NCBI GenBank assembly: GCA_017427885.1
Contig: JAFRRW010000001.1
Location: forward strand, 1-64,000
DNA length: 64,000 bases
Source of the DNA: Bacteroidales bacterium
Lineage (GTDB): Bacteria; Bacteroidota; Bacteroidia; Bacteroidales; UBA932
Direction of reading: 5' to 3'
Below are positions 1 to 64,000 of the stretch, one piece after another (the first letter of the stretch is position 1; the number at the start of each line of letters is the position of its first letter). The notes beneath the pieces were generated by a model. The model made no database searches and was not told the origin of the DNA. It worked only from the letters and a program-made list of their open reading frames with translations. Position numbers and translations under genes: made by a program.

Positions 1-103
1 CGTTTCTTTCTCTCGGTACTTGCTTGTACTTGCTTGCTTTCCTTCAGCCTTGTCAATGATCTCTCAAAAAAATCCCGCCCGTATCCCGAAAGATCTAGGG
101 CAG

Positions 104-129
104 AAAAACCCCGCTTCTCTCAAAGCGGG
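104..129 (-). terminator. Terminator-like hairpin at the 5' end of the leader
   Basis: On the minus strand CCCGCTT pairs perfectly with AAGCGGG around a 6-base loop and is followed by GTTTTT, the form of an intrinsic terminator. It lies immediately after the promoter at 134-164, so it may act as a leader attenuator. A second GCGGGA plus T7 tract follows (about 66-77), and its GCGGG could compete for the same CCCGC arm. It could alternatively be a back-up terminator for groEL. Confidence 0.5.
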
Positions 130-133
130 ACTG

Positions 134-164
134 CAAAGGTAGGAACATTTTTTTTATGTGCAAA
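134..164 (-). promoter_or_regulatory. Bacteroidota-type promoter reading off the left edge
   Basis: On the minus strand a TTTG box (161-164) is followed after exactly 19 bases by TACCTTTG (134-141). This matches the Bacteroidota sigma-70 pattern TTTG-N19-TAnnTTTG. Transcription would start near 127-132 and run leftwards out of the window, so the gene it serves is not visible. A terminator-like hairpin lies directly at the predicted 5' end. Confidence 0.6.
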
Positions 165-197
165 CTTTTTTATGTAAAAAATCGCATTTTTCGCCAT

Positions 198-230
198 AAA
201 AAAGGCGGCGACCCATTCCGGTCACCGCCC
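198..230 (-). terminator. Intrinsic terminator of groES-groEL
   Basis: On the minus strand, about 20 bases after the groEL stop, GGCGGTGACC pairs with GGTCGCCGCC (one G-U pair) around a short loop and is followed by six T residues. Position and form fit a rho-independent terminator for the groESL transcript. Confidence 0.85.
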
Positions 231-252
231 TTTAATATCTATTAAGGTATGA

Positions 253-1893
<1,641 letters not shown>

Positions 1894-2160
1894 TTAAAGA
1901 ATTGCCAAAATGTCCGACTGCCTTACGATGAGATATTTCTTGTCGTCCACAGTCACTTCCGTACCTGCATATTTACCGTAGAGAACCTCGTCTCCGACCT
2001 TAACCTCCATGGGTTCGTCCTTCTTTCCGGGGCCGGCTGCAATCACCTTTCCCTCTTGGGGTTTCTCTTTAGCCGTGTCAGGAATATAAAGTCCTGCCGC
2101 CGTCTTGGTCTCGGCCTCCTTGGGCTCCACCAAAACTCTGTCTGCCAATGGTTTGATCAT
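1894..2160 (-). CDS. groS: Co-chaperonin GroES (10 kDa)
   Basis: This heptameric lid closes the GroEL folding chamber. The 88-residue protein has the Cpn10 beta-barrel signature: N-terminal [12 protein letters not shown], the mobile-loop region [12 protein letters not shown] (about residues 17-28) and the C-terminal [13 protein letters not shown]. It is the first gene of the groES-groEL operon. Its 84-base upstream gap after pbpC contains a perfect 6-bp hairpin (2196-2214) and only a weak promoter match (TTTG-N21-ATCCTTTG inside and after the end of pbpC). Heat-shock regulation is expected for the family, but no operator could be identified here. Confidence 0.98.
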
Positions 2161-2195
2161 GATGAATATAAATTTTTAGTTAAATGCGTCTTGTT

Positions 2196-2214
2196 GCCGG
2201 GTACTTTGCCCGGC
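2196..2214 (-). promoter_or_regulatory. Hairpin in the groES leader / pbpC trailer
   Basis: GCCGGG and CCCGGC form a perfect 6-bp stem with a 7-base loop between pbpC and groES. It lacks a T tract, so it is a poor intrinsic terminator for pbpC. It could be a structured 5' leader of groESL. Its role is not known. Confidence 0.3.
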
Positions 2215-2244
2215 GGCATAGGATGAAAATCAAAGGATGTGCCA

Positions 2245-4581
2245 TCAGGGAAGGACTGACAAATTGTCAGCGACGGTGAAGGACACCGAAACAGAGTTTC
2301 CGGCAAGGTCAACGGCGGTGACGCTGTGGGGACCGGGAGACGGGATAAGGGTCATCGTATGGCGGATGGAAGTTTCCCCGACGTACCTGTCGTCCAGATG
2401 CCAGTAGACCGTTGTGGACGGGGCGCGGTGGGCCAAGGTGAAAACAACTCCTTTCACCGACCCGTCCAGTTGCCTTGGAAGATAGATGGAACTGCCCGCC
2501 TCAGGGTATATGAATTCCATCGCGGAAGAGGAAGATGCGGTCGCTTCCGAAAGGGATATCGGCTGATACTCAGGATGTTCCTGTTTATAATACCACTCCA
2601 TCGCAGGGGGGAGGATGAACCTGGACTTCCCCTTTATCGTCTTATGGTAGGGACAGGGGTCTGAGGACAGGGCCCTGCGGGGAAGGAAAAGGGTATCGAC
2701 CTCGTCGCAGGAAGGGCCCTTGAGATATCCCGACAGGGTGCAGGTCTCCGCCATCACGCAGTCCCCTGCAAGGGGCTCGAGGAACCAGCCTCCCGAGGCA
2801 TAGGTCCCCTCGTAAACAGGTTTGGGAAGAAGGTTGAAGATGTCGAACATCACGGGACCTGCAGTCTGGGCCCCGGTCAGTCCCGGAGTTCCCTCCCCGG
2901 AGGCGTTCCCGGCCCACACACCGACGGCATAGCAGGGGTCCACACCTACGGCCCAGGCATCCCTGAACCCGTAACTCGTACCGGTCTTCCAGGCCGTCTT
3001 CCTCACCGAAGGAATCACCCTCCAATCTATCTCGTCGGGCCTGTTCACTTCTTTCAGGGCGTCGAACACGTACCAGAGGGCCGCCTTGTCCTTAAGGGGG
3101 AAAGGTTTCCTTCCCTTCGTAACCTCCTTCCCAGGGACCGTATGCAGGGCCAGGGGGGCGGCAAGGGAATCCGTCTGAAGATAGGAGTGCGCCATTGAAG
3201 CGTACACCGACACGATGTCGGACAGGGTGCCCTCGGCTCCTCCGAGAATGAGGGAAAGGCCGTAGTCGGAAGCCTGTCTTTTCAGGGTTGTCATGCCGCA
3301 GGAGCGCAGCAGCTCGAGAAACTTCGGCACCCCGTATTTCCTGAGTTCGTGGACCGAGGGCACGTTGAGGGAACGGGAGAGGGCGACGGAGGCCGGAACG
3401 GCCCCGCTGTAGCCCAGGTTATAGTTCTTAGGGGAAAAACCGTTGATGTTGACGGGAGTGTCGGGCAGAAGGGTATAAGGAAGGATATCCCCGTCCTGAA
3501 GCATCGCGCAGTAAAGGAAGGGTTTGAGAATGCTGCCGGTACTCCTGGGGGAACGGAGGATGTCCACGCTGCTTCCCGTCCTCTTTCTTCCGAGGTCCGA
3601 GTTGCCGACATAGGCAAGGACCTCCCCTGTCCGCACATCTACTATGATAGCCGCAAGGTCCCTGATCCCCCTTGAGGAAAGGTCCCTGCAGTGAAGGTCG
3701 GTAAGGGCTTCCACCTGCCTCTGGAGAGAGGCGTCAAGAGTCGTCCTGACGGGAGCGGACGGATTGCCCGAAGAGGCGATAAGGTCGACCAGATGCGGCG
3801 CGAGGGAAGGCAGGGGAAGGGGCTCGTCCGGGAGAGGCTCGTCCAAGGCCAGTTCCAGGGTATGCCGATCCATCAATCCCTTCTTGTAAAGGCGTTCCAG
3901 AAGGGAGTTCCTCTTTAGCAGGAGTTTTTCCCGGTTCCGTCCGGGATGGATGGAGGACGGAGAGTTGGGCAGGACGGCCAGGGCGGCCGCCTCTCCCCAT
4001 GAGAGGTCCCCGGAAGGATGGCCGAAATACCTCCAGGACGCAGCGTCGATCCCCACCACATTTCCCCCGAAGGGAGCGTGGGAGGCGTACATAGCGAGGA
4101 TCCTGTCCTTGGAATACCTCAGTTCCAGCCTCATTGCGAGGACGCTCTCCACGATTTTCTGCCACAGCGTCCTTTCTTTCCTCCTGGACATCCTTATCAC
4201 CTGCATAGTGATGGTACTGCCTCCCGAAGTAACCCTTCCGGCCTTCAGGTTGCCATATGCCGCCCTTACGAAGGATACCGGATTCACTCCCGGATGCAGG
4301 CGGAACCACCTGTCCTCGAATTCCACTATGGCGGCGGCGAATTTTTCCGGAACCGTGTCGCAGGGAGGGAAACGCCATTGCCAGTCGGAAGCGATCCTTG
4401 CACCGAGCAGTTCCCCGTTGCGGTCGTTCACCACCAGGGAATAGCCCGTGCCGCGGAAAAGGTTCCGCGGCAGGCAAAGGAGGAAAAGGACGAGGATTGC
4501 GGCAAGGATGAACCTTAACCGACTACTCAGCCATCCTGACCGTCGCTTTTCCGGATGAGGTGCAGGCGTTGACATGGGCAT
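2245..4581 (-). CDS. pbpC: Penicillin-binding protein 1C (bifunctional peptidoglycan synthase)
   Basis: This inner-membrane enzyme has a glycosyltransferase (GT51) domain, a transpeptidase domain and a C-terminal BiPBP_C beta domain. From the chosen start, a short cytoplasmic tail leads into a membrane segment (about 24-37). The GT51 motif EDRWF lies at 89-93, the serine motif SILK at 350-353, SLN at 404-406 and KTG at 532-534. BiPBP_C covers roughly 690-775. The frame stays open further upstream, but the ATG at 4581 has GAGG nine bases before it and a basic tail. It overlaps the end of the upstream macroglobulin gene by 59 bases, which suggests translational coupling. The macroglobulin-pbpC pair is a known arrangement (yfhM-pbpC in E. 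coli), thought to join protease trapping to wall repair. Confidence 0.93.
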   Translation of the reverse strand: MPMSTPAPHPEKRRSGWLSSRLRFILAAILVLFLLCLPRNLFRGTGYSLVVNDRNGELLGARIASDWQWRFPPCDTVPEKFAAAIVEFEDRWFRLHPGVNPVSFVRAAYGNLKAGRVTSGGSTITMQVIRMSRRKERTLWQKIVESVLAMRLELRYSKDRILAMYASHAPFGGNVVGIDAASWRYFGHPSGDLSWGEAAALAVLPNSPSSIHPGRNREKLLLKRNSLLERLYKKGLMDRHTLELALDEPLPDEPLPLPSLAPHLVDLIASSGNPSAPVRTTLDASLQRQVEALTDLHCRDLSSRGIRDLAAIIVDVRTGEVLAYVGNSDLGRKRTGSSVDILRSPRSTGSILKPFLYCAMLQDGDILPYTLLPDTPVNINGFSPKNYNLGYSGAVPASVALSRSLNVPSVHELRKYGVPKFLELLRSCGMTTLKRQASDYGLSLILGGAEGTLSDIVSVYASMAHSYLQTDSLAAPLALHTVPGKEVTKGRKPFPLKDKAALWYVFDALKEVNRPDEIDWRVIPSVRKTAWKTGTSYGFRDAWAVGVDPCYAVGVWAGNASGEGTPGLTGAQTAGPVMFDIFNLLPKPVYEGTYASGGWFLEPLAGDCVMAETCTLSGYLKGPSCDEVDTLFLPRRALSSDPCPYHKTIKGKSRFILPPAMEWYYKQEHPEYQPISLSEATASSSSAMEFIYPEAGSSIYLPRQLDGSVKGVVFTLAHRAPSTTVYWHLDDRYVGETSIRHTMTLIPSPGPHSVTAVDLAGNSVSVSFTVADNLSVLP

Positions 4582-7500
4582 CGTACATGGCCTCACACTT
4601 GATGGAAGGCAGGGTGAACTCTCCGGCATAGGCTGCACGGAGGGTGGTCTTGAAGGACTTCGACACCCCTGCGGGAAGGCTGAAATACCATATCATCCTG
4701 TCATCCCTGACGTCGGTGTAGTCGCCGCCCTCCTGGGTCCTGCCAAGAAGGAGCCTCTCCCCGAATATCTCCCAGCCGGAAGGTATGGCCATCGTGAGGG
4801 CGAGGGAAGAATAAGTTGCGGCTCCGCCGGTGTTGGTGACGGTTATTACTGAGTTGAATTCCGTCCCCTGTACGAGACTGGTCGGATCGACGGGTTTGCC
4901 GCCCATATCCTGATAGGACACCTTCAGGGAAAGGCCTTCCGCCCTCGGACGGATTCCTTCGGAAGGAGCCTCGCCGACAGTGGTGAGAACCGCATAAACG
5001 GGACCCTCGGCATTGTTCCTTACCTCAACCTGTCCGCTTCCATCCTTGAGAGAATGCGTTATGACGCTCTTCGCGCTCCTGAGATTCTTGGTCTCCCCTC
5101 CCTGGATAACATCCAGGTCGAAGGCCTCGGACGACACCTTGGAGGCGAGCCTGTTCAGGGCCGAGGCCGCGAAAGCGGTTTCCTGCGTCACGTACCATCC
5201 AGGAGACAGGGCCTCTGCGATTCCCTTCGAGGCGTCGAGGGCCTGGGGAACCATATCGGCGAGGACCAGGGCGTTCACGACCACCGCCCGGTCCCTCAAG
5301 GGTGACGAATATGTCAGGTCGTCGGCAGGCCTTGAGGAAGGACCGTCACCGATCGAGGATATCATTCCGGAAGCCACATTCTTCCTTCCGCAGAGGGAGT
5401 ATGCGGCGGAAAGCATCCATCCGGCCTTTACCGAAAGGTTAGGGTTCTCCTTCAGGCGGTTCATCGCACCGTTGTCCGGTTCTGAGGAAAGGGCGAGGGT
5501 GTACAGCCTGTAGGCCTGGTCGAGGTCGGATGTGCCTGAAGGAGAGTATCTCCACTCCCTGGCAACCCTCTTCTGGAAGTTCGACCAGCTGGCCTTGACG
5601 GACCTGCTGACAGGATAGCCGGCCTCGGCGGCGAGTGTAAGGAACTCTCCGGCCATCGAGGTCACCCACCGGTCGGATACGGCGCTCGAGGGCCAGAGCG
5701 AGAAGTCTCCTCCTGGCAGCTGCCTGGAATACAGGGAATTCAGGAGGCCCGGTATCATATCCCCGGCTTCCTCCGAACTCGCCGCATCCAGGAAGTCCCT
5801 GATGGAAAGGAGGATGATTCCCTTCGCCGCAATCTGTTCGGTGCAGTCGTAAGGATAGGACTTGACCCAGTCGAACACAGACTTGTAGTCGATGCAGGGG
5901 AAGGAGGAGAATTCAACCGTCGCGGGAGAAACGAGGTTTCCGGGGATGTTGAATTTCCAGGAAGATTTCCCGTTTATGGCAGCCCTGGTCACATCGGTGA
6001 CGGGAGGGTTGGGATCCCTGACCTCTATTGATATGGTCTGGGATGCCTTGTGGCCGCCTCCGGTGGCGGTGACGGTTACCGTCGCCGGGCCGGTTCCCGT
6101 GGAAACCAGGGAGAACGCGGCCAGCTTGTCACCTTCACCTGAGAAGGTGACTGCGGTACGTGAAGGTCCTTCGACCTTGAGGGGTCCGCTCACGCTGACC
6201 TCTACGTCGGCGGATTTGACATTGTCTTCCATCGCGAAGACGTTCACGGGAAGGCTGACCTTCTCACCGGTTCCGAGAACCCTCGGGAGGGAAGGAAGGA
6301 CCATCAGCGGGGACCTCACGGGTACGGTCTTGTCCGCGCTGCCGTAGGCCCCGTCCTCACCGGCCACTACCATAACCCTCACGCTGCCCACATACATCGG
6401 AAGCTTAACGGTATGCGAGGCCGATCCGCTCGTCAGGGAGAAAGGTCCGAGGAATTTGACCACGGGATTGAAGCGGTTGTCCCTGCGGGTGTTCACTATG
6501 ACGCTCTGGTCTCCTCCTATGCTGAACATCGGGGAGAAACGTCCGTTATACGCCCCGATCACCTGGTCGTAGATGTCCCATGTCTTCACCCCAAGGGCCT
6601 CCCTCGCATAGAGGGCGTTCCAGGGATCCGGAGTCTTGAAGTTGGTCAGGTCCAGGAGTCCCTCGTCCACGATGGCGAGGGTGTATGTCATAGGCTTGCC
6701 GTCCTTTTCCTTCACCTTGACCGTGAAAGCCTCCTCCGGACGCACCGCATCAGGCATCGTGATGACGGGTTCCAGGGCCGTTGACGGATCTTCCACAAGC
6801 ACCGGACGGACTCCGTAGAGCCTGATGGGCAGGTCGCTGCCTGTTTCGGCGTGAGGCTGCAGAAGGGTGACGTGGATATAGAAATTGGGGGCCAGGTCAC
6901 CCGTAATCTTCAGTTTGTAAGTGACATCCTTCCCGTCTATTTCAACCCATTTCCGGGATATGACTCCCCTGGAATTCTCAATCGACACCAGGGCTTCGCC
7001 CCTTGCCGCCGCGGGAATGAACACGGAAGCCGTCTCCCCTGCCACGTACGAATCCTTGTCAGTGCTGAAGGAAAGCATCGTCAGGGCCGAAGGGTCCGTC
7101 TTTCCGGACCTTCCCCTGTATGCAGGCCAGTCGACGTAGATCACCCCTCCGCTGATATGACCGCTCCCCGTGTCGCGGACATATACGAGATATCTTCCCC
7201 AGTCGGGATAATCTATCCTGAACGGCACGGTGGCATCCTTCTCTCCGGAGATGACCTCTCCCGACGAGATGAGTTCGGATCCCACGCCATTCACATAAGA
7301 ATCAAAGTTTTCAGCCCTTGATTCCCACCACCAGCTCCACTGGAGCTTGTATATCCTGTATTCCACCTTCCTTCCGGAAATCCTCTTTCCATCGGGATCC
7401 ACGACCACCACCCCGAGAGGATGGTCGGTGTCGGTTTCCACATATCCTTCCCTGCCGCTGTCCGGAAGTTTCACTCCCACATAACTGTCATACGGGGAAT

Positions 7501-10018
7501 AGGGAGCCGTGACCGTGGAATAGCTGATGTCGCCTCCCGGTTCGGTCACGGAGCATACGATGTCCGCCCTGAGCATTCCGGGAGCCCCGTCGGCAGCAGG
7601 CATACTTACGCTTTTTGAAATCGATCCGGACGCGTCAAGGGTTCCCTCAAGGATTTGGTAGGAACCTCCCTGGTAAGCGCTCATCGGACGGGTGAAGGTG
7701 TAGGTTTCGAAGCCTTTGAAAGAATGGTTGCCGGCCGAGAGTTCCATCTTCATCCCAGCGGAAAGGCGGGAGGCCGGAGGACCGGTGAGCCATCTGGACG
7801 AAAGCGATACCTCCGTCTCACCGCCGGCGCGTATCACCTTGTCTCCGAGGTTGGTCTCTATCTTCAGCCTGTTGGGCTTGACCGTCTCTATCCTGATGGA
7901 TTTGTGGAAGGAGGCGCCGCCCACCTTGAACCAGGCGTTCCAGAACCCGGTGGGGTCGGAAGCCAGGGTGGGTACGGAGAATACGAAGAAGCCGTTCTTG
8001 CCGTCGGTGCATATCTGTTTGGTGTAGAACTGGCCTTCAGGGGCGTAGAGTTCCATAACGACGGGATGGGTGTCAGGCACCTTGCCGTCCCTGTCATCGA
8101 GGATCATCGTCAGGTGGAGGGTGTCGCCGGGGCGCCATACTCCCCTCTCGCCGTAAATATATGCTTTCAGGCCCTTCTCCAGCGTTTTCCCGCCGACGTC
8201 GAACTTGCTGAGGGAGTTCTCCCTGCCGTCAGCCACCTTCAGGTAGGTCTTGGAACTTCCCTTGGAGGCGACCACCACGAAGGGTTTTCCGGAAAGGGAC
8301 ACCTCGGCCAGACCGTCGGGATCGGTCTTCGCGTAACCTATCTCCTTTAGCTGGTAATCGTACACCGTCAGGTCGGAGTTGAAGACGGGACGGGCGGTCT
8401 TGATGTTGCTTACGCTCGTCCAGAGCCTGTCCCCTCCGGAGTATTTCGCTATCACTCCAAGGTTGGAGGTCATCAGGTTCGTCTCAGGGAAATCATAGAC
8501 CATATAATAGGTGGGCTTGAGGGGGTTGTCCCTCTCCCTCCATTCATATCCCGACCAGTCGATGTCGTCATAGTAATAAGGCACGGGTTCGTCCCAAAGT
8601 GCGAGTTCCTCCTCCGAGGGGCCCTCTCCCGAAAGGCCTATCATACCGTCGGCGCCGGAAGGATAGTCGGTGCCATATAGAGAATAGTCCTTGTTGAAGG
8701 ATATCCTTATCCTGTAAATGGCCCCCGGTTCCTCCTTGAAAAGGCCCGAAAGGTCCACCGAGAAATCCTGCCAGTGGCGCAGGTCCTTCGTGGGATCGGC
8801 GTCCAGGCGGACCGTCCTCTTGCAGATGAGCCTTCCGGAACGGCGGAGGCTGCTTCCCCCGTCAAGGTCGTTCTCCTGCAGGAAGGTGAGGATGTTGTCT
8901 TCATATATCTTTATGACCCTGAGATCCACGGCCTTGAGATTCACGGCCCTGAAAGGGAGTATAAGCTGCTTGGAATCCGGAAGGATGGTTCCCTGGAGGG
9001 GTATCTGAACCGCCGGCTTGGGTTCGCTGGAAGTGAAACTCCTGGTGAACGCCTCTCCCAGGGGCGTGCCGTCGCAGCTTTTCAGCCCCGGATCCACGGT
9101 AAGCGTCACCGGACCGTCGCCGGCTCCCTCGAAATACATCCTGACTACATTGTCTCCGGCGCGGAAATAATGACGGGAGGCCCCGGACAGGGATACCAGG
9201 CCTTCAAGGTCGGCCCCGTCAGCGAGGGCCTCCGAGAAAATGACGGCCACGCAGGGGCTGTCTCCCTCTTCAAGGGAGGCGCCGATCACTGAGAAACCTC
9301 CCGTTGCAGGTACGGTGATAACGGGAGACGACGGGGACCTGAAAGCCGTTCCGGCAGGAGAAATCGATAGTTTGAGTTTCCTGTCCTTCTTGCCCCTGGC
9401 AAGATTGAAAACCTCGAACCTGAACCAGGAGGGGTCGTCCCCGGGGACTATGTCCACCTCCACGCTGTCCGCAGGATAGTCGAAGGAGAACATCTCTTTC
9501 ACCTTCTCGACGGGCACGCTCTCGGTGAAACATATCATACCGTCCACCGAGGCCTTGTCGGGAGCCGAGGCCGTTATGGTAAGGTCCCCAGGCCGGATTT
9601 CCGCCTCCTTCTCCCTGACCAGGAAACGGAAGGTGAACCTGCTGAACCTGCGTTTCACCTTCATCACCCTGTCTAGGCGGAAACGTGCGGTATAGGCCTG
9701 ACCCGGCTTGAGGGCGTCCGCATCCGGGATGAACTCCACCTCGTCCGGGGCGGACCATCTGGCGGTTCCCCTTACGGACGGGGAGAAAGACAGCGTCCCG
9801 TCCTTCAATTCGTTGCCGGGAACAGCCCCGGCGACAGGCGAAGAAAGCCGGACCTTGACCGTGGACTTGTCGGACACGATGCCCCCGGTGTAAGACTTGA
9901 TGAATGTGGCGAACTCGGTGCTCACCGCCCTGCTGCCGGACGACCGGCTGCAGGAAGAAATGAATGCGATGCAGAGAATGGCGGCGACGAGTCCCGGAAT
10001 CCTGAAAAAGTTTCTCAT
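4523..10018 (-). CDS. Alpha-2-macroglobulin lipoprotein with intact thioester
   Basis: This is a bacterial alpha-2-macroglobulin of 1831 residues, a periplasmic protease trap. A lipoprotein signal ends at ISSC (Cys23), so it is predicted to be membrane-anchored. Tandem MG-type beta domains fill the first half, with an MG2-like motif ERGVWRPGDT near residue 630. The thioester motif CTEQ is intact at Cys1392 and is followed by the helical thioester domain and a C-terminal receptor-like beta domain. The next gene is pbpC, as in the E. coli yfhM-pbpC pair. The gene has its own promoter, overlapping the terminator of the upstream epimerase gene. A second macroglobulin at 18088-23412 lacks the thioester, so the two are probably not redundant. 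Confidence 0.95.
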   Translation of the reverse strand: MRNFFRIPGLVAAILCIAFISSCSRSSGSRAVSTEFATFIKSYTGGIVSDKSTVKVRLSSPVAGAVPGNELKDGTLSFSPSVRGTARWSAPDEVEFIPDADALKPGQAYTARFRLDRVMKVKRRFSRFTFRFLVREKEAEIRPGDLTITASAPDKASVDGMICFTESVPVEKVKEMFSFDYPADSVEVDIVPGDDPSWFRFEVFNLARGKKDRKLKLSISPAGTAFRSPSSPVITVPATGGFSVIGASLEEGDSPCVAVIFSEALADGADLEGLVSLSGASRHYFRAGDNVVRMYFEGAGDGPVTLTVDPGLKSCDGTPLGEAFTRSFTSSEPKPAVQIPLQGTILPDSKQLILPFRAVNLKAVDLRVIKIYEDNILTFLQENDLDGGSSLRRSGRLICKRTVRLDADPTKDLRHWQDFSVDLSGLFKEEPGAIYRIRISFNKDYSLYGTDYPSGADGMIGLSGEGPSEEELALWDEPVPYYYDDIDWSGYEWRERDNPLKPTYYMVYDFPETNLMTSNLGVIAKYSGGDRLWTSVSNIKTARPVFNSDLTVYDYQLKEIGYAKTDPDGLAEVSLSGKPFVVVASKGSSKTYLKVADGRENSLSKFDVGGKTLEKGLKAYIYGERGVWRPGDTLHLTMILDDRDGKVPDTHPVVMELYAPEGQFYTKQICTDGKNGFFVFSVPTLASDPTGFWNAWFKVGGASFHKSIRIETVKPNRLKIETNLGDKVIRAGGETEVSLSSRWLTGPPASRLSAGMKMELSAGNHSFKGFETYTFTRPMSAYQGGSYQILEGTLDASGSISKSVSMPAADGAPGMLRADIVCSVTEPGGDISYSTVTAPYSPYDSYVGVKLPDSGREGYVETDTDHPLGVVVVDPDGKRISGRKVEYRIYKLQWSWWWESRAENFDSYVNGVGSELISSGEVISGEKDATVPFRIDYPDWGRYLVYVRDTGSGHISGGVIYVDWPAYRGRSGKTDPSALTMLSFSTDKDSYVAGETASVFIPAAARGEALVSIENSRGVISRKWVEIDGKDVTYKLKITGDLAPNFYIHVTLLQPHAETGSDLPIRLYGVRPVLVEDPSTALEPVITMPDAVRPEEAFTVKVKEKDGKPMTYTLAIVDEGLLDLTNFKTPDPWNALYAREALGVKTWDIYDQVIGAYNGRFSPMFSIGGDQSVIVNTRRDNRFNPVVKFLGPFSLTSGSASHTVKLPMYVGSVRVMVVAGEDGAYGSADKTVPVRSPLMVLPSLPRVLGTGEKVSLPVNVFAMEDNVKSADVEVSVSGPLKVEGPSRTAVTFSGEGDKLAAFSLVSTGTGPATVTVTATGGGHKASQTISIEVRDPNPPVTDVTRAAINGKSSWKFNIPGNLVSPATVEFSSFPCIDYKSVFDWVKSYPYDCTEQIAAKGIILLSIRDFLDAASSEEAGDMIPGLLNSLYSRQLPGGDFSLWPSSAVSDRWVTSMAGEFLTLAAEAGYPVSRSVKASWSNFQKRVAREWRYSPSGTSDLDQAYRLYTLALSSEPDNGAMNRLKENPNLSVKAGWMLSAAYSLCGRKNVASGMISSIGDGPSSRPADDLTYSSPLRDRAVVVNALVLADMVPQALDASKGIAEALSPGWYVTQETAFAASALNRLASKVSSEAFDLDVIQGGETKNLRSAKSVITHSLKDGSGQVEVRNNAEGPVYAVLTTVGEAPSEGIRPRAEGLSLKVSYQDMGGKPVDPTSLVQGTEFNSVITVTNTGGAATYSSLALTMAIPSGWEIFGERLLLGRTQEGGDYTDVRDDRMIWYFSLPAGVSKSFKTTLRAAYAGEFTLPSIKCEAMYDAHVNACTSSGKATVRMAE

Positions 10019-10041
10019 GACGGCGACGGATTAATGTTCCG

Positions 10042-10073
10042 TAAAGATAACAAAAAAAGACATCCGCGGCAAA
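10042..10073 (-). promoter_or_regulatory. Promoter of the macroglobulin-pbpC operon
   Basis: On the minus strand TTTG (10070-10073) and TATCTTTA (10042-10049) are spaced by 20 bases, close to the Bacteroidota consensus with one mismatch in the last position. The upstream box lies in the loop of the preceding terminator hairpin, so terminator and promoter are nested. The 5' leader would be only about 15-20 bases. Confidence 0.5.
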
Positions 10074-10086
10074 CGTCGCGGATGTC
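10052..10086 (-). terminator. Intrinsic terminator of ppdK-epimerase operon
   Basis: On the minus strand GACATCCGCG and CGCGGATGTC form a perfect 10-bp stem with an 8-base loop, followed by seven T residues. It lies 22 bases after the epimerase stop codon. Confidence 0.9.
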
Positions 10087-10108
10087 CAAGATGACAGCCT
10101 GCAGAAAA

Positions 10109-11236
10109 CTACTTCTCCTTCGCGGAGAATTTGTAGATGCAGACCTGGGTGTATTCTTCGCCCGGATTGAGGATGATGGAAGGGAAGGAGGGCTGGTTCA
10201 CCGAGTCAGGATAATGCTGGGTCTCCAGGGCAATGGAAGTCCTGAAGTTGAGAGGCTCTCCATATTTTCCCTTCGTCTTGCCGTCAAAGAAGTTGCCGGT
10301 ATAGATCTGGATGGCGGGCTGGTCGGTGAACACGGTCACGCAACGGCCGGACTTGGGATCCCAGACGGAGCAGGCCTCGTGGACGGGATCGGTCCCACTG
10401 AGGCACCAACTGTGGTCATACCCGTTGCCGTTCTTGATCTGCTCGTTCTCCTTCATGTCGATCCTCTCTCCCACGGTGTGGGGCTCGCGGAAATCGAACG
10501 GAGTGCCGGTCACGTCCATCAGTTCCCCGGTGGGGATGCTGAACTCGTCGATGGCCACGATCCTGTCGGCGTCCACCGTCATCACATAGTCGAGGATGGT
10601 CTCCCTGCCTTCACCCCTGAGGTTGAAGAAAGGATGGTTGGACATGTTCACGGGTGTGGGCTTGTCGGTCACGGCCTTGTAGTCCACGCGGAAGGCGTTG
10701 TCTTCCGTAAGGGAATACTTCATCTCAATGTCGAGGTTTCCGGGATACCCTTCCTGTCCGTCGGGACGGAGATAGGTGAGGGTTATGGAAGTGGGTGTGG
10801 CCTCCTTCACCGTCCACACCACGTTGTCAAGGCCGAGCAGACCTCCGTGGAGGGTGTTCACCTTGTTGTCGTTGGCGGGAATCTGGTATAGGGTGTCGTT
10901 GACATAGAAACGGGCGTTGGAGATGCGGTTGGCCACAGGGCCCACGCAGGCTCCGAGGAAACGTTCGCCGACGGGGTTGACATATTCGTCGATGGTGGCG
11001 TGTCCGCACACGATGTCGGCCATGTTGCCCTTCAGGTCGGGAGTGTAGAGGGATACCACCCTGGCTCCGAAATTGGTCACCTGCATGGCGATGTCGCCTG
11101 CCTTGAGGGTATAGATGGCCACGGGCTGTCCTCCGACGGTGGTTTCGAAGTCAGCTTCGGGGAAGAACTTCGCCGTCTTCCTGCCGCAGGATGCCACGGC
11201 CAGGACTACAGATATCAGTAAAACTATCCTTTTCAT
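10109..11236 (-). CDS. Aldose 1-epimerase (mutarotase) lipoprotein
   Basis: The enzyme interconverts alpha and beta anomers of aldoses such as galactose. The 375-residue protein belongs to the GalM family: NTLHGG (His130), NMSNHPFFNL (His201, the expected catalytic acid), GYDHSW (Asp274) and ALETQHYPDS (Glu338, the expected base). Unlike cytosolic GalM it carries a lipoprotein signal ending at ASC (Cys17), so it should sit in the envelope and act on periplasmic sugars. The start is only 6 bases after the ppdK stop, so the two are co-transcribed. A strong terminator follows. The pairing with PPDK is not an obvious pathway link. Confidence 0.94.
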   Translation of the reverse strand: MKRIVLLISVVLAVASCGRKTAKFFPEADFETTVGGQPVAIYTLKAGDIAMQVTNFGARVVSLYTPDLKGNMADIVCGHATIDEYVNPVGERFLGACVGPVANRISNARFYVNDTLYQIPANDNKVNTLHGGLLGLDNVVWTVKEATPTSITLTYLRPDGQEGYPGNLDIEMKYSLTEDNAFRVDYKAVTDKPTPVNMSNHPFFNLRGEGRETILDYVMTVDADRIVAIDEFSIPTGELMDVTGTPFDFREPHTVGERIDMKENEQIKNGNGYDHSWCLSGTDPVHEACSVWDPKSGRCVTVFTDQPAIQIYTGNFFDGKTKGKYGEPLNFRTSIALETQHYPDSVNQPSFPSIILNPGEEYTQVCIYKFSAKEK

Positions 11237-11242
11237 ATGCTT

Positions 11243-13969
11243 TTATTTGTTCTGGCTGATGGCGGCCTGCGCTGCGGCGAGGCGGGCGATGGGAACGCGG
11301 TAAGGCGAGCAGGAAACGTAGTCGATTCCGATCATGTTGAAGAAGAAGATGGAATCGGGGTCTCCGCCGTGCTCTCCGCAGACTCCGCACTTGAGGTCGG
11401 GCCTCTTGGAACGTCCGGACTGGACACCGAACTCCACGAGCTTGCCGACTCCCTTGGTGTCGATGGTCTGGAAAGGATCGGCATCCAGGAGTTTCTGTCC
11501 GAGGTAGTCGCCCATGAAGGTTCCCACGTCGTCGCGGCTGAAGCCGAAGGTCATCTGGGTGAGGTCGTTGGTACCGAAGGAGAAGAACTCCGCGGCACGG
11601 GCCATGCGGTCGCCGGTGAGGGCGGCGCGGGGGATTTCGATCATCGTACCGAAATGATATTCGATGTTGATGCCGAACCTGCCCTCGACCTCGGCCTTGA
11701 TGCGGTCGCAGATGGACTTCTGGAAGCTGAGCTCGCGGGCGGAGATGGTGACGGGGATCATGATCTCCGGCTGGGGGTTCTTGCCGCTCTGGATGAGTTC
11801 GGCCGTGGCCTCGAAGATGGCCTTGTACTCGGTCTCGGCGATGAGCGGGAAGGAAACGTGGAGACGGACTCCGCGGTGACCCATCATAGGGTTGATCTCG
11901 TGAAGGGCGTCACCCCTCTTCTCGATTTCGGACACGCTTACGCCAAGGGACTTCGCCAGGTCGGCCTTCTTGTCCTCGGTCTTGGGAACGAACTCGTGCA
12001 GAGGCGGGTCGAGGAGACGGAACACCACGGGCTTGCCGTCCATTATGGAAAGGGTGCTCTTGACGGCGGCCTTGATGTAAGGCTCAAGGTCGGTAAGGGC
12101 GGCCTTGCGCTCCTTCTCGGTGGTGCAGAAGATCATCTTGCGGAGTTTCTGCAAGGGAACCTCTGAATTCTTTCCGTAGAACATATGCTCTATCCTGAAG
12201 AGGCCGATACCTTCAGCCCCGAACGAGAGGGCCTTCGCGGCATCTTCCGGAGTGTCGGCGTTGGTCCTGACACCGAGCTTGCGGTATTTGTCCACGATGG
12301 ACATATAGTCCTGGAACAGGGGGTTCTCGGTGGCGTCCATCGTATCGATCTTCACACCATAGACATAGCCCTTGGTTCCGTTGAGGCTGATCCAGTCGCC
12401 CTCCTTGAACTCGGTGGGGTTGTCACCGAAGGTAATCTTCCTGCCTTCGAAGTCTATCTTCATCTCCTCACATCCCACGATGCAGCACTTGCCCCATCCC
12501 CTGGCGACCAGGGCGGCGTGGGAGGTCATTCCTCCTCTCTGGGTGAGGATACCGGCTGCGGCCCTCATTCCCTCGATGTCCTCGGGGGAAGTCTCCTCAC
12601 GGATGAGGATCACGCTCTTGCCTTCCTTCTGTGCGTCCATCGCATCCTCGGAGGTGAACACGATCGTACCGACCGCTCCGCCGGGAGATGCGGGAAGACC
12701 CTGGGCAACGGGCTTCGACTTCCTCTCAGAAGCGGGGTCGAGGATAGGATGGAGGATCTCGTCGAGCTGGGCGGGAGAAACCCTCATCACGGCGGTCTTC
12801 TCATCGATCATGCCTTCCTGGACCATGTCGTGGGCCATCTGGAGGGCGGCGAGGCCGGTCCTCTTGCCGATACGGCACTGGAGCATCCAAAGCTTGCCTT
12901 CCTGGATGGTGAACTCGATGTCCTGCATGTCGTGGAAATGGTCTTCCAGACGGCTGCGGATACCGTCGAGTTCCTTGTAAACCTCTGGCATCGCCGTCTC
13001 CAGCGAAGGGAGATTCTTGTTCTTGTCGGTCTTGGTGGCCTCGTTGAGGGGGTTGGGGGTGCGGATGCCCGCGACCACGTCCTCACCCTGGGCGTTGATG
13101 AGCCATTCCCCGTAGAAATGGTTGTCGCCGTTGGCGGGATTACGGGAGAAGGCCACTCCGGTAGCGGAAGTGTCACCCATGTTGCCGAACACCATAGACT
13201 GGACGTTCACGGCAGTTCCCCAATCGTCGGGAATCTTCTCGATCCTTCTGTAAGCGATAGCCCTCTTGCCGTTCCAAGACTTGAATACTCCTCCGATGGA
13301 GCCCCAAAGCTGGGCCTTGGCATTGTCGGGGAAATCCACTCCCAGGACCTTCTTGATGCGAACCTTGAACTGCTCAGCAAGTTCCTTGAGTTCCTCGGCG
13401 GTGATCTCGGTGTCGGACTTGTAGCCCTTCTTTTCCTTGAGCTCGGCCATCATCCTGTCCAACTGCTGGCGGATGCCCTGGCCGTCCGCGGGCTCGATGC
13501 CCTCGGCCTTCTCCATCACGACGTCGGAATACATCATAATGAGACGGCGGTAGGCGTCATAGACGAACCTCGGGTTGCCGGTCTTCTTGATGAGTCCGGG
13601 AATGGTAGCGGAGCAGAGACCGATGTTCAGGATGGTGTCCATCATACCGGGCATCGAGCTCCTCGCGCCGCTGCGGCAGCTCACGAGAAGGGGATCCTCA
13701 CGGTCTCCGAATTTCTTGCCCATCAGCTTCTCGGTGGCGGCAAGGGCCTTCGCGACCTCTTCCTTGAGTTCATTGGTGTATCCTCCGCCCAGAGCGTAAT
13801 ACTCGGTGCAGCATTCGGTGGTGATGGTGAATCCGGCAGGTACGGGCATACCCAGCCTGCTCATCTCTGCGAGGTTGGCGCCTTTTCCGCCAAGAAGTTC
13901 CCTCATGTGTCCGTCTCCCTCGGCGGTCTTGCCTCCGAAACGGTAAACTCTCTTTTTGTCTTTGAACAT
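11243..13969 (-). CDS. ppdK: Pyruvate, phosphate dikinase
   Basis: This cytoplasmic enzyme interconverts pyruvate, ATP and phosphate with phosphoenolpyruvate, AMP and pyrophosphate. In many anaerobes it works in pyrophosphate-linked glycolysis or gluconeogenesis. The 908-residue length is normal. The N-terminal ATP-grasp domain begins FGGKTAEGDGHMRELLGGKG. The central swivelling domain has the phosphohistidine motif GGMTSHAA (His484), and the C-terminal PEP-binding barrel contains CGVCGEHGGDP. The start MFKDKKRVYRF is preceded by a 5' leader of about 40 bases from a clear -7 box at 14013-14020. A regulatory kinase-phosphatase was not seen nearby. Confidence 0.98.
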   Translation of the reverse strand: MFKDKKRVYRFGGKTAEGDGHMRELLGGKGANLAEMSRLGMPVPAGFTITTECCTEYYALGGGYTNELKEEVAKALAATEKLMGKKFGDREDPLLVSCRSGARSSMPGMMDTILNIGLCSATIPGLIKKTGNPRFVYDAYRRLIMMYSDVVMEKAEGIEPADGQGIRQQLDRMMAELKEKKGYKSDTEITAEELKELAEQFKVRIKKVLGVDFPDNAKAQLWGSIGGVFKSWNGKRAIAYRRIEKIPDDWGTAVNVQSMVFGNMGDTSATGVAFSRNPANGDNHFYGEWLINAQGEDVVAGIRTPNPLNEATKTDKNKNLPSLETAMPEVYKELDGIRSRLEDHFHDMQDIEFTIQEGKLWMLQCRIGKRTGLAALQMAHDMVQEGMIDEKTAVMRVSPAQLDEILHPILDPASERKSKPVAQGLPASPGGAVGTIVFTSEDAMDAQKEGKSVILIREETSPEDIEGMRAAAGILTQRGGMTSHAALVARGWGKCCIVGCEEMKIDFEGRKITFGDNPTEFKEGDWISLNGTKGYVYGVKIDTMDATENPLFQDYMSIVDKYRKLGVRTNADTPEDAAKALSFGAEGIGLFRIEHMFYGKNSEVPLQKLRKMIFCTTEKERKAALTDLEPYIKAAVKSTLSIMDGKPVVFRLLDPPLHEFVPKTEDKKADLAKSLGVSVSEIEKRGDALHEINPMMGHRGVRLHVSFPLIAETEYKAIFEATAELIQSGKNPQPEIMIPVTISARELSFQKSICDRIKAEVEGRFGINIEYHFGTMIEIPRAALTGDRMARAAEFFSFGTNDLTQMTFGFSRDDVGTFMGDYLGQKLLDADPFQTIDTKGVGKLVEFGVQSGRSKRPDLKCGVCGEHGGDPDSIFFFNMIGIDYVSCSPYRVPIARLAAAQAAISQNK

Positions 13970-14012
13970 AATCTTATTTTTACTCTATGTTATAATTCAA
14001 TGGATTATCCGG

Positions 14013-14020
14013 CAAATTTA
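14013..14020 (-). promoter_or_regulatory. -7 box of the ppdK promoter
   Basis: The minus strand reads TAAATTTG, a perfect TAnnTTTG match, 43 bases before the ppdK start and just after the phoH terminator. A TTTG box at the expected upstream distance is not evident. Confidence 0.5.
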
Positions 14021-14043
14021 CAAAAATTAATCGTTTTTCCCCT

Positions 14044-14081
14044 TAAAAAATAAAAAAATACGGCGGGAACATAATCCCGCC
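14044..14081 (-). terminator. Intrinsic terminator of the phoH operon
   Basis: On the minus strand GGCGGGA and TCCCGCC form a perfect 7-bp stem with a 6-base loop, followed by a long T-rich tract, 38 bases after the phoH stop codon. Confidence 0.9.
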
Positions 14082-14119
14082 GAACTGTTTCCCTATAGTT
14101 CATTGAAGGAAGATAATTA

Positions 14120-15496
14120 TCAGAGGAGTTTCGAGGCAAGCTCGGAAAGCTCGCTGCGCTCGCCCTTGCGGAGGGAGACGTGCTCGAACAGCTTCTGGCC
14201 GTCCATCTTCTCGGAGAGATGCGTGAGGCCGTTGGACCACATATCCAGGTAAGGCTGGTCGATCTGGAAGATGTCTCCGGTGAAAACGACCTTAGTGCCT
14301 TCTGCGGCCCTGGTGATGATGGTTTTGACCTCGTGGGGCGTGAGGTTCTGTGCCTCATCTATGATGAAGAAGGCCTTGCCGAGGCTGCGGCCCCTTATGA
14401 AGGCCAATGGTTCGATGACGATTTTCCCGTCGGTCAGCAGTCTCTCGATCTTCAGGGCCTCCCTGCTGGAAGGGCGGAACTGCTCCCTTATGACGCCCAC
14501 GTTGTCCATTATGGGCTGCATGAACGGGGACATCTTCCTTTCCTTGTCGCCGGGAAGGAAGCCGATATCCTGGTTGCCCAGCACTATTGCAGGACGGGTT
14601 ATGACAATCTGGTCGAAATCCTTTTCCTGCTCCATGGCGGCCGCTATCGCGATCAAGGTCTTGCCGGTGCCGGCGCCGCCGGTGAGGGAAACGAGGGATA
14701 TCTTGGGATTCAGGCACGCATCCATCGCGAACACCTGCTCGTCGTTCTTGGGACGGATGCCGTAGGCCTCCTTGGAACGCACCAGTACAATGCAGTCCCT
14801 GTCCCAGTCGTACCTGGCGCAATGCACCTTCCCTTCGCCGTCACGGAACTTGTAGAGTTGGTTGGCCTGGGGACGGGCTTCGACGAGACCTTCCCAGGGC
14901 ACGGAGTTCTCGGGACCGTGAAGGATGGAATGGACCTGGGCAGAAGTGATGTCATCCAGATACCTGACCTCCCTTTCCCTGTCCTCCACCTTCTTCTCCT
15001 CGACCCTGTCATTCATATAGTCCTGGACCTCCATCCCGGCGGCCTTGGCCTTGAGGCGCAGATTTATGTCCTTGGTTACCAGTGCGGTGAACCTTCCGGG
15101 ATTGTTGTCCCTGACCCACATCGCAGTTGAAAGGATCCTGTGGTCCTGGGTATCGTCGTGGAAAAGGTCCTTGAACTCGTCGGGGAAAGGATGGTTTGGC
15201 TCCACCTTGATGCATCCCAGGCCTTTTGCAATCTGGACCCCGCGCTTCCCGAACACCTTTCCCTCAGTGATCTTGTCTATCTCCCTCATGAAGCCCCTGG
15301 CATTGTAGCTCAGGGCGTCGTTCCCCTTCTTGAACTTGTCAAGTTCCTCCACTACGGCCACCGGGATCACGAGGTCGTGCTCCTGGAATTTCTTGATGGC
15401 CTTGTAATCGTGAAGCAGGATGTTCGTGTCGAGGACGAAAATCTTGGGGGTCGTACGGCTGCGTCCCTTTTCCGGGGCATTTGCATACTTGGGCAT
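14120..15496 (-). CDS. PIN domain-PhoH family ATPase/RNase-helicase
   Basis: The 458-residue protein joins an N-terminal PIN nuclease domain (starting KIFVLDTNILLHD, Asp23 as a metal ligand) to a C-terminal PhoH P-loop ATPase. The Walker A motif GGAGTGKT includes Lys279 and the Walker B-type motif is FFIIDEAQNL (about 364-373). PIN-PhoH proteins (PhoH2 type) are described as RNA-unwinding and cleaving enzymes, so a role in RNA turnover is the best inference. It follows a PurL-like gene by 20 bases and ends at a strong terminator. No phosphate-control box was noticed. Confidence 0.93.
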   Translation of the reverse strand: MPKYANAPEKGRSRTTPKIFVLDTNILLHDYKAIKKFQEHDLVIPVAVVEELDKFKKGNDALSYNARGFMREIDKITEGKVFGKRGVQIAKGLGCIKVEPNHPFPDEFKDLFHDDTQDHRILSTAMWVRDNNPGRFTALVTKDINLRLKAKAAGMEVQDYMNDRVEEKKVEDREREVRYLDDITSAQVHSILHGPENSVPWEGLVEARPQANQLYKFRDGEGKVHCARYDWDRDCIVLVRSKEAYGIRPKNDEQVFAMDACLNPKISLVSLTGGAGTGKTLIAIAAAMEQEKDFDQIVITRPAIVLGNQDIGFLPGDKERKMSPFMQPIMDNVGVIREQFRPSSREALKIERLLTDGKIVIEPLAFIRGRSLGKAFFIIDEAQNLTPHEVKTIITRAAEGTKVVFTGDIFQIDQPYLDMWSNGLTHLSEKMDGQKLFEHVSLRKGERSELSELASKLL

Positions 15497-15516
15497 ATAT
15501 AATACTGATTATCTTG

Positions 15517-16689
15517 TCAATCTTCACCTTCCGGGGCCTGGCTGCTCATCAGGCTCTGGATGATTCCGGCGATGCCGGAAGAGGAATTGTTGCATATCTC
15601 GAGGCTTCCCCTGGCGTTTGGATGGCCGAGAGGGAACCACACGACGTCCTGGAGAAGGAGTTCCGCGTCGATATAGTCATAATCTATGTCGCGTATCTGG
15701 ATAATCACCCCCGGGACTTCTCCGAACAGGACCCTCACTATACCCTTCTCATTCGAAGCCCTCATCACGTCCCCCACATCTATCCTGGCTCCGGTCCTGC
15801 CCCCGCACATCGAGTTCAGGGCGGTGAGAAGGCCTCCGTCGCCCACGGTGGCGCCGGAAAGGATGACCTTGTCCTCGACCAGTTCCCTGACCACCTCGAA
15901 GCAGTCGACGAAATAGTCGGCGTCCCTTATCTCCGGAAAGACGCTGCCGGCCGTACCGAAAGATTCGGCAAGGAGGGAGCCTCCGAGCCTGTAATCGCAG
16001 GAATCGAACGGGATGTACACGATCCAGCTTTCCGGATCCGGAACGAATTTGGAAGGGCAGCGGCGACCCCGGCCCATCCATACTCCGGGCAGGTCTTCCG
16101 ACAAGTCCTCATCCTCATCATCGTCGGGCAAAATGTCAATCCCGGTCTGACCGGGGATTCCCGATCCTCCAAGGAAAGCATTGAATCCCACACGGCAGGC
16201 TTCCGACGTTTCTGAATAGGAGAAACCCGAAAGCGACAGTCCGAGGCTGTCGATGTAGTCGGCGGCCGCCTCGGCGGAATTCCAGAAAACGGCCATATTG
16301 CCCAGGGCGGCAGGATTCCATTTCCATTCCGCCCCGAGGCGGATGTCCTGAAGACGGAAATGGCCCCTGAGCCAGAGCGTATCGATGAGGGCCGCAGCGA
16401 TGCGGCTCCTTGTGAAAGGTCCGGGGAAGAACATCTGGAAGGGCCTGCGGGACTTCCTCATCCTGGTCGTCCTGGAGAGATAGTCCATCGTCAGGGAAGG
16501 ATCGTAGCTGTTGGAGGACGGAGCCGGATCCACGACCTCGTCCACCACGGGCTCGAAAGGGCCCTCCGGCTTGTCGGGAGCGTCGGCATCAGCGGCCAGG
16601 CACTCCTGGAGCATCTGTCCGGGAGGCAGGAGAGGGACCGAGCCGTCAATCACGTATTCCGACCAAAGCGGTGATATCTTTCCTTCCAT
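15517..16689 (-). CDS. PurL-related protein with lone AIRS_C-like domain
   Basis: The family is uncertain. The C-terminal half (about residues 215-370) resembles the last AIRS_C domain of FGAM synthase (PurL): DYRLGGSLLAESFG, then FEVVRELVEDK, GDGGLLTALNSM, GGRTGARIDV and LFGEVPGVIIQI follow the PurL order. The PurL motif HDRSDGGL is here SGATVGDGGL, and the ATP and glutaminase parts of the roughly 1200-residue enzyme are missing, so catalysis is doubtful. The N-terminal half is unrecognised, with an acidic linker IDILPDDDEDEDLSEDL. It is the first gene of an operon with the PIN-PhoH gene. The ATG lies about 8 bases after a strong -7 box, so the mRNA could be leaderless. Confidence 0.6.
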   Translation of the reverse strand: MEGKISPLWSEYVIDGSVPLLPPGQMLQECLAADADAPDKPEGPFEPVVDEVVDPAPSSNSYDPSLTMDYLSRTTRMRKSRRPFQMFFPGPFTRSRIAAALIDTLWLRGHFRLQDIRLGAEWKWNPAALGNMAVFWNSAEAAADYIDSLGLSLSGFSYSETSEACRVGFNAFLGGSGIPGQTGIDILPDDDEDEDLSEDLPGVWMGRGRRCPSKFVPDPESWIVYIPFDSCDYRLGGSLLAESFGTAGSVFPEIRDADYFVDCFEVVRELVEDKVILSGATVGDGGLLTALNSMCGGRTGARIDVGDVMRASNEKGIVRVLFGEVPGVIIQIRDIDYDYIDAELLLQDVVWFPLGHPNARGSLEICNNSSSGIAGIIQSLMSSQAPEGED

Positions 16690-16696
16690 ATGTCCC

Positions 16697-16727
16697 CAAA
16701 ATTAATTATTTTTGAAATCAGTTCAAA
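16697..16727 (-). promoter_or_regulatory. Promoter of the PurL-like/phoH operon
   Basis: On the minus strand TTTG (16724-16727), 19 bases, then TAATTTTG (16697-16704) gives a full match to the Bacteroidota consensus. The -7 box ends only 7 bases before the ATG at 16689, so transcription should begin at or next to the start codon. Confidence 0.65.
16707..16714 (+). promoter_or_regulatory. -7 box of the folC promoter
   Basis: TATTTTTG matches TAnnTTTG. It lies 2 bases from the -7 box of the divergent promoter, so only one polymerase could occupy the region at a time. A possible TTG start codon at 16712 falls inside this box, which argues that folC begins at the ATG at 16742. Confidence 0.45.
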
Positions 16728-16741
16728 AAAGAGGATGCAAA

Positions 16742-18091
16742 ATGAGGCAAAAACGCTGCGGAACCTTCGACAGGCAGGTTTATGAGGAGAAGATAAGGGA
16801 CATTTTCTCAAGGTTCCCTTCGGTCCAGAAAGCCTCCTTCAAGGATGCCTACAAACCGGGGCTGGAGCATATGCTGGAATTCGACTCCCGCCTCGGACAC
16901 CCTTCGAAGGCTTTCAGGAGCATCCACGTGGCTGGGACCAACGGGAAAGGGTCGGTGGCAAGCATGATGACGGCCGCCCTGTCCGGATGCGGCCTGAAAA
17001 CGGGCCTCTACACCTCCCCGCACATCATCGACTTCAGGGAAAGGGCCAGGATCGTCCTTCCCGGCGGTCCTTGTTCCCTCATCCCCGAGGAATACGTCTA
17101 CGGTTTCCTGCTGAAATGGGAAAAGACCTTCGACGAACTTGACCTCTCCTTCTTCGAAATCACCACCGGCCTGGCATTCAGATGGTTCGCCGACGAGAAG
17201 GTGGACGTGGCGGTGATCGAGACAGGCCTCGGAGGCAGGCTTGACAGCACCAACATCATCACCCCGGACCTCAGCATAATCACCAGCATCGGCATGGACC
17301 ATTGCGACCAGCTCGGCGACACCCTCGAAAAGATTGCCGGCGAGAAGGCCGGGATCATTAAAAAGGGCATCCCTGCAGTCATAGGGGTAAAAGACCCGGC
17401 GACCGCCCCCGTCTTCGAATCGAAAGCCCGGGACTTCTGCCCCCTGACCTTCGCAGACGCCCTCTATCCCCCATCAAATCCCCTTGTGGAGGACATTTTC
17501 GGCGGGATGGACCTTGGAGGGGAATACCAGAAGGTCAACCTCGGCACCGTGCTGGCGGCCGCGGACATCCTCCGTAAAGACAATCATTACTCCGGCCTGG
17601 ACGACAGGGAAAGGCTTGCGGACTCCCTCCGCAGGACGGCGGAGATTACGGATTTCCACGGGAGATGGGAAAAGATTTCCTCCTCCCCCGACGTCATCCT
17701 CGACATAGGCCACAATCCCCCCGCCCTGGAGAAGAATTTCAGCCAGCTGGAAGATTATCTGAAAGACGGGAAATACCCTTCCCTTACCATTATCTACGGG
17801 GTGATGGCGGACAAGGATCTCGACGGAATCATACCCCTGATGCCCCGCGAAGCCACCTGGCTTTTCGTCACCCCGGACACACCCAGGGCCCTTCCCTCCG
17901 GCAAGATCCTTGAAAAATTCCGCTCCTGGTTCTCCTCCCGCGGACTCCCTTCCCCCAATGCCTCCGACGCCGGAACGGTTGACGAGGCCATCCGCCTGGC
18001 CCTGAAAAAAATCACCCGAAAAGGCCTCATCTACATTGGCGGCTCAACCTTTGTAGTATCGGAAGCGGTATCATTTTTCCGGAAGCCATGA
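16742..18091 (+). CDS. folC: Folylpolyglutamate synthase / dihydrofolate synthase
   Basis: This cytoplasmic Mur-ligase-type enzyme adds glutamate to dihydropteroate and to folates. From the ATG the protein has 449 residues, typical for FolC. Signatures are the P-loop HVAGTNGKGSVASMM, the FolC motif ETGLGGRLDSTN and the C-terminal ligase motif ILDIGHNPPALEKN. The frame is open back to a TTG at 16712, but that lies in the -7 promoter box, while the ATG at 16742 has AGAGGA 7-8 bases upstream. The last bases overlap the ATG of the next gene (ATGA), so the macroglobulin gene is translationally coupled to folC, although their functions are unrelated. Confidence 0.95.
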   Translation: MRQKRCGTFDRQVYEEKIRDIFSRFPSVQKASFKDAYKPGLEHMLEFDSRLGHPSKAFRSIHVAGTNGKGSVASMMTAALSGCGLKTGLYTSPHIIDFRERARIVLPGGPCSLIPEEYVYGFLLKWEKTFDELDLSFFEITTGLAFRWFADEKVDVAVIETGLGGRLDSTNIITPDLSIITSIGMDHCDQLGDTLEKIAGEKAGIIKKGIPAVIGVKDPATAPVFESKARDFCPLTFADALYPPSNPLVEDIFGGMDLGGEYQKVNLGTVLAAADILRKDNHYSGLDDRERLADSLRRTAEITDFHGRWEKISSSPDVILDIGHNPPALEKNFSQLEDYLKDGKYPSLTIIYGVMADKDLDGIIPLMPREATWLFVTPDTPRALPSGKILEKFRSWFSSRGLPSPNASDAGTVDEAIRLALKKITRKGLIYIGGSTFVVSEAVSFFRKP

Positions 18092-21000
18092 GAAACATTT
18101 TGATCCTCGCCGCCGTATCTTCCCTGCTCGCAGGAGCGGCATTCATCACAAAGGCAAATACAGAATACATGAAACCCACTCAGGAGAAAACCGACGGGGA
18201 CGGCCACGTCCTGGTCTCCCTTTGGAAACAATACAAGGAAGCGACGGACGCTGACAGGCCTCAAAAACAGGCGTCCGTCCTGGAATCCATCATCAAGGAA
18301 GCGTCCTCCCGGAGGCTTTCCTGGGATTTTTACGATGCCTCGCGCCAATACGAGGAGGTCGTCCGCTCCCGCAACTGGAAACTGCGCGACTCCCTCAGAC
18401 GGCAGTTGGCCTCCAGGGTCAAGGAATACGGCGATCCCCTGGTGACCTTCGAACATATGAGGACGAAGCAGGGCAAGAGCCGGAAGGAACTTGCGGAATA
18501 CGTGCTCTCCCAAAAGGCCGGGCTGGTCACGGCCAGGAACCTCCCTTTCTATAAGGAAGCGAACAATCCGTCGGTCGCTTACGCGATGGATCAATGCCTG
18601 CCAGACAAGATAGCCAACGACTACGAATACGCCCTCTGGACCTGCATCCTCTCCTCGGGAGGAGACCTGAGGGAAGATCCTGCCTTCAAGGAACTCACCT
18701 CCGTCCTTGGTGGAAGTTATCCCTGCGGGGCCTACCTGGAATACAAGGGGGCCGCATCCATCCCGTATAAGGCAGACGACAAGGATAATCCAAGGATAAA
18801 CGCCCTGAAGGAACTGGCCGGGAAATATGACGGGAAGGCGATAGGGATCTATCCCAAGCACGACATCCTCCGCTACGAATTCGGAGAGATGGAACGCAGG
18901 AAAGCCTCCTCGGACGAATTTAAGACCCTGCTGGCGAAGGCTCGGGCGCTTGAAAAGGAAAGGTCCTCCTTCACCGGCAGCGAGGCCCTTCTCGTGGACG
19001 GGCAGACCTATGCAAAAGACCTCATCGAAACGCTTAATTCCAAGAATGTTTTCGTCAGCGTCAAGGACGGGAAAGTCGAGGCCTTGCTGAGGAATCTTCC
19101 CTCCGTGGATATTTCCGTCACGGCCGAAAACCAGAAGAAACCCCTCTTCACCAAAACAATCCGGAATCCGGAGTCCAGTTTCTACGTGATGGACACCGTC
19201 CGGATGGACCTCCCCTCCCTCGACGACGGCTCCTATTCCATCACCGCCAAAAACGGGAAGGCCGAATCCTCAACGGTATTCGACCAGTTCAGGCTTTCCC
19301 TCGCAGCCAGGAGGGACAGCCGCGGCCACGGAGTGTACGTGACCGATTACAAGAGCGGGAAACCCCTCGGCAGGGCGGACATCGAGCTGTCCAGGAACGG
19401 TAAGACCGTCCATACGCTCAAGGACTTCGCCCTCGAGGAAGGATTCACCACCCTTCCCTCGGATTTCCGGCAGCTCATCTCTTCCGGTGACGATTGGAAG
19501 CAGATAACCGCAATATCGAAGGATTCCGATGGGAAACTTCTGAAATCCAAACCTTTGGGCATCAACGGCAGGGTGCGCGACGGATCTTCCGAACTGAAGG
19601 AGCAGCGCCACGTCAACATATACCTGGACAGGGGCGCATACAACCCCGGTGACACCGTCCATTTCAAGGCCATATTCTACCGCGGGGACATGACCAATTC
19701 CGTTTCGGCTGCGGCGGACGTGGCTGCAAAGGCCACCCTCAACGATTCCGAAGGGAACACTGTCGAGACACTGAACCTGACCACCAACGAGTTCGGTTCG
19801 ATAGCGGGACAGTTCGCCCTCCCCACCGGACTCAGGAACGGCCATTTCTTCATCAACGTCGAGGCCAAAGGATGGAACGGCGGTACGTCGTTCACCGTGG
19901 ACGAATTCGTCCTCCCCTCCTTCGACCTGGACTTCAATCCCGTCGATGACCTTTATTTCCCGGGTGATTCCATCGTCGTAAGCGGAAAAGTGAAGAGTTA
20001 TTCCGGTCACAGCCTCTCCGGCGCGACGGTGGCCTGGAAGGTCCTGCGGGGAGATTCCATATATGCTTCAGGCTCCCTGAACCCCGATTCGGAGGGTAAT
20101 TTCAACATCGGTTTCAAGGCAGACGAGGAAGACTCCTGGTCATATTACAACGTGAACCTGGCAGTCACCGACGGCACCGGGGAGACCAGGGAATTCAACA
20201 AGGGAGTATGGGTGACTTCCGGCCTGTCGGTCGGGATCACGCTGACCAACGCGGCGGACGGCCAGGCGACCGTGAAGACCGGAGAGACAGTCACGACTCG
20301 TTTCCCTCGCTACAGGGAGAGGACCCAGGTCCTTGCCTCCGACACGGCGGAGGTCCGCTTCACCGTCAACAACAATGACGGCAAGGACGTTCCGGTCAAT
20401 CTGTCCTGGTCGCTTGTCAAATGGGACGGGAGCGTGCTGAAATCAGCCGAATGCACGGGTGGCGAAACCGTGTCGATAGACCTGTCTTCATACCCTTCAG
20501 GCAGTTACAGCATCAAAGCGAAAGCCTCGGTCAAGAGTTCATCGGGCAAGGAGTATTCAAATGAAAGCACCCTCGGCTTCGTGAAGGTGGCGGAGAAGGA
20601 AACCGCTCTTAACGGTCCGGTGGACAACCTTTTCATTACCGGAGGCACCCAGATAGAACCCGGCAAAGACATAAAGGTTCGTTTCGGTGCGACGAAAGGC
20701 CCCGTCTGGGCAGTGTTGGAGATCTTCGGAGAGAACCGGAAACTCCTCGATTCGAAGGCCTTGTACCTGAACGGAAAGGAAGGGGACACCGGTTCCCTCA
20801 CCGACCTCGCCTTCAAATACCAGGATTCATGGCCCGATGCGGTCTTCTTCCGTATCTTCTACTTCAAGGATTCCGGCCAGGTGACCTTCACGCGCACCTT
20901 CCGCAGGGTACGCCATACCCTTGACCTTCCCCTTTCCTTCTCTTCATTCGAGGACAGGACTCTCCCCGCCTCCGAATACACCTTCAGGATCAAGACCCTT

Positions 21001-23412
21001 CCAGGAGCGGAGTGCCTCGCCGCAGTCTTCGACAAGAGCGTGGAAACCATCAACAGGAACTGGTGGAACACCGTGTCACTGATAGAGTTCCGCGTTCCCG
21101 TCGTGGAAGTGGATGCCGAGAGCGGAAGCGTGGGAGGCGGCGAGGACTTCATGTTTTTCTCGATCGAGTCCGCGACAATGGCCAGAGGCGTCAAACTGGG
21201 AGCCAGGATGACGAAGGCGAACGTTGCGATGGCTTCGATGGATGCCGGAGAGGTCGTGGAAGAGGAAGCATATGATGCAGTTGCAGTTCCCGAGGGAGAA
21301 ATCCCGCCGGACTTAAACATCCGTGAAGATTTCGCCTCCACCCTGGCTTTCGAGCCATTCCTCAGGTCCGATGCCAACGGAGACATCTCCCTGAAATTCA
21401 AGACTTCGGACAAACTCTCGACCTACATTGTCTCCCTCTACGCCCATACCAGGGAGATGAAGAACTCCTCCCTCCGCAAGGAGATGGTGGTTTCCCTACC
21501 TGTGAAGGTTTCCGTTACGGAGCCGGGCTACCTGAATTCCGGCGACAGATATTCGATGGCTGTCTCGGTGTCCTCCAACTCCGACAAGCCGGTATCCGGA
21601 AAACTTGTCCTCTACCAATATGAAGGCGCCGACCACGAGGGAACATCTCCGATAAGGGCCAAGGCCGTTGACCTTACGGTACCGGCAGGAGGAAGCGAAT
21701 CCAGGCTGTTCGAGGTGGACGTCCCTGAAGTCACGTCAGGGGAACGCATCCTCGGGCTGAAGGCCGCCTTCATAGCCGACGGCTTCTCCGACGGAGTGTT
21801 CGTCACGGTTCCCGTCAGGCCCGCCGCCCAGGTCATCACCGAATCCCACTCGGCAGTCGTCCTTCCCGGAATGGACGAGGCGGCCCTCCTTGAGAGGATC
21901 CGCTCCGCATTCGTGAACGTCTCGCCCTACGGTGCCGAATACAAGGAGATTTCCATCATAGACATGGTCCGCGAGGCCATTCCGTCGAAGGCGGAACCGG
22001 TGTCGGACAACGTGCTCGACCTCTCCGAAACCTTCTATGTGCGGAAAGTTGCGGCCAGTCTCGGAGCGGAACTCCAGACCGTGACCCCCACTGAAAAGAT
22101 ATGGGAGAAGATCCTTGCCTGCAGGAACGCCGACGGAGGTTTCTCCTGGTTCCAGGGAATGCAGTCCTCCCCCGTCATCACCGCCATCCTGCTCGAGAGG
22201 TTCGCCAAGCTGAACAAGGCCGGACTCCTCCCGGCCATCGACCTGTCCGGCGCCGTCAAATTCCTGGACCAGAACCAGTTCGACCTGAGCAGGCCGTACT
22301 GGTGCGGAGGAATCGGCGACGAGCAGTACATGCTGGTACGCTCCCTCTATCCAGGCGTCAGTTTCAACGTCAAGCCGCGCTTCATGGCCGACGAGTTCAA
22401 CAAGAGGATCAAGGATTTCCGCAAATTCGCCAAGGAATATCTGGTCCCCGGCAAGGCCCGCGGGATGAACGGAATGATCCTCGCCAAGGCCAGAAGGATA
22501 AGGACCCTTGCCAACCTGCTGTCGTCCGATGAAGGTACAGCCCTCGCCAAGACCTGGGGAGTGACCTTCTCCGCCCCTGCAAGGATGCGCAAGTCTCTGG
22601 AAGCCGACATAATTTCCCTTCTCGAATACGCCGTGGACCATCCCGACGGAGGAATGTACTATCCCAACGCGGTTATGCCATGGAGGGGCCTTCTCGAGAG
22701 CGAGGCCTACGCCCATTCCCTTATCTGCGACCTCCTTACCCTCCACGGAACGCCTGAATGCCTGAAGGTCGCTGACGGGATCAGGATATGGCTGATGCTT
22801 CAGAAGGAAACCCAGAAATGGGGCGAGGACCCTGCCTTCGTGGATGCCATCCACTCCATACTTGAAGGTTCCGACGAGGTCAAGGCCACGAAGGTAATCC
22901 TTATGACCAAGACTTACGAGAAGCCCTACAGCGAAATAAAGGCCACCGGCAATGGCTTCACCATCGAAAGGAAACTATTCCGCTATGACGGTACTTCCGG
23001 CAAGGAGACGCTTGTAGAGGTCAAGCCGGGAGAAACGGTGCGCAAGGGTGAGAAACTCCTGGCGGAATACAGGATATGGAACCAGGAGAACCGCAGTTTC
23101 GTCAAGGTTGAAGTCCCCCGCGAGGCCGCCTTCCGTCCCGTGAACCAGCTCTCCGGCCATTACGGCCTCGGAGTCAGGCCGCTGCGCGTGAACGGATGGT
23201 ACACCTTCACACCCGGAGGCTATCGCAATGTCAAGACCGACCGGACGCAGTACTTCTTCGATTCATATCCGGAGGAGAACACTACCATACGGGAGGAATT
23301 CTTCGCCACCCAGACGGGCGTTTACACGGCTCCCGTCGTGACGGTCGAGTCCCTCTACGCCCCCCACTACCGCGCCAACGGACTCTTCGCCGGCGAACTT
23401 ACCGTTGAATGA
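18088..23412 (+). CDS. Alpha-2-macroglobulin family protein lacking the thioester
   Basis: This is a large exported protein of 1774 residues. The N-terminus is a Sec-type signal (basic start, hydrophobic stretch to about residue 20, no lipobox Cys). An unrecognised alpha-rich region occupies roughly 25-300. The MG2 signature YLDRGAYNPGDTVHFKA lies at about 510-526, and the macroglobulin core segment DFASTLAFEPFLRSDANGDI at about 1080. A toroid-like region (about 1340-1560) includes NADGGFSWFQGM. The CxEQ thioester of the macroglobulin at 4523-10018 is absent, so covalent trapping is not expected. Such MG2 proteins are common in Bacteroidota; their role is unclear. It is coupled to folC by an ATGA overlap and runs 14 bases into the convergent rhamnosidase gene. 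Confidence 0.9.
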   Translation: MRNILILAAVSSLLAGAAFITKANTEYMKPTQEKTDGDGHVLVSLWKQYKEATDADRPQKQASVLESIIKEASSRRLSWDFYDASRQYEEVVRSRNWKLRDSLRRQLASRVKEYGDPLVTFEHMRTKQGKSRKELAEYVLSQKAGLVTARNLPFYKEANNPSVAYAMDQCLPDKIANDYEYALWTCILSSGGDLREDPAFKELTSVLGGSYPCGAYLEYKGAASIPYKADDKDNPRINALKELAGKYDGKAIGIYPKHDILRYEFGEMERRKASSDEFKTLLAKARALEKERSSFTGSEALLVDGQTYAKDLIETLNSKNVFVSVKDGKVEALLRNLPSVDISVTAENQKKPLFTKTIRNPESSFYVMDTVRMDLPSLDDGSYSITAKNGKAESSTVFDQFRLSLAARRDSRGHGVYVTDYKSGKPLGRADIELSRNGKTVHTLKDFALEEGFTTLPSDFRQLISSGDDWKQITAISKDSDGKLLKSKPLGINGRVRDGSSELKEQRHVNIYLDRGAYNPGDTVHFKAIFYRGDMTNSVSAAADVAAKATLNDSEGNTVETLNLTTNEFGSIAGQFALPTGLRNGHFFINVEAKGWNGGTSFTVDEFVLPSFDLDFNPVDDLYFPGDSIVVSGKVKSYSGHSLSGATVAWKVLRGDSIYASGSLNPDSEGNFNIGFKADEEDSWSYYNVNLAVTDGTGETREFNKGVWVTSGLSVGITLTNAADGQATVKTGETVTTRFPRYRERTQVLASDTAEVRFTVNNNDGKDVPVNLSWSLVKWDGSVLKSAECTGGETVSIDLSSYPSGSYSIKAKASVKSSSGKEYSNESTLGFVKVAEKETALNGPVDNLFITGGTQIEPGKDIKVRFGATKGPVWAVLEIFGENRKLLDSKALYLNGKEGDTGSLTDLAFKYQDSWPDAVFFRIFYFKDSGQVTFTRTFRRVRHTLDLPLSFSSFEDRTLPASEYTFRIKTLPGAECLAAVFDKSVETINRNWWNTVSLIEFRVPVVEVDAESGSVGGGEDFMFFSIESATMARGVKLGARMTKANVAMASMDAGEVVEEEAYDAVAVPEGEIPPDLNIREDFASTLAFEPFLRSDANGDISLKFKTSDKLSTYIVSLYAHTREMKNSSLRKEMVVSLPVKVSVTEPGYLNSGDRYSMAVSVSSNSDKPVSGKLVLYQYEGADHEGTSPIRAKAVDLTVPAGGSESRLFEVDVPEVTSGERILGLKAAFIADGFSDGVFVTVPVRPAAQVITESHSAVVLPGMDEAALLERIRSAFVNVSPYGAEYKEISIIDMVREAIPSKAEPVSDNVLDLSETFYVRKVAASLGAELQTVTPTEKIWEKILACRNADGGFSWFQGMQSSPVITAILLERFAKLNKAGLLPAIDLSGAVKFLDQNQFDLSRPYWCGGIGDEQYMLVRSLYPGVSFNVKPRFMADEFNKRIKDFRKFAKEYLVPGKARGMNGMILAKARRIRTLANLLSSDEGTALAKTWGVTFSAPARMRKSLEADIISLLEYAVDHPDGGMYYPNAVMPWRGLLESEAYAHSLICDLLTLHGTPECLKVADGIRIWLMLQKETQKWGEDPAFVDAIHSILEGSDEVKATKVILMTKTYEKPYSEIKATGNGFTIERKLFRYDGTSGKETLVEVKPGETVRKGEKLLAEYRIWNQENRSFVKVEVPREAAFRPVNQLSGHYGLGVRPLRVNGWYTFTPGGYRNVKTDRTQYFFDSYPEENTTIREEFFATQTGVYTAPVVTVESLYAPHYRANGLFAGELTVE

Positions 23413-26143
23413 GGGATTGGTATCTGATCTCGTATTCCCCGGAATCGAATTCATAGACTGCTGAGGCCGTCCCTTCCCGGGACGGTTTCAGTTCAAGGGG
23501 CCGGCCGTTGACGGATACCGGCTTCCCTGTCGGCAGGGTAACCAGGGCCGTGGTGTTCGCAGGAACGCCTATCCTCCAGATGAAGTCCTCCCCCTCGTTG
23601 CGCCAATCGCTCGATACGGGACCGTACGCCGTCTTCACGGACCCCCTCGCCCATTTCATATACCCGGTCACGAGAGGATCCAGAATGATCTTCTTGAATC
23701 CGGGAGCCTCTTCCACAGGACGGATTCCCAGCACATCCTCGTAAAACCAGATGTCAAAACCTCCCGACATCGGATGACAGAGCGATCCCGCCATATCCTC
23801 CGCATCAGCCTGCGTGTATGGCAGCTGCTCCCACAGCGTCGTGACCTTAAGGCTGTCCAGCATGAATCCCCAGCTGTTCTCCCCCTTCTTGGTGAAAAGG
23901 CCGAAAGCCTCCCCTGCGTGACCGTTCCTGCTGAGCGCGCTTCCGAACCGGCCCAGGCCGAAGATTCCCATATTCAGAAACCCGAAGGGCGTATGGCTGA
24001 CGTCGAAGATGAAATCCTCCGCCACCGCCTCTTCCTCCCCTTCCGGGACCAGGCCGGCCATTATGGCCATCACGTCCGCCGTCTGGCTGCCGAACCCGTG
24101 ACGCATCGGATTATAGAACTTCCTTATCAGCGCTTCCCTAGTATATTCCCGCCTTTCGGCAAAATACCTGCGGTCCTCAGCCTTTCCGAGCAGGGCCGCC
24201 ACCTTCTCCATTATGGTCAGGTCGATGAAATGGAAACAAGTGCTGCTGAATTCCACCGGGGTAGGATTGTGGTAATGGTCGTTCCTCGGAGGGCACCAGT
24301 CTCCCAGACCTTCGTAAACAATGCCTTCCACCGCCGTACCGTCGATATATCGGGTCCATTGGGCCATCATGTCGTAATAATCCTCCAGGATCTTCCTGTT
24401 CCCGAAATAGAGGTAAAGGTGCCAGGGAAGCTGGACCACGGCCGTCCCCCAGTCGGGAGATGCGACTCCGCAGAGTCTCTGGCCGGGCGCGATCATATAC
24501 GGGATGCCGGGAGCCTTGTCGCTGAAATAGAACTCGGCGTTGAACAATTTGTGATGGAGGGTATTGGCCTCGAAACGGTCGGCCGTTGTGCGGATGTCAC
24601 CGAGGTATTTCATCCAGAAACCGTTCATCTGGAAATTCAGGTCTGCAGCCAGGTCGTAGGCGTGCGTATCCCCGAGCCACCCGCATTTCTCGCGGTGGGC
24701 GCAGTCCACGGGGACTCCGACGAAACAGTTGAGGAAAGTCCTGCGGGCAAGGGCGTGAAGGGCGTTGAGCTGACTGTCCGAACATTCGAACCATCCCCTG
24801 TCCTCCACGTCCGTGTGCACGGGAACCATGCTGAGCCAGGTTTCCGACGGCAGCTCGTCAGTACCTTCCACGGTAAGGTCAAGGTACCTGAACCCATGAT
24901 AGGTAAACCTCGGAGTCCAGCTCTCCCTTAAGGCGCCGCTGCAGATGTAGCTGTCCGTCTGATAACCTACGAACCTGGTCCCTACGCTGCGGAAATCCAG
25001 ATCCCGGTCTTTCGTGATGGTCTCGGCTCCCCTGACGGTCAGTTTCGTTCCCCGAGGCAGGGTCACGTCAAACCTCACGTTGGCGGTCCTGTTCTCTCCG
25101 AAATCATATATCCAGCGGTTCTCATCCCCAGGGGCCTTCCACATCGCGACCGGTTTCACAGGTTCCATCCGGCGCATCGGGGACATCTCCTGGGCCTCCA
25201 TCCTTTCCGGAATCAGTCCCGTGGCCGGAATGCACCCCTTCCATCCGCCGTCGTCCAGGTCCGGGTCAGCCCACCTCTCGATTGCCAGACGGGCATCATA
25301 GTCCTCTCCCTGATATACATTCGAACGGGTTATCGGTCCTTCGGTCCATAGCCAGGTCTGATCGGTATATACCTTCTCCGAAGTCCCGTCCGCATACTCT
25401 ATGTTCAACTGGCAGCGAAGGATGGGCATCCCGTACGAAAGTCCCTCGTCTCCCCACACCGAATCCTGCGTGAACCATCCCTTGCCCAGCATCACTCCCA
25501 GGCAGTTTTTCTTCCCGGGCTTCAACAGCCCTGTCACGTCAAAAGCGCTGTAAAGCGCTCTCTCTCTATAATCCGTCTGGGCCGGATCCATCACCCTTGA
25601 CGGATCCACCGCCCTCGAATTCACCCACAGTTCGCCGCAGCCGAGTCCGCATACGTAAGCCATCGCACGGCGGACCTTCTTTCCCTTCAAGAGGAACGTC
25701 TTACGGATATAAGGAAGAGGATCGGTCTTCAGCCTCTGCCCCGTACAGATCCATCCAGCCTCCCAGCTGTCATTGATCGCAGTCCCGAATTCAGCCTCGG
25801 GACTCCATTCGGAAGGCCTTCCTTCCCCGTCCCACACCCTGACTCTCCATTTATACAGCTTCCCCTGTTCCCACTCCACCGGCAATTCAATGTCAGTCTG
25901 GTCGTCATCCTTCACCTTCCCGGTGCCGTAGACCTGCCTTCCCCCCTCCGACACACGGATTTCGTATGCGGTCTGCTTCGCCCCCTGTACTGGACAGTCC
26001 GTCTGCCATCCCAGCCTCACGCTGTTCACACAGACAGGGTTTACCACGTCATTGACAGTCATCTTCGTTATCTTCAGCACTTCCCGTGAAGGGGAGACGG
26101 TGCCGGACATAAGTACCGCAATAAGAATGAACAATCCTTTCAT
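23399..26143 (-). CDS. Secreted alpha-L-rhamnosidase (GH78)
   Basis: The enzyme hydrolyses terminal alpha-L-rhamnose from plant polysaccharides or glycosides. From MKGLFILIAVLMSG, a clear Sec signal, the protein has 914 residues. The open frame extends 66 codons upstream, but that part crosses the promoter region and looks non-coding. An Ig-like domain and the rhamnosidase N-terminal beta domains come first. The catalytic (alpha/alpha)6 barrel then carries the GH78 motif DCAHREKCGWLGD (Asp480 onward; the usual Pro is Ala here), GLGDWCPP and HPMSGGFDIWFYEDVLGI. The C-terminal beta domain ends VSVNGRPLEL. It is divergent from the SGNH gene and overlaps the convergent macroglobulin gene by 14 bases. 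Confidence 0.93.
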   Translation of the reverse strand: MKGLFILIAVLMSGTVSPSREVLKITKMTVNDVVNPVCVNSVRLGWQTDCPVQGAKQTAYEIRVSEGGRQVYGTGKVKDDDQTDIELPVEWEQGKLYKWRVRVWDGEGRPSEWSPEAEFGTAINDSWEAGWICTGQRLKTDPLPYIRKTFLLKGKKVRRAMAYVCGLGCGELWVNSRAVDPSRVMDPAQTDYRERALYSAFDVTGLLKPGKKNCLGVMLGKGWFTQDSVWGDEGLSYGMPILRCQLNIEYADGTSEKVYTDQTWLWTEGPITRSNVYQGEDYDARLAIERWADPDLDDGGWKGCIPATGLIPERMEAQEMSPMRRMEPVKPVAMWKAPGDENRWIYDFGENRTANVRFDVTLPRGTKLTVRGAETITKDRDLDFRSVGTRFVGYQTDSYICSGALRESWTPRFTYHGFRYLDLTVEGTDELPSETWLSMVPVHTDVEDRGWFECSDSQLNALHALARRTFLNCFVGVPVDCAHREKCGWLGDTHAYDLAADLNFQMNGFWMKYLGDIRTTADRFEANTLHHKLFNAEFYFSDKAPGIPYMIAPGQRLCGVASPDWGTAVVQLPWHLYLYFGNRKILEDYYDMMAQWTRYIDGTAVEGIVYEGLGDWCPPRNDHYHNPTPVEFSSTCFHFIDLTIMEKVAALLGKAEDRRYFAERREYTREALIRKFYNPMRHGFGSQTADVMAIMAGLVPEGEEEAVAEDFIFDVSHTPFGFLNMGIFGLGRFGSALSRNGHAGEAFGLFTKKGENSWGFMLDSLKVTTLWEQLPYTQADAEDMAGSLCHPMSGGFDIWFYEDVLGIRPVEEAPGFKKIILDPLVTGYMKWARGSVKTAYGPVSSDWRNEGEDFIWRIGVPANTTALVTLPTGKPVSVNGRPLELKPSREGTASAVYEFDSGEYEIRYQSLIQR

Positions 26144-26200
26144 ATCTTGCACAATAACGGATTCTGACCATAAAGTTAAGGCTATTTTTGGGGTTTTGTG

Positions 26201-26208
26201 TATCTTTG
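26201..26208 (+). promoter_or_regulatory. -7 box of the SGNH esterase promoter
   Basis: TATCTTTG is a perfect TAnnTTTG match 21 bases before the ATG at 26229, with AAAAAGGA between them as a possible ribosome site. No clear TTTG box is seen upstream. This position excludes earlier starts in the same open frame. Confidence 0.55.
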
Positions 26209-26228
26209 TAGAAAAAGGATTGCCAACC

Positions 26229-27209
26229 ATGAAAAAGAAGACTCTGATCTGGGTTCTGTCCGCCGTCGTCCTGATGGCAAGCGCTTTCTCCAACCCGGGA
26301 AATGACAAGAAAGATATCATATGCTGGGGCGACAGCCTCACGGCGCCCCACGGGGACCGGACCGACTGGCCCGCACAACTGCAGGCGATGCTCGGAGACG
26401 GTTACAACGTCATCAACGGAGGAATCGGAGGGGAGAACACAATCACCATAATGGCCCGTCAGGGGGCATCTCCGATGAGACTGGCCCACGACGTCACCAT
26501 ATTCAACAGCAAAGATGCCGCCTTCAAGACATTCATAGGGAACAATGACATCGAGACCTTCTATTCCTCCTGGAACGGAAAACGCGTGACACCCCTCCTG
26601 CAGGGCGGCTGGGATGAGAGCGGTCCCTCACAGATAAATCCCTGCACGATAGGCGGGAGACCTTTCCACCTTGCCTCCGATTCGAAGATATGGTTGGAAG
26701 AGGGACAATTCAAAATGGAAAACAATTTATATATCCTTCCGGACGATGAATGGCCCTTGACCGGAGTCCTGAAAGCAGGGACCGAGATTGAAACCTATGC
26801 GATGAAAAACCTGCGCGGGAAATACGCCAACATCTTTTTCATCGGACAGAACGGAGGCTTTGCCGATGCAGAAGACCTGATCAGGCAGATCGAGGCGATG
26901 ATAGATTACAGCGACTCCCCCAGATACATCGTAGTCAGTTACCACATCTACAACGGGATAGTCGGGATGAATGAATTGGAGGAGGCTCTTGGGAAGAGAT
27001 TCGGCAACCATTACTTCAACCTAAGGAACTATCTGATAACCAAAGGACTGGCTGACGCCGGAGTGGAACCGACGGAGTCGGATAAGAAGGCTCTCTCCGA
27101 AGACAGGGTGCCGCCGTCGCTGATGACGGACGGCGTCCACTTCACCACGGACGGCTACAGACTGATCGCCACCCAGGTGTACGCCAAGATGCAGGAGCTG
27201 GGGTATTGA
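26229..27209 (+). CDS. Secreted SGNH/GDSL-type esterase
   Basis: This is probably an esterase of the SGNH hydrolase fold acting on acylated carbohydrates. The start MKKKTLIWVLSAVVLMASAFS is a Sec signal, and the mature protein is about 305 residues. Block I is CWGDSLTAP (Ser36, nucleophile), block II is NGGIGGENT, a block III-like IGQNGG follows, and block V is TDGVHFTTDGY (Asp301, His304). Lying among GH78 enzymes, it could remove acetyl groups from pectin-type chains, but the substrate is inferred only from the neighbours. Its stop codon directly abuts the stop codon of the convergent DUF4832-type gene, with no spacer. GC content here is slightly lower than in the housekeeping genes around. 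Confidence 0.85.
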   Translation: MKKKTLIWVLSAVVLMASAFSNPGNDKKDIICWGDSLTAPHGDRTDWPAQLQAMLGDGYNVINGGIGGENTITIMARQGASPMRLAHDVTIFNSKDAAFKTFIGNNDIETFYSSWNGKRVTPLLQGGWDESGPSQINPCTIGGRPFHLASDSKIWLEEGQFKMENNLYILPDDEWPLTGVLKAGTEIETYAMKNLRGKYANIFFIGQNGGFADAEDLIRQIEAMIDYSDSPRYIVVSYHIYNGIVGMNELEEALGKRFGNHYFNLRNYLITKGLADAGVEPTESDKKALSEDRVPPSLMTDGVHFTTDGYRLIATQVYAKMQELGY

Positions 27210-28670
27210 TCATTCCTCTATCGTAATATCTCCCAGCAGATATCTCTTATGGCCGTCAGACTGGTCATAAGGGAGTTCCAGAGTCGGCGTGCCGTCTTCT
27301 TCCCCGACAGAGAAATACAGTTTGTATTTCCCTGGTTCGCAGGCACGGACGAATGAGCGGAACTGATCTTTCATCACGGGAGACACATTACATTCGACGG
27401 AACGCCATTCGACAAGGGCCTTCTCCGGTCTTCCGACACTCAACGACTTGACATCGAAATCATTGTCGACCATCACCGAAACTATTCCCCCGCGTTTGTT
27501 CTTTATGGTGAAGCAGGCGCGGCCTCCTGGATAACAGGGAGCAACTCCGGCATTCTGCAGGCCGATGATGATATTGAACGGCTCCCCTTTCTTAACCGTC
27601 TTCGGCCATTCCGCCTCAACGAGCCTGATACGGTAACCCAGACGCAGGTTGATGCTGTCAACCATTGAACGGTTCTGGCTCAGAATCTCCCTCGGCCATC
27701 CGTGGATGGACATATAGGAGGCGTGATAATCCTCGACCGACTGGAGGACCTTTTCCCTACTCCAAGAACCCGTATTGACGATATCCTGATAGTGTCCGTG
27801 CTCAAGCACGACCGGCAAGGTTGGCCAATAAAGCACCGACATACCATCGTGATACCAGGGAGGATTCTTACCGCACACTATACTGTCATCGCGCAGTGAG
27901 ACGCCTTTAGACAAGGCATAGTCCGAAACGGGAAAATGAATTCCCGGAGCCCTATGGCCGACGAAGTCGTCACTCATGACCAGCAAAGTTTTCTTGAAGT
28001 GCTTGCAATACAGGTCGATGATTCTTTTTCTGGTCTCGTCGCCCCATTTATGGCCGTGTATCCTGTCGGTAAAAAGCGTATGCCCCTCTCCCCACAGTCC
28101 GAAATGGCCGATATCCACGAACGCGACGTTCGGATTGCCGTCATACCGCTCCGCCATCGCACCGAGGAAAGCGTCCAGTTTCTGCAGGAAGATCTCATCG
28201 TCATAGTCAGGTTCTCTGTACGGGCTGATCTTTCTGTCCATATAACCGACGGTATCGAGAACGAAGCCCTTGGCCCCCGCATCGAAAACCCAGTCGGGCG
28301 TGGCCGACGACATCCACTGCTCCGTCGCCGTGATGCGGAAAGCGACCTTCTTCCCAACCTCTATCCATCTTTGCGCCGGGGTATCTAGCCACTCCCAGTT
28401 GAACTTCCCCTCTTCAGGCTCGATGAAAGCCCAGGGAAGACGCAGATAGACGGTGGAAAGACCCGGGAAATCATCAACCAAGTCTTCCGGTGCCAGCCTG
28501 GATCCATAATTGTACGGCTCATTGGAATAAAAATACAGAACCCATCCCATATCGGGATTGACGAGCGCCTTGCCATTGTCCTGAAGACGCACCTTCGCGG
28601 TCTGCGCGTCCATCGGCACGGCATACGCCATCGCAAAGAGGACACATATCAAACAAAGAAATTTTTTCAT
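27210..28670 (-). CDS. Secreted DUF4832/DUF4874-type TIM-barrel protein
   Basis: This is probably a glycoside hydrolase-like protein of uncertain activity. From MKKFLCLICVLFAMAYA (Sec signal) it has 486 residues; an earlier ATG would put 9 residues before the signal and is less likely. The N-terminal part has the family pattern NPDMGWVLYFYSNE, DFPGLSTVYLRLPWAFIEP and KFNWEWLDTPAQRW, which resembles clan A (GH42-like) barrels. FVDIGHFGLWGEGH contains a conserved-looking Glu that could be catalytic. The C-terminal part (about 370-486) is a beta domain. It lies 16 bases after a GH78 gene and probably shares its transcript, suggesting action on the same rhamnose-containing glycan. Confidence 0.75.
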   Translation of the reverse strand: MKKFLCLICVLFAMAYAVPMDAQTAKVRLQDNGKALVNPDMGWVLYFYSNEPYNYGSRLAPEDLVDDFPGLSTVYLRLPWAFIEPEEGKFNWEWLDTPAQRWIEVGKKVAFRITATEQWMSSATPDWVFDAGAKGFVLDTVGYMDRKISPYREPDYDDEIFLQKLDAFLGAMAERYDGNPNVAFVDIGHFGLWGEGHTLFTDRIHGHKWGDETRKRIIDLYCKHFKKTLLVMSDDFVGHRAPGIHFPVSDYALSKGVSLRDDSIVCGKNPPWYHDGMSVLYWPTLPVVLEHGHYQDIVNTGSWSREKVLQSVEDYHASYMSIHGWPREILSQNRSMVDSINLRLGYRIRLVEAEWPKTVKKGEPFNIIIGLQNAGVAPCYPGGRACFTIKNKRGGIVSVMVDNDFDVKSLSVGRPEKALVEWRSVECNVSPVMKDQFRSFVRACEPGKYKLYFSVGEEDGTPTLELPYDQSDGHKRYLLGDITIEE

Positions 28671-28686
28671 ATAGTTCTTATTATAA

Positions 28687-31476
28687 TCACTCCCCATAAT
28701 TTACTGACAGACTGTAACTTCCTGAAGGGAAACCGAATACGGTATATCCGGAATCCTCTCTGAGCAGTTTTCCGCCCAGCCCTTCCAGATCCTTGACCTC
28801 ATCCCCGTCCAGGGAAACCGAAGGTATGAAGACCTCCGCTGTGGAGTTTGCAGGTATCACAATATCCCACAGGAACTTGCCATCCTCCTTTTTCCAACTG
28901 CTGACAATTGTCCCACGCACGCTGTCATATGAAACCCTGGCATAATCCAGACCTTTGACAAGATAAGGCTTCAGCCGTACGCGTTCATAACCCACGCTGC
29001 CTTCGGCATTCCCGATTCCGCCTATGTAGCGGTACATCCAGATAATCAGGTCGCCGAGGAGCATCACGTGGTTCTGCGAGTTCATCAGCGCCCCGGCCGT
29101 GTCTCCGTTCCAAAGTTCCCATATCGTAGTCGCGCCGTTTCCGATCATATATCCCCAGCCGGGATAAGTCTTGTTCGAGGCAATGGTGTATGCCAGGTCG
29201 CCATGGCCGTTGTCCGTAAGGGCGCGCATCATCTGGCCGTTACCCACCACGCCGCAGCACACGTGGCTGTCGAAATCGTTCACCACCCTGTCAACGGTGC
29301 TTCTTACGACCGCATCCCGGTACTCGTCCGGAACCATTCCGAACCTCAGGGGAAGGAGGTTCGCCGTCACGGAATTGGTGCTGTAGTATCCCTTACCGTT
29401 CAGATATTTCCTGTTGTAGGAATCCTTCACCATCCTTGCTTCAACGTCAAAGGCCAGAGCATCTTCTTCCTTTCCGAGAACCCGGGCGAATTTCCTCATA
29501 AGGGTGGTCAGGTAATAATAGAACGGAGTGGTTATGGCCACGCAGGGAGTGGTTCGGGAAGGATCCTGGGAGAATGTGATATCCCTCGTCTCGGGCGGCA
29601 CGCACCAGTCCCCGATGCAGGGATTGGTCATCACTCCGTCCACAAGGAATTTCTCCTTCATATAGTCCATCCACCGTTTCATCGAGTCGTAATGGAGTTC
29701 TATGGGTTTGCTGTCCCCATACTGGGTATAGAGCATGTCGGCTACGGTCAGGTAGGCCCCGCACCAGGCATTGTCGTCCGTATAGAGATCGACATAGGCG
29801 GGAGCGATCTCGGAAATGGCGCCGCTCTCCTTCTGGGTATCCTCGATGTCGCCAAGCCATTTCGCATACAGGTCGTGGTTGCCGAACATATAGCTCTCTC
29901 CCAATACGCCCACCGTCCGGTCTCCGGTCCAACCCATCCGTTCATCCCTCTGCGGGCAGTCGGTCGGGATGCCCCGATAATTGCCCCTGATGCCCCAGAA
30001 AGCGTTTTTATGGATTTGGTTAAGCAATTCGTCCGAGCACTCGAAGGTGCCGGTGTTCTTCATCTCGTCATAAGAGACCTGGCCTTCGAAATCCTCCAGG
30101 GAAGGCTTGTCTTTCAGTCCCGTGACCTCCACGAACCGGAATCCCTGGAATATGAACTGCGGATGCCAGGTGAACGGCTCGTCGTCCTTGGCCACATACC
30201 AGGAAGCGGCCTTGGCGGTGTGGAAGTTGGCCGTATACAGCCTCCCGGCGGCATCGAGGGATTCCGCATAGCGGACGTGCACGGTGTCTCCAGCCCGGGC
30301 CCTACCCTTCAACTGCAGCCATCCCACCATATTCTGGCCTATGTCCAGGATAACGGTATCACCGGGGAACTCGAACAGTTCCACGGGTTTCACCACGTCC
30401 TGGATCCTTATGTCCGGATTGAGCTGGGGCCTGAGTTCTCCCTTGGGAGCGTCGACGAGCTCGGCACGCAGCCATCTCCCGTCATCAAATCCGTTGAGGT
30501 CCCAGCCAGGCATCTCAAGCCTGGCGTCATAGTATTCCCCGTCCCAGTCGTTGTTCGAACGGATAGGACCGTCGTTGGTAATCTTCCAGGAGGTGTCGCT
30601 CACCACCGTGTCCCGGCTGCCGTCGGAATACTCGATCTCCAGCTGAAGTATCAGTTTCGGAAGGTCATAATGCTTAAGTATCCTCGAGCGGACAGACACA
30701 TACCTTCCATTTCCCAGGATGACGCCGACGGTGTTGTGCTTCTTTATCAAAGAGGTAACGTCAAAGGTGTTGTACGGCACCGTCCTGTCATATTCCGCCG
30801 TCGTGGGCTTGAGGATGCAGTTTTCGTCGTCGACCTTGACGCCGTTGATGTAGGCCTCGTACAGGCCGAGTCCGCAGATATAAAGCCGCGCCTTCCTGAC
30901 CTTCCTTCCACCCGTGGAGAATTCCTTGCGGAGATAGCGGGCAGGCACGGTCGTATGCCTTTCCTCGATCCTTTCGTAAGAAATCCAGGGATATCTCTCA
31001 AGATAGTTGATCTCGTCGTTCTGGAAAGGGTGATGCCCTATCCAGGAAGCCGTCCAGTCGCTCCCGTCAAGCAGGGCGATCTCGAAAACTCCGGGCCTGG
31101 ACCAGGCCGTCTCTCCCCTGTTGGTCTTAACTTTCACCTTCCAGTATGCCCGGTCCCTGCTGCCGAGGGGTTTCCCATCATAGCGGATCAAGGTGCTCTG
31201 TCCGCTTTCCACCTCCCCCGAATCCCATAAATCTCCCTCATTCTTTTTCAAGGCCTTTTCCGAAGAGGCAACGATGATTCTGTAATATGTCTGGGATACA
31301 TCTTTCAGTTCGGAGGACAACTGCCAGCTGAACGAAGGGTTGGCGGAAGTGACCCCTATCGGATCGGACTTCAGGTCCACGGTAGGGTTCAGGATCCTCA
31401 CATCGACACCGTCGGAACAGGAGGCGAAAAACAGAACGGAAAGCAAGACGAGACGCCAGGTCCTCATTTTAAGCAT
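28687..31476 (-). CDS. Alpha-L-rhamnosidase lipoprotein (GH78)
   Basis: The 929-residue enzyme releases alpha-L-rhamnose. A lipoprotein signal ends FFASC (Cys20), so it is probably surface- or periplasm-anchored, unlike the soluble GH78 at 23399-26143. The N-terminal beta domains include the family motif RARLYICGLGLYEAYING. The barrel carries the canonical DCPQRDERMGWTGD motif (Asp506 onward) and GDWCVPP, and the C-terminal beta domain closes the protein. It leads a two-gene operon with the DUF4832-type gene 16 bases downstream. A -7 box (TACTTTTG, 31493-31500) lies 17 bases before the start. An alternative ATG three codons later is possible. Confidence 0.95.
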   Translation of the reverse strand: MLKMRTWRLVLLSVLFFASCSDGVDVRILNPTVDLKSDPIGVTSANPSFSWQLSSELKDVSQTYYRIIVASSEKALKKNEGDLWDSGEVESGQSTLIRYDGKPLGSRDRAYWKVKVKTNRGETAWSRPGVFEIALLDGSDWTASWIGHHPFQNDEINYLERYPWISYERIEERHTTVPARYLRKEFSTGGRKVRKARLYICGLGLYEAYINGVKVDDENCILKPTTAEYDRTVPYNTFDVTSLIKKHNTVGVILGNGRYVSVRSRILKHYDLPKLILQLEIEYSDGSRDTVVSDTSWKITNDGPIRSNNDWDGEYYDARLEMPGWDLNGFDDGRWLRAELVDAPKGELRPQLNPDIRIQDVVKPVELFEFPGDTVILDIGQNMVGWLQLKGRARAGDTVHVRYAESLDAAGRLYTANFHTAKAASWYVAKDDEPFTWHPQFIFQGFRFVEVTGLKDKPSLEDFEGQVSYDEMKNTGTFECSDELLNQIHKNAFWGIRGNYRGIPTDCPQRDERMGWTGDRTVGVLGESYMFGNHDLYAKWLGDIEDTQKESGAISEIAPAYVDLYTDDNAWCGAYLTVADMLYTQYGDSKPIELHYDSMKRWMDYMKEKFLVDGVMTNPCIGDWCVPPETRDITFSQDPSRTTPCVAITTPFYYYLTTLMRKFARVLGKEEDALAFDVEARMVKDSYNRKYLNGKGYYSTNSVTANLLPLRFGMVPDEYRDAVVRSTVDRVVNDFDSHVCCGVVGNGQMMRALTDNGHGDLAYTIASNKTYPGWGYMIGNGATTIWELWNGDTAGALMNSQNHVMLLGDLIIWMYRYIGGIGNAEGSVGYERVRLKPYLVKGLDYARVSYDSVRGTIVSSWKKEDGKFLWDIVIPANSTAEVFIPSVSLDGDEVKDLEGLGGKLLREDSGYTVFGFPSGSYSLSVNYGE

Positions 31477-31492
31477 TTTACAGGTCAGTTAG

Positions 31493-31500
31493 CAAAAGTA
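31493..31500 (-). promoter_or_regulatory. -7 box of the GH78-DUF4832 operon
   Basis: The minus strand reads TACTTTTG, a perfect TAnnTTTG match. A TTTG box lies upstream at a 17-base spacing, slightly short of the usual 19. The region is shared with the divergent promoter at 31552-31559. Confidence 0.45.
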
Positions 31501-31551
31501 CTGTCTATGTGGTTTTACAAAAATAGCGATTTCCCGGTTATTCCGAGGCTT

Positions 31552-31559
31552 TATTTTTG
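31552..31559 (+). promoter_or_regulatory. -7 box of the repeat-protein gene
   Basis: TATTTTTG matches TAnnTTTG, 29 bases before the ATG at 31589. No strong upstream box is seen. Confidence 0.4.
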
Positions 31560-31588
31560 CTATATTGTGTTTCTAAAAGCAGTGCCGT

Positions 31589-32005
31589 ATGAAAAAGATT
31601 GCCTTTACCATATTGCTCTCGGTCCTATCCGCCCTGCTTTTTACGGCGGCCGCTCAGAGCATTACCAATTCCTCCTATAAGACCATTGCCTACATAAAGT
31701 CCGACGGGACCATCCAGGACGCTTCATACCGGACTGTCGGACACATTTACGACGACGGAAAGGTGACTGACTCGTCCTACCGGACCATAGCCTATATCAA
31801 ATCCGACGGCACGGTCCAGGACAGGAGTTACAGGACACTGGGATACATCAAGTCGGACGGGACCGTCCAGGACAGGAGCTACCGCACGCTGGGATATGTA
31901 AAATCCGACGGGACCATCCAGGACAGGAGTTACCGGACGATAGGCCACGCCAAGGGAATCCCCACCAAATGGGCAGCCTTATACTTCTTCTTCATCGACG
32001 ACTGA
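31589..32005 (+). CDS. Small secreted 17-residue repeat protein (beta-flower-like)
   Basis: The 138-residue protein begins with a Sec signal (MKKIAFTILLSVLSALLFTAAAQ). It then has five tandem 17-residue units of the form SYRTIAYIKSDGTVQDR plus a partial sixth (residues 29 to about 121), and ends in a hydrophobic strand WAALYFFFIDD. The alternating pattern suggests a closed, symmetrical beta structure. Bacteroidota proteins with such repeats have been named beta-flower proteins; that assignment is from memory of the pattern. No enzyme motif is seen. It lies 3 bases before a GH78-like gene and is surely co-transcribed, so a carbohydrate-binding or surface role is a guess from context. Confidence 0.8.
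   Translation: MKKIAFTILLSVLSALLFTAAAQSITNSSYKTIAYIKSDGTIQDASYRTVGHIYDDGKVTDSSYRTIAYIKSDGTVQDRSYRTLGYIKSDGTVQDRSYRTLGYVKSDGTIQDRSYRTIGHAKGIPTKWAALYFFFIDD
31673..31951 (+). repeat. Tandem 51-bp coding repeats
   Basis: Five 51-bp units plus a partial sixth encode the 17-residue repeats. The third to fifth units are the most alike at both DNA and protein level, which suggests recent duplication of the central blades. Confidence 0.85.
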
Positions 32006-32008
32006 CAT

Positions 32009-33691
32009 ATGACAGGTTTATTCATCATTCTGCTATCCCTGTTGGCACCGACCGCCGGCGGGGACGCTTTCCTCGTCAAGGAACAGGAACGGCCCATCAG
32101 CGTCAAGGCCCTCGGAGACGGCACCGTACAGGCCGATTTCGGCCGGGTGGCCTTCGGCCAGATGGACATCCGTCTCACCTCGAAAACCGGTTCCGACACC
32201 GTCGTCCTCCACCTCGGAGAGAGAGCGGTCGACGGCCGTATATGGAGAACGCCCACCACGAGCGTCCGCTACCGCAAACAGACGGTAGCCCTGAAAAAAG
32301 GCACTCACATTTACTCATTCTACATCGAACCGGACACCCGGAACACCGGACCCGAAGCGATGAAGATGCCGGCGGACATAGGGGAGGTGCTCCCCTTCCG
32401 CTGGTGCGAAGTGGAAAGATACGGGGGAAAACTGGGGAGAAAAGACTTCGTACGCCATTCAGTCCACGTCCCCTTCGACGACAAGGCGGCTTATTTCCGC
32501 TGCAGCGACGACACTCTCAACCGGATCTGGGAACTGTGCAGATATTCGATGAAAGCCACCTCGTTCACAGGTTATTATGTCGACGGAGACAGGGAAAGGA
32601 TACCTTATGAGGCAGACGCCCTCATCAACCAGCTCGGCCACTATGGGGCCGACTGCAACTTCGACGTTGCCAGACGTACCCTCTGTCATCTCCTCGACCA
32701 TCCCACCTGGCCCACGGAGTGGATACTGCAGGCCTTGGACATCGCATGGAACGACTGGATGTATTCCGGGGATGATTCCCTCATACGTTCACGTTACGAC
32801 GACTTGATGGTCCGCACCCTCCTCTCCCTCAGGGAGTCCAACGGCCTCATCAGCACGACGACCGGGCTGCAGACGCCTGAGTTCCTCGCATCGATCCGGC
32901 GCAAGGAGCCGATAAGTGACATTGTGGACTGGCCGCACTCAGGAGATACGGGACTCAAGAAAGGAGAAGGAGGGGAAGATGACGGCTACGTCTATACTGA
33001 CTTCAACACGGTGGTAAACGCCTGGTTCTACCACGCCCTCCTCCGTATGGAAGACATCGCCTCCCATCTGGGGAAAACCGAAGACGCCTCCCTTCTGCAC
33101 GATGCCTCATCCAAGGTCAAGGAAGTGTTTGACAGCCAGTTATACGACAGCGAAAGGGGTGTTTATGTCGATGGAATCGGGACGGGCCACGCTTCGCTTC
33201 ACGCCAATATGTTCTCCCTCCTGTTCGGACTCGTTCCGGCCGACAGGCAGGCAGGTGTCGTGGCTTTCATCCGCTCGAGGGGTATGGCCTGCAGCGTCTA
33301 CGGGGCACAGTTCCTGCTCGACGCCCTGTACTCGGCGGGAGAGGAAGACTACGCCCTTGAACTCCTGACAGGAGACGGCCTGCGGAGCTGGTACAACATG
33401 CTGCGCGTCGGCACCACGATAACCCTGGAGGCCTGGGATGACAGTTTCAAGCCCAACCAGGACTGGAACCACGCCTGGGGGGCCGCTCCGGCCAACATCA
33501 TCCCGTTCCGCCTGATGGGCGTCCGGCCTCTGGAGCCCGGATTCACGAAGATTCTCGTACAACCCCGGACTTCGACCCTGAAATGGGCCAAGGCAAAGAT
33601 ACCTACGGTTAAGGGGCCCGTCCGCATCACCGTAAGGAACGGTAAAGTACGGATCCGGGCCCCCAAAGGAGTCGAGGTGGAAAAATCCTAG
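32009..33691 (+). CDS. GH78-like alpha-L-rhamnosidase, short form
   Basis: The 560-residue exported enzyme has an N-terminal signal (MTGLFIILLSLLAPTAGG), one short beta domain (about 30-150) and an (alpha/alpha)6 barrel. Key motifs are YYVDGDRERIPYEADA (about residues 189-204, corresponding to the acidic DCPxRxE motif of GH78), WILQALDIAWNDWMY and the late DWNHAWGAAPANIIPF. It lacks the extra N-terminal domains of the 900-residue GH78 proteins nearby, so substrate choice may differ. It is coupled to the repeat-protein gene (3-base gap). Its TAG stop lies within a CTAG shared with the stop of the convergent ompA-like gene. Confidence 0.85.
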   Translation: MTGLFIILLSLLAPTAGGDAFLVKEQERPISVKALGDGTVQADFGRVAFGQMDIRLTSKTGSDTVVLHLGERAVDGRIWRTPTTSVRYRKQTVALKKGTHIYSFYIEPDTRNTGPEAMKMPADIGEVLPFRWCEVERYGGKLGRKDFVRHSVHVPFDDKAAYFRCSDDTLNRIWELCRYSMKATSFTGYYVDGDRERIPYEADALINQLGHYGADCNFDVARRTLCHLLDHPTWPTEWILQALDIAWNDWMYSGDDSLIRSRYDDLMVRTLLSLRESNGLISTTTGLQTPEFLASIRRKEPISDIVDWPHSGDTGLKKGEGGEDDGYVYTDFNTVVNAWFYHALLRMEDIASHLGKTEDASLLHDASSKVKEVFDSQLYDSERGVYVDGIGTGHASLHANMFSLLFGLVPADRQAGVVAFIRSRGMACSVYGAQFLLDALYSAGEEDYALELLTGDGLRSWYNMLRVGTTITLEAWDDSFKPNQDWNHAWGAAPANIIPFRLMGVRPLEPGFTKILVQPRTSTLKWAKAKIPTVKGPVRITVRNGKVRIRAPKGVEVEKS

Positions 33692-34377
33692 TTGCCTGCC
33701 TCGGCCTCTGCGGCCTTGATCATATCCTCGTTAGCATAGACGAATACCTCCACGCGGCGGTTCTGAGCGCGGCCTTCGGCAGTCTCGTTGGAAGCGATGG
33801 GCTCATTGAAGGACTTGCCTTCGGTGATGATCCTCTTGGCATCGATCCCGCTGCTCTTGAGATAGTCGCCGACGGCATTGGCCCTCTGGCCGGAAAGACG
33901 TACGTTGACTTCCTCGGAGCCGGTGTTGTCGGTATGTCCGAACACTGCGATGTCGGTGTCGGGAAGGTCCTTCATCTCGGCGGCGAACTTAGTCAGTTCC
34001 TCTTTAGAAGCCTTTGACAGGTCATATTTGCCGGTCTTGAAAAGAAGTCCGCTGTCGAAGGTGACCTTGATGGCCTCGAGGCCGTTGTTGTCGGTAACGG
34101 TCTCGACCTTGGCGTTTTCAAGGGCGGCCTGCATTTCTTCGGCCTTCTTGTCCATCTTCTTGCCGATGATGACACCGGTACCTGCGCCTACCGCACTGCC
34201 GATGGCAGCACCGATGGCGGCACCCTTGCCGTCATGGCCGATGATGGCTCCCAGGGCTGCACCCAGGGCTGCACCGCCGCCGGCACCGATAGCGGCACCC
34301 TTGCCGGTATTGGACATTGATGAGCAACCGGAAAGGATAACGGCTGCGCACATCAGGGAAATAAAGATTTTCTTCAT
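33688..34377 (-). CDS. OmpA-family peptidoglycan-binding lipoprotein with glycine zipper
   Basis: The 229-residue protein has a lipoprotein signal ending LSGC (Cys18). A Gly/Ala-rich glycine-zipper segment (about 25-73, repeats of GAAIGAxxG) could insert in a membrane. The C-terminal OmpA domain (about 105-215) has FGHTDNTGSEEVN and AQNRRVEVFVY, including the residues that usually bind diaminopimelate. It probably links the outer membrane to the wall. It starts 18 bases after the glyA stop, so it may be co-transcribed with glyA. Its stop and that of the convergent GH78-like gene share the palindrome CTAG. Confidence 0.93.
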   Translation of the reverse strand: MKKIFISLMCAAVILSGCSSMSNTGKGAAIGAGGGAALGAALGAIIGHDGKGAAIGAAIGSAVGAGTGVIIGKKMDKKAEEMQAALENAKVETVTDNNGLEAIKVTFDSGLLFKTGKYDLSKASKEELTKFAAEMKDLPDTDIAVFGHTDNTGSEEVNVRLSGQRANAVGDYLKSSGIDAKRIITEGKSFNEPIASNETAEGRAQNRRVEVFVYANEDMIKAAEAEAGN

Positions 34378-34395
34378 ATCAAATTGGATTTAAGG

Positions 34396-35724
34396 TTAAT
34401 ATCTGTTCAGCGGACGCCCGCTTGTCATCATATGGACTTTCTTCCTCACGTCGGCGAGGACGGCCTCGTAGGCGGCTGCTCCCTCGTCGCTTGTGCCCTC
34501 GACCAGGGGTATGTTGGCTGCAACGGCGGTAAGGACAGTGTCTATCAGATCCACTATGTCTTTCATGTCCTTCTGGACGAACCCGCGTGAAGTGACGGCC
34601 GGCGTGCCCACCCTGATGCCCGAGGTCTTGAACGGGGAGCGGGTGTCGAACGGCACCATGTTCTTGTTAACCGTGATATCGGCTTTAACGAGTTCCTTCT
34701 CCGCCATCCTTCCGGTAACTTCGGGGAACCTCGTACGGAGATCGATCAGCATCAGATGGTTGTCCGTGCCTCCGGAAACTACCTTGTAGCCCTTGTCCAT
34801 GAATGCCTTGCACATCGCCTGGGCATTTGCTATCACCTGTGCCTGATAGTCCCTGAACTCGGGCTGAAGGGCCTCGTAGAAGGCCACGGCCTTGGCGGCG
34901 ATGACGTGCTCGAGCGGGCCGCCCTGGACTCCGGGGAATACGCTCGAATTGAGCAGGGCGCTCATCTTCTTGATTTCTCCCTTGGGAGTCTTGATCCCCC
35001 AGGGATTGTCGAAGTCCTTCCCCATCAGGATGACTCCGCCGCGGGGACCGCGGAGAGTCTTATGGGTGGTGGAAGTGACTATGTGGGCGTATTTTACGGG
35101 ATTCTTGAGAAGGCCGGCGGCGATGAGGCCGGCGGTGTGTGCCATGTCTATCCAGAGGATGGCCCCGACCTCGTCGGCTATCTTGCGCATCCTCTCATAG
35201 TCCCACTCGCGGGAATATGCGGAGGCGCCTCCGATGATGAGTTTGGGATGGACCTCGAGTGCCGTCTTTTCCATCGCGTCATAATCGATCACACCTGTTT
35301 CGGGATCCAGGCCGTAAGAATGGCACTCGTACAGGATGCCGGAAGCGTTGACCGGGGAGCCGTGGGTGAGATGCCCGCCCTGGCTGAGGTCCAGGCCCAT
35401 GAAGACGTCGCCGGGCTTCAGGCAGGCCATCGTGACGGCCATATTTGCCTGGGCCCCGGAATGGGGCTGGACATTGGCATACTCGGCGTCATAAAGCTTG
35501 CAGAGACGGTCGATGGCCAACTGCTCTATCTCGTCCACGACCTCACAACCTCCGTAATATCTCTTCCCGGGATAGCCTTCGGCGTATTTGTTAGTGCATA
35601 CGGACCCCATCGCCTCCATCACCTGGTTGCTGACGTAATTCTCCGATGCGATGAGTTCGAGGCCCGATGTCTGCCTGTCACGTTCCTTGTTGATAAGGTC
35701 GAATATCTGTAAATCCTGCTTCAT
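34396..35724 (-). CDS. glyA: Serine hydroxymethyltransferase
   Basis: This PLP enzyme converts serine and tetrahydrofolate to glycine and methylene-tetrahydrofolate in the cytoplasm, the main one-carbon source. From [11 protein letters not shown] it has 442 residues; a codon seven positions upstream is also in frame but lies far from any ribosome site. The substrate motif [16 protein letters not shown] is near the N-terminus, and the PLP lysine lies in [14 protein letters not shown] (Lys222). A -7 box TATATTTG lies about 40 bases upstream, divergent from the methyltransferase promoter. The ompA-like lipoprotein gene follows by 18 bases. Confidence 0.98.
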
Positions 35725-35762
35725 TTGAATGTATGTTACGTCCACCTTCCGGATGAACCTAA

Positions 35763-35770
35763 CAAATATA
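35763..35770 (-). promoter_or_regulatory. -7 box of the glyA promoter
   Basis: The minus strand reads TATATTTG, a perfect TAnnTTTG match 38 bases before the glyA ATG. No clear upstream TTTG box is seen. Confidence 0.5.
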
Positions 35771-35791
35771 TAAATTTTTCCTTTTTTAGAC

Positions 35792-35799
35792 TACCTTTG
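35792..35799 (+). promoter_or_regulatory. -7 box of the small methyltransferase promoter
   Basis: TACCTTTG matches TAnnTTTG, 15 bases before the ATG at 35815. It excludes starts further upstream in the open frame and implies a leader of about 10 bases. Confidence 0.55.
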
Positions 35800-35814
35800 C
35801 GTAAAGTTTTCCCG

Positions 35815-36348
35815 ATGAAAAACCGCAAACTTCTCAGCATAGAGCTCGGCCGCATCTCTCCGGAGCAGTACAAGACAAGGGAACCCTCAGGTCTTGTCCT
35901 CGTCCTGGACAATGTCAGAAGCGCCCATAACGTGGGTTCGGCCTTCCGTTCCGGAGACGCCTTCGGGGTGGACAGGATCTTCCTCTGCGGCATAACAGCC
36001 GTCCCTCCCTCGGCCGAAATCCACAAGTCGGCCCTCGGAGCCGAGGACAGCGTCCCCTGGGAGCGTTGCGAATCAGCCCTGGAAGCGGTCGGGAGACTGA
36101 AAGAGGATGGTTACACCGTGGTCAGCGTGGAGCAGACCGTACAGTCCGTCAGGCTGGACTCCTTCACACCGGAAAAGGGGAAGAAATACGCCCTCGTCTT
36201 CGGAAATGAAGTCGAAGGCATCGGCCAGGACGTGGTCGATGCCTCCGATATCTCCCTGGAAGTGCCCCAGCAGGGAATCAAGCATTCCCTAAACGTCTCC
36301 GTCTGCATCGGAGTCATCCTCTGGCACTTCAGGTATCTTCTGGGTTAA
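35815..36348 (+). CDS. TrmH/SpoU-family RNA 2'-O-methyltransferase (single domain)
   Basis: The 177-residue protein is a SPOUT-fold methyltransferase that uses S-adenosylmethionine on tRNA or rRNA ribose. The three family motifs are present: LDNVRSAHNVGSAFRSGDA (about 34-52), LVFGNEVEGIGQDV (about 130) and QQGIKHSLNVSVCIGV (about 152-167). It has no extra RNA-binding domain, unlike the second family member at 62673. The target base cannot be told from sequence. The chosen ATG lies just after a -7 box. The stop codon forms the first bases of the long inverted repeat at 36346-36463. Confidence 0.92.
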   Translation: MKNRKLLSIELGRISPEQYKTREPSGLVLVLDNVRSAHNVGSAFRSGDAFGVDRIFLCGITAVPPSAEIHKSALGAEDSVPWERCESALEAVGRLKEDGYTVVSVEQTVQSVRLDSFTPEKGKKYALVFGNEVEGIGQDVVDASDISLEVPQQGIKHSLNVSVCIGVILWHFRYLLG

Positions 36349-36463
36349 AAACATTTCGGTACTTTTTCAGATGACGCCGCTTCGCGGCCCCTCTCCAAGG
36401 GGCCCCTCCCTCTCATCTTGCCGAGGGTGGCAGAGTCACTGAAACAGTACCGGAATGTTTTTA
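36346..36463. repeat. 118-bp inverted-repeat element between convergent genes
   Basis: The arms 36346-36370 and 36439-36463 are inverted repeats of 25 bases with 23 matches; one mismatch would be a G-U pair in RNA. The 68-base centre has nested hairpins: GCCGC-TTC-GCGGC and CCCCT-CTCC-AAGGGG. Each arm holds the TAA stop of the adjacent convergent gene, and T5 runs occur at both outer ends, so it can serve as a bidirectional terminator. The size and nesting also suggest a mobile palindromic element. Its core does not align with the repeat family at 55985 and 63522. Confidence 0.75.
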
Positions 36464-39400
36464 GTTGGCTACCGGACGGATCAGGAAATTGAACTCGCGG
36501 GCCTCGGGATGGACGAGATAAGGCTCGAGGGGCTTCGTTCCCCAGGAGATTATTCCTCCGACTCCGGCCTGGACAAGTTCAAAACAGACATAGGTGGTTC
36601 CGTTCCTCCTGTCGCCTTCGTGGGCCTTGGCCCTGAGTTCCGGGGAATGCTGGGATTCTCCGTACACCTCGTTGCGGGTCTTCCTCTTCGCATCGCCTCC
36701 GAGCGCGGCGCAGTCGAGATCCTCGATGCTGAACGGCAGCGCGGACGCACTGAATTCCTTCGAAGATATGCTCAGGCCTATTCCGCTGTCATCCAGGAGT
36801 TTCAGCCACCTCATACCGGTATGGGTACCGGATTCCTGAGTACGGACATAGCCGTAGTGGTACTGGTCGTTCACGCTCTGGACATAATGTCCGAGAAGGG
36901 CTGCGGAGTTGCGGTCGGAATAGTTCTCCCAAGGGCCCTTTCCGAAGAAATCGAGGGTGGAGAACCTTCCGGGCATCGCGAACCTCATTCCGTAACGGAA
37001 CATGTCGGGAGCCTCGGAAAGCCCGCCGGCGTCGCTCATCGTCTCGGTGCAGCAGAGCGCGCCGTCCGCGTGGACCCTGTATTCCAGTTTCAAGCCGGCC
37101 ACGCCTCCGATCGGTTCATAGACGACGGTCAGGAGATATCCCTCCTCGTTCTGTGAGACATCGAACGACCTCACCTTGAACTCGGGCTTCCTCCACATTC
37201 CATAGAGCAGGTGCATCCTGGCTCCAAGGTCGTTCTCGGTGACGGCCCTGTTGAAATTAGGCATAAGAGGGGCCGCCATCGTCTCCACGCCCGCGACCTT
37301 GTAGCTGACAAGGGCTCCGGAAACCTTGTCGAAGCGGGCGCTCCAGGGGAATACGCGGTCACCGGTCGTGCCGGGTTTGGAGAAGGTACCGGAGAATTCG
37401 GCAGCAGCCGAATCATAGGCGGGAAGTCCGTCAGGAAGGCAGCCGCAGCAAACCTTGCAGCAATCCTCATCTCCAAGCAGTATCTGGTCATAGGAGACCT
37501 CGGATCCGGCAGGGAGAAGGCCGTCTGCCTCCTTAAGCAGATAGCGGACGTTAAGGCAGGCAATGCCCTTCTCAGCATATTCGGCGGCCTCATCGGGCTT
37601 CAACAGGGTAAGTGTTGCGGTCTCACCGGGACCGGCCCCGATATTCTCCACGACGCCTTCCCTGACCTTGCAACCTCCGACTTCGACGTCCCACACCATC
37701 CTGTACCTGTCGAGGGGAATGAAGAAGTTTTCGTTGTAAACCTTCACGCCGCCCTTGTCATCTGCCGCACAGGTGTGGATGCTGCGATACTGGTAACGGA
37801 CCTCGTAGGCGTGGGGATGGAGGCTGCGGTCTGCGGCGATGACGCCGTTGCAGTTGAAGGAACCGTCGGAAGGGTCGTAATCGTTCCAGTCCCCTCCGAA
37901 AGCGAATATATGGTCAGCTCCGGGAATGGAAACCTCCTTGTAGAGGGCCTGGTCCACGAAATCCCAGATGAAGCCTCCCTGATAGGAAGGATACTTGCGG
38001 ACAAGGTCCCAATACTCCTTGAAATTGCCTATGGAATTGCCCATCGCGTGGGCGTACTCGCACTGGATGAGAGGTTTTGACGGATTGCCGTTCAGATACT
38101 TCTCGCAGGCGTCGGGACTGTCGTACATCGGGCAGTAGATATCCGTATTGCGGTCGCGGAGAGCACGTTCGTACTGAACGGGACGGGAAGGGTCGAAAGC
38201 CTTGATCGCATCATAGCAATCAAGGAAGTTCTGGCCGTTCCCGGCCTCGTTGCCCATACTCCAGATTATCACGCTGGGATGGTTGAAATCCCTGTGCACC
38301 ATCCTCATGTCACGGGCGATATGGGCGTCGTGGTAGGCGGGGTCCTTGGCAAGGGTCTTCTCGCCGTATCCCATTCCGTGGGACTCGATGTTACCCTCGT
38401 CTACAACATAGATTCCGAAGCGGTCGCAGAGGGCGAGCCAGCAGGGGTCGTCGGGATAGTGGCAGGTACGCACCGCATTGACGTTCAATTCCTTCATTAT
38501 CCTGATATCCCTTATCATATCCTCCTCGGTCACGTCATATCCGCGGTAAGGGTTCATCTCGTGGCGGTCCACTCCCTTGATAAGTACGGGCTTCCCGTTC
38601 ACCAGCAACTGGGCGTCCCTGACCTCCACCGTCCTGAATCCGAAAAGGGTAGTGGCCGTCTCGGCTACCTCCTTACCCTTCCTGGCCACGACGGTAAGTT
38701 CATACAGGGCGGGACTCTCGGCGCTCCAGAGGTCGGGGGAAGGCACACTGAGGGAAGCCTCCACCTTTCCTCCCTTCACCGGGAAAGTCTCCGACACCAG
38801 GGCCGCCTCTCCCGGCTTGGAAACCGAGATGTCCAGAGAGGTGATTCCTTTGGTAAGTTCCACATCGACATCGGCCTTCCCGTCCATTCCGGCGATAACA
38901 CGGACATCCTCTATCCTCTCCGGCTCCCTGGAATAGACATAAACCCCTCGGGAGATTCCCGCGAAGCGGTTGAAATCCTGGTCCTCGAGGTAGGTCCCGT
39001 CGCACCAGCGGAAGATTTCCAGGGCGATGAGGTTATCCCCTGCCTTGACGAATTTCGTGATGTCGAAACGGGCCTCCAGCTTGCTGTCCTGGCTGTATCC
39101 TACCTCCTTCCCGTTCACCCACACCCTCACGTTGGAGGTGGCGGATCCGATGCAGAGGCAGACCTGCTTGCCTTTCCATTCCGAAGGTACCGTGAACTTG
39201 CGGCGATACTGGCCTACATAGTTGTTCTCGGTTGCCGGATATGGAGGATTGTTCTTGTAATGGCCCCTCCAGGGATAGCCGATGTTGAGGTACATCGGTT
39301 CCCCGAAGCCGTTGAGTTCCCACATTCCGGGAACCGGCATCGAATCCCAGGACGAATCGTCAAGGGAAACGGCCTCGAAACCCTTCAGGCGGCCTTCGAT

Positions 39401-39598
39401 GGTGGGATTCCAATGGAATTTCCAGACTCCGTTCAGGGAAACGGTATTCTGCTCCTTCACGGTGAAACCGGACCTCATCGGCATACGGTTCCTCTCGAAG
39501 ACGGCGGGATTCTGCCAGTCCTCGACCGCAGGGCCCTTCGCCTGAAGTGAAAGGGACGCGAGCACCGTGGCGATGGCAAGCAAGGATAATTTTTTCAT
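36461..39598 (-). CDS. Secreted beta-galactosidase (GH2, LacZ type)
   Basis: The 1045-residue enzyme hydrolyses terminal beta-galactosides. A Sec signal (MKKLSLLAIATVLASLSLQA) exports it. The order is the sugar-binding jelly roll (RVWVNGKEVGYSQDSK), an Ig-like domain, the TIM barrel with acid/base IWSMGNEAGNG (Glu451) and nucleophile LIQCEYAHAMGNS (Glu514), a second Ig-like domain, and a C-terminal Bgal_small_N domain. A cysteine cluster CCKVCCGC (713-720) in the linker before the last domain is unusual for the family. It starts 12 bases after the batD-batE gene and may share its transcript. The inverted repeat at its 3' end probably terminates it. Confidence 0.96.
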   Translation of the reverse strand: MKKLSLLAIATVLASLSLQAKGPAVEDWQNPAVFERNRMPMRSGFTVKEQNTVSLNGVWKFHWNPTIEGRLKGFEAVSLDDSSWDSMPVPGMWELNGFGEPMYLNIGYPWRGHYKNNPPYPATENNYVGQYRRKFTVPSEWKGKQVCLCIGSATSNVRVWVNGKEVGYSQDSKLEARFDITKFVKAGDNLIALEIFRWCDGTYLEDQDFNRFAGISRGVYVYSREPERIEDVRVIAGMDGKADVDVELTKGITSLDISVSKPGEAALVSETFPVKGGKVEASLSVPSPDLWSAESPALYELTVVARKGKEVAETATTLFGFRTVEVRDAQLLVNGKPVLIKGVDRHEMNPYRGYDVTEEDMIRDIRIMKELNVNAVRTCHYPDDPCWLALCDRFGIYVVDEGNIESHGMGYGEKTLAKDPAYHDAHIARDMRMVHRDFNHPSVIIWSMGNEAGNGQNFLDCYDAIKAFDPSRPVQYERALRDRNTDIYCPMYDSPDACEKYLNGNPSKPLIQCEYAHAMGNSIGNFKEYWDLVRKYPSYQGGFIWDFVDQALYKEVSIPGADHIFAFGGDWNDYDPSDGSFNCNGVIAADRSLHPHAYEVRYQYRSIHTCAADDKGGVKVYNENFFIPLDRYRMVWDVEVGGCKVREGVVENIGAGPGETATLTLLKPDEAAEYAEKGIACLNVRYLLKEADGLLPAGSEVSYDQILLGDEDCCKVCCGCLPDGLPAYDSAAAEFSGTFSKPGTTGDRVFPWSARFDKVSGALVSYKVAGVETMAAPLMPNFNRAVTENDLGARMHLLYGMWRKPEFKVRSFDVSQNEEGYLLTVVYEPIGGVAGLKLEYRVHADGALCCTETMSDAGGLSEAPDMFRYGMRFAMPGRFSTLDFFGKGPWENYSDRNSAALLGHYVQSVNDQYHYGYVRTQESGTHTGMRWLKLLDDSGIGLSISSKEFSASALPFSIEDLDCAALGGDAKRKTRNEVYGESQHSPELRAKAHEGDRRNGTTYVCFELVQAGVGGIISWGTKPLEPYLVHPEAREFNFLIRPVAN

Positions 39599-39610
39599 GA
39601 TATGAAGATT

Positions 39611-42244
39611 TTATATGATTTCAAGATCGGTGTCGAGGACCCAGCCCTGGCGGCCGTCGGCAAGTTCTATGTTCTTCCAGGATCCCACCTCGTCAAGTAT
39701 CTTGACCTTGGTACCCTCGTGGAGTATGAAAAGGTCCTTCGCGGAGCCCTCCGAAGGGGAACTCTTCACGGAAATGACCGGAGTCACCACTATGGCGCCG
39801 TCCGCTTTCTTATAGGAAGACTTCTGCCACCCGGAGAAACCAAGGGAGGCAAGGGCGAGAAGCAGGGCGGCGATGGCCCCGTAGAATCCGGTCCTCCTGA
39901 GTCCCCTCGAACCGGAGAGGAGATAGAGAAGGGCGAGGGCGAAGGCAAGGGCGAGGAAAAGGAGGAAAAGGGCTGCCCAGGCGTCGGAGTCCAGCAACCA
40001 ACTGACCTTCCGGGCCCATGTCACCAGGATGAATTCGGGCACGGGTTCGATCCTGTCCTGGACGAAGCCGGAGGCGAAGTCGAGGTTGAACCTGGCGTCC
40101 TTGGAGGAAGGATCCAGCTTGAGGGCCTTTTCATAATAGAGGATGGCCTTGGAGTAATTCTCCTGGCGGAACCAGGCGTTGCCGAGATTGTAATATACCG
40201 AAGGAGATTCCAAGGAGGCATCGGATATTCCTTCCCAGGCCTTCACCGCATCGGCCCAGCGGCCGTCGTTGTAGGCCTGTACGCCTGCCGCCCAGAGGGA
40301 ATCGGCCGGCGAGGCCGCCCGGGAGGCAACTCCCGGAAGCAGAAGGAGAAGTATGGCTGCCAATGCGGCCCCGGATATCTTTTTCCTTGATTTCATGCTG
40401 GAATCTATTGCGGAGATGACGCTCAGCGCCTCGTCATAATGCTGCTGCATCGCGTCGTGGCCGGCGTCGGGAGAATAGCGGGCGAACTCGCAGGCTTCGA
40501 GAAGGGCGCTGAACCTGTCCACGAGGGTACCGTCCACTCCGGCTTCCGAGAGGGAAGACTTGATGTTCTCCGTGCTCATATCGGACATCTCCATCGACAT
40601 CTTGTCGGAGATGAATCCCGTGAGGGCCTTGTGGAGTTCCTCGTAAAATGCCGTGTAAAGGTTCTTTCCGAGATAGTCGCCGGCGGAGGCCAGTCTCCTG
40701 CGCGCCATCTTGACCGCCTTCCTGTTCCTCGTACCCGCCACGTCGGCCCTCCTGGCAGCCATCTTCCGGAAAGCAAGGAAGAAGGCCGCAGCGGCAGCGG
40801 CGATGAGGGCGAGAAGGGCCCAGAACCCTCCCGAGCCAAGGAAGAAGGAACCCTTGGAGGAGAAGGCAGGTGTCTTCGTGGAGATGAACCGGATGTCGCT
40901 TCCGACATTACGGACGTCCTTGCCCCTGACCGGAGGCAGGACTCCGGGGGAGGAAGGCACGGCGTCGGTCTCAGCTCCCTTGGCCACCTGGATCCGCAGC
41001 GGCTGTGTCGATACTGTGACATATTTGCCGCCGCCAACGTCGTAGTAGGAATACGGGATGGATTCTATCGTGAAGTCCCCTGCGCTGCGGGGGATGAAGG
41101 GAAATTCGAAAGTCTTTGAACCTGAAGTGCCTCCGGGACCGGGATTCTCCGTGGTCTTTACGTCATAGACGTCGAAGTCGGGAGGGAAGGGAACCTTCGG
41201 GGGTTCCAGCAGGGATACGTTCCCCTTGCCGGACACGGTGATGACCAGGGAGGCTGCCTCGTGGGTGGAGAGGGCGTTCCTGGTCAGGGAGGCGGAGATG
41301 TCGTATTTGCCCACGCCTCCTCCGAAAGAAGCGGGGGCCCCGGGAGGAAGCGCGGAGACACGGACGGTAGCTCCGGGAGAGACAACCCTCTTTCGGACAG
41401 TCTGGTAGTCGTCCTGGAAGAAACTGTCGAAGATGCTGTTGGACGAGCCGTGGGAAACCCTGACATTCACCAGGCAGACGAGTTCGGCCGGCTCGATGGT
41501 CAGGTTCCCGGCCTGCTGGGGTATCAGTACCCAGCTGCGCAGGACCGCTGCGTCGTAAATCTTGTCGTCAAGCGACTCCCTGTGGAACTCCACGTTGGTG
41601 GGAGCCTGGAGTTCCTGGCTCCAGAATCCGTTGAAAGTAGGGAGTTTGGCTTTCTCCAGGCCGACGATGCTCACCCTCTTGTACAGTTTCAGGGTGGCGT
41701 TTACGGGCTCGCCGATCACGGCGGAGGTCTTGCTGAGGGAGAACCTGAGGAAAACGTCGTTGTCTGCCACCTTGCCGGTAACGGCAGTGGAGTTGTCGGC
41801 GGATCCGCCCTGATTGGAGGAGCCTCCGGAAGAAGGAGCGGGAGCCTGGGAAGAGGAAGGAGCGTCCGTGACAACCTCAATGGAAGGAGTGCCCGAGACT
41901 ATGGTGTTCCCGTCAACCTTGGCACTTGCACGGGAAATGGTGAACGTGCCGGTTTTCTTGGGAAGGAGTATATAGGTGAAAGTCACCTGCGAACTCTTGG
42001 TGGTCTTGCCGTTGATCATCCTGATGCTTGTGGAAGATCCTTTCTGGGGGCCCCAGACGACCTGGAAATCGTCACCGGCGTTCCATTCGAATCCTTCCGG
42101 AGAACTGTCCCCCTCTATCACGAACGTGAGATTGAACTGTTCGTTCACTCCCACCACGTTGGGGACGTCCACCTTGATGGCATTCTGCGCGAACGAGACC
42201 ATCGCACAGAGGAGGAATGCCAACGATATCTGTAACTTTCTCAT
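39611..42244 (-). CDS. batD: BatD-BatE fusion protein
   Basis: The 877-residue envelope protein of the Bat operon appears to join BatD and BatE, usually separate genes. Residues 1-19 are a Sec signal, followed by BatD-type beta domains (KVDVPNVVGVNEQFNLTFVIEG onward, to about 440), a membrane segment near 465-487 and a cytoplasmic region to about 615. A Met617 then begins a second signal-like stretch (MKSRKKISGAALAAILLLLL), followed by TPRs (about 655-715: YYNLGNAWFRQENYSKAILY), two membrane segments (about 755-802) and an SH3-like domain with RQGWVLD at the end, matching BatE. Internal initiation at Met617 could also yield free BatE. Bat proteins are linked to aerotolerance and stress survival in Bacteroides. 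Confidence 0.88.
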   Translation of the reverse strand: MRKLQISLAFLLCAMVSFAQNAIKVDVPNVVGVNEQFNLTFVIEGDSSPEGFEWNAGDDFQVVWGPQKGSSTSIRMINGKTTKSSQVTFTYILLPKKTGTFTISRASAKVDGNTIVSGTPSIEVVTDAPSSSQAPAPSSGGSSNQGGSADNSTAVTGKVADNDVFLRFSLSKTSAVIGEPVNATLKLYKRVSIVGLEKAKLPTFNGFWSQELQAPTNVEFHRESLDDKIYDAAVLRSWVLIPQQAGNLTIEPAELVCLVNVRVSHGSSNSIFDSFFQDDYQTVRKRVVSPGATVRVSALPPGAPASFGGGVGKYDISASLTRNALSTHEAASLVITVSGKGNVSLLEPPKVPFPPDFDVYDVKTTENPGPGGTSGSKTFEFPFIPRSAGDFTIESIPYSYYDVGGGKYVTVSTQPLRIQVAKGAETDAVPSSPGVLPPVRGKDVRNVGSDIRFISTKTPAFSSKGSFFLGSGGFWALLALIAAAAAAFFLAFRKMAARRADVAGTRNRKAVKMARRRLASAGDYLGKNLYTAFYEELHKALTGFISDKMSMEMSDMSTENIKSSLSEAGVDGTLVDRFSALLEACEFARYSPDAGHDAMQQHYDEALSVISAIDSSMKSRKKISGAALAAILLLLLPGVASRAASPADSLWAAGVQAYNDGRWADAVKAWEGISDASLESPSVYYNLGNAWFRQENYSKAILYYEKALKLDPSSKDARFNLDFASGFVQDRIEPVPEFILVTWARKVSWLLDSDAWAALFLLFLALAFALALLYLLSGSRGLRRTGFYGAIAALLLALASLGFSGWQKSSYKKADGAIVVTPVISVKSSPSEGSAKDLFILHEGTKVKILDEVGSWKNIELADGRQGWVLDTDLEII

Positions 42245-42254
42245 AATCCTTCTT

Positions 42255-43001
42255 CTACCAATTCTTTTCCGTTTGCCTGGACTTCATCGCCTCCGCCTTT
42301 TCCCTGTTCACCTTGTCCTGGGTCTGTTTCTCCCTAGCCTGTATGGCGCGGAGCATCTGCTGGGCCTGCTGGGGAGAAATATTCTCCTGGTTGTCCTGGC
42401 CGCTGTCCTGATTCCGGTCTTGATCCTGGTTCTGCTGATCCTGGTTCTGGTTCTGGTCCTGCTGATCCTGGTTCTGCTGGTTTTGGTTTTGATCCTGGTT
42501 CTGATTCTGCTGATTCTGGTCCTGGTTCTGATTCTGCTGACCGCCGTCTCCGCCCCCACCTTCCTGGTTGTCGAGCATCATCTTGGCATAGGCGTAATTC
42601 TCCTTCGCATCAAGGTCTCCCGGGTTCAGCAACAGGGATTTCTTGAAGGCGTCCACCGCGGCGCGCCAGTCCTTCTGCTTGCAAGCCGCGTCTCCCCTGT
42701 TGTAGAATGCCGCGGGAGCGTGTGGGGTGAGGACCACCGATTTCGATATGGTGTCGAGGGCGGCCGCGGCCTCACCGTAGTTATCCTGGCGGTAGAGGGC
42801 GCTCGCCAGGTCGTAGTTCGCCGCCACCGAGGTGGAATCCTTCACCAGGCCCTTCCTGTATTCTATCTCCGCCTCCTTCCACTTTCCTTTGCGGAACTTC
42901 CGGTTGCCCGAACGCACGTCGTGCCTGTCGGCCTGGGCCGACGCCGACACCGCGAAGACGGCAAGAAGGAAAAACACCGATATGTATCTGTATGGTCTCA
43001 T
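42255..43001 (-). CDS. batC: BatC-type TPR protein with Asn/Gln/Asp-rich tail
   Basis: The 248-residue exported protein has a Sec signal (to about residue 22, SASAQ) and about three TPR units (about 28-140) including NYDLASALYRQDNYGEAAAAL and AAFYNRGDAACKQKDWRAAVDAFKK without break. A linker of almost only Asn, Gln and Asp (155-207) follows, then a charged helix QAQQMLRAIQAREKQTQDKV. BatC is a periplasmic TPR partner of the membrane VWA proteins BatA and BatB. It lies between batB (6-base gap) and batD-batE (10-base gap). The tail is repetitive at DNA level and may vary in length among strains. Confidence 0.88.
   Translation of the reverse strand: MRPYRYISVFFLLAVFAVSASAQADRHDVRSGNRKFRKGKWKEAEIEYRKGLVKDSTSVAANYDLASALYRQDNYGEAAAALDTISKSVVLTPHAPAAFYNRGDAACKQKDWRAAVDAFKKSLLLNPGDLDAKENYAYAKMMLDNQEGGGGDGGQQNQNQDQNQQNQNQDQNQNQQNQDQQDQNQNQDQQNQDQDRNQDSGQDNQENISPQQAQQMLRAIQAREKQTQDKVNREKAEAMKSRQTEKNW
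42381..42539 (-). repeat. Low-complexity coding repeat in batC
   Basis: About 53 codons alternate Asn, Gln and Asp in short CAGAAC- and GATCAG-type units. Such a tract is prone to slippage in steps that keep the frame. Confidence 0.8.
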
Positions 43002-43007
43002 CTGAAT

Positions 43008-44009
43008 TTAATCAAATATATGTCTCAGGGCCTTTCTCTCCCCTATCAGCATCTCGATAACCAGAAGCACCAGGGCGATGGCGAAGAAATACATGAACTG
43101 CTCGTCATATTCCTCGAACACCACGGAGTTGAACTCCTCGTCCTGCAGCTTCCGGATCTCGTCCACGATCGGATTGAGGCCGAATTCCTCGTTGCCGGCG
43201 TGTACGTACGCTCCTCCTCCGGCGGCCGCCACTGCCTTCAGGGCATCCTCGTCCAGTTTGGTCACCACTATGTTGCCTTCCTTGTCCTTCAACAGGGAAC
43301 CGTTCAGGGGAATCGGCTGACCCTGTGCCGAGCCTACGCCGATCGTGAACACCTTGATCCCTATCTCGGCTGCCTGACGGGCCGCGGCCTCGGCGTCGTC
43401 CTCGTGGTTCTCCCCGTCGGAAATCACGATGATAGCCCTGCTGTTCTCGCTCTGGACGCTGAAACTCTTTATGGCCGTTAAAATGGCGTCGCCTATCGCC
43501 GTTCCCTGCACAGGAACGGAACCGGTGGACACCGAGCCCAGGAACATCTTCGCAGAGACATAGTCGGTGGTGATGGGGAGCTGGACGAAAGACTTCCCGG
43601 CGAAGATCACGAGGCCTATCCTGTCGTCCTTGAGACGGTCGGAAAGCCTGGAAATCGCGAGTTTCGCCCTTTCCAGGCGGTTGGGGCTGTAGTCCTGCGC
43701 CAGCATCGAGTTGGACACGTCGAGGCAGACCATTATCTCAGCTCCCCTGGCCTTGTGTTCTTTCAGGGTGGCTCCCATCTGCGGCCTGGCAAGGCCTATT
43801 ACGAAGAATATGAAGGCAAGGGTGAAAAGCACGACGCGGACCCAACCCTTAGCGCCCGAATACGAAGGCATCAGAGCCTCGGTGAACGGAGACTCGCCGA
43901 AACGTCCGGCCCTCCTTCTGCGCTCTCCCCTCATGATGACATAGGCCACCAGGAAAAGGGGTGCCAGCAGGAGCAGGGCCAGGAACTTGTATTGAGCGAA
44001 TATTATCAC
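43008..44009 (-). CDS. batB: BatB, VWA-domain membrane protein
   Basis: The 333-residue inner-membrane protein has membrane segments at about 7-26 and 58-75, a von Willebrand A domain with a full MIDAS start DVSNSM (Asp97, Ser99, Ser101), a later DGENHEDD loop, and a C-terminal membrane segment (about 307-323). It probably binds a metal and a partner protein through the VWA face. The start is a GTG that overlaps the batA stop (GTGA). It is part of the moxR-DUF58-bat operon of Bacteroidota. Confidence 0.94.
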   Translation of the reverse strand: MIIFAQYKFLALLLLAPLFLVAYVIMRGERRRRAGRFGESPFTEALMPSYSGAKGWVRVVLFTLAFIFFVIGLARPQMGATLKEHKARGAEIMVCLDVSNSMLAQDYSPNRLERAKLAISRLSDRLKDDRIGLVIFAGKSFVQLPITTDYVSAKMFLGSVSTGSVPVQGTAIGDAILTAIKSFSVQSENSRAIIVISDGENHEDDAEAAARQAAEIGIKVFTIGVGSAQGQPIPLNGSLLKDKEGNIVVTKLDEDALKAVAAAGGGAYVHAGNEEFGLNPIVDEIRKLQDEEFNSVVFEEYDEQFMYFFAIALVLLVIEMLIGERKALRHIFD

Positions 44010-44992
44010 GGCAGCCTCCTTATTACAAACAACCTGAGCAGGACCTCCAGGAGAAGCAGTATCAGGGCGGCCACTGCGAATCCCTTGAACAGTTCCTGAT
44101 ATACCGGGAAACTGTCTATCGTCACCCTGTTCTTCTCCATCCTGTTGATCTCACTGTATATCTCTGAAAGCGAAGTGTTGTCGGTGGCCCTGAAATACCG
44201 GCCCCCGGTGGTGGCGGCAATCTTCTTCAGGCCGTCCTCGTCTATGACCACGGGCAGGTCCCGCATCTCCACTCCCCAGGGAGTCACAACCGGATATGGC
44301 GCCGTGCCGTTGGCCCCTACGCCTATGGTATATGTCCTTATCCCGTAAGTCTTCGCAATCTCCGAAGCAGTCTCCGGGGTAATCTCTCCGGCGTTGTTGT
44401 CTCCGTCGGTCAGCAGGATCACAACCCTGCTCTTCGCGTCCGAATCTTTCAGCCTGCCCACAGCCGTTGCGAGACCGTTGCCTATCGCCGTACCGTCGTC
44501 GATGAGCCCGGTCTGGATCTCCTTCATCAGGTTGATGAGGGTGGCCCTGTCGGTGGTGAGGGGACACTGGGTATAACTCTCCCCGGCGAATACCACTATA
44601 CCTATCCTGTCCGAGGGCCTCTGGGCTATGAACTTGATGGCCAGGTCCTTGGCCGCGCCGAGACGGTCGGGGGAGAAATCCCTGGCCAGCATCGACGAGG
44701 ACACGTCCATCGCAAGCACGATGTCGATACCCTCCGAATCCACCTTCTCCATCTTGGAAGAGGACCTGGGACGGGCCAGTGCCAGGATGATGAGGCAGAG
44801 GGCGGCGGTACGAAGGATGAAGGGGATATGCCTTATCCACGCCAGGGCCCCTCCCTTCCCTTTCTTCCAGGGAATGAGGGACGGCACCCTCAGGTGGGGC
44901 CTCCTGTCCTTGAGTTCTAGGTAGAGGTAGTGCCCTGCCAGAAGCAGGGGCACGGCCAGGAGGTAAAGGAGTTTGGGATACTCAAAGAACAT
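44006..44992 (-). CDS. batA: BatA, VWA-domain membrane protein
   Basis: From MFFEYPKLLYLLAVPLLL the protein has 328 residues, with N-terminal membrane segments (about 7-25 and 55-73), a VWA domain with MIDAS motif DVSSSM (Asp96, Ser98, Ser100) and TDGDNNAGE, and a C-terminal membrane segment. An open frame 26 codons longer exists, but the shorter start aligns with the family and overlaps the upstream gene by 11 bases. BatA and BatB are paralogues expected to form a complex with BatC, D and E. The exact molecular role of Bat remains unresolved in the literature. Confidence 0.94.
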   Translation of the reverse strand: MFFEYPKLLYLLAVPLLLAGHYLYLELKDRRPHLRVPSLIPWKKGKGGALAWIRHIPFILRTAALCLIILALARPRSSSKMEKVDSEGIDIVLAMDVSSSMLARDFSPDRLGAAKDLAIKFIAQRPSDRIGIVVFAGESYTQCPLTTDRATLINLMKEIQTGLIDDGTAIGNGLATAVGRLKDSDAKSRVVILLTDGDNNAGEITPETASEIAKTYGIRTYTIGVGANGTAPYPVVTPWGVEMRDLPVVIDEDGLKKIAATTGGRYFRATDNTSLSEIYSEINRMEKNRVTIDSFPVYQELFKGFAVAALILLLLEVLLRLFVIRRLP

Positions 44993-45980
44993 TCTCCGGC
45001 TCCTCCTCGGCCTGGCTTGTCTGATATGTCGAAGTGACGAAACGCACGGCAACGGGAAGGGCAGCCGCATTCTCTTCGTCCGACGCTATGTATTTGGCGA
45101 ATTTCACCATATCGGCTCTCTCGAACAAGGTCTTCACATCGTCCCGGAGGTCGGCGGGAAGGTCCCCGCCCTCTTTCAGTTCGGTGAAAATCTCCGCGGT
45201 GGTCATCTCCACGGCATCCACCCCGAACCTCGATTCGATATATTCCCTGAGGGTGTCGGTAATGCCGGAATAGAAGGCCTTCTGCCTCTCCGGAGCCCAA
45301 TATTTATTCCCCCTGTATCTGTCTAATTTTCTGAGAGCCACGATGTAGGCTGGCTCCTTGAATGCCCCGGCGGAAGAGTTTTTCTTCCTCATTACCATCA
45401 GGCAATATGCGAGGATGCCGAGTATGGTGACGGCCCAGAAGCCCAGGAGCCAGGGAAGGATTTCAGCGAAGGTGAGGGGGTAGCGGACCTGACCCTTTAT
45501 GCCGTGGATGACATAGGTCGTAGTGTCTATCTGGAAACCCTTCACGGAAAGTGTCTGGGAGTTGAACAACAAAGTGTCCGCCGATCCCCCGGGGATTATC
45601 CTGAGGACGGGAAGACGGGGCAGTTCATAGTCCCCCTCGTCGAATGATGTCACCACCACGCCCGCCTGGATGTCATATATCCTGTGTCCGCCTTTCTTCC
45701 CGGCCTTGACCGTCTTCACCGTATCCACCCTCCAGGGCGAAACGACCTCCACGCTGTCCCTCAGGCCTTTCGACAGGTCCGGAAGCTTGAAGGAAGTTCC
45801 TTCCGCCACGTCCTTGAGCACAAAGCCGTAAAGGAACTGGTCGGCGATCAGGGCCGTGTCCCTGGGCTGCAGTGGTTTAAGGAAGGAACCCTCCATTTCC
45901 ACCACTCCGCCCTGGGCGGAAGCAGAAGTCCACGCCAAAACGGCCAGGGCCAGGGTCAATATCCATCTGAACATTCTCAT
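44982..45980 (-). CDS. Bat-operon membrane protein (unnamed, BatD-like/DUF4381 context)
   Basis: The 332-residue exported protein has a Sec signal (MRMFRWILTLALAVLAWTSASA), a periplasmic beta domain (about 25-175; BatD-like in pattern), one membrane segment (about 178-200, PWLLGFWAVTILGILAYCLMV) and a cytoplasmic helical region with YIVALRKLDRYRG, YSGITDTLREYIESRFGVDA and EMTTAEI. It holds the place between DUF58 and batA that such proteins occupy in Bacteroidota operons. The ATG overlaps the DUF58 stop (ATGA) and has AGAGGA nearby. No catalytic motif is seen. Confidence 0.8.
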   Translation of the reverse strand: MRMFRWILTLALAVLAWTSASAQGGVVEMEGSFLKPLQPRDTALIADQFLYGFVLKDVAEGTSFKLPDLSKGLRDSVEVVSPWRVDTVKTVKAGKKGGHRIYDIQAGVVVTSFDEGDYELPRLPVLRIIPGGSADTLLFNSQTLSVKGFQIDTTTYVIHGIKGQVRYPLTFAEILPWLLGFWAVTILGILAYCLMVMRKKNSSAGAFKEPAYIVALRKLDRYRGNKYWAPERQKAFYSGITDTLREYIESRFGVDAVEMTTAEIFTELKEGGDLPADLRDDVKTLFERADMVKFAKYIASDEENAAALPVAVRFVTSTYQTSQAEEEPENVL

Positions 45981-46879
45981 ATCCTCTGCCTCCCGTCGAA
46001 AAACGCCTTGAGACCCTTGACATAATCCTGGTCCGTGGCGATCGACACGTTGTCTATCCTGTACTTGTTGAAAAGCCTGGCGCTCTGCGCCGAAGCATCC
46101 GAATACCACTGCCCGTAGGCCGCCCTCGTCTTTCGGAGCGAGGTGTCTATCCAGGCGGAACGGCCGGTCTCCGAATCCTTCACGTGGACCAGACCCACGT
46201 CGGGAAGGTCCTTCTCCCTGGGATCGAAGACCTTGATCACAGATATGTCGTGACGTCCCACCGCCACCTTGACGGCGTCTTCGTAACGGGGATTGCCCTC
46301 CCCGTCAACGTCCAGCATATCAGAAAGGACGAATGCCGTACATCTTTTCTTGATGGCATTGGTGAGGAACCTGAGAGCCTCCCCGATGTCAGTGCCGTCG
46401 GAAGACGGACGGAACTCGATTATTTCCCTGATGATATGGAGAAGGTGGCTGCGGCCCTTCTTGGGAGGGATGAACTCCTCCACCCGGTCGCTGAAGAAAA
46501 GGGCGCCGACCTTGTCGTTGTTTATTATCGCGGAAAACGACAGGACGGCGGCTATCTCGGCTATCATCTCCCTCTTGGTCATACCCCTGGTACCGAACAG
46601 CCCGCTCCGGCTCACGTCGATCAGCAGGACCACCGTCAGTTCCCTCTCCTCCTCGAACACCTTCACGTACGGAGTCCTCAGGCGCGCCGTGACGTTCCAG
46701 TCCATATTCCTCACATCGTCTCCGTACTGGTACTCACGCACCTCGCTGAACGCCATTCCCCTTCCCTTGAAGGCCGAATGGTATTCCCCGGCGAAGATCT
46801 GATGCGACAACGCCTTCGTCCTGATCTCTATTTTCCGGACCTTCTTCAACAGGTCCGCCGGAGTCCTGGTTTCTCCCAT
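45977..46879 (-). CDS. DUF58 domain protein (MoxR-associated)
   Basis: The 300-residue protein has the DUF58 hallmark EYQYGDDVRNMDWNVTAR (about 47-64) followed by a VWA-like fold beginning VVLLIDVSRSG. It has no membrane segment or signal, so it should be cytoplasmic. DUF58 proteins accompany MoxR AAA+ ATPases and are thought to be substrates or adaptors in a chaperone-like system. It starts 24 bases after moxR and overlaps the next gene by 4 bases (ATGA). Confidence 0.93.
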   Translation of the reverse strand: MGETRTPADLLKKVRKIEIRTKALSHQIFAGEYHSAFKGRGMAFSEVREYQYGDDVRNMDWNVTARLRTPYVKVFEEERELTVVLLIDVSRSGLFGTRGMTKREMIAEIAAVLSFSAIINNDKVGALFFSDRVEEFIPPKKGRSHLLHIIREIIEFRPSSDGTDIGEALRFLTNAIKKRCTAFVLSDMLDVDGEGNPRYEDAVKVAVGRHDISVIKVFDPREKDLPDVGLVHVKDSETGRSAWIDTSLRKTRAAYGQWYSDASAQSARLFNKYRIDNVSIATDQDYVKGLKAFFDGRQRI

Positions 46880-46903
46880 TCTGTCCGATATCTCTTTTAT
46901 CCG

Positions 46904-47896
46904 TTAAGGAACCGCGACGGCGTTGATGACGTCGGCGATTATGGCTTCCGTGGTGACATTCTCCGCCTCGGCCTCGTAGGTGAGCCCGATACGGTGCCTC
47001 ATCACCTCGTTGCACACGGCCCTCACGTCCTCCGGAATCACATACCCCCTCCTCTTGATGAAGGCATAGGCCTTCGAGGCAAGGGACAGGGATATGCTCG
47101 CGCGGGGCGAAGCGCCGTAGGAAATGAGGTCCTTCAGGGAATTGAGGCCGTAGTCGCCCGGGGTCCTCGTGGCATACACGATGTCAACTATGTACCTCTC
47201 GATCTTCTCATCCATATACACGTCCCTCACGACACCCCTCGCCCTCACTATGTCCTCCGGCTTCACGACGGCCTGGGCCCTCGGGAACTCCCCGGCATTG
47301 TTCATCCTCACTATCAGCTTCTCTTCATCCTTCCTCGGGTAATCCACCACCACCTTCAGCATGAACCTGTCCACCTGCGCCTCGGGAAGAGGATAGGTAC
47401 CCTCCTGTTCGATGGGGTTCTGGGTGGCCATCACGAGGAATGGTTCGGGCAGCGGATAGGTCTCGTCGCCTATGGTCACCTGCCTCTCCTGCATCGCCTC
47501 GAGCAGGGCGCTCTGGACCTTGGCAGGGGAACGGTTGATCTCATCCGCAAGGACGAAATTGGCGAAGACGGGACCTTTGTGGACTACGAAAGACCCGTCC
47601 TTCTGGGAATAGATGAGGGTGCCGGTAAGGTCGGCGGGAAGAAGGTCCGGGGTGAACTGGATCCTGCTGAACTTGGCGTCAACGGCCTGGGCCAGGGTGT
47701 TGATGGCCAAGGTCTTGGCAAGGCCGGGGACACCCTCGAGGAGGATGTGGCCGTTTGCCAGGAGGCCTATCAGCAAGTTGTCCACCAGATGCTTCTGCCC
47801 CACTATCACCTTCCCCATCTCCAGCGTAAGCAAATCCACGAACGCGCTTTCTTTCTGGATGCGGTCGTTCAGTTCCTTGATGCTCGTACTCTCCAT
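46904..47896 (-). CDS. MoxR-family AAA+ ATPase
   Basis: The 330-residue cytoplasmic ATPase has Walker A GVPGLAKT (Lys61), Walker B VLADEINR (Asp118, Glu119), a sensor 1 MATQNP and the C-terminal lid. MoxR ATPases act as chaperones that activate or assemble VWA-domain proteins. Being the first gene of the moxR-DUF58-batABCD operon, its likely clients are BatA and BatB. The gene is divergent from truA with a 43-base gap. No convincing promoter box was seen on this strand. Confidence 0.95.
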   Translation of the reverse strand: MESTSIKELNDRIQKESAFVDLLTLEMGKVIVGQKHLVDNLLIGLLANGHILLEGVPGLAKTLAINTLAQAVDAKFSRIQFTPDLLPADLTGTLIYSQKDGSFVVHKGPVFANFVLADEINRSPAKVQSALLEAMQERQVTIGDETYPLPEPFLVMATQNPIEQEGTYPLPEAQVDRFMLKVVVDYPRKDEEKLIVRMNNAGEFPRAQAVVKPEDIVRARGVVRDVYMDEKIERYIVDIVYATRTPGDYGLNSLKDLISYGASPRASISLSLASKAYAFIKRRGYVIPEDVRAVCNEVMRHRIGLTYEAEAENVTTEAIIADVINAVAVP

Positions 47897-47914
47897 AAAT
47901 ATGAATTATTTTGA

Positions 47915-47922
47915 TATTTTTG
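47915..47922 (+). promoter_or_regulatory. -7 box of the truA promoter
   Basis: TATTTTTG matches TAnnTTTG, 17 bases before the ATG at 47940. Upstream starts in the same frame lie before or inside the promoter and are therefore unlikely. Confidence 0.5.
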
Positions 47923-47939
47923 CAGTCAAATCCAATCCA

Positions 47940-48713
47940 ATGCGCTACAAGGTCACTCTCTCCTATGACGGCTCGTCCTTCTGCGGCTGGCAGCAGCAAC
48001 CTGACGCCGACACGGTGCAGGAACGTCTACAGAATGCTCTGTCCACGCTCCTGCGGGCCGAAATTCAGGTTACGGGTGCCGGAAGGACTGACTCCGGAGT
48101 GAACGCGATCGGCTATGTCGCGCACTTCGACGCGCCTTCCGGGAGCGACCTCGACGCCGCGTCTTTAGTCTGCAAATTAAATGCCATCCTGCCCCGTTCC
48201 ATCAAGGTTCACGAAGTGATTCCGGCCGGCCCGGAATTCCACGCCAGATATGACGCCAGGCTGCGTGAATACACGTATTTCGTTCACCGCGTGAAGGATC
48301 CTTTCGTTGACGGGTACTCCTATTTATGCACCTATCCCCTCGACGTCCCGGCGATGAACGAGGCCGCCTCCTTCCTGACCGGAACCCACGACTTTTCCTG
48401 TTTCCAGAAAACCGGCAGCGACGTCGTCAATCCGGTGTGCACGGTCTATGCGGCCGGGTGGTCTTCCTACACACCCGGACACGCCTCCCTTATGGGCTAT
48501 CCTGCCAGGGACGGGGACTATCTCCTGTTCCGGATTTCGGCCAACCGGTTCCTCCGCAACATGGTCCGAGCCGTAGTGGGAACCCTCATCGAGGTGGGAA
48601 GGGGAAGGAGGACCGCGGAGTCCGTGAAAGACCTCCTTCAGGGCGGGGACCGCGGCGCCGCGGGAGAGTCCGTCCCCGGGAACGCCCTTTTCCTCAACAA
48701 GGTAGAATATTAG
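47940..48713 (+). CDS. truA: tRNA pseudouridine synthase A
   Basis: The enzyme isomerises uridines 38-40 of the tRNA anticodon arm. From MRYKVTLSYDGSSFCGWQQQ it has 257 residues, the family norm. The catalytic aspartate lies in GAGRTDSGVNA (Asp51), and the late motif FLRNMVRAVVGTLIEVG is present. The open frame runs over 100 codons upstream, across the divergent moxR gene; the -7 box at 47915 and the family alignment fix the start at 47940. Confidence 0.97.
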   Translation: MRYKVTLSYDGSSFCGWQQQPDADTVQERLQNALSTLLRAEIQVTGAGRTDSGVNAIGYVAHFDAPSGSDLDAASLVCKLNAILPRSIKVHEVIPAGPEFHARYDARLREYTYFVHRVKDPFVDGYSYLCTYPLDVPAMNEAASFLTGTHDFSCFQKTGSDVVNPVCTVYAAGWSSYTPGHASLMGYPARDGDYLLFRISANRFLRNMVRAVVGTLIEVGRGRRTAESVKDLLQGGDRGAAGESVPGNALFLNKVEY

Positions 48714-48727
48714 GGTTAATATTAGAG

Positions 48728-48755
48728 ATATAATCAGAAAAAATGATTATATTTG
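48728..48755 (+). promoter_or_regulatory. Promoter with overlapping operator-like palindrome (exbB)
   Basis: TATATTTG (48748-48755) matches the -7 consensus, 65 bases before exbB. It overlaps the right arm of a perfect 9-bp inverted repeat, ATATAATCA (48728-48736) and TGATTATAT (48744-48752), with a 7-base centre. The geometry suits a dimeric repressor, for example a metal regulator, but no regulator was identified. Confidence 0.45.
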
Positions 48756-48819
48756 CGTGATTGAGTCATTGCGACAATGGCCCAAGCCCTGAAAGAATAT
48801 CAAAAAATCACGTAATATT

Positions 48820-49557
48820 ATGTTGTTCAATCTCTTACAGACAACTATCGACACCACCTTCTCCTCCGACCTCGCCCAGGCTGCACAGACTGCCGTCGCC
48901 GCGGCTCCCGAGAAGGTAGAACAGACCTATTCCCTCATCAACCTCGCCTCCAAGGGCGGCTGGCTGATGCTCGTGCTCCTTCTCCTCTCGATCATCGCCA
49001 TCTACATCTTCGGAAAGAAGTGGTATATGATCAGCAAGGCGAAGAGGATCGACCCCAACTTCATGAAGGACATCAGGGACTACATCCTCGAGGGCAAGAC
49101 CAAGAGCGCCCTCACCCTCTGCGGCAAGTATGACTCCCCTTCCGCCCGCCTGGTCGAGAAGGGCATCGAGCGCATCGGAAGGCCTCTCTCCGACATCCAG
49201 ACCGCAGTCGAGAACACCGGCAACGTCGAGGTGGCAAGGCTTGAGAAAGGCCTCGCGACCCTCGCCACAATAGCCGGAGGAGCCCCCATGATCGGATTCC
49301 TCGGCACCGTCATCGGAATGGTCCAGGCCTTCTTCAACATGGCCAACGCCGGTACCAACATCGACATAGCCCTCCTTTCCGGAGGTATCTACACGGCGAT
49401 GATCACCACCGTCGGAGGTCTTATCGTGGGTATCCTCGCCTATTTCGGATACAACTTCCTCGCAGCCCAGATCTCTAACATCGTCTTCAAGATGGAGAGC
49501 ACCACCATCGACTTCATGGATCTCCTTCACGAGCCGGCTTCGGCTGAAAAAGAGTAA
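48820..49557 (+). CDS. exbB: MotA/TolQ/ExbB proton channel protein
   Basis: The 245-residue inner-membrane protein forms, with ExbD, the proton-driven motor that powers TonB (or a Tol-type system). Membrane segments lie at about 47-66, 140-165 (APMIGFLGTVIGMVQAFF) and 182-208 (YTAMITTVGGLIVGILAYFGY). The family signature GFLGTVIGM is intact. It is the first gene of exbB-exbD-tonB, with 6-base gaps throughout. It has a roughly 60-base leader after a promoter with an operator-like palindrome. Confidence 0.94.
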   Translation: MLFNLLQTTIDTTFSSDLAQAAQTAVAAAPEKVEQTYSLINLASKGGWLMLVLLLLSIIAIYIFGKKWYMISKAKRIDPNFMKDIRDYILEGKTKSALTLCGKYDSPSARLVEKGIERIGRPLSDIQTAVENTGNVEVARLEKGLATLATIAGGAPMIGFLGTVIGMVQAFFNMANAGTNIDIALLSGGIYTAMITTVGGLIVGILAYFGYNFLAAQISNIVFKMESTTIDFMDLLHEPASAEKE

Positions 49558-49563
49558 CGGGCC

Positions 49564-49974
49564 ATGGCGTTCAAGAGATCCACAAAGGTCATCTCCGACA
49601 TCGGCAGCACGTCGATGACCGACCTCGTATTCCTGCTGCTCATATTCTTCCTCATAACCTCAACCCTCGTGAATCCCAACGCATTGAAACTCCTGCTCCC
49701 CAAGAGCACCGGCCAGGTCAGCGCCAAGCCCACCGTCAGCGTATCCATCAAGGACTGGGGCGAAGAACGGTACACATACCACATCAACGGCAGCGAGGAG
49801 CCCGTTCCCTTCGAGCAGGTGGAGGACGACCTCATCGGCATCCTACAGAGCGAAGAGGACCCCACTTTCTCCATCTATTCCGACGAGAGCGTTCCCATCA
49901 AGGAGATTGTCGGGGTGATGAACATAGCGAAACGAAACCATTACAAAGTGATTCTGGCCACGCAGCCGGAATAG
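49564..49974 (+). CDS. exbD: ExbD/TolR biopolymer transport protein
   Basis: The 136-residue protein has a short cytoplasmic tail, one membrane helix (about 20-38) with the expected membrane aspartate in SMTDLVFLLLIFFLITS, and a periplasmic domain ending VILATQPE. It pairs with ExbB as stator/rotor. Only one ExbD gene is present here, while many Bacteroidota operons carry two. Gaps of 6 bases on each side place it firmly in the operon. Confidence 0.94.
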   Translation: MAFKRSTKVISDIGSTSMTDLVFLLLIFFLITSTLVNPNALKLLLPKSTGQVSAKPTVSVSIKDWGEERYTYHINGSEEPVPFEQVEDDLIGILQSEEDPTFSIYSDESVPIKEIVGVMNIAKRNHYKVILATQPE

Positions 49975-49980
49975 GACGAG

Positions 49981-50760
49981 ATGAAACCATACCTGCAGGA
50001 CAGACAGAAAAACGAAAGGCGTTCCAGGATCGCCGGCGCGATTGCCGCAGCCGGCGTCTGGATACTCGCCTCGTCCTGCCTCGCCTTCACGGGCATCAAG
50101 TACATCTATCCTCCTCCCGCCGAGCAGACCTTCGTCATCGACTTTACCCAGGAGGAGGATCCCGTCGAGATCCAGCGCCAGGGCAGGCAGCCCATGGCTG
50201 AAGAGCCCGACCCCACGAAGCCCGTGGAACTTATCCAGAAAGCCGAGTCCCCCATAGCCGCCAACACGAAGAGGAACTCCACTCCGGCCACGAAACCCGA
50301 CGCATTCGGTGACGTGGAAGTCCCCACGCCCAAACAGGAGCCGGAACTCGATCCCCGAGCATCATTCCCGGGAATGGCTAAGAAGGACAGTTCCTACACC
50401 GCTCCCCATTCCGCCGACGAGGCTTCGGACAGCTTCAAGGCCGGCCAGCCTGACGGCAATACGAAGGTCGGGCCGACCGATGGCACCCCCAACGCCAGGG
50501 TAAAGGGCAGGAACACCCTCGGAGCCCTTCCGAGGCCTTCCTATCCGGTACAGAAGTCCGGTACCGTGGTGGTCAAGGTGTGGGTGGACAACTATGGCAA
50601 CGTCAAGAAGGCCGTCCCCGGAGCCGACGGCACGACCGTCACCGACGACAAGCTCTGGGCCGCAGCCAGGAACGCCGCGATGAAGACCCATTTCAACGAA
50701 TCAATCGACGCCCCTGCGATGCAGGAGGGTACTATAACCTATATCTTCAAACTGAAATAA
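49981..50760 (+). CDS. tonB: TonB-type energy transducer
   Basis: The 259-residue protein has an N-terminal membrane anchor (about 16-38), a Pro/Glu/Lys-rich spacer (about 55-165) that can span the periplasm, and a C-terminal TonB-like domain (about 175-259) with RPSYPVQKSGTVVVKVWVD and GTITYIFKLK. It would transmit the ExbBD proton motor to outer-membrane transporters, though no such transporter is encoded in this window. The sequence before the membrane segment (MKPYLQDRQKNERRSRI) is basic, as expected for the inside end. Confidence 0.9.
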   Translation: MKPYLQDRQKNERRSRIAGAIAAAGVWILASSCLAFTGIKYIYPPPAEQTFVIDFTQEEDPVEIQRQGRQPMAEEPDPTKPVELIQKAESPIAANTKRNSTPATKPDAFGDVEVPTPKQEPELDPRASFPGMAKKDSSYTAPHSADEASDSFKAGQPDGNTKVGPTDGTPNARVKGRNTLGALPRPSYPVQKSGTVVVKVWVDNYGNVKKAVPGADGTTVTDDKLWAAARNAAMKTHFNESIDAPAMQEGTITYIFKLK

Positions 50761-50780
50761 AACTTGCTGGAAAAGCTTTT

Positions 50781-50796
50781 GATGACGTGAGTCATC
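50781..50796 (+). promoter_or_regulatory. Short hairpin between tonB and rluB
   Basis: GATGAC and GTCATC form a 6-bp stem with a 4-base loop, 20 bases after tonB. No T tract follows directly, so termination is uncertain. No promoter box was seen before rluB. Confidence 0.25.
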
Positions 50797-50832
50797 GTGA
50801 TTCATTTTAATAGCCTGAAAGGCACAGAAATT

Positions 50833-52062
50833 ATGGAAGACAACAAAAACGGCGGACACGACAAGCCATCCGGCGGCTACACATCCGAAGGCAGGAAACT
50901 CAGACCAAGAAAGAAAGTAGGCTACGACGACCGAAAGCCCTACGGGGAAAGGAAGGCGTTCGGAGAGCACAGGCCCTCCGGCGAGCACAAACCTTACGGC
51001 GAACACAGGCCGTATGGGGAACACCGGCCCTACGGGGAAAGGAACTCTTACGGAGAACACCGTTCCTACGGGGACCGCAAGCCCTATGGAGAGCACAAAT
51101 CCTATGGAGAGCATAAGTCTTATGGCGAACGTAAATCCTATGGTGAGCATAAGCCCTATGGAGAGCGCAGGTCGTTCGTGGATCACAAGAATTTCGGAGA
51201 CCGCGGCCGCAGGCCGTCAAAGCCTCCGAAGGCGGAACACGGATTCCCCAGGAATGACGAGGACGGCATCAACAGGATGATAGAGAACCGGCCCGTCATC
51301 AATCCCGCGGCCGGAGGCGACACCCCCATACAGACCCCCGTGAAAGAGGTCGAGAGGCTCAATAAATTCATTGCCAATTCCGGAGTATGCTCCAGGAGGG
51401 AGGCCGACACCTACATCCAGGCCGGAGTGGTGACCGTGAACGGCGAGGTCGTCACCGAACTGGGCACCAAGGTCAACGTCCTCACCGACGACGTCCGTTT
51501 CAACGGAGAGAGGCTAAAGGGCGAGGCCAAGGTCTACCTCGTGATGAACAAGCCCCGCGGCTATGTCACCACGGCCTCCGACCCCCACGCCGACAAGACT
51601 GTGATGGACCTCATCAGGGGCTGCAAGACGAGGGTTTTCCCCGTAGGCAGGCTCGACAAGAACACCACCGGAGTCCTGATGTTCACCAACGACGGCGAGA
51701 TTGCCGAGACCCTCACCCATCCTTCCTACAACAAGAAGAAGATCTACCAGGTGATCCTCGACAAGGCCCTCGACGAGGAGGACAAGCAAAAGATCCTAGC
51801 GGGAGTCGAACTCGGCGACGGCGTCGTGAAGGCCGACGAACTGGAATACATAGACGCCGAAGACCACAGGAGGCTCGGCATCGAGATCCACTCCGGGAAG
51901 AACCGCGTGGTCAGGAGGATTTTCGAATCCCTCGGCTACACGGTGAAGGCGCTGGACAGGGTTTATTTCGCAGGGCTCACGAAAAAGGGCCTGCAGAAGG
52001 GCGAATGGAGATATCTCACCACCGGTGAAATCAACATCCTGAAAATGGGCGCCTATGTCTAA
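50833..52062 (+). CDS. rluB: RluB-type 23S rRNA pseudouridine synthase with hexapeptide-repeat N-terminus
   Basis: The 409-residue protein has an S4 RNA-binding domain (about 163-210, RLNKFIANSGVCSRREAD) and an RsuA/RluB-type catalytic domain with VGRLDKNTTGVLMFT (Asp275, the catalytic residue) and KNRVVRRIFESLGY. It should modify the large rRNA subunit. Before S4 there is a basic, low-complexity arm (34-124) of about 14 hexapeptide units like YGEHKP, probably disordered and RNA-binding. The ATG at 50833 is preferred to a start 12 codons earlier, because family proteins begin just before the repeats. The last 8 bases overlap era. Confidence 0.9.
   Translation: MEDNKNGGHDKPSGGYTSEGRKLRPRKKVGYDDRKPYGERKAFGEHRPSGEHKPYGEHRPYGEHRPYGERNSYGEHRSYGDRKPYGEHKSYGEHKSYGERKSYGEHKPYGERRSFVDHKNFGDRGRRPSKPPKAEHGFPRNDEDGINRMIENRPVINPAAGGDTPIQTPVKEVERLNKFIANSGVCSRREADTYIQAGVVTVNGEVVTELGTKVNVLTDDVRFNGERLKGEAKVYLVMNKPRGYVTTASDPHADKTVMDLIRGCKTRVFPVGRLDKNTTGVLMFTNDGEIAETLTHPSYNKKKIYQVILDKALDEEDKQKILAGVELGDGVVKADELEYIDAEDHRRLGIEIHSGKNRVVRRIFESLGYTVKALDRVYFAGLTKKGLQKGEWRYLTTGEINILKMGAYV
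50932..51205 (+). repeat. Degenerate 18-bp coding repeats in rluB
   Basis: About 14 units of 18 bp encode the pattern (H/R)(K/R)(P/S)YGE. Adjacent units differ mostly at third codon positions, suggesting an old array kept by selection on the protein. Despite the regular spacing it is coding and not a CRISPR array. Confidence 0.85.
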
Positions 52063-52942
52063 GGAGCACAAGGCGGGGTTCGTCAACATAATCGGTAATC
52101 CGAACGTCGGGAAATCCACCCTGATGAACGCGATGGTGGGAGAGAAGATCTCCATCGTCACCGCCAAGGCCCAGACGACGCGGCACAGGATAATGGGGAT
52201 AGTCAACACGGATGACTGGCAGATAGTCTATTCCGACACCCCCGGGATCCTGAAACCGAACTACCGCCTCCAGGAGAGCATGATGAACTTCGTGGACGCG
52301 GCCATCGGCGACGCCGACATCATCCTGTACGTGACCGACACCGTCGAGAAATGGGACAAGAACACGGCCTACGTGGAGAAACTCTCCCGCCTGGAAGTCC
52401 CGGTGATCGTGGCCGTCAACAAGATAGACCTGAGCGACCAGGAAAGGGTTGGCGCCCTGCTGGCCGAATGGAAGGAAAGGCTTCCTGAAGCCGACGTCAT
52501 TCCAGTATCGGCGAAGGAGAAGTTCAACCTGGACAGCGTCCTGGACGCCATAGTGGCGAAGTTGCCGGCCTCTCCCCCCTGGTTCGACAAGGACGCCTTC
52601 ACCGACAGGAACCTCCGGTTCTTCGCCTCCGAGATATTCAGGGAGAAGATCCTGGAGAACTACCGCGACGAGATCCCATACAGCTGCCAGGTGGAAATCG
52701 AGCAGTTCAAGGAGGGGGACGAGAGATATGACATCAGCGCCGTAATCTATGTGATGAGGGATTCCCAGAAGGGGATAATCATCGGAAAGGGAGGCTCCGC
52801 CCTGAAGAGGACGGCCACCGCGGCGAGGATGGAGATGGAGGATTTCTTCCAGAAGAAGGTCTTCCTTACGACCTATGTGAAGGTCGATCCCGACTGGAGG
52901 GACAAGAAGATGGAATTAAGGAAATTCGGATACGAAGAGTAG
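52055..52942 (+). CDS. era: GTPase Era
   Basis: This GTPase assists 16S rRNA maturation and 30S assembly. The 295-residue protein has G1 GNPNVGKS (14-21), G3 DTPG, G4 NKID and a C-terminal KH domain with IIIGKGGSALKR. Length and order are normal. It overlaps rluB by 8 bases and is followed by the parC-like gene after 9 bases, so all three are probably on one transcript. Confidence 0.98.
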   Translation: MSKEHKAGFVNIIGNPNVGKSTLMNAMVGEKISIVTAKAQTTRHRIMGIVNTDDWQIVYSDTPGILKPNYRLQESMMNFVDAAIGDADIILYVTDTVEKWDKNTAYVEKLSRLEVPVIVAVNKIDLSDQERVGALLAEWKERLPEADVIPVSAKEKFNLDSVLDAIVAKLPASPPWFDKDAFTDRNLRFFASEIFREKILENYRDEIPYSCQVEIEQFKEGDERYDISAVIYVMRDSQKGIIIGKGGSALKRTATAARMEMEDFFQKKVFLTTYVKVDPDWRDKKMELRKFGYEE

Positions 52943-52951
52943 AAAGAGAAT

Positions 52952-55777
52952 ATGAGCAAAGAAGACGAAGAGTGGGATGACGGAATGAACGAAGCGCCCA
53001 TCGACGAGGAGAGCTCCGTACCTTCCGGGAAATACCAGAAACTTCTGGGATCGGACAGCCGTAAATACAAGCTGTCGGGTATGTTCAGGGACTGGTTCCT
53101 GGACTATTCCTCGTATGTGATCCTGCAAAGGGCAGTCCCCCACATCGTGGACGGTCTCAAGCCGGTGCAGAGGAGGGTCCTCCACGCCATGTACAAGATG
53201 GACAACGGCAGCTACACCAAGGTCGCGAACATCGTCGGCCAGGCTATGCAGTACCATCCCCACGGTGACGCCTCCATTCTCGGAGCCCTGGTCCAGCTGG
53301 GCCAGAAAGGCTATCTCATCGACTGCCAGGGAAACTGGGGCAACATCCTCACAGGTGACAGCAACGCCGCCCCCAGGTACATCGAGGCCAGGCTCAGCAA
53401 GTTCGCCAAGGAAGTGCTCTTCGATCCCAAGGTCACCAACTGGATGACCTCCTACGACGGCCGCAACCAGGAGCCCACCGAACTCCCCGTCCGCTTCCCC
53501 CTCCTCCTCGCCCAAGGTACCGAAGGCATCGCCGTCGGCATGGCCTCCAAGATTCTCCCCCACAACTTCAACGAACTCATCGACGCATCGATAGACATCC
53601 TGGAAGACAGGGATTTCACCATCTATCCCGACTTCCCCACCGGAGGATACGCCGACTGTTCCAAATACAACGACGGCCGCAGGGGCGGAATGGTGAAGGT
53701 CCGCGCCAAGATCGACAAGATTGACAAGAACACCCTGGCCATCACGGAAATCCCTTACGGAAAGACCTCCGAGATCATCAAGGATTCCATCGTCAAGGCC
53801 AAGGAGAAGGGCAAGATCAAGATCAAGAAGATAGAGGACATGACCACCGAGAAAGTGGAAATCGTCATCCACCTCCCCAACGACGTCTCCCCCGACAAGA
53901 CCATCGACGCCCTCTACGCCTTCACCGACTGCGAGGTGAACATAGCCCCCAACGCCTGCGTCATTTCCGACGGCAAGCCCCAGTTCCTGAGCGTCAAGGA
54001 CATACTGATCTACGACACCTTCCACACCAGGGACCTCCTGGAGCAGGAACTGAACATCAGGCTGGGCGAACTCCAGGACGAGTGGCATTACGACACCCTC
54101 GAGAGGATATTCTTCGAGAACCGTGTCTACAAGATCCGTGAACAGGACCAGAAGAGCTGGGAGCAGCAGGTCCAGGACATCTTCGACAAGATGAAGGAAT
54201 ATCAGGACATGGTCCGCCGGGAGATCGTGATGGATGACATCCTCAAGCTCGTTGAAAAGCCTGTCCGCAAGATATCCAAGTTCGACACCAAGGCGATGGA
54301 CGAGAAGATAGCCCAGATCGAGGACGAGATCCGCAAGGTCTCCGACCAGATCGAGCATATCACCAGGTACACCGTTGAATGGTTCAGGGGCCTGAAGAAG
54401 AAATACGGCGCCCAGTGGCCCAGGCTCACCGAGGTGACCAGTTTCGAGCAGATCGCTGTCACCAAGGTGGTGAACAACAACGCCAAGCTTTCCGCCAACA
54501 TGCAGGAGGGTTTCGTAGGAATCGGGCTGAAGAAGGACGACAACGCCGAATATGTCTGCGACTGCTCCGACCTCAGCGAGATCATCGTGATCGCGAAGGA
54601 CGGAAGGTACTGGGTGAAAAAGGTGGCGGACAAGGAGTTCTTCGCCAAGAACCTCCTATACGTGGGAGTGTTCAACCGTGGGGACGACCGCACCATCTAC
54701 AATATGATCTACCGGGAAGGGAAATCGGCCCTCACCTACGCCAAGAGATGCTCCATCACCAGCGTCACCCGCGACAAGGAATACAACCTCACCCAGGGCA
54801 CGCCGGGCTCTTCGATCCTCTGGTTTACGGTGAACCATAACGGCGAGGCCGAGACGGTCAGGATCAACCTGAGGCCCAGGCCCAAGCTGAAGAAGAACTC
54901 GATGGAGTATGATTTCTCCACCCTCGCCATCAAGGGAAAGACCTCCAGGGGCAACCTGGTGAGCAAGAATCCCATCCAGAAGATCGTGATGAAGTCGAAG
55001 GGAGTTTCCACCATCGGCGGCAAGAACATCTGGTACGACGCTGATATTCAGAAGCTCAACGAGGACGGCAGGGGTCTTCTGCTGGGAGAGTTCGAAGGAC
55101 AGGACAAGGTCCTTGCCATTTTCCGCGGAGGCACCTATTACACCACCAGCTTCGACCTGAGCAACCGCTATCAGGGAGACGTCCTCAAGGTGGAGAAGTT
55201 CGACCCTGAGCGCACGTTCACGGCCCTCTACTGGGACGGAGCGGCAAAGGCCTTCTACGTCAAGAGGTTCTCCTTCATGGAAAGCGACAACAGCCCGGTT
55301 TCGTTCATTTCCGACGCCAAGGGATCCTACCTCGTGGACCTGAGCGAGGACACCCACCCTAGGTTCGAGGTCATATTCGGAGGCAAGTATTCCCACAGGG
55401 AGCCGGAGGATTACCTCGCGGAGGAGTTCATAGCCAAGAAGGGACTGGCGGCCAAAGGAAAGAAATGCCATTCCTACGACCTCAAGGCGGTGAAATTCAT
55501 CGATCCTCTGCCCGACGACGAACCGGAGGAGGAGCCCGAGGCCCCCGAAGAGGCTCTCGAAACCACTGACACCCCCGACATTCCCGACACCCCCGATACT
55601 CCGGAAACCCCTGAGGTTCAGGAGACTCCGGAAGTTATCGAAGTAGTTGAAGAGCCGGTCCCGGACGTTCCTGAAGAGCCTGTTCCGGATATCCCCGAAC
55701 CTGCCGACTCCCCCGATGACAACGACGGTCCGGCCCCTCTCGACCTTGACATCGATTTCGAACCCACCCTGTTCTGA
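52952..55777 (+). CDS. parC: Type IIA topoisomerase subunit A (ParC-like)
   Basis: This is the DNA-cleaving subunit of topoisomerase IV or a gyrase-like enzyme, of 941 residues. The winged-helix start has QRRVLHAMY; the tower domain holds the active-site tyrosine in AAPRYIEARLSKF (Tyr143); a coiled coil lies at about 430-480; a degenerate beta-pinwheel covers about 500-840. No GyrA box (QRRGGKG) was seen, which favours ParC. The last 90 residues are an acidic Pro/Glu/Thr tail with repeated DTP and PEVP-like units and should be disordered. The ParE partner is not in this window. The gene lies between era and aroK with gaps of 9 and 3 bases. Confidence 0.9.
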   Translation: MSKEDEEWDDGMNEAPIDEESSVPSGKYQKLLGSDSRKYKLSGMFRDWFLDYSSYVILQRAVPHIVDGLKPVQRRVLHAMYKMDNGSYTKVANIVGQAMQYHPHGDASILGALVQLGQKGYLIDCQGNWGNILTGDSNAAPRYIEARLSKFAKEVLFDPKVTNWMTSYDGRNQEPTELPVRFPLLLAQGTEGIAVGMASKILPHNFNELIDASIDILEDRDFTIYPDFPTGGYADCSKYNDGRRGGMVKVRAKIDKIDKNTLAITEIPYGKTSEIIKDSIVKAKEKGKIKIKKIEDMTTEKVEIVIHLPNDVSPDKTIDALYAFTDCEVNIAPNACVISDGKPQFLSVKDILIYDTFHTRDLLEQELNIRLGELQDEWHYDTLERIFFENRVYKIREQDQKSWEQQVQDIFDKMKEYQDMVRREIVMDDILKLVEKPVRKISKFDTKAMDEKIAQIEDEIRKVSDQIEHITRYTVEWFRGLKKKYGAQWPRLTEVTSFEQIAVTKVVNNNAKLSANMQEGFVGIGLKKDDNAEYVCDCSDLSEIIVIAKDGRYWVKKVADKEFFAKNLLYVGVFNRGDDRTIYNMIYREGKSALTYAKRCSITSVTRDKEYNLTQGTPGSSILWFTVNHNGEAETVRINLRPRPKLKKNSMEYDFSTLAIKGKTSRGNLVSKNPIQKIVMKSKGVSTIGGKNIWYDADIQKLNEDGRGLLLGEFEGQDKVLAIFRGGTYYTTSFDLSNRYQGDVLKVEKFDPERTFTALYWDGAAKAFYVKRFSFMESDNSPVSFISDAKGSYLVDLSEDTHPRFEVIFGGKYSHREPEDYLAEEFIAKKGLAAKGKKCHSYDLKAVKFIDPLPDDEPEEEPEAPEEALETTDTPDIPDTPDTPETPEVQETPEVIEVVEEPVPDVPEEPVPDIPEPADSPDDNDGPAPLDLDIDFEPTLF

Positions 55778-55780
55778 CGG

Positions 55781-56365
55781 ATGATCGTTTCCCTAACAGG
55801 TTTCATGGGCTCGGGAAAGAGCAGCGTCGGGAAAGTTCTTGCCGAAAAACTCTCGTGCCCTTTCGTCGACCTCGATTCCCTCATAGAAACCGGCGAAGGC
55901 CGTTCAATCCCTGAAATCTTCGCCTCCGGCGGCGAAGCCCTTTTCCGCAGCCTTGAACTGAAATACCTTGACACGCTGCTTGATGGAGCGGCGGCACCGC
56001 AAGGGCTCGCGGTTACTAAGGCTTCGCCAAAATGCTCGCCCTTGTCGGTGCCGACCGCTCCCATTGACATTGTGCTGGCGCTGGGAGGAGGGACGCTGAC
56101 GAAAGAGGAGTGTGCGGAGCTAGTGAGGGAGAAGACGTTCTGCGTCTATCTCAGGGCTTCGGCAGAAACTCTGGTGGAAAATCTCAGAGGATCGGAGGAA
56201 GGGCGGCCGATGCTTGCGGGAGGAAGCCTGGAGGACAAGGTGGAAGAACTCCTTGCAAAGCGGGAGAGCCTGTATGAGGGTACCGCCCGCGCCATAATCG
56301 ACACCGACGGCCAGACCTACGGCGAGACGGCGGAGGCCGTCATTGCCGTCCTGGCCTTATCATAA
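55781..56365 (+). CDS. aroK: Shikimate kinase with 26-residue repeat-derived insertion
   Basis: The enzyme phosphorylates shikimate with ATP in aromatic amino acid synthesis. The 194-residue protein has Walker A GFMGSGKSS, shikimate-binding FVDLDS (Asp30, Asp32), GEALFRSLE, LALGGGT (102-104) and RPML. Normal family members have about 165-175 residues. The excess lies at residues 69-94, between the helix after FRSLE and the strand before GGG, and is encoded by an imperfect DNA palindrome (55985-56061) homologous to the intergenic repeat at 63522-63600. The frame is kept and all catalytic motifs remain, so the enzyme is probably active with a surface loop. It follows the parC-like gene by 3 bases. 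Confidence 0.9.
   Translation: MIVSLTGFMGSGKSSVGKVLAEKLSCPFVDLDSLIETGEGRSIPEIFASGGEALFRSLELKYLDTLLDGAAAPQGLAVTKASPKCSPLSVPTAPIDIVLALGGGTLTKEECAELVREKTFCVYLRASAETLVENLRGSEEGRPMLAGGSLEDKVEELLAKRESLYEGTARAIIDTDGQTYGETAEAVIAVLALS
55985..56061 (-). repeat. Palindromic repeat inserted in frame in aroK
   Basis: The arms 55985-56006 and 56038-56061 are inverted repeats (about 22 matches with two single-base gaps). Read on the minus strand, the segment from the second arm into the centre runs GGCACCGACAAGGGCGAGCA, and GGCG, AGCC and GCGAGC follow in the same order and spacing as in the copy at 63522-63600. The arm-to-arm length is 77 bp; with one flanking base it gives 26 codons. Confidence 0.8.
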
Positions 56366-56379
56366 TAATCCTGAACGCC

Positions 56380-59289
56380 ATGAACCGTATCCTGAAAACA
56401 TTGATCCTGGCCGCATTGGTTTCATTCCCGGCCGCAGCCGGACCGGCCGCGTATGACGTGACTCTCACATCTGTCACCCCGACGCCTGCATTGATGCGCG
56501 CCCCTTCCGGCGACGGGCTGCTCTGTCCCGTCACGATTTCCGTCACGAACGGCAGTTCCCGCAAGATAAAGACCTGGTGGTCATATGACGGCGGGGTCCA
56601 CAGGACGAACGTCACCCTCCTCCCCGGAGAGAACGTGATTTCCGGCGGAGTCCCCGAAATAATGGCAGGGACGGACGCCGTCATAACGCTTGGGACCGGG
56701 GCGTCGGCCACGGTGGCGATACCGGAACCTGAAAAGATGACCATCTATCTGGTTCAGCACGTCCATACGGACATAGGATACACCAAGCCGCAGACCGAAA
56801 TCCTTACGGAGCACCTGCGTTACATCGACTATGCCCTGGATTATTGCGACGCGACAGCCTCATATCCCGACGACGCCCGATTCCGCTGGACCTGCGAGGC
56901 CTCCTGGGCGGTCGACGAATGGCTGAGGGGGCGCCCGAAGGAGCAGGTGGAGCGTTTCCTGGACTATATCAAGCAGGGCCTGATCGAGGTCACTGCGATG
57001 TATTTCAATATGTCCGAACTCTCGGGAGAGGGCAATTACAGGACTTTCCTGGAGCCGTTGAAGAGATTCCGGGAATTGGGAATCCCGGTGAAGACCGCGA
57101 TGCAGGACGACGTCAACGGCGTGGCCTGGTGCCTTGCGGACCTCCTTCCGGAGGTGGGCGTGGAATACCTCACGATGGGAGCGAACGCCACCCGTTCGGT
57201 CATACCCTTCGACATCCCCACGGTGTACCGCTGGGAATCCCCTTCCGGCCGTTCGCTCATCTCCTACCGCAGCGACCATTATAATACAGGTAATTTCTGG
57301 GGAATAGAAAAAGGCGACGCCGGAAAGTTCGAGGCGGGAGTATTCTCATATCTCAAGAAACTCAGGGACTATGGATATCCCTACCCTTACGTCTCGGTGC
57401 AGTATTCGGGCTTCTTTACCGACAATTCGCCACCGAATCCGGCCGAGTGCGACATCATCCGCGACTGGAATGAAAAATACGTCTGGCCCAGGCTCCGCAG
57501 CGCCACGATAAGCGAGTTCGTAAGCAGGGTTGACAAGGAGTTCGGCGAAACCCTGCCTGTCTACAGGGACGCGTTTCCGGATTACTGGACCGACGGTTTC
57601 GGTTCCGCCGCCAGGGAAAGCGCCGCATCGCGCAAGACACAGTCCGACGCCGCCGTCGTGGAAGGTTTGCTGTCGATGGCACTTCTCGAAGGAGATTCCG
57701 AGGCAGCCGGATACGGCCCTGTCCTGCGCAAGATCCGCGAGAACCTGCTGTTCTATGACGAGCACACTTTCGGATCGTCGGAAAGCATCAGCGACCCTGC
57801 CTGCGAGAATTCTGAAGTCCAGTGGGCGGAAAAGGGATCCTATGTCTGGGATGCCCTGAAGAACACCCAGATGATGTACGAGACTGCAGCCGGCCGGCTG
57901 CAAGGCGGCCTCTACCGTTCGGACTGCCCTACAGTGACCTTCTTCAACACCCTGGGCGGATCGCGCTCCTCCCTGTGTTCCATTTTCATCGACAATTCCC
58001 TCGTACCCCCGGGCGCCCCGTTCGAAATCGTCGACGCCGACGGCAACATCCTGGCCGTCCAGCAGGAATCCATAAGGCGGGAAGGACGGTATTTTACGGT
58101 CTGGGCCGAGGATATCCCTGCAATGGGTTACAAGACCTTCGAGATAAGACTTGGCGGCAGCTCTTCCCATATCCCGGAACGGTCCGGATGGGACGGGCAG
58201 GTCCTTGAGAATGATCATTACCGTCTGGTTTTAGATCCCGTGAAGGGTGGAATCAGTTCTGTCTTCGATAAGGAACTCGGGAAGGAACTCCTCGACACCG
58301 GAGCGCCCTGGAATCTCGGTGAACCCATATACGAGACACTCCAGGGGGACAGGGGCCAGATGAACAAGCTCAGGTTCGACAAATATGACAGGAAAGGTTT
58401 CGAAAGCGTAAAGTTTACCGGGATCACTTCCGGGGACCTCTTCACGACCGTCTCGTTCGAAGGTGTCCTGGAGGGATGCGACAGGGACTTCGGAGTCAAG
58501 GTCGACGTCAAACTCAACAACAGGGTAAAGCGCATCGACCTGAGTTACCGGCTGAAAAGGCTGCCAGAGACCGATCCTTCAGGCATATATGTGGCGTTCC
58601 CGTTCGGAGTGGAAGGCGGCAAACTGGCTTTCGATGTGCCCGGAGGACTGCTTGTCGCCGGAGAGAACCAGATTCCCGGAACGGTAGCCGCCTGGAACAC
58701 CGTCCAGAGCTTCGTTTCCGCCAGGAATCAGGAGATGCAGGTGCTGGTCAGCACCGGCGAGGTTCCCCTGTATATGATGGGAGAACTGATGAACGATCCT
58801 TTCCGGAAAGAACACATCCACGAAAAGACCCATTTCTTCTCCTGGGTGATGAACAATTACTGGTTTACCAACTTCCGGGCTTTCCAGGAAGGGGAATTCC
58901 GGTGGAATTATGCGATAACCTCCCTCCCCGGATGCTCGGAGCCTGAAGCGTGGAAATTCGGCCAGGGCAACCGTACTCCGGTCTATGCCAGGGTGCAGCC
59001 CGGAACTTCCCTTAAGAACGGCGCAAAGGAAAGGGCGCGCGAACGTTCCCTGCTGGGTATCGAAGGAGAGAACCTGCTGCTTGTCGGCACCGTACCGATG
59101 CCGGACGGGAACCTTCTCGTGAACGTGCGTGAAACCTCCGGACGCCCCTCGACGCTGTCCCTCCACGACAGTGACGGAAACAGGCTGTCCTTCGTTCAGG
59201 TCAATGTTCTGGACGAAGAGACAGGCCGGAGGACCGACTCCCTCGGAATTCCGCCTTACGGCAACGTATTCGTGCGGGTGAAGCCCTGA
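56380..59289 (+). CDS. Secreted GH38-type alpha-mannosidase-like enzyme
   Basis: The 969-residue exported protein (Sec signal MNRILKTLILAALVSFPAAAG) has an N-terminal beta domain to about 115 and then a GH38 catalytic barrel. It begins LVQHVHTDIGYT with the zinc ligands His127 and Asp131 (pattern HxHTD), and the nucleophile region is AMQDDVNGVAW (Asp243/244). A helical middle domain and a large C-terminal beta domain follow, as in GH38. It probably removes alpha-mannose or a related sugar from glycans; the exact substrate is uncertain. It starts 14 bases after aroK, likely on the same transcript, and is convergent with recJ (12-base gap, no terminator seen). Confidence 0.87.
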   Translation: MNRILKTLILAALVSFPAAAGPAAYDVTLTSVTPTPALMRAPSGDGLLCPVTISVTNGSSRKIKTWWSYDGGVHRTNVTLLPGENVISGGVPEIMAGTDAVITLGTGASATVAIPEPEKMTIYLVQHVHTDIGYTKPQTEILTEHLRYIDYALDYCDATASYPDDARFRWTCEASWAVDEWLRGRPKEQVERFLDYIKQGLIEVTAMYFNMSELSGEGNYRTFLEPLKRFRELGIPVKTAMQDDVNGVAWCLADLLPEVGVEYLTMGANATRSVIPFDIPTVYRWESPSGRSLISYRSDHYNTGNFWGIEKGDAGKFEAGVFSYLKKLRDYGYPYPYVSVQYSGFFTDNSPPNPAECDIIRDWNEKYVWPRLRSATISEFVSRVDKEFGETLPVYRDAFPDYWTDGFGSAARESAASRKTQSDAAVVEGLLSMALLEGDSEAAGYGPVLRKIRENLLFYDEHTFGSSESISDPACENSEVQWAEKGSYVWDALKNTQMMYETAAGRLQGGLYRSDCPTVTFFNTLGGSRSSLCSIFIDNSLVPPGAPFEIVDADGNILAVQQESIRREGRYFTVWAEDIPAMGYKTFEIRLGGSSSHIPERSGWDGQVLENDHYRLVLDPVKGGISSVFDKELGKELLDTGAPWNLGEPIYETLQGDRGQMNKLRFDKYDRKGFESVKFTGITSGDLFTTVSFEGVLEGCDRDFGVKVDVKLNNRVKRIDLSYRLKRLPETDPSGIYVAFPFGVEGGKLAFDVPGGLLVAGENQIPGTVAAWNTVQSFVSARNQEMQVLVSTGEVPLYMMGELMNDPFRKEHIHEKTHFFSWVMNNYWFTNFRAFQEGEFRWNYAITSLPGCSEPEAWKFGQGNRTPVYARVQPGTSLKNGAKERARERSLLGIEGENLLLVGTVPMPDGNLLVNVRETSGRPSTLSLHDSDGNRLSFVQVNVLDEETGRRTDSLGIPPYGNVFVRVKP

Positions 59290-59301
59290 CCGGGATATAC
59301 T

Positions 59302-61035
59302 CTATATGAACTCTTCCCTCTCGCGGATGTCCTTCAGCCTGAGCTGGATGGTGGAATTGCCGCGATAGTAGTTCTCCACGATGGAATAGCAGACGTCCAT
59401 CGGGTTGCCGGCCTTGATGTAGTCGTAGAGGTCGGCCATGTTGAAACCTATCGCCGGAATCTGGCGGTAGGGCTGCGACTCCTGGATGAGATCAAGCTTA
59501 AGGTGGACTCCCCCGGCCCCGACCTTGCGGCCGTTGCCGTCGTCATAGACGTTCTCCGTCATGAACACGGGATTCCCGTTGCCCGGGCCAAACGGCTGGA
59601 ACTGCTTGAGAATCCTGAAGAATTTCGGAGTGATCTGTGAGAAGTCAAGTTCGCAGTCGATGTTGGTCACCGGAGTGAGCATCTCCCTGGTTATTTTCTT
59701 CCCTATAAAGGCATCCAGCCTCTCGCTGAACTCCTTGAGGTTCTCCTCCTTGAGGGTGAGTCCGGCGGCATAGACGTGGCCGCCGAAGTTCTCCAGCAGG
59801 TCGGCGCAGCTCTCGATGGCCTCATAGAGGTCGAAACCGGCAACGCTCCTGGCCGAACCAGTGACGAAGCCGTTGGACTTCGTAAGGACCACGGTGGGAC
59901 GGTAATACGCCTCCACCAGCCGGGAAGCGACGATTCCGACAACGCCCTTGTTCCAGAGGGGATTGTACACGATGGTGGCATTCTTGGCAGAAAGTGCCCT
60001 GCCGTCGCTGACCATCTCCACGGCCTCGCTGGTGATTTCCCTGTCTATGTTCTTGCGCTCGGTATTGTTGTCGTTGATCTTGTTGCCGATGAGGTTCGCC
60101 GTCCTGTCGTCGGCCGCAGTGAGAAGTTCCACGGCAAGCCTTCCGCTCTCCATCCTTCCTGCGGCGTTGATACGGGGGCCGATCTTGAATACGATGTCGT
60201 CGATGGTGATGTGACCGGGCTCCAGTTTGGAGAGGTTGATCATCGCCAGGAGGCCCTTGCGGGGGTTTTCGTTGAGTTGCTTCAGCCCGAAATGGGACAG
60301 TATCCTGTTCTCCCCCACCATAGTCACGAGGTCGGATGAAATGCTTACCACAAGCAGGTCCAGCAAGGGAATGAGGGTCTCGAACGGGATTCCGTACCTG
60401 ATCGAATAGGCCTGGACCAGTTTGAAACCGACCCCGCAGCCGGAGAGGTCGTCGAAAGGATAGTTGCAGTCCTCCCTCTTGGGGTCGAGCACGGCGACGG
60501 CGGAAGGGATCTCCTCCTCGGGAAGATGGTGGTCGCAGATAATCATGTCTATTCCCTTCTCCGCCGCGTATCTGACCTTCGGCGCCGCCTTGATGCCGCA
60601 GTCGAGGGTGATGATTAGGCCGAATTTATTGTTGGAAGCCCAGTCAATTGCCTTGTAAGACACTCCGTAACCCTCGTCGTAACGGTCGGGGATATAGAAA
60701 TCCACATTCGAGGAATATCTCCTCAGGAAGGAATACACCAGGGCCACGGCGGTGGTGCCGTCTACGTCGTAGTCTCCATACACCAGGATCTTCTCCTCCG
60801 CGGTGATTGCCTTGCGGAGCCTCTTGACCGCGGCTTCCATATCCTTCATAAGGAAGGGGTCGTGAAGGTCTTCGAGGGCGGGGCGGAAGAAGGAACGGGC
60901 CTGCTCGAAAGTGGTCACTCCCCTCTTCACGAGCAGCTGCGCAAGCACCTTGTCGACTCCGAGTTCGGCGGCCAGCCGGCCGGCGGTCTCGGGGTCGGCC
61001 GGATCCTGCAATATCCATTTCCGTTCCTTACCCAT
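59302..61035 (-). CDS. recJ: Single-stranded-DNA-specific 5'-3' exonuclease RecJ
   Basis: This DHH-family nuclease acts in recombination and mismatch or base-excision repair. From [11 protein letters not shown] it has 577 residues. Motif I is [10 protein letters not shown] (Asp88, Asp90, Asp92), the DHH motif is [10 protein letters not shown] (168-170), and the DHHA1 domain has [13 protein letters not shown]-terminal OB-like domain follows ([13 protein letters not shown]). The frame extends three codons to a TTG that lies inside the -7 promoter box, so the ATG at 61035 is the better start. The mRNA would then be nearly leaderless. Confidence 0.97.
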
Positions 61036-61041
61036 ATCAGA

Positions 61042-61049
61042 CAAATATA
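61042..61049 (-). promoter_or_regulatory. -7 box of the recJ promoter
   Basis: The minus strand reads TATATTTG, a perfect TAnnTTTG match that ends only 6 bases before the recJ ATG, so transcription would begin at or beside the start codon. Confidence 0.5.
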
Positions 61050-61082
61050 CTCATAAAAAATCAGACTTATGAATTATTTAAG

Positions 61083-61090
61083 TATTTTTG
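61083..61090 (+). promoter_or_regulatory. -7 box of the lysS promoter
   Basis: TATTTTTG matches TAnnTTTG, 31 bases before the lysS ATG. It makes an upstream TTG start (61095) implausible. Confidence 0.5.
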
Positions 61091-61121
61091 CAGATTGAGG
61101 ATTAAAAATTATTGCAAACAG

Positions 61122-62666
61122 ATGGCAAACATTGAACTGAGCGAACAGGAAGAAGTCAGGAGACAGTCTCTCGCAGCCCTCAGGGAACTGGGGATAAACC
61201 CCTATCCAGCCCCGCTTTACCCGGTGGACACGAAGGCGAAGGAAATCGAGGAAGGATATGACCCGGAGAAAGGCAATTTCAACGACGTGTGCCTCGCCGG
61301 ACGAATTATGTCCAGGAGGATAATGGGAGCGGCCTCCTTCATGGAAATCCAGGACTCCTCCGGAAGGATCCAGGCCTACGTGAAGAGGGACGACCTCTGC
61401 CCGGGCGAGGACAAGACGATGTACAACACCGTGTTCAAGAAACTCCTCGACATCGGTGACATCGTGGGAATCAAGGGATTCGCCTTCTTCACCCAGACCG
61501 GCCAGCTGACCGTCCACGTGAAGGAACTGACCCTCCTGAGCAAGTCGCTCAAGGTGCTCCCCATCGTCAAGGAGGCAGACGGAAAGGTCCACGACGCCTT
61601 CACCGACCCCGAACTCCGCTACCGCCAGAGGTATGTGGACCTCATCGTGAACCCCCAGGTCAGGGACGTCTTCGTCAAGAGGACGCAGATCATCAACACG
61701 ATGCGGGAATACTGCTCCGATGCCGGTTACCTCGAGGTCGAGACGCCCGTCCTGCAGTCAATCCCCGGAGGCGCAACGGCCCGTCCCTTCGTCACCCACC
61801 ACAACGCCCTTGACATCCCCCTGTACCTCAGGGTGGCCGACGAACTATACCTCAAGAGGCTCATCGTGGGCGGTTATGACGGAGTTTTCGAATTCTCGAA
61901 GGATTTCCGCAACGAGGGAATGGACAAGACCCACAATCCCGAATTCACCCAGATGGAGCTTTACGCCGCCTACAAGGACTATGTCTGGATGATGGAATTC
62001 ACCGAGAAGATGCTCGAAAAGATAGCCCTCAAGCTCCACGGCACGACCGTCGTAGAGATAGAAGGCAACCAGATAGACTTCAAGGCCGGTTTCAGGAGGG
62101 TGAGGATACTCGACGCCATCAAGGAATATGCGGGAGTGGACGTGGCCGGAATGGATGAGGACGCCCTCAGGGCGACCTGCAAGGACCTGAAGGTGGAAGT
62201 CGATCCCACGATGGGCAAGGGCAAGCTCATCGACGCCATCTTCGGCGAGTTCTGCGAGAAGAATTTCGTCCAGCCGACATTCGTCATCGACTATCCCGTG
62301 GAGATGTCGCCCCTTACCAAGAGGTGCCGTTATGACGATTCCCTCACCGAGAGGTTCGAACTCTTCGTCAACGGCCACGAACTGGCCAACGCCTATTCCG
62401 AGCTCAACGACCCCATCGACCAGCTCGAGAGGTTCCAGGAGCAGGCCGCCCTCAAGTCAAAGGGCGACGACGAGGCGATGTACGTCGATTACGACTTCGT
62501 GCGCGCCCTCGAATACGGAATGCCTCCCACCTCCGGCATCGGTATCGGAATAGACCGCCTCACGATGCTTATGACCGGGAAGAGCACCATCCAGGACGTC
62601 CTCTTCTTCCCCCAGATGCGTCCCGAGAAGATTCTCACGGCCGGCAAGGAAGAATCCGACCGGTAG
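61122..62666 (+). CDS. lysS: Lysyl-tRNA synthetase, class II
   Basis: The enzyme charges tRNA-Lys. From [17 protein letters not shown] it has 514 residues. The N-terminal OB-fold anticodon-binding domain (about 55-150, [21 protein letters not shown]) is followed by the class II core: motif 2 [19 protein letters not shown] (about 258-276) and motif 3 [12 protein letters not shown] (about 472-483). Length and order are normal; the C-terminal extension found in some Bacteroides LysS is absent. The start is set by the -7 box at 61083 and the family alignment. A TrmH-family gene follows by 6 bases. Confidence 0.98.
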
Positions 62667-62672
62667 TTTCTG

Positions 62673-63500
62673 ATGAAGACCGAAGCTGTCACCTCCGGGA
62701 ACAACCCCAAGATAAAGGAACTCCTGGCCCTGGGATACAAGTCCAGGACAAGGAGGGAGAAGGGACTGTTCCCCGTCGAGGGACTGAGGGAGGTCGGAAG
62801 GTGCCTGGGTGCCGGCTTCAGGGCCAGGACCCTGTTCAGATGTCCGGACATCCTGGGTGACAGGGATTTCGCGCCGATAGCCGCCTCGGCCCTGAAAGGG
62901 AATCCTGACTGCACCTGCGTGGAGGTAACGCCCCAGGTGTACGACAAGATTGCCTATCGCGGTGGCACCGAGGGACTCATCGCCGAAGTGGAATGGAAAG
63001 ACAGGACGCTTGATGACATCTCCTTCAAGGATCCCGGGGCTCCTTTGGTAGTGGTTCTGGAAAATGTCCAGAAGCCCGGGAACCTGGGGGCTGTCCTGAG
63101 GAGCGCAGACGCTGCCGGAGCCGACGCGGTCCTTCTATGCGATTCCGCCTGCGACATTTACAATCCCAACGTGGTCAGGGCAAGCATCGGGGCCATTTTC
63201 ACCGTCCCTACCGTTCAGCTTACAAACGAAGAAGCCCTGTTCTGGCTCCGCGGCAACGGTCTCAAGGTTTACACGGCCCAACTTCAGGATTCCGTCCCTT
63301 ACTATGATTCCGACATGGCTTCCGGCACCGCAATAGTGATGGGCGCGGAAGATACGGGGCTGTCACAGTTCTGGCGTCGCGCTGCCGACAGGCACATACT
63401 CATCCCTATGCTTGGAGTCGAAGATTCCCTCAACGTTTCCGTCTCAACCGCCATCCTCCTCTACGAGGCCGTCCGCCAGCGGTTGGTCAAGGACCGGTGA
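62673..63500 (+). CDS. TrmH/RlmB-family RNA 2'-O-methyltransferase (two domains)
   Basis: The 275-residue protein has an N-terminal substrate-binding domain (about 1-105: SGNNPKIKELLAL, GLFPVEGLREV, KIAYRGGTEGLIA) and a C-terminal SPOUT domain with ENVQKPGNLGAVLRSADA, NPNVVRASIGAIF, VMGAEDTGLS and PMLGVEDSLNVSVSTAILLYEA. It probably methylates a ribose in rRNA or tRNA; the exact site cannot be read from sequence. It follows lysS by 6 bases. A palindromic repeat lies between it and the convergent partial glycosidase gene. Confidence 0.93.
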   Translation: MKTEAVTSGNNPKIKELLALGYKSRTRREKGLFPVEGLREVGRCLGAGFRARTLFRCPDILGDRDFAPIAASALKGNPDCTCVEVTPQVYDKIAYRGGTEGLIAEVEWKDRTLDDISFKDPGAPLVVVLENVQKPGNLGAVLRSADAAGADAVLLCDSACDIYNPNVVRASIGAIFTVPTVQLTNEEALFWLRGNGLKVYTAQLQDSVPYYDSDMASGTAIVMGAEDTGLSQFWRRAADRHILIPMLGVEDSLNVSVSTAILLYEAVRQRLVKDR

Positions 63501-63521
63501 CATTTCTAGCATACATCCACA

Positions 63522-63600
63522 TACAGTACAGGTACCGGCATAAGCGAGCATTGCGGCGGCAGCCGTGTATTCTGCGAGCGTTGCCGGTACCTGTACTGTA
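63522..63600. repeat. Intergenic palindromic repeat with perfect 19-bp arms
   Basis: The arms 63522-63540 and 63582-63600 are perfect inverted repeats (TACAGTACAGGTACCGGCA) around a 41-base centre. The centre has GCGAGCATT, GGCG, AGCC and GCGAGC in the same order and spacing as the copy inside aroK (55985-56061, inverted). It lies between two convergent genes and has no T tract, so it is not a standard terminator, though the hairpin could stall polymerase or protect mRNA ends. Confidence 0.85.
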
Positions 63601-63611
63601 ATGACTGCTTT

Positions 63612-64000
63612 CTATCGGCTCCGCAGGATATGCCAGACGGCGCAGCTGCGGGGAGCGTAAAGGACGATCGACAGTCCCTCCGAGGACAGTTTCCCGCCGT
63701 CGAGGGTCAGTTCCTCACCGGTATCGACGTTCTCCAGCGAATATGTCTCCCCGGCCTTCGCGAAAGGAAGTTTCGCCGCGAATTCAGGCTCTTCGTTGGT
63801 TTCCTGGCGGAAGGCAGTCAGTATGCCTTCTCCGGTTTCGCGGTCATTGTAGACGAAAACGGTCCAACCTGAATTGTCGTAATGGGCGTGCCAGGGTGTA
63901 AGCACATAGAAATCCTTGGTGAGAAGGTGATTGAAAGCTTTCCACTCGTTGTACGTCTTACGCACCCTGTCGTAATCCAGCATCACGTCGTGCGTCCACG
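63612..64000 (-). CDS. C-terminal part of a glycoside hydrolase (alpha-galactosidase-like), cut by window edge
   Basis: About 129 residues are visible; the frame is open to the right edge (the segment before MLDYDRVRKTY reads WTHDV), so the gene begins outside the window. The part seen has a barrel-end helix (MLDYDRVRKTYNEW), DFYVLTPWHAHYDNSGWTVF and an all-beta C-terminal domain with GILTAFRQE and VLYAPRSCAVW. This resembles the C-terminus of GH36-type alpha-galactosidases of Bacteroidota, but no catalytic residue can be checked. It is convergent with the methyltransferase gene, with the palindromic repeat between them. Confidence 0.55.
   Translation of the reverse strand, partial: WTHDVMLDYDRVRKTYNEWKAFNHLLTKDFYVLTPWHAHYDNSGWTVFVYNDRETGEGILTAFRQETNEEPEFAAKLPFAKAGETYSLENVDTGEELTLDGGKLSSEGLSIVLYAPRSCAVWHILRSR

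Follow-up and report, generated by a model that had tools for sequence, protein, structure and literature searches.

The window, the whole 64,000-nt stretch of DNA that was analysed, contains a shikimate kinase gene, aroK, that is interrupted in frame by a palindrome, and an intergenic palindrome with the same core. The features are as follows.

55781..56365, plus strand: aroK, shikimate kinase, with an in-frame insert (residues about 69-94); open reading frame, Pfam PF01202, structure model
55985..56061, minus strand (the core reads 5'-3' on minus): class B palindromic element within aroK; fold, covariance model (80 bits, E 4.1e-17)
55985..56005, no strand assigned: left arm of the aroK element, GGAGCGGCGGCACCGCAAGGG in gene sense; sequence, fold
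56005..56039, minus strand: conserved cap and apical core of the aroK element, GCGAGC ATTTT GGC GAA GCC TTAGTAACC GCGAGC; sequence
56040..56061, no strand assigned: right arm of the aroK element, imperfectly complementary to the left arm; sequence, fold
63522..63600, plus strand: intergenic class A copy; covariance model (62.9 bits), hairpin scans

On the minus strand the aroK palindrome is ordered arm, GCGAGC, ATTTT, GGC GAA GCC, TTAGTAACC, GCGAGC and arm. As DNA it folds at -30.2 kcal/mol, as compared to -15.7 +/- 2.4 for its shuffles (z -6.1; 0/200 shuffles equally stable), and as RNA the other strand folds at -54.7 (z -7.6). The original prediction of an inverted repeat in frame within aroK is thus confirmed, the reading frame being open and the fold lying beyond that of the shuffles. 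It also stated correctly that the same core occurs in an intergenic palindrome of opposite orientation: the aroK core is common to 63544-63579, and the pattern occurs twice in the window vs a mean of 0.00 in 100 shuffles. The copy at 63522-63600 has perfect 19-bp arms (63522-63540 and 63582-63600) and GCGAGC caps at 63544-63549 and 63574-63579. In a GC-corrected ranking of the 64 kb by 90-base windows, the hairpin at 63521 is first (z -5.61) and that at 55981 second (z -4.53), the latter by a narrow margin over a third at 6061 (z -4.52). A second scan (100-base windows, 464 kb) gives the aroK hairpin a z of -3.5, and stronger hairpins exist elsewhere in that DNA. A further inverted repeat of the window, 25 nt long, 92% complementary and with 68 nt between the arms (36346-36463), is without the element motif.

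Pfam SKI (PF01202) matches the kinase in two stretches (E 1.1e-37). The span from FR to GGG is 50 residues in the window kinase; in 22 other aligned relatives, a comparison that omits four with evident inserts, the median is 30 and the range 26-42, apart from L048, whose value of 86 reflects an earlier FR picked up by the pattern. The figure of 26 added residues is approximate, the span being about 20 residues above the relatives' median. Against the solved chain 1l4u the excess is 25, query residues 60 and 93 aligning to 62 and 70. The AlphaFold2 model (34 sequences) has a mean pLDDT of 91.4, with means of 54-55 in the insert blocks; the insert is located in the loop that connects helix 43-68 to strand 97-100, and the best PDB matches of the model are shikimate kinases. 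In this predicted structure the kinase fold is kept and the insert is a low-confidence loop, which is in keeping with the proposal that the enzyme tolerates it. The window's segment is absent from the aroK of relatives; in 4 of the 26 other sequences of the aroK alignment, different inserts occupy that position. Another in-frame insert with a REP-like look (EIPDQVGDDGGSVVMPGPD) is present in the RPLL..SR region of L059, the aroK of genome G003. L041 (G009 aroK) and L114 (G048 tsaC) have one in-frame stop each in their matches, TGA and TAA.

The element is repeated in its own genome (G000; 1.87 Mb, 17 contigs, 81% complete). A 20-base core, allowing up to 3 mismatches, is found at 6 places vs 0 for the pattern read backwards, and a covariance model built from eight aligned copies gives 27 matches with E no higher than 1, including 25 with E no higher than 0.002. 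When sorted by core, 18 belong to class A, 7 to class B, and 2 are divergent (L032, E 0.0045; L033, E 0.06). Class B consists of copies in aroK, tsaC, dnaX and, twice, dsbD, plus two intergenic copies after a dnaK-like gene; the five copies inside genes keep the frames open. The only frame across L013, one of the two copies after the dnaK-like gene, is long and antisense to that gene, and we take it as spurious. Among the class A copies, 17/18 are without a spanning frame of 240 bases, the remaining one, L029, having a frame of just 240, and 10/18 lie between convergent frames, all frames in this survey being called by length without a gene finder. That the element occupies both intergenic and coding DNA and keeps frames is thus supported, with the qualification that coding copies were identified through their open frame, and gene-breaking copies would not count as coding. 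The core is read in three different frames/strands, one in aroK, one in dnaX and tsaC, and one in dsbD. Class A and class B are two lineages with different location habits; neither this division nor the lack of conservation in the arms was foreseen. Upstream of the main class A copy, L027 and L029 have a second copy with its 3' arm lost or replaced; doublets of copies also occur in genome G208 (L067, L069).

A hairpin scan of the window and a 400-kb sample of contig C11 yielded 84 candidates, and in-frame palindromes with similar caps are also present in rsmH, atpB and murB (names by Pfam). The atpB copy, L032 and the palindromes at C11:103270 and C11:109539 have a common core like TTTCCTAAATCTTC and different arms. 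When 14 arms were searched, leaving out those of the many stem-sharing class A copies, an arm in common with another copy was seen in the dnaX/tsaC pair and in the tandem copies that follow dnaK, and in no others. Within the DNA covered, 464 kb plus loci of the own genome, copying of the arms from elsewhere was considered and rejected: with self, partner arm, neighbouring copy and the dnaX/tsaC pair set aside, none of the 14 arms has a match better than 14/14 bases (E 0.02).

From their sequence, the two GCGAGC boxes can pair via a tandem G.A step. A tandem G.A cap, CGARC...GNGAG, is common to most copies; dnaX and tsaC have CCGAGC/GCGAGG, a paired change in the boxes, and exact GCGAGC boxes are absent from some copies (L011, L016). 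In 35 distinct rows, 12/16 stem pairs have changes on both sides, with a covariation score of 0.236 vs 0.105 for shuffled and at most 0.110 for slid alignments, although the alignment was fitted to the model and leans towards the structure. Pairing is found in 76% of stem cells, and 4/19 modelled pairs are broken in most rows. The stems vary and the ends of the element are not fixed.

The window's element is nearly absent from relatives. With stricter filters, which leave 25 matches in G000 itself, the model has no match at E 0.01 in 40 relatives (24 of the same genus, 16 of the same order). A still less sensitive search of 400 genomes, in which G000 gives 13 matches, found 1 clear other genome among 399, G208, with 11 class A-like copies; single matches in G056 and G093 (E 0.006-0.009) are without the element motif. 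The tsaC insert is present in only its own row of 36 (35 genomes), and G048 tsaC has a short extra segment of its own. From the copy number and the near-absence in relatives, we infer that the element has moved.

A second family, core2, was first seen in the aroK inserts of relatives: those of G042 and G007 have a common core and largely different arms, and the other two aroK inserts are related shorter segments. The core matches 52/151 same-genus genomes but not G000. The 71 loci read (8 without a parse) gave 65 element rows; the analysis set comprises 54 rows from 25 genomes, selected for 15 or more arm pairs and a core length of 45-75 nt. The arms average 26.8 pairs, with pairing at 93% of their positions. 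Two copies in G058 and one in G088 have identical 67-nt cores flanked by 28-35-pair arms whose identity is 0.20, 0.40 and 0.45 (20 ungapped positions). Mean arm identity is 0.28 for pairs with cores under 80% alike and 0.56 for the 63 pairs with cores at least 97% identical (18 below 0.45, 8 at 0.8 or more), many of the 63 coming from G074, G081 and G135, which have part of the arms in common, and one being the site shared by G042 and G082. Core2 arms are thus neither simply inherited nor always new. A fixed centre with differing, long, matching arms suggests local rewriting of the arms. Core and arms can also travel together, since most class A copies in G000 have common arms, as do dnaX and tsaC, and those of G074, G081 and G135 are partly common. 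The notion of one fixed insertion point per gene was discarded, aroK and lpxB holding different elements at nearby points.

Comparison of sister species shows how core2 arms change. The aroK copies of G042 and G082 differ at 6/109 positions, which comprise a compensated change in one arm pair, the inversion of the loop AGAAT to its reverse complement ATTCT, and a single base. In a second copy common to both genomes, one arm pair has changed with compensation and the core has three base changes and indels; a third is identical (118/118). No single arm change is found in these three copies; in truB of G097 vs G147 one arm change is uncompensated. Concerted arm changes together with a spacer inversion thus occur between close relatives in core2, as template switching predicts. 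These footprints are known from core2, the window copy having no close relative for comparison.

The gene compared for host DNA in the arms is one that we take to be lpxB. A first comparison covered seven genomes, and a search of 200 then gave 177 matches. Usable element-free linkers number 28, with 19 long-linker relatives for scoring; the set is without L403 (a degraded core2 copy), two duplicate genomes, rows whose sequence was unparsed (among them L415, L418, L420, L422-L424, L426-L428, L441 and L445), and L433-L437, five long linkers that may hold inserts of their own. The linker of L437 (G195) contains a long palindrome whose centre is different and shorter, and which may belong to a further family. 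In 11/28 element-free linkers the first residue is V, I or A and the second W, Y or F, and the same pair lies inside the upstream arm in G042 and G139, with a reverse copy on the other side. Taking the upstream arm as native fits best in G042 (14/19 long-linker relatives), G139 (11/19) and G021 (13/19). In G202 both arms look inserted (16/19), and the scoring of G082 against the 19 favours neither option. The core is present in both orientations, one in G042 and G139 and the other in G021 and G082. G042 and G139 seem to have a single old insertion in common, of which G185 seems, from its sequence, to hold a decayed copy; the independent cases are therefore few. For host codons in an arm, one old lpxB site is good evidence, a second fair, one is undecided and one speaks against. 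This evidence for a host origin of an arm comes from core2 in lpxB and none of it from the window's own element, for which length and similarity comparisons in aroK and tsaC point neither to a native nor to an inserted arm. In G048 lpxB (L372), a coreless 11-bp palindrome mirrors the SSGL codons; it either arose on the spot or is what remains of a core since lost.

The repetition of the element, its near-absence from relatives, its residence in open frames of conserved genes and the paired changes of its stem are established by these data. They are probably best read as the work of a palindromic insertion element that is non-coding, present in many copies and about 75-80 bp long, with a conserved cap and a stem whose sequence may change while it stays paired; the element would spread to new sites, and template switching would rewrite its stem. 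The element would be copied into new sites by an enzyme supplied in trans. Copies would spread within the species to intergenic DNA (class A) and to frame-compatible sites in genes (class B and look-alikes), and selection would retain only those gene copies that add a tolerated loop and leave the frame open. Template switching at the hairpin as it is replicated would later rewrite the stems and preserve their pairing, one side being copied onto the other, at times with neighbouring host DNA. Such rewriting would explain the identical core2 cores with little-related arms. A tentative alternative, with a lesser though appreciable chance of being right, is that the mobile element is the short fixed core only and that the long arms are built from host DNA at each landing site, both families being instances. 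Insertion might bring in, besides the core, an inverted duplicate of the host DNA next to it; alternatively, the palindrome might grow outward later via template switching.

The other explanations are less probable to differing degrees. An ordinary REP/MITE family, moved with its arms by a Y1 RAYT-type transposase and with arm differences due to old divergence and compensatory change, is unlikely. G000 does have two RAYT-like genes, L082 (C11:310528) and L091 (C10:120366), and at 81% completeness could be missing a third; class A arms are mostly common, the frequent position between convergent frames is one that REPs favour (PMC3733652), and the arms of L012 resemble those of G208. However, both RAYT-like genes are flanked by palindromes of their own (CTGCGGGAGATGTCCC.. 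and GCGTGAAGGTCCA.., respectively), unlike the window's element, of which (R1) there are 0 matches in 12 RAYT loci searched out of 30 fetched, both G000 loci included. G208, which has copies and is 88% complete, gives no match to the RAYT domain, and identical core2 cores with little-related arms do not fit a constant inheritance of arm with core. The suggested RAYT partner is thus not supported, and mobilisation by these two genes was set aside. Further copies of the palindrome that flanks L082 are present in the C11 sample. Neither a mobiliser nor a target duplication nor a within-species empty allele was found, and the insertion borders are not fixed.

A structured RNA motif conserved for a function in the transcript, such as a terminator, mRNA stabiliser or binding site, would account for the strong RNA fold and for the class A copies between convergent frames. 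It is improbable, as 7 loci give no Rfam match at gathering score (best below it, E 0.17), core2 is present in unrelated genes and in both orientations within lpxB, and nearly all of the relatives searched lack the window's element. We give still less credence to host sequence turned palindromic in place by template switching with no mobile element, as proposed for Nematomorpha (PMC6649704), even with the template-switch footprints between sister species and the coreless palindrome in G048 lpxB in its favour. The cores are repeated, with the 27 matches in G000 and with 67 nt identical at three places in two genomes, and their repetition at unrelated loci makes template switching in place only half of the story. 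Least credible of all is that the inserts are hopped over by the ribosome and not translated, as reported for mitochondrial palindromes of Magnusiomyces (PMC6649704). The inserts are indeed hairpins in coding sequence, but the named coding copies have an open frame, which bypass does not need, although an open frame is also how they were identified.

In-frame palindromic elements are best known from Rickettsia. Among the open-licence PMC papers listed, none deals with such elements in Bacteroidales, and they are now seen in an uncultured genus of that order, in genes for replication, cell wall, tRNA/rRNA modification and ATP synthase. Copies in which the core is identical and the arms are well paired but little related make up a natural series on the origin of palindromes, the upkeep of their pairing and new peptide segments in proteins.

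Several known systems resemble the element in part. Rickettsia palindromic elements (RPEs) are short palindromes of about 105-150 bp, present in many copies, intergenic as well as in frame in conserved genes, and are described as encoding a conserved peptide (PMC10969869, PMC2229807). The element described here is likewise a palindromic repeat in many copies, some in frame within genes, and may be said to work like an RPE, a likeness of features with no claim of membership. Its copies are different in being about 77 bp, in having variable arms and a Bacteroidales host, and in lacking a conserved peptide, the core being read in three frames/strands. REP/BIME palindromes are often located between convergent genes, with some within ORFs (PMC3733652), as are the copies here, whereas the RAYT-like genes of G000 are flanked by other palindromes. 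Correia/NEMIS MITEs have two related forms, an open one that is intragenic and a closed one that is almost exclusively intergenic (PMC2229807), much as class B and class A; here the borders are not fixed, and neither a terminal repeat of a known insertion sequence nor a target duplication was identified. Nematomorpha mitochondria carry long, nearly perfect palindromes in translated genes, with arms kept identical and template switching proposed as their origin; the parts of that report consulted describe no repeated core (PMC6649704), in contrast to the conserved core at the centre here. Template-switch mutations create and repair stems (PMC8794818) and leave paired arm changes and spacer inversions (PMC8604942). 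Those descriptions concern a mutation process and connect it to no mobile core, and the paired arm changes and spacer inversion of core2 are of the same kind.
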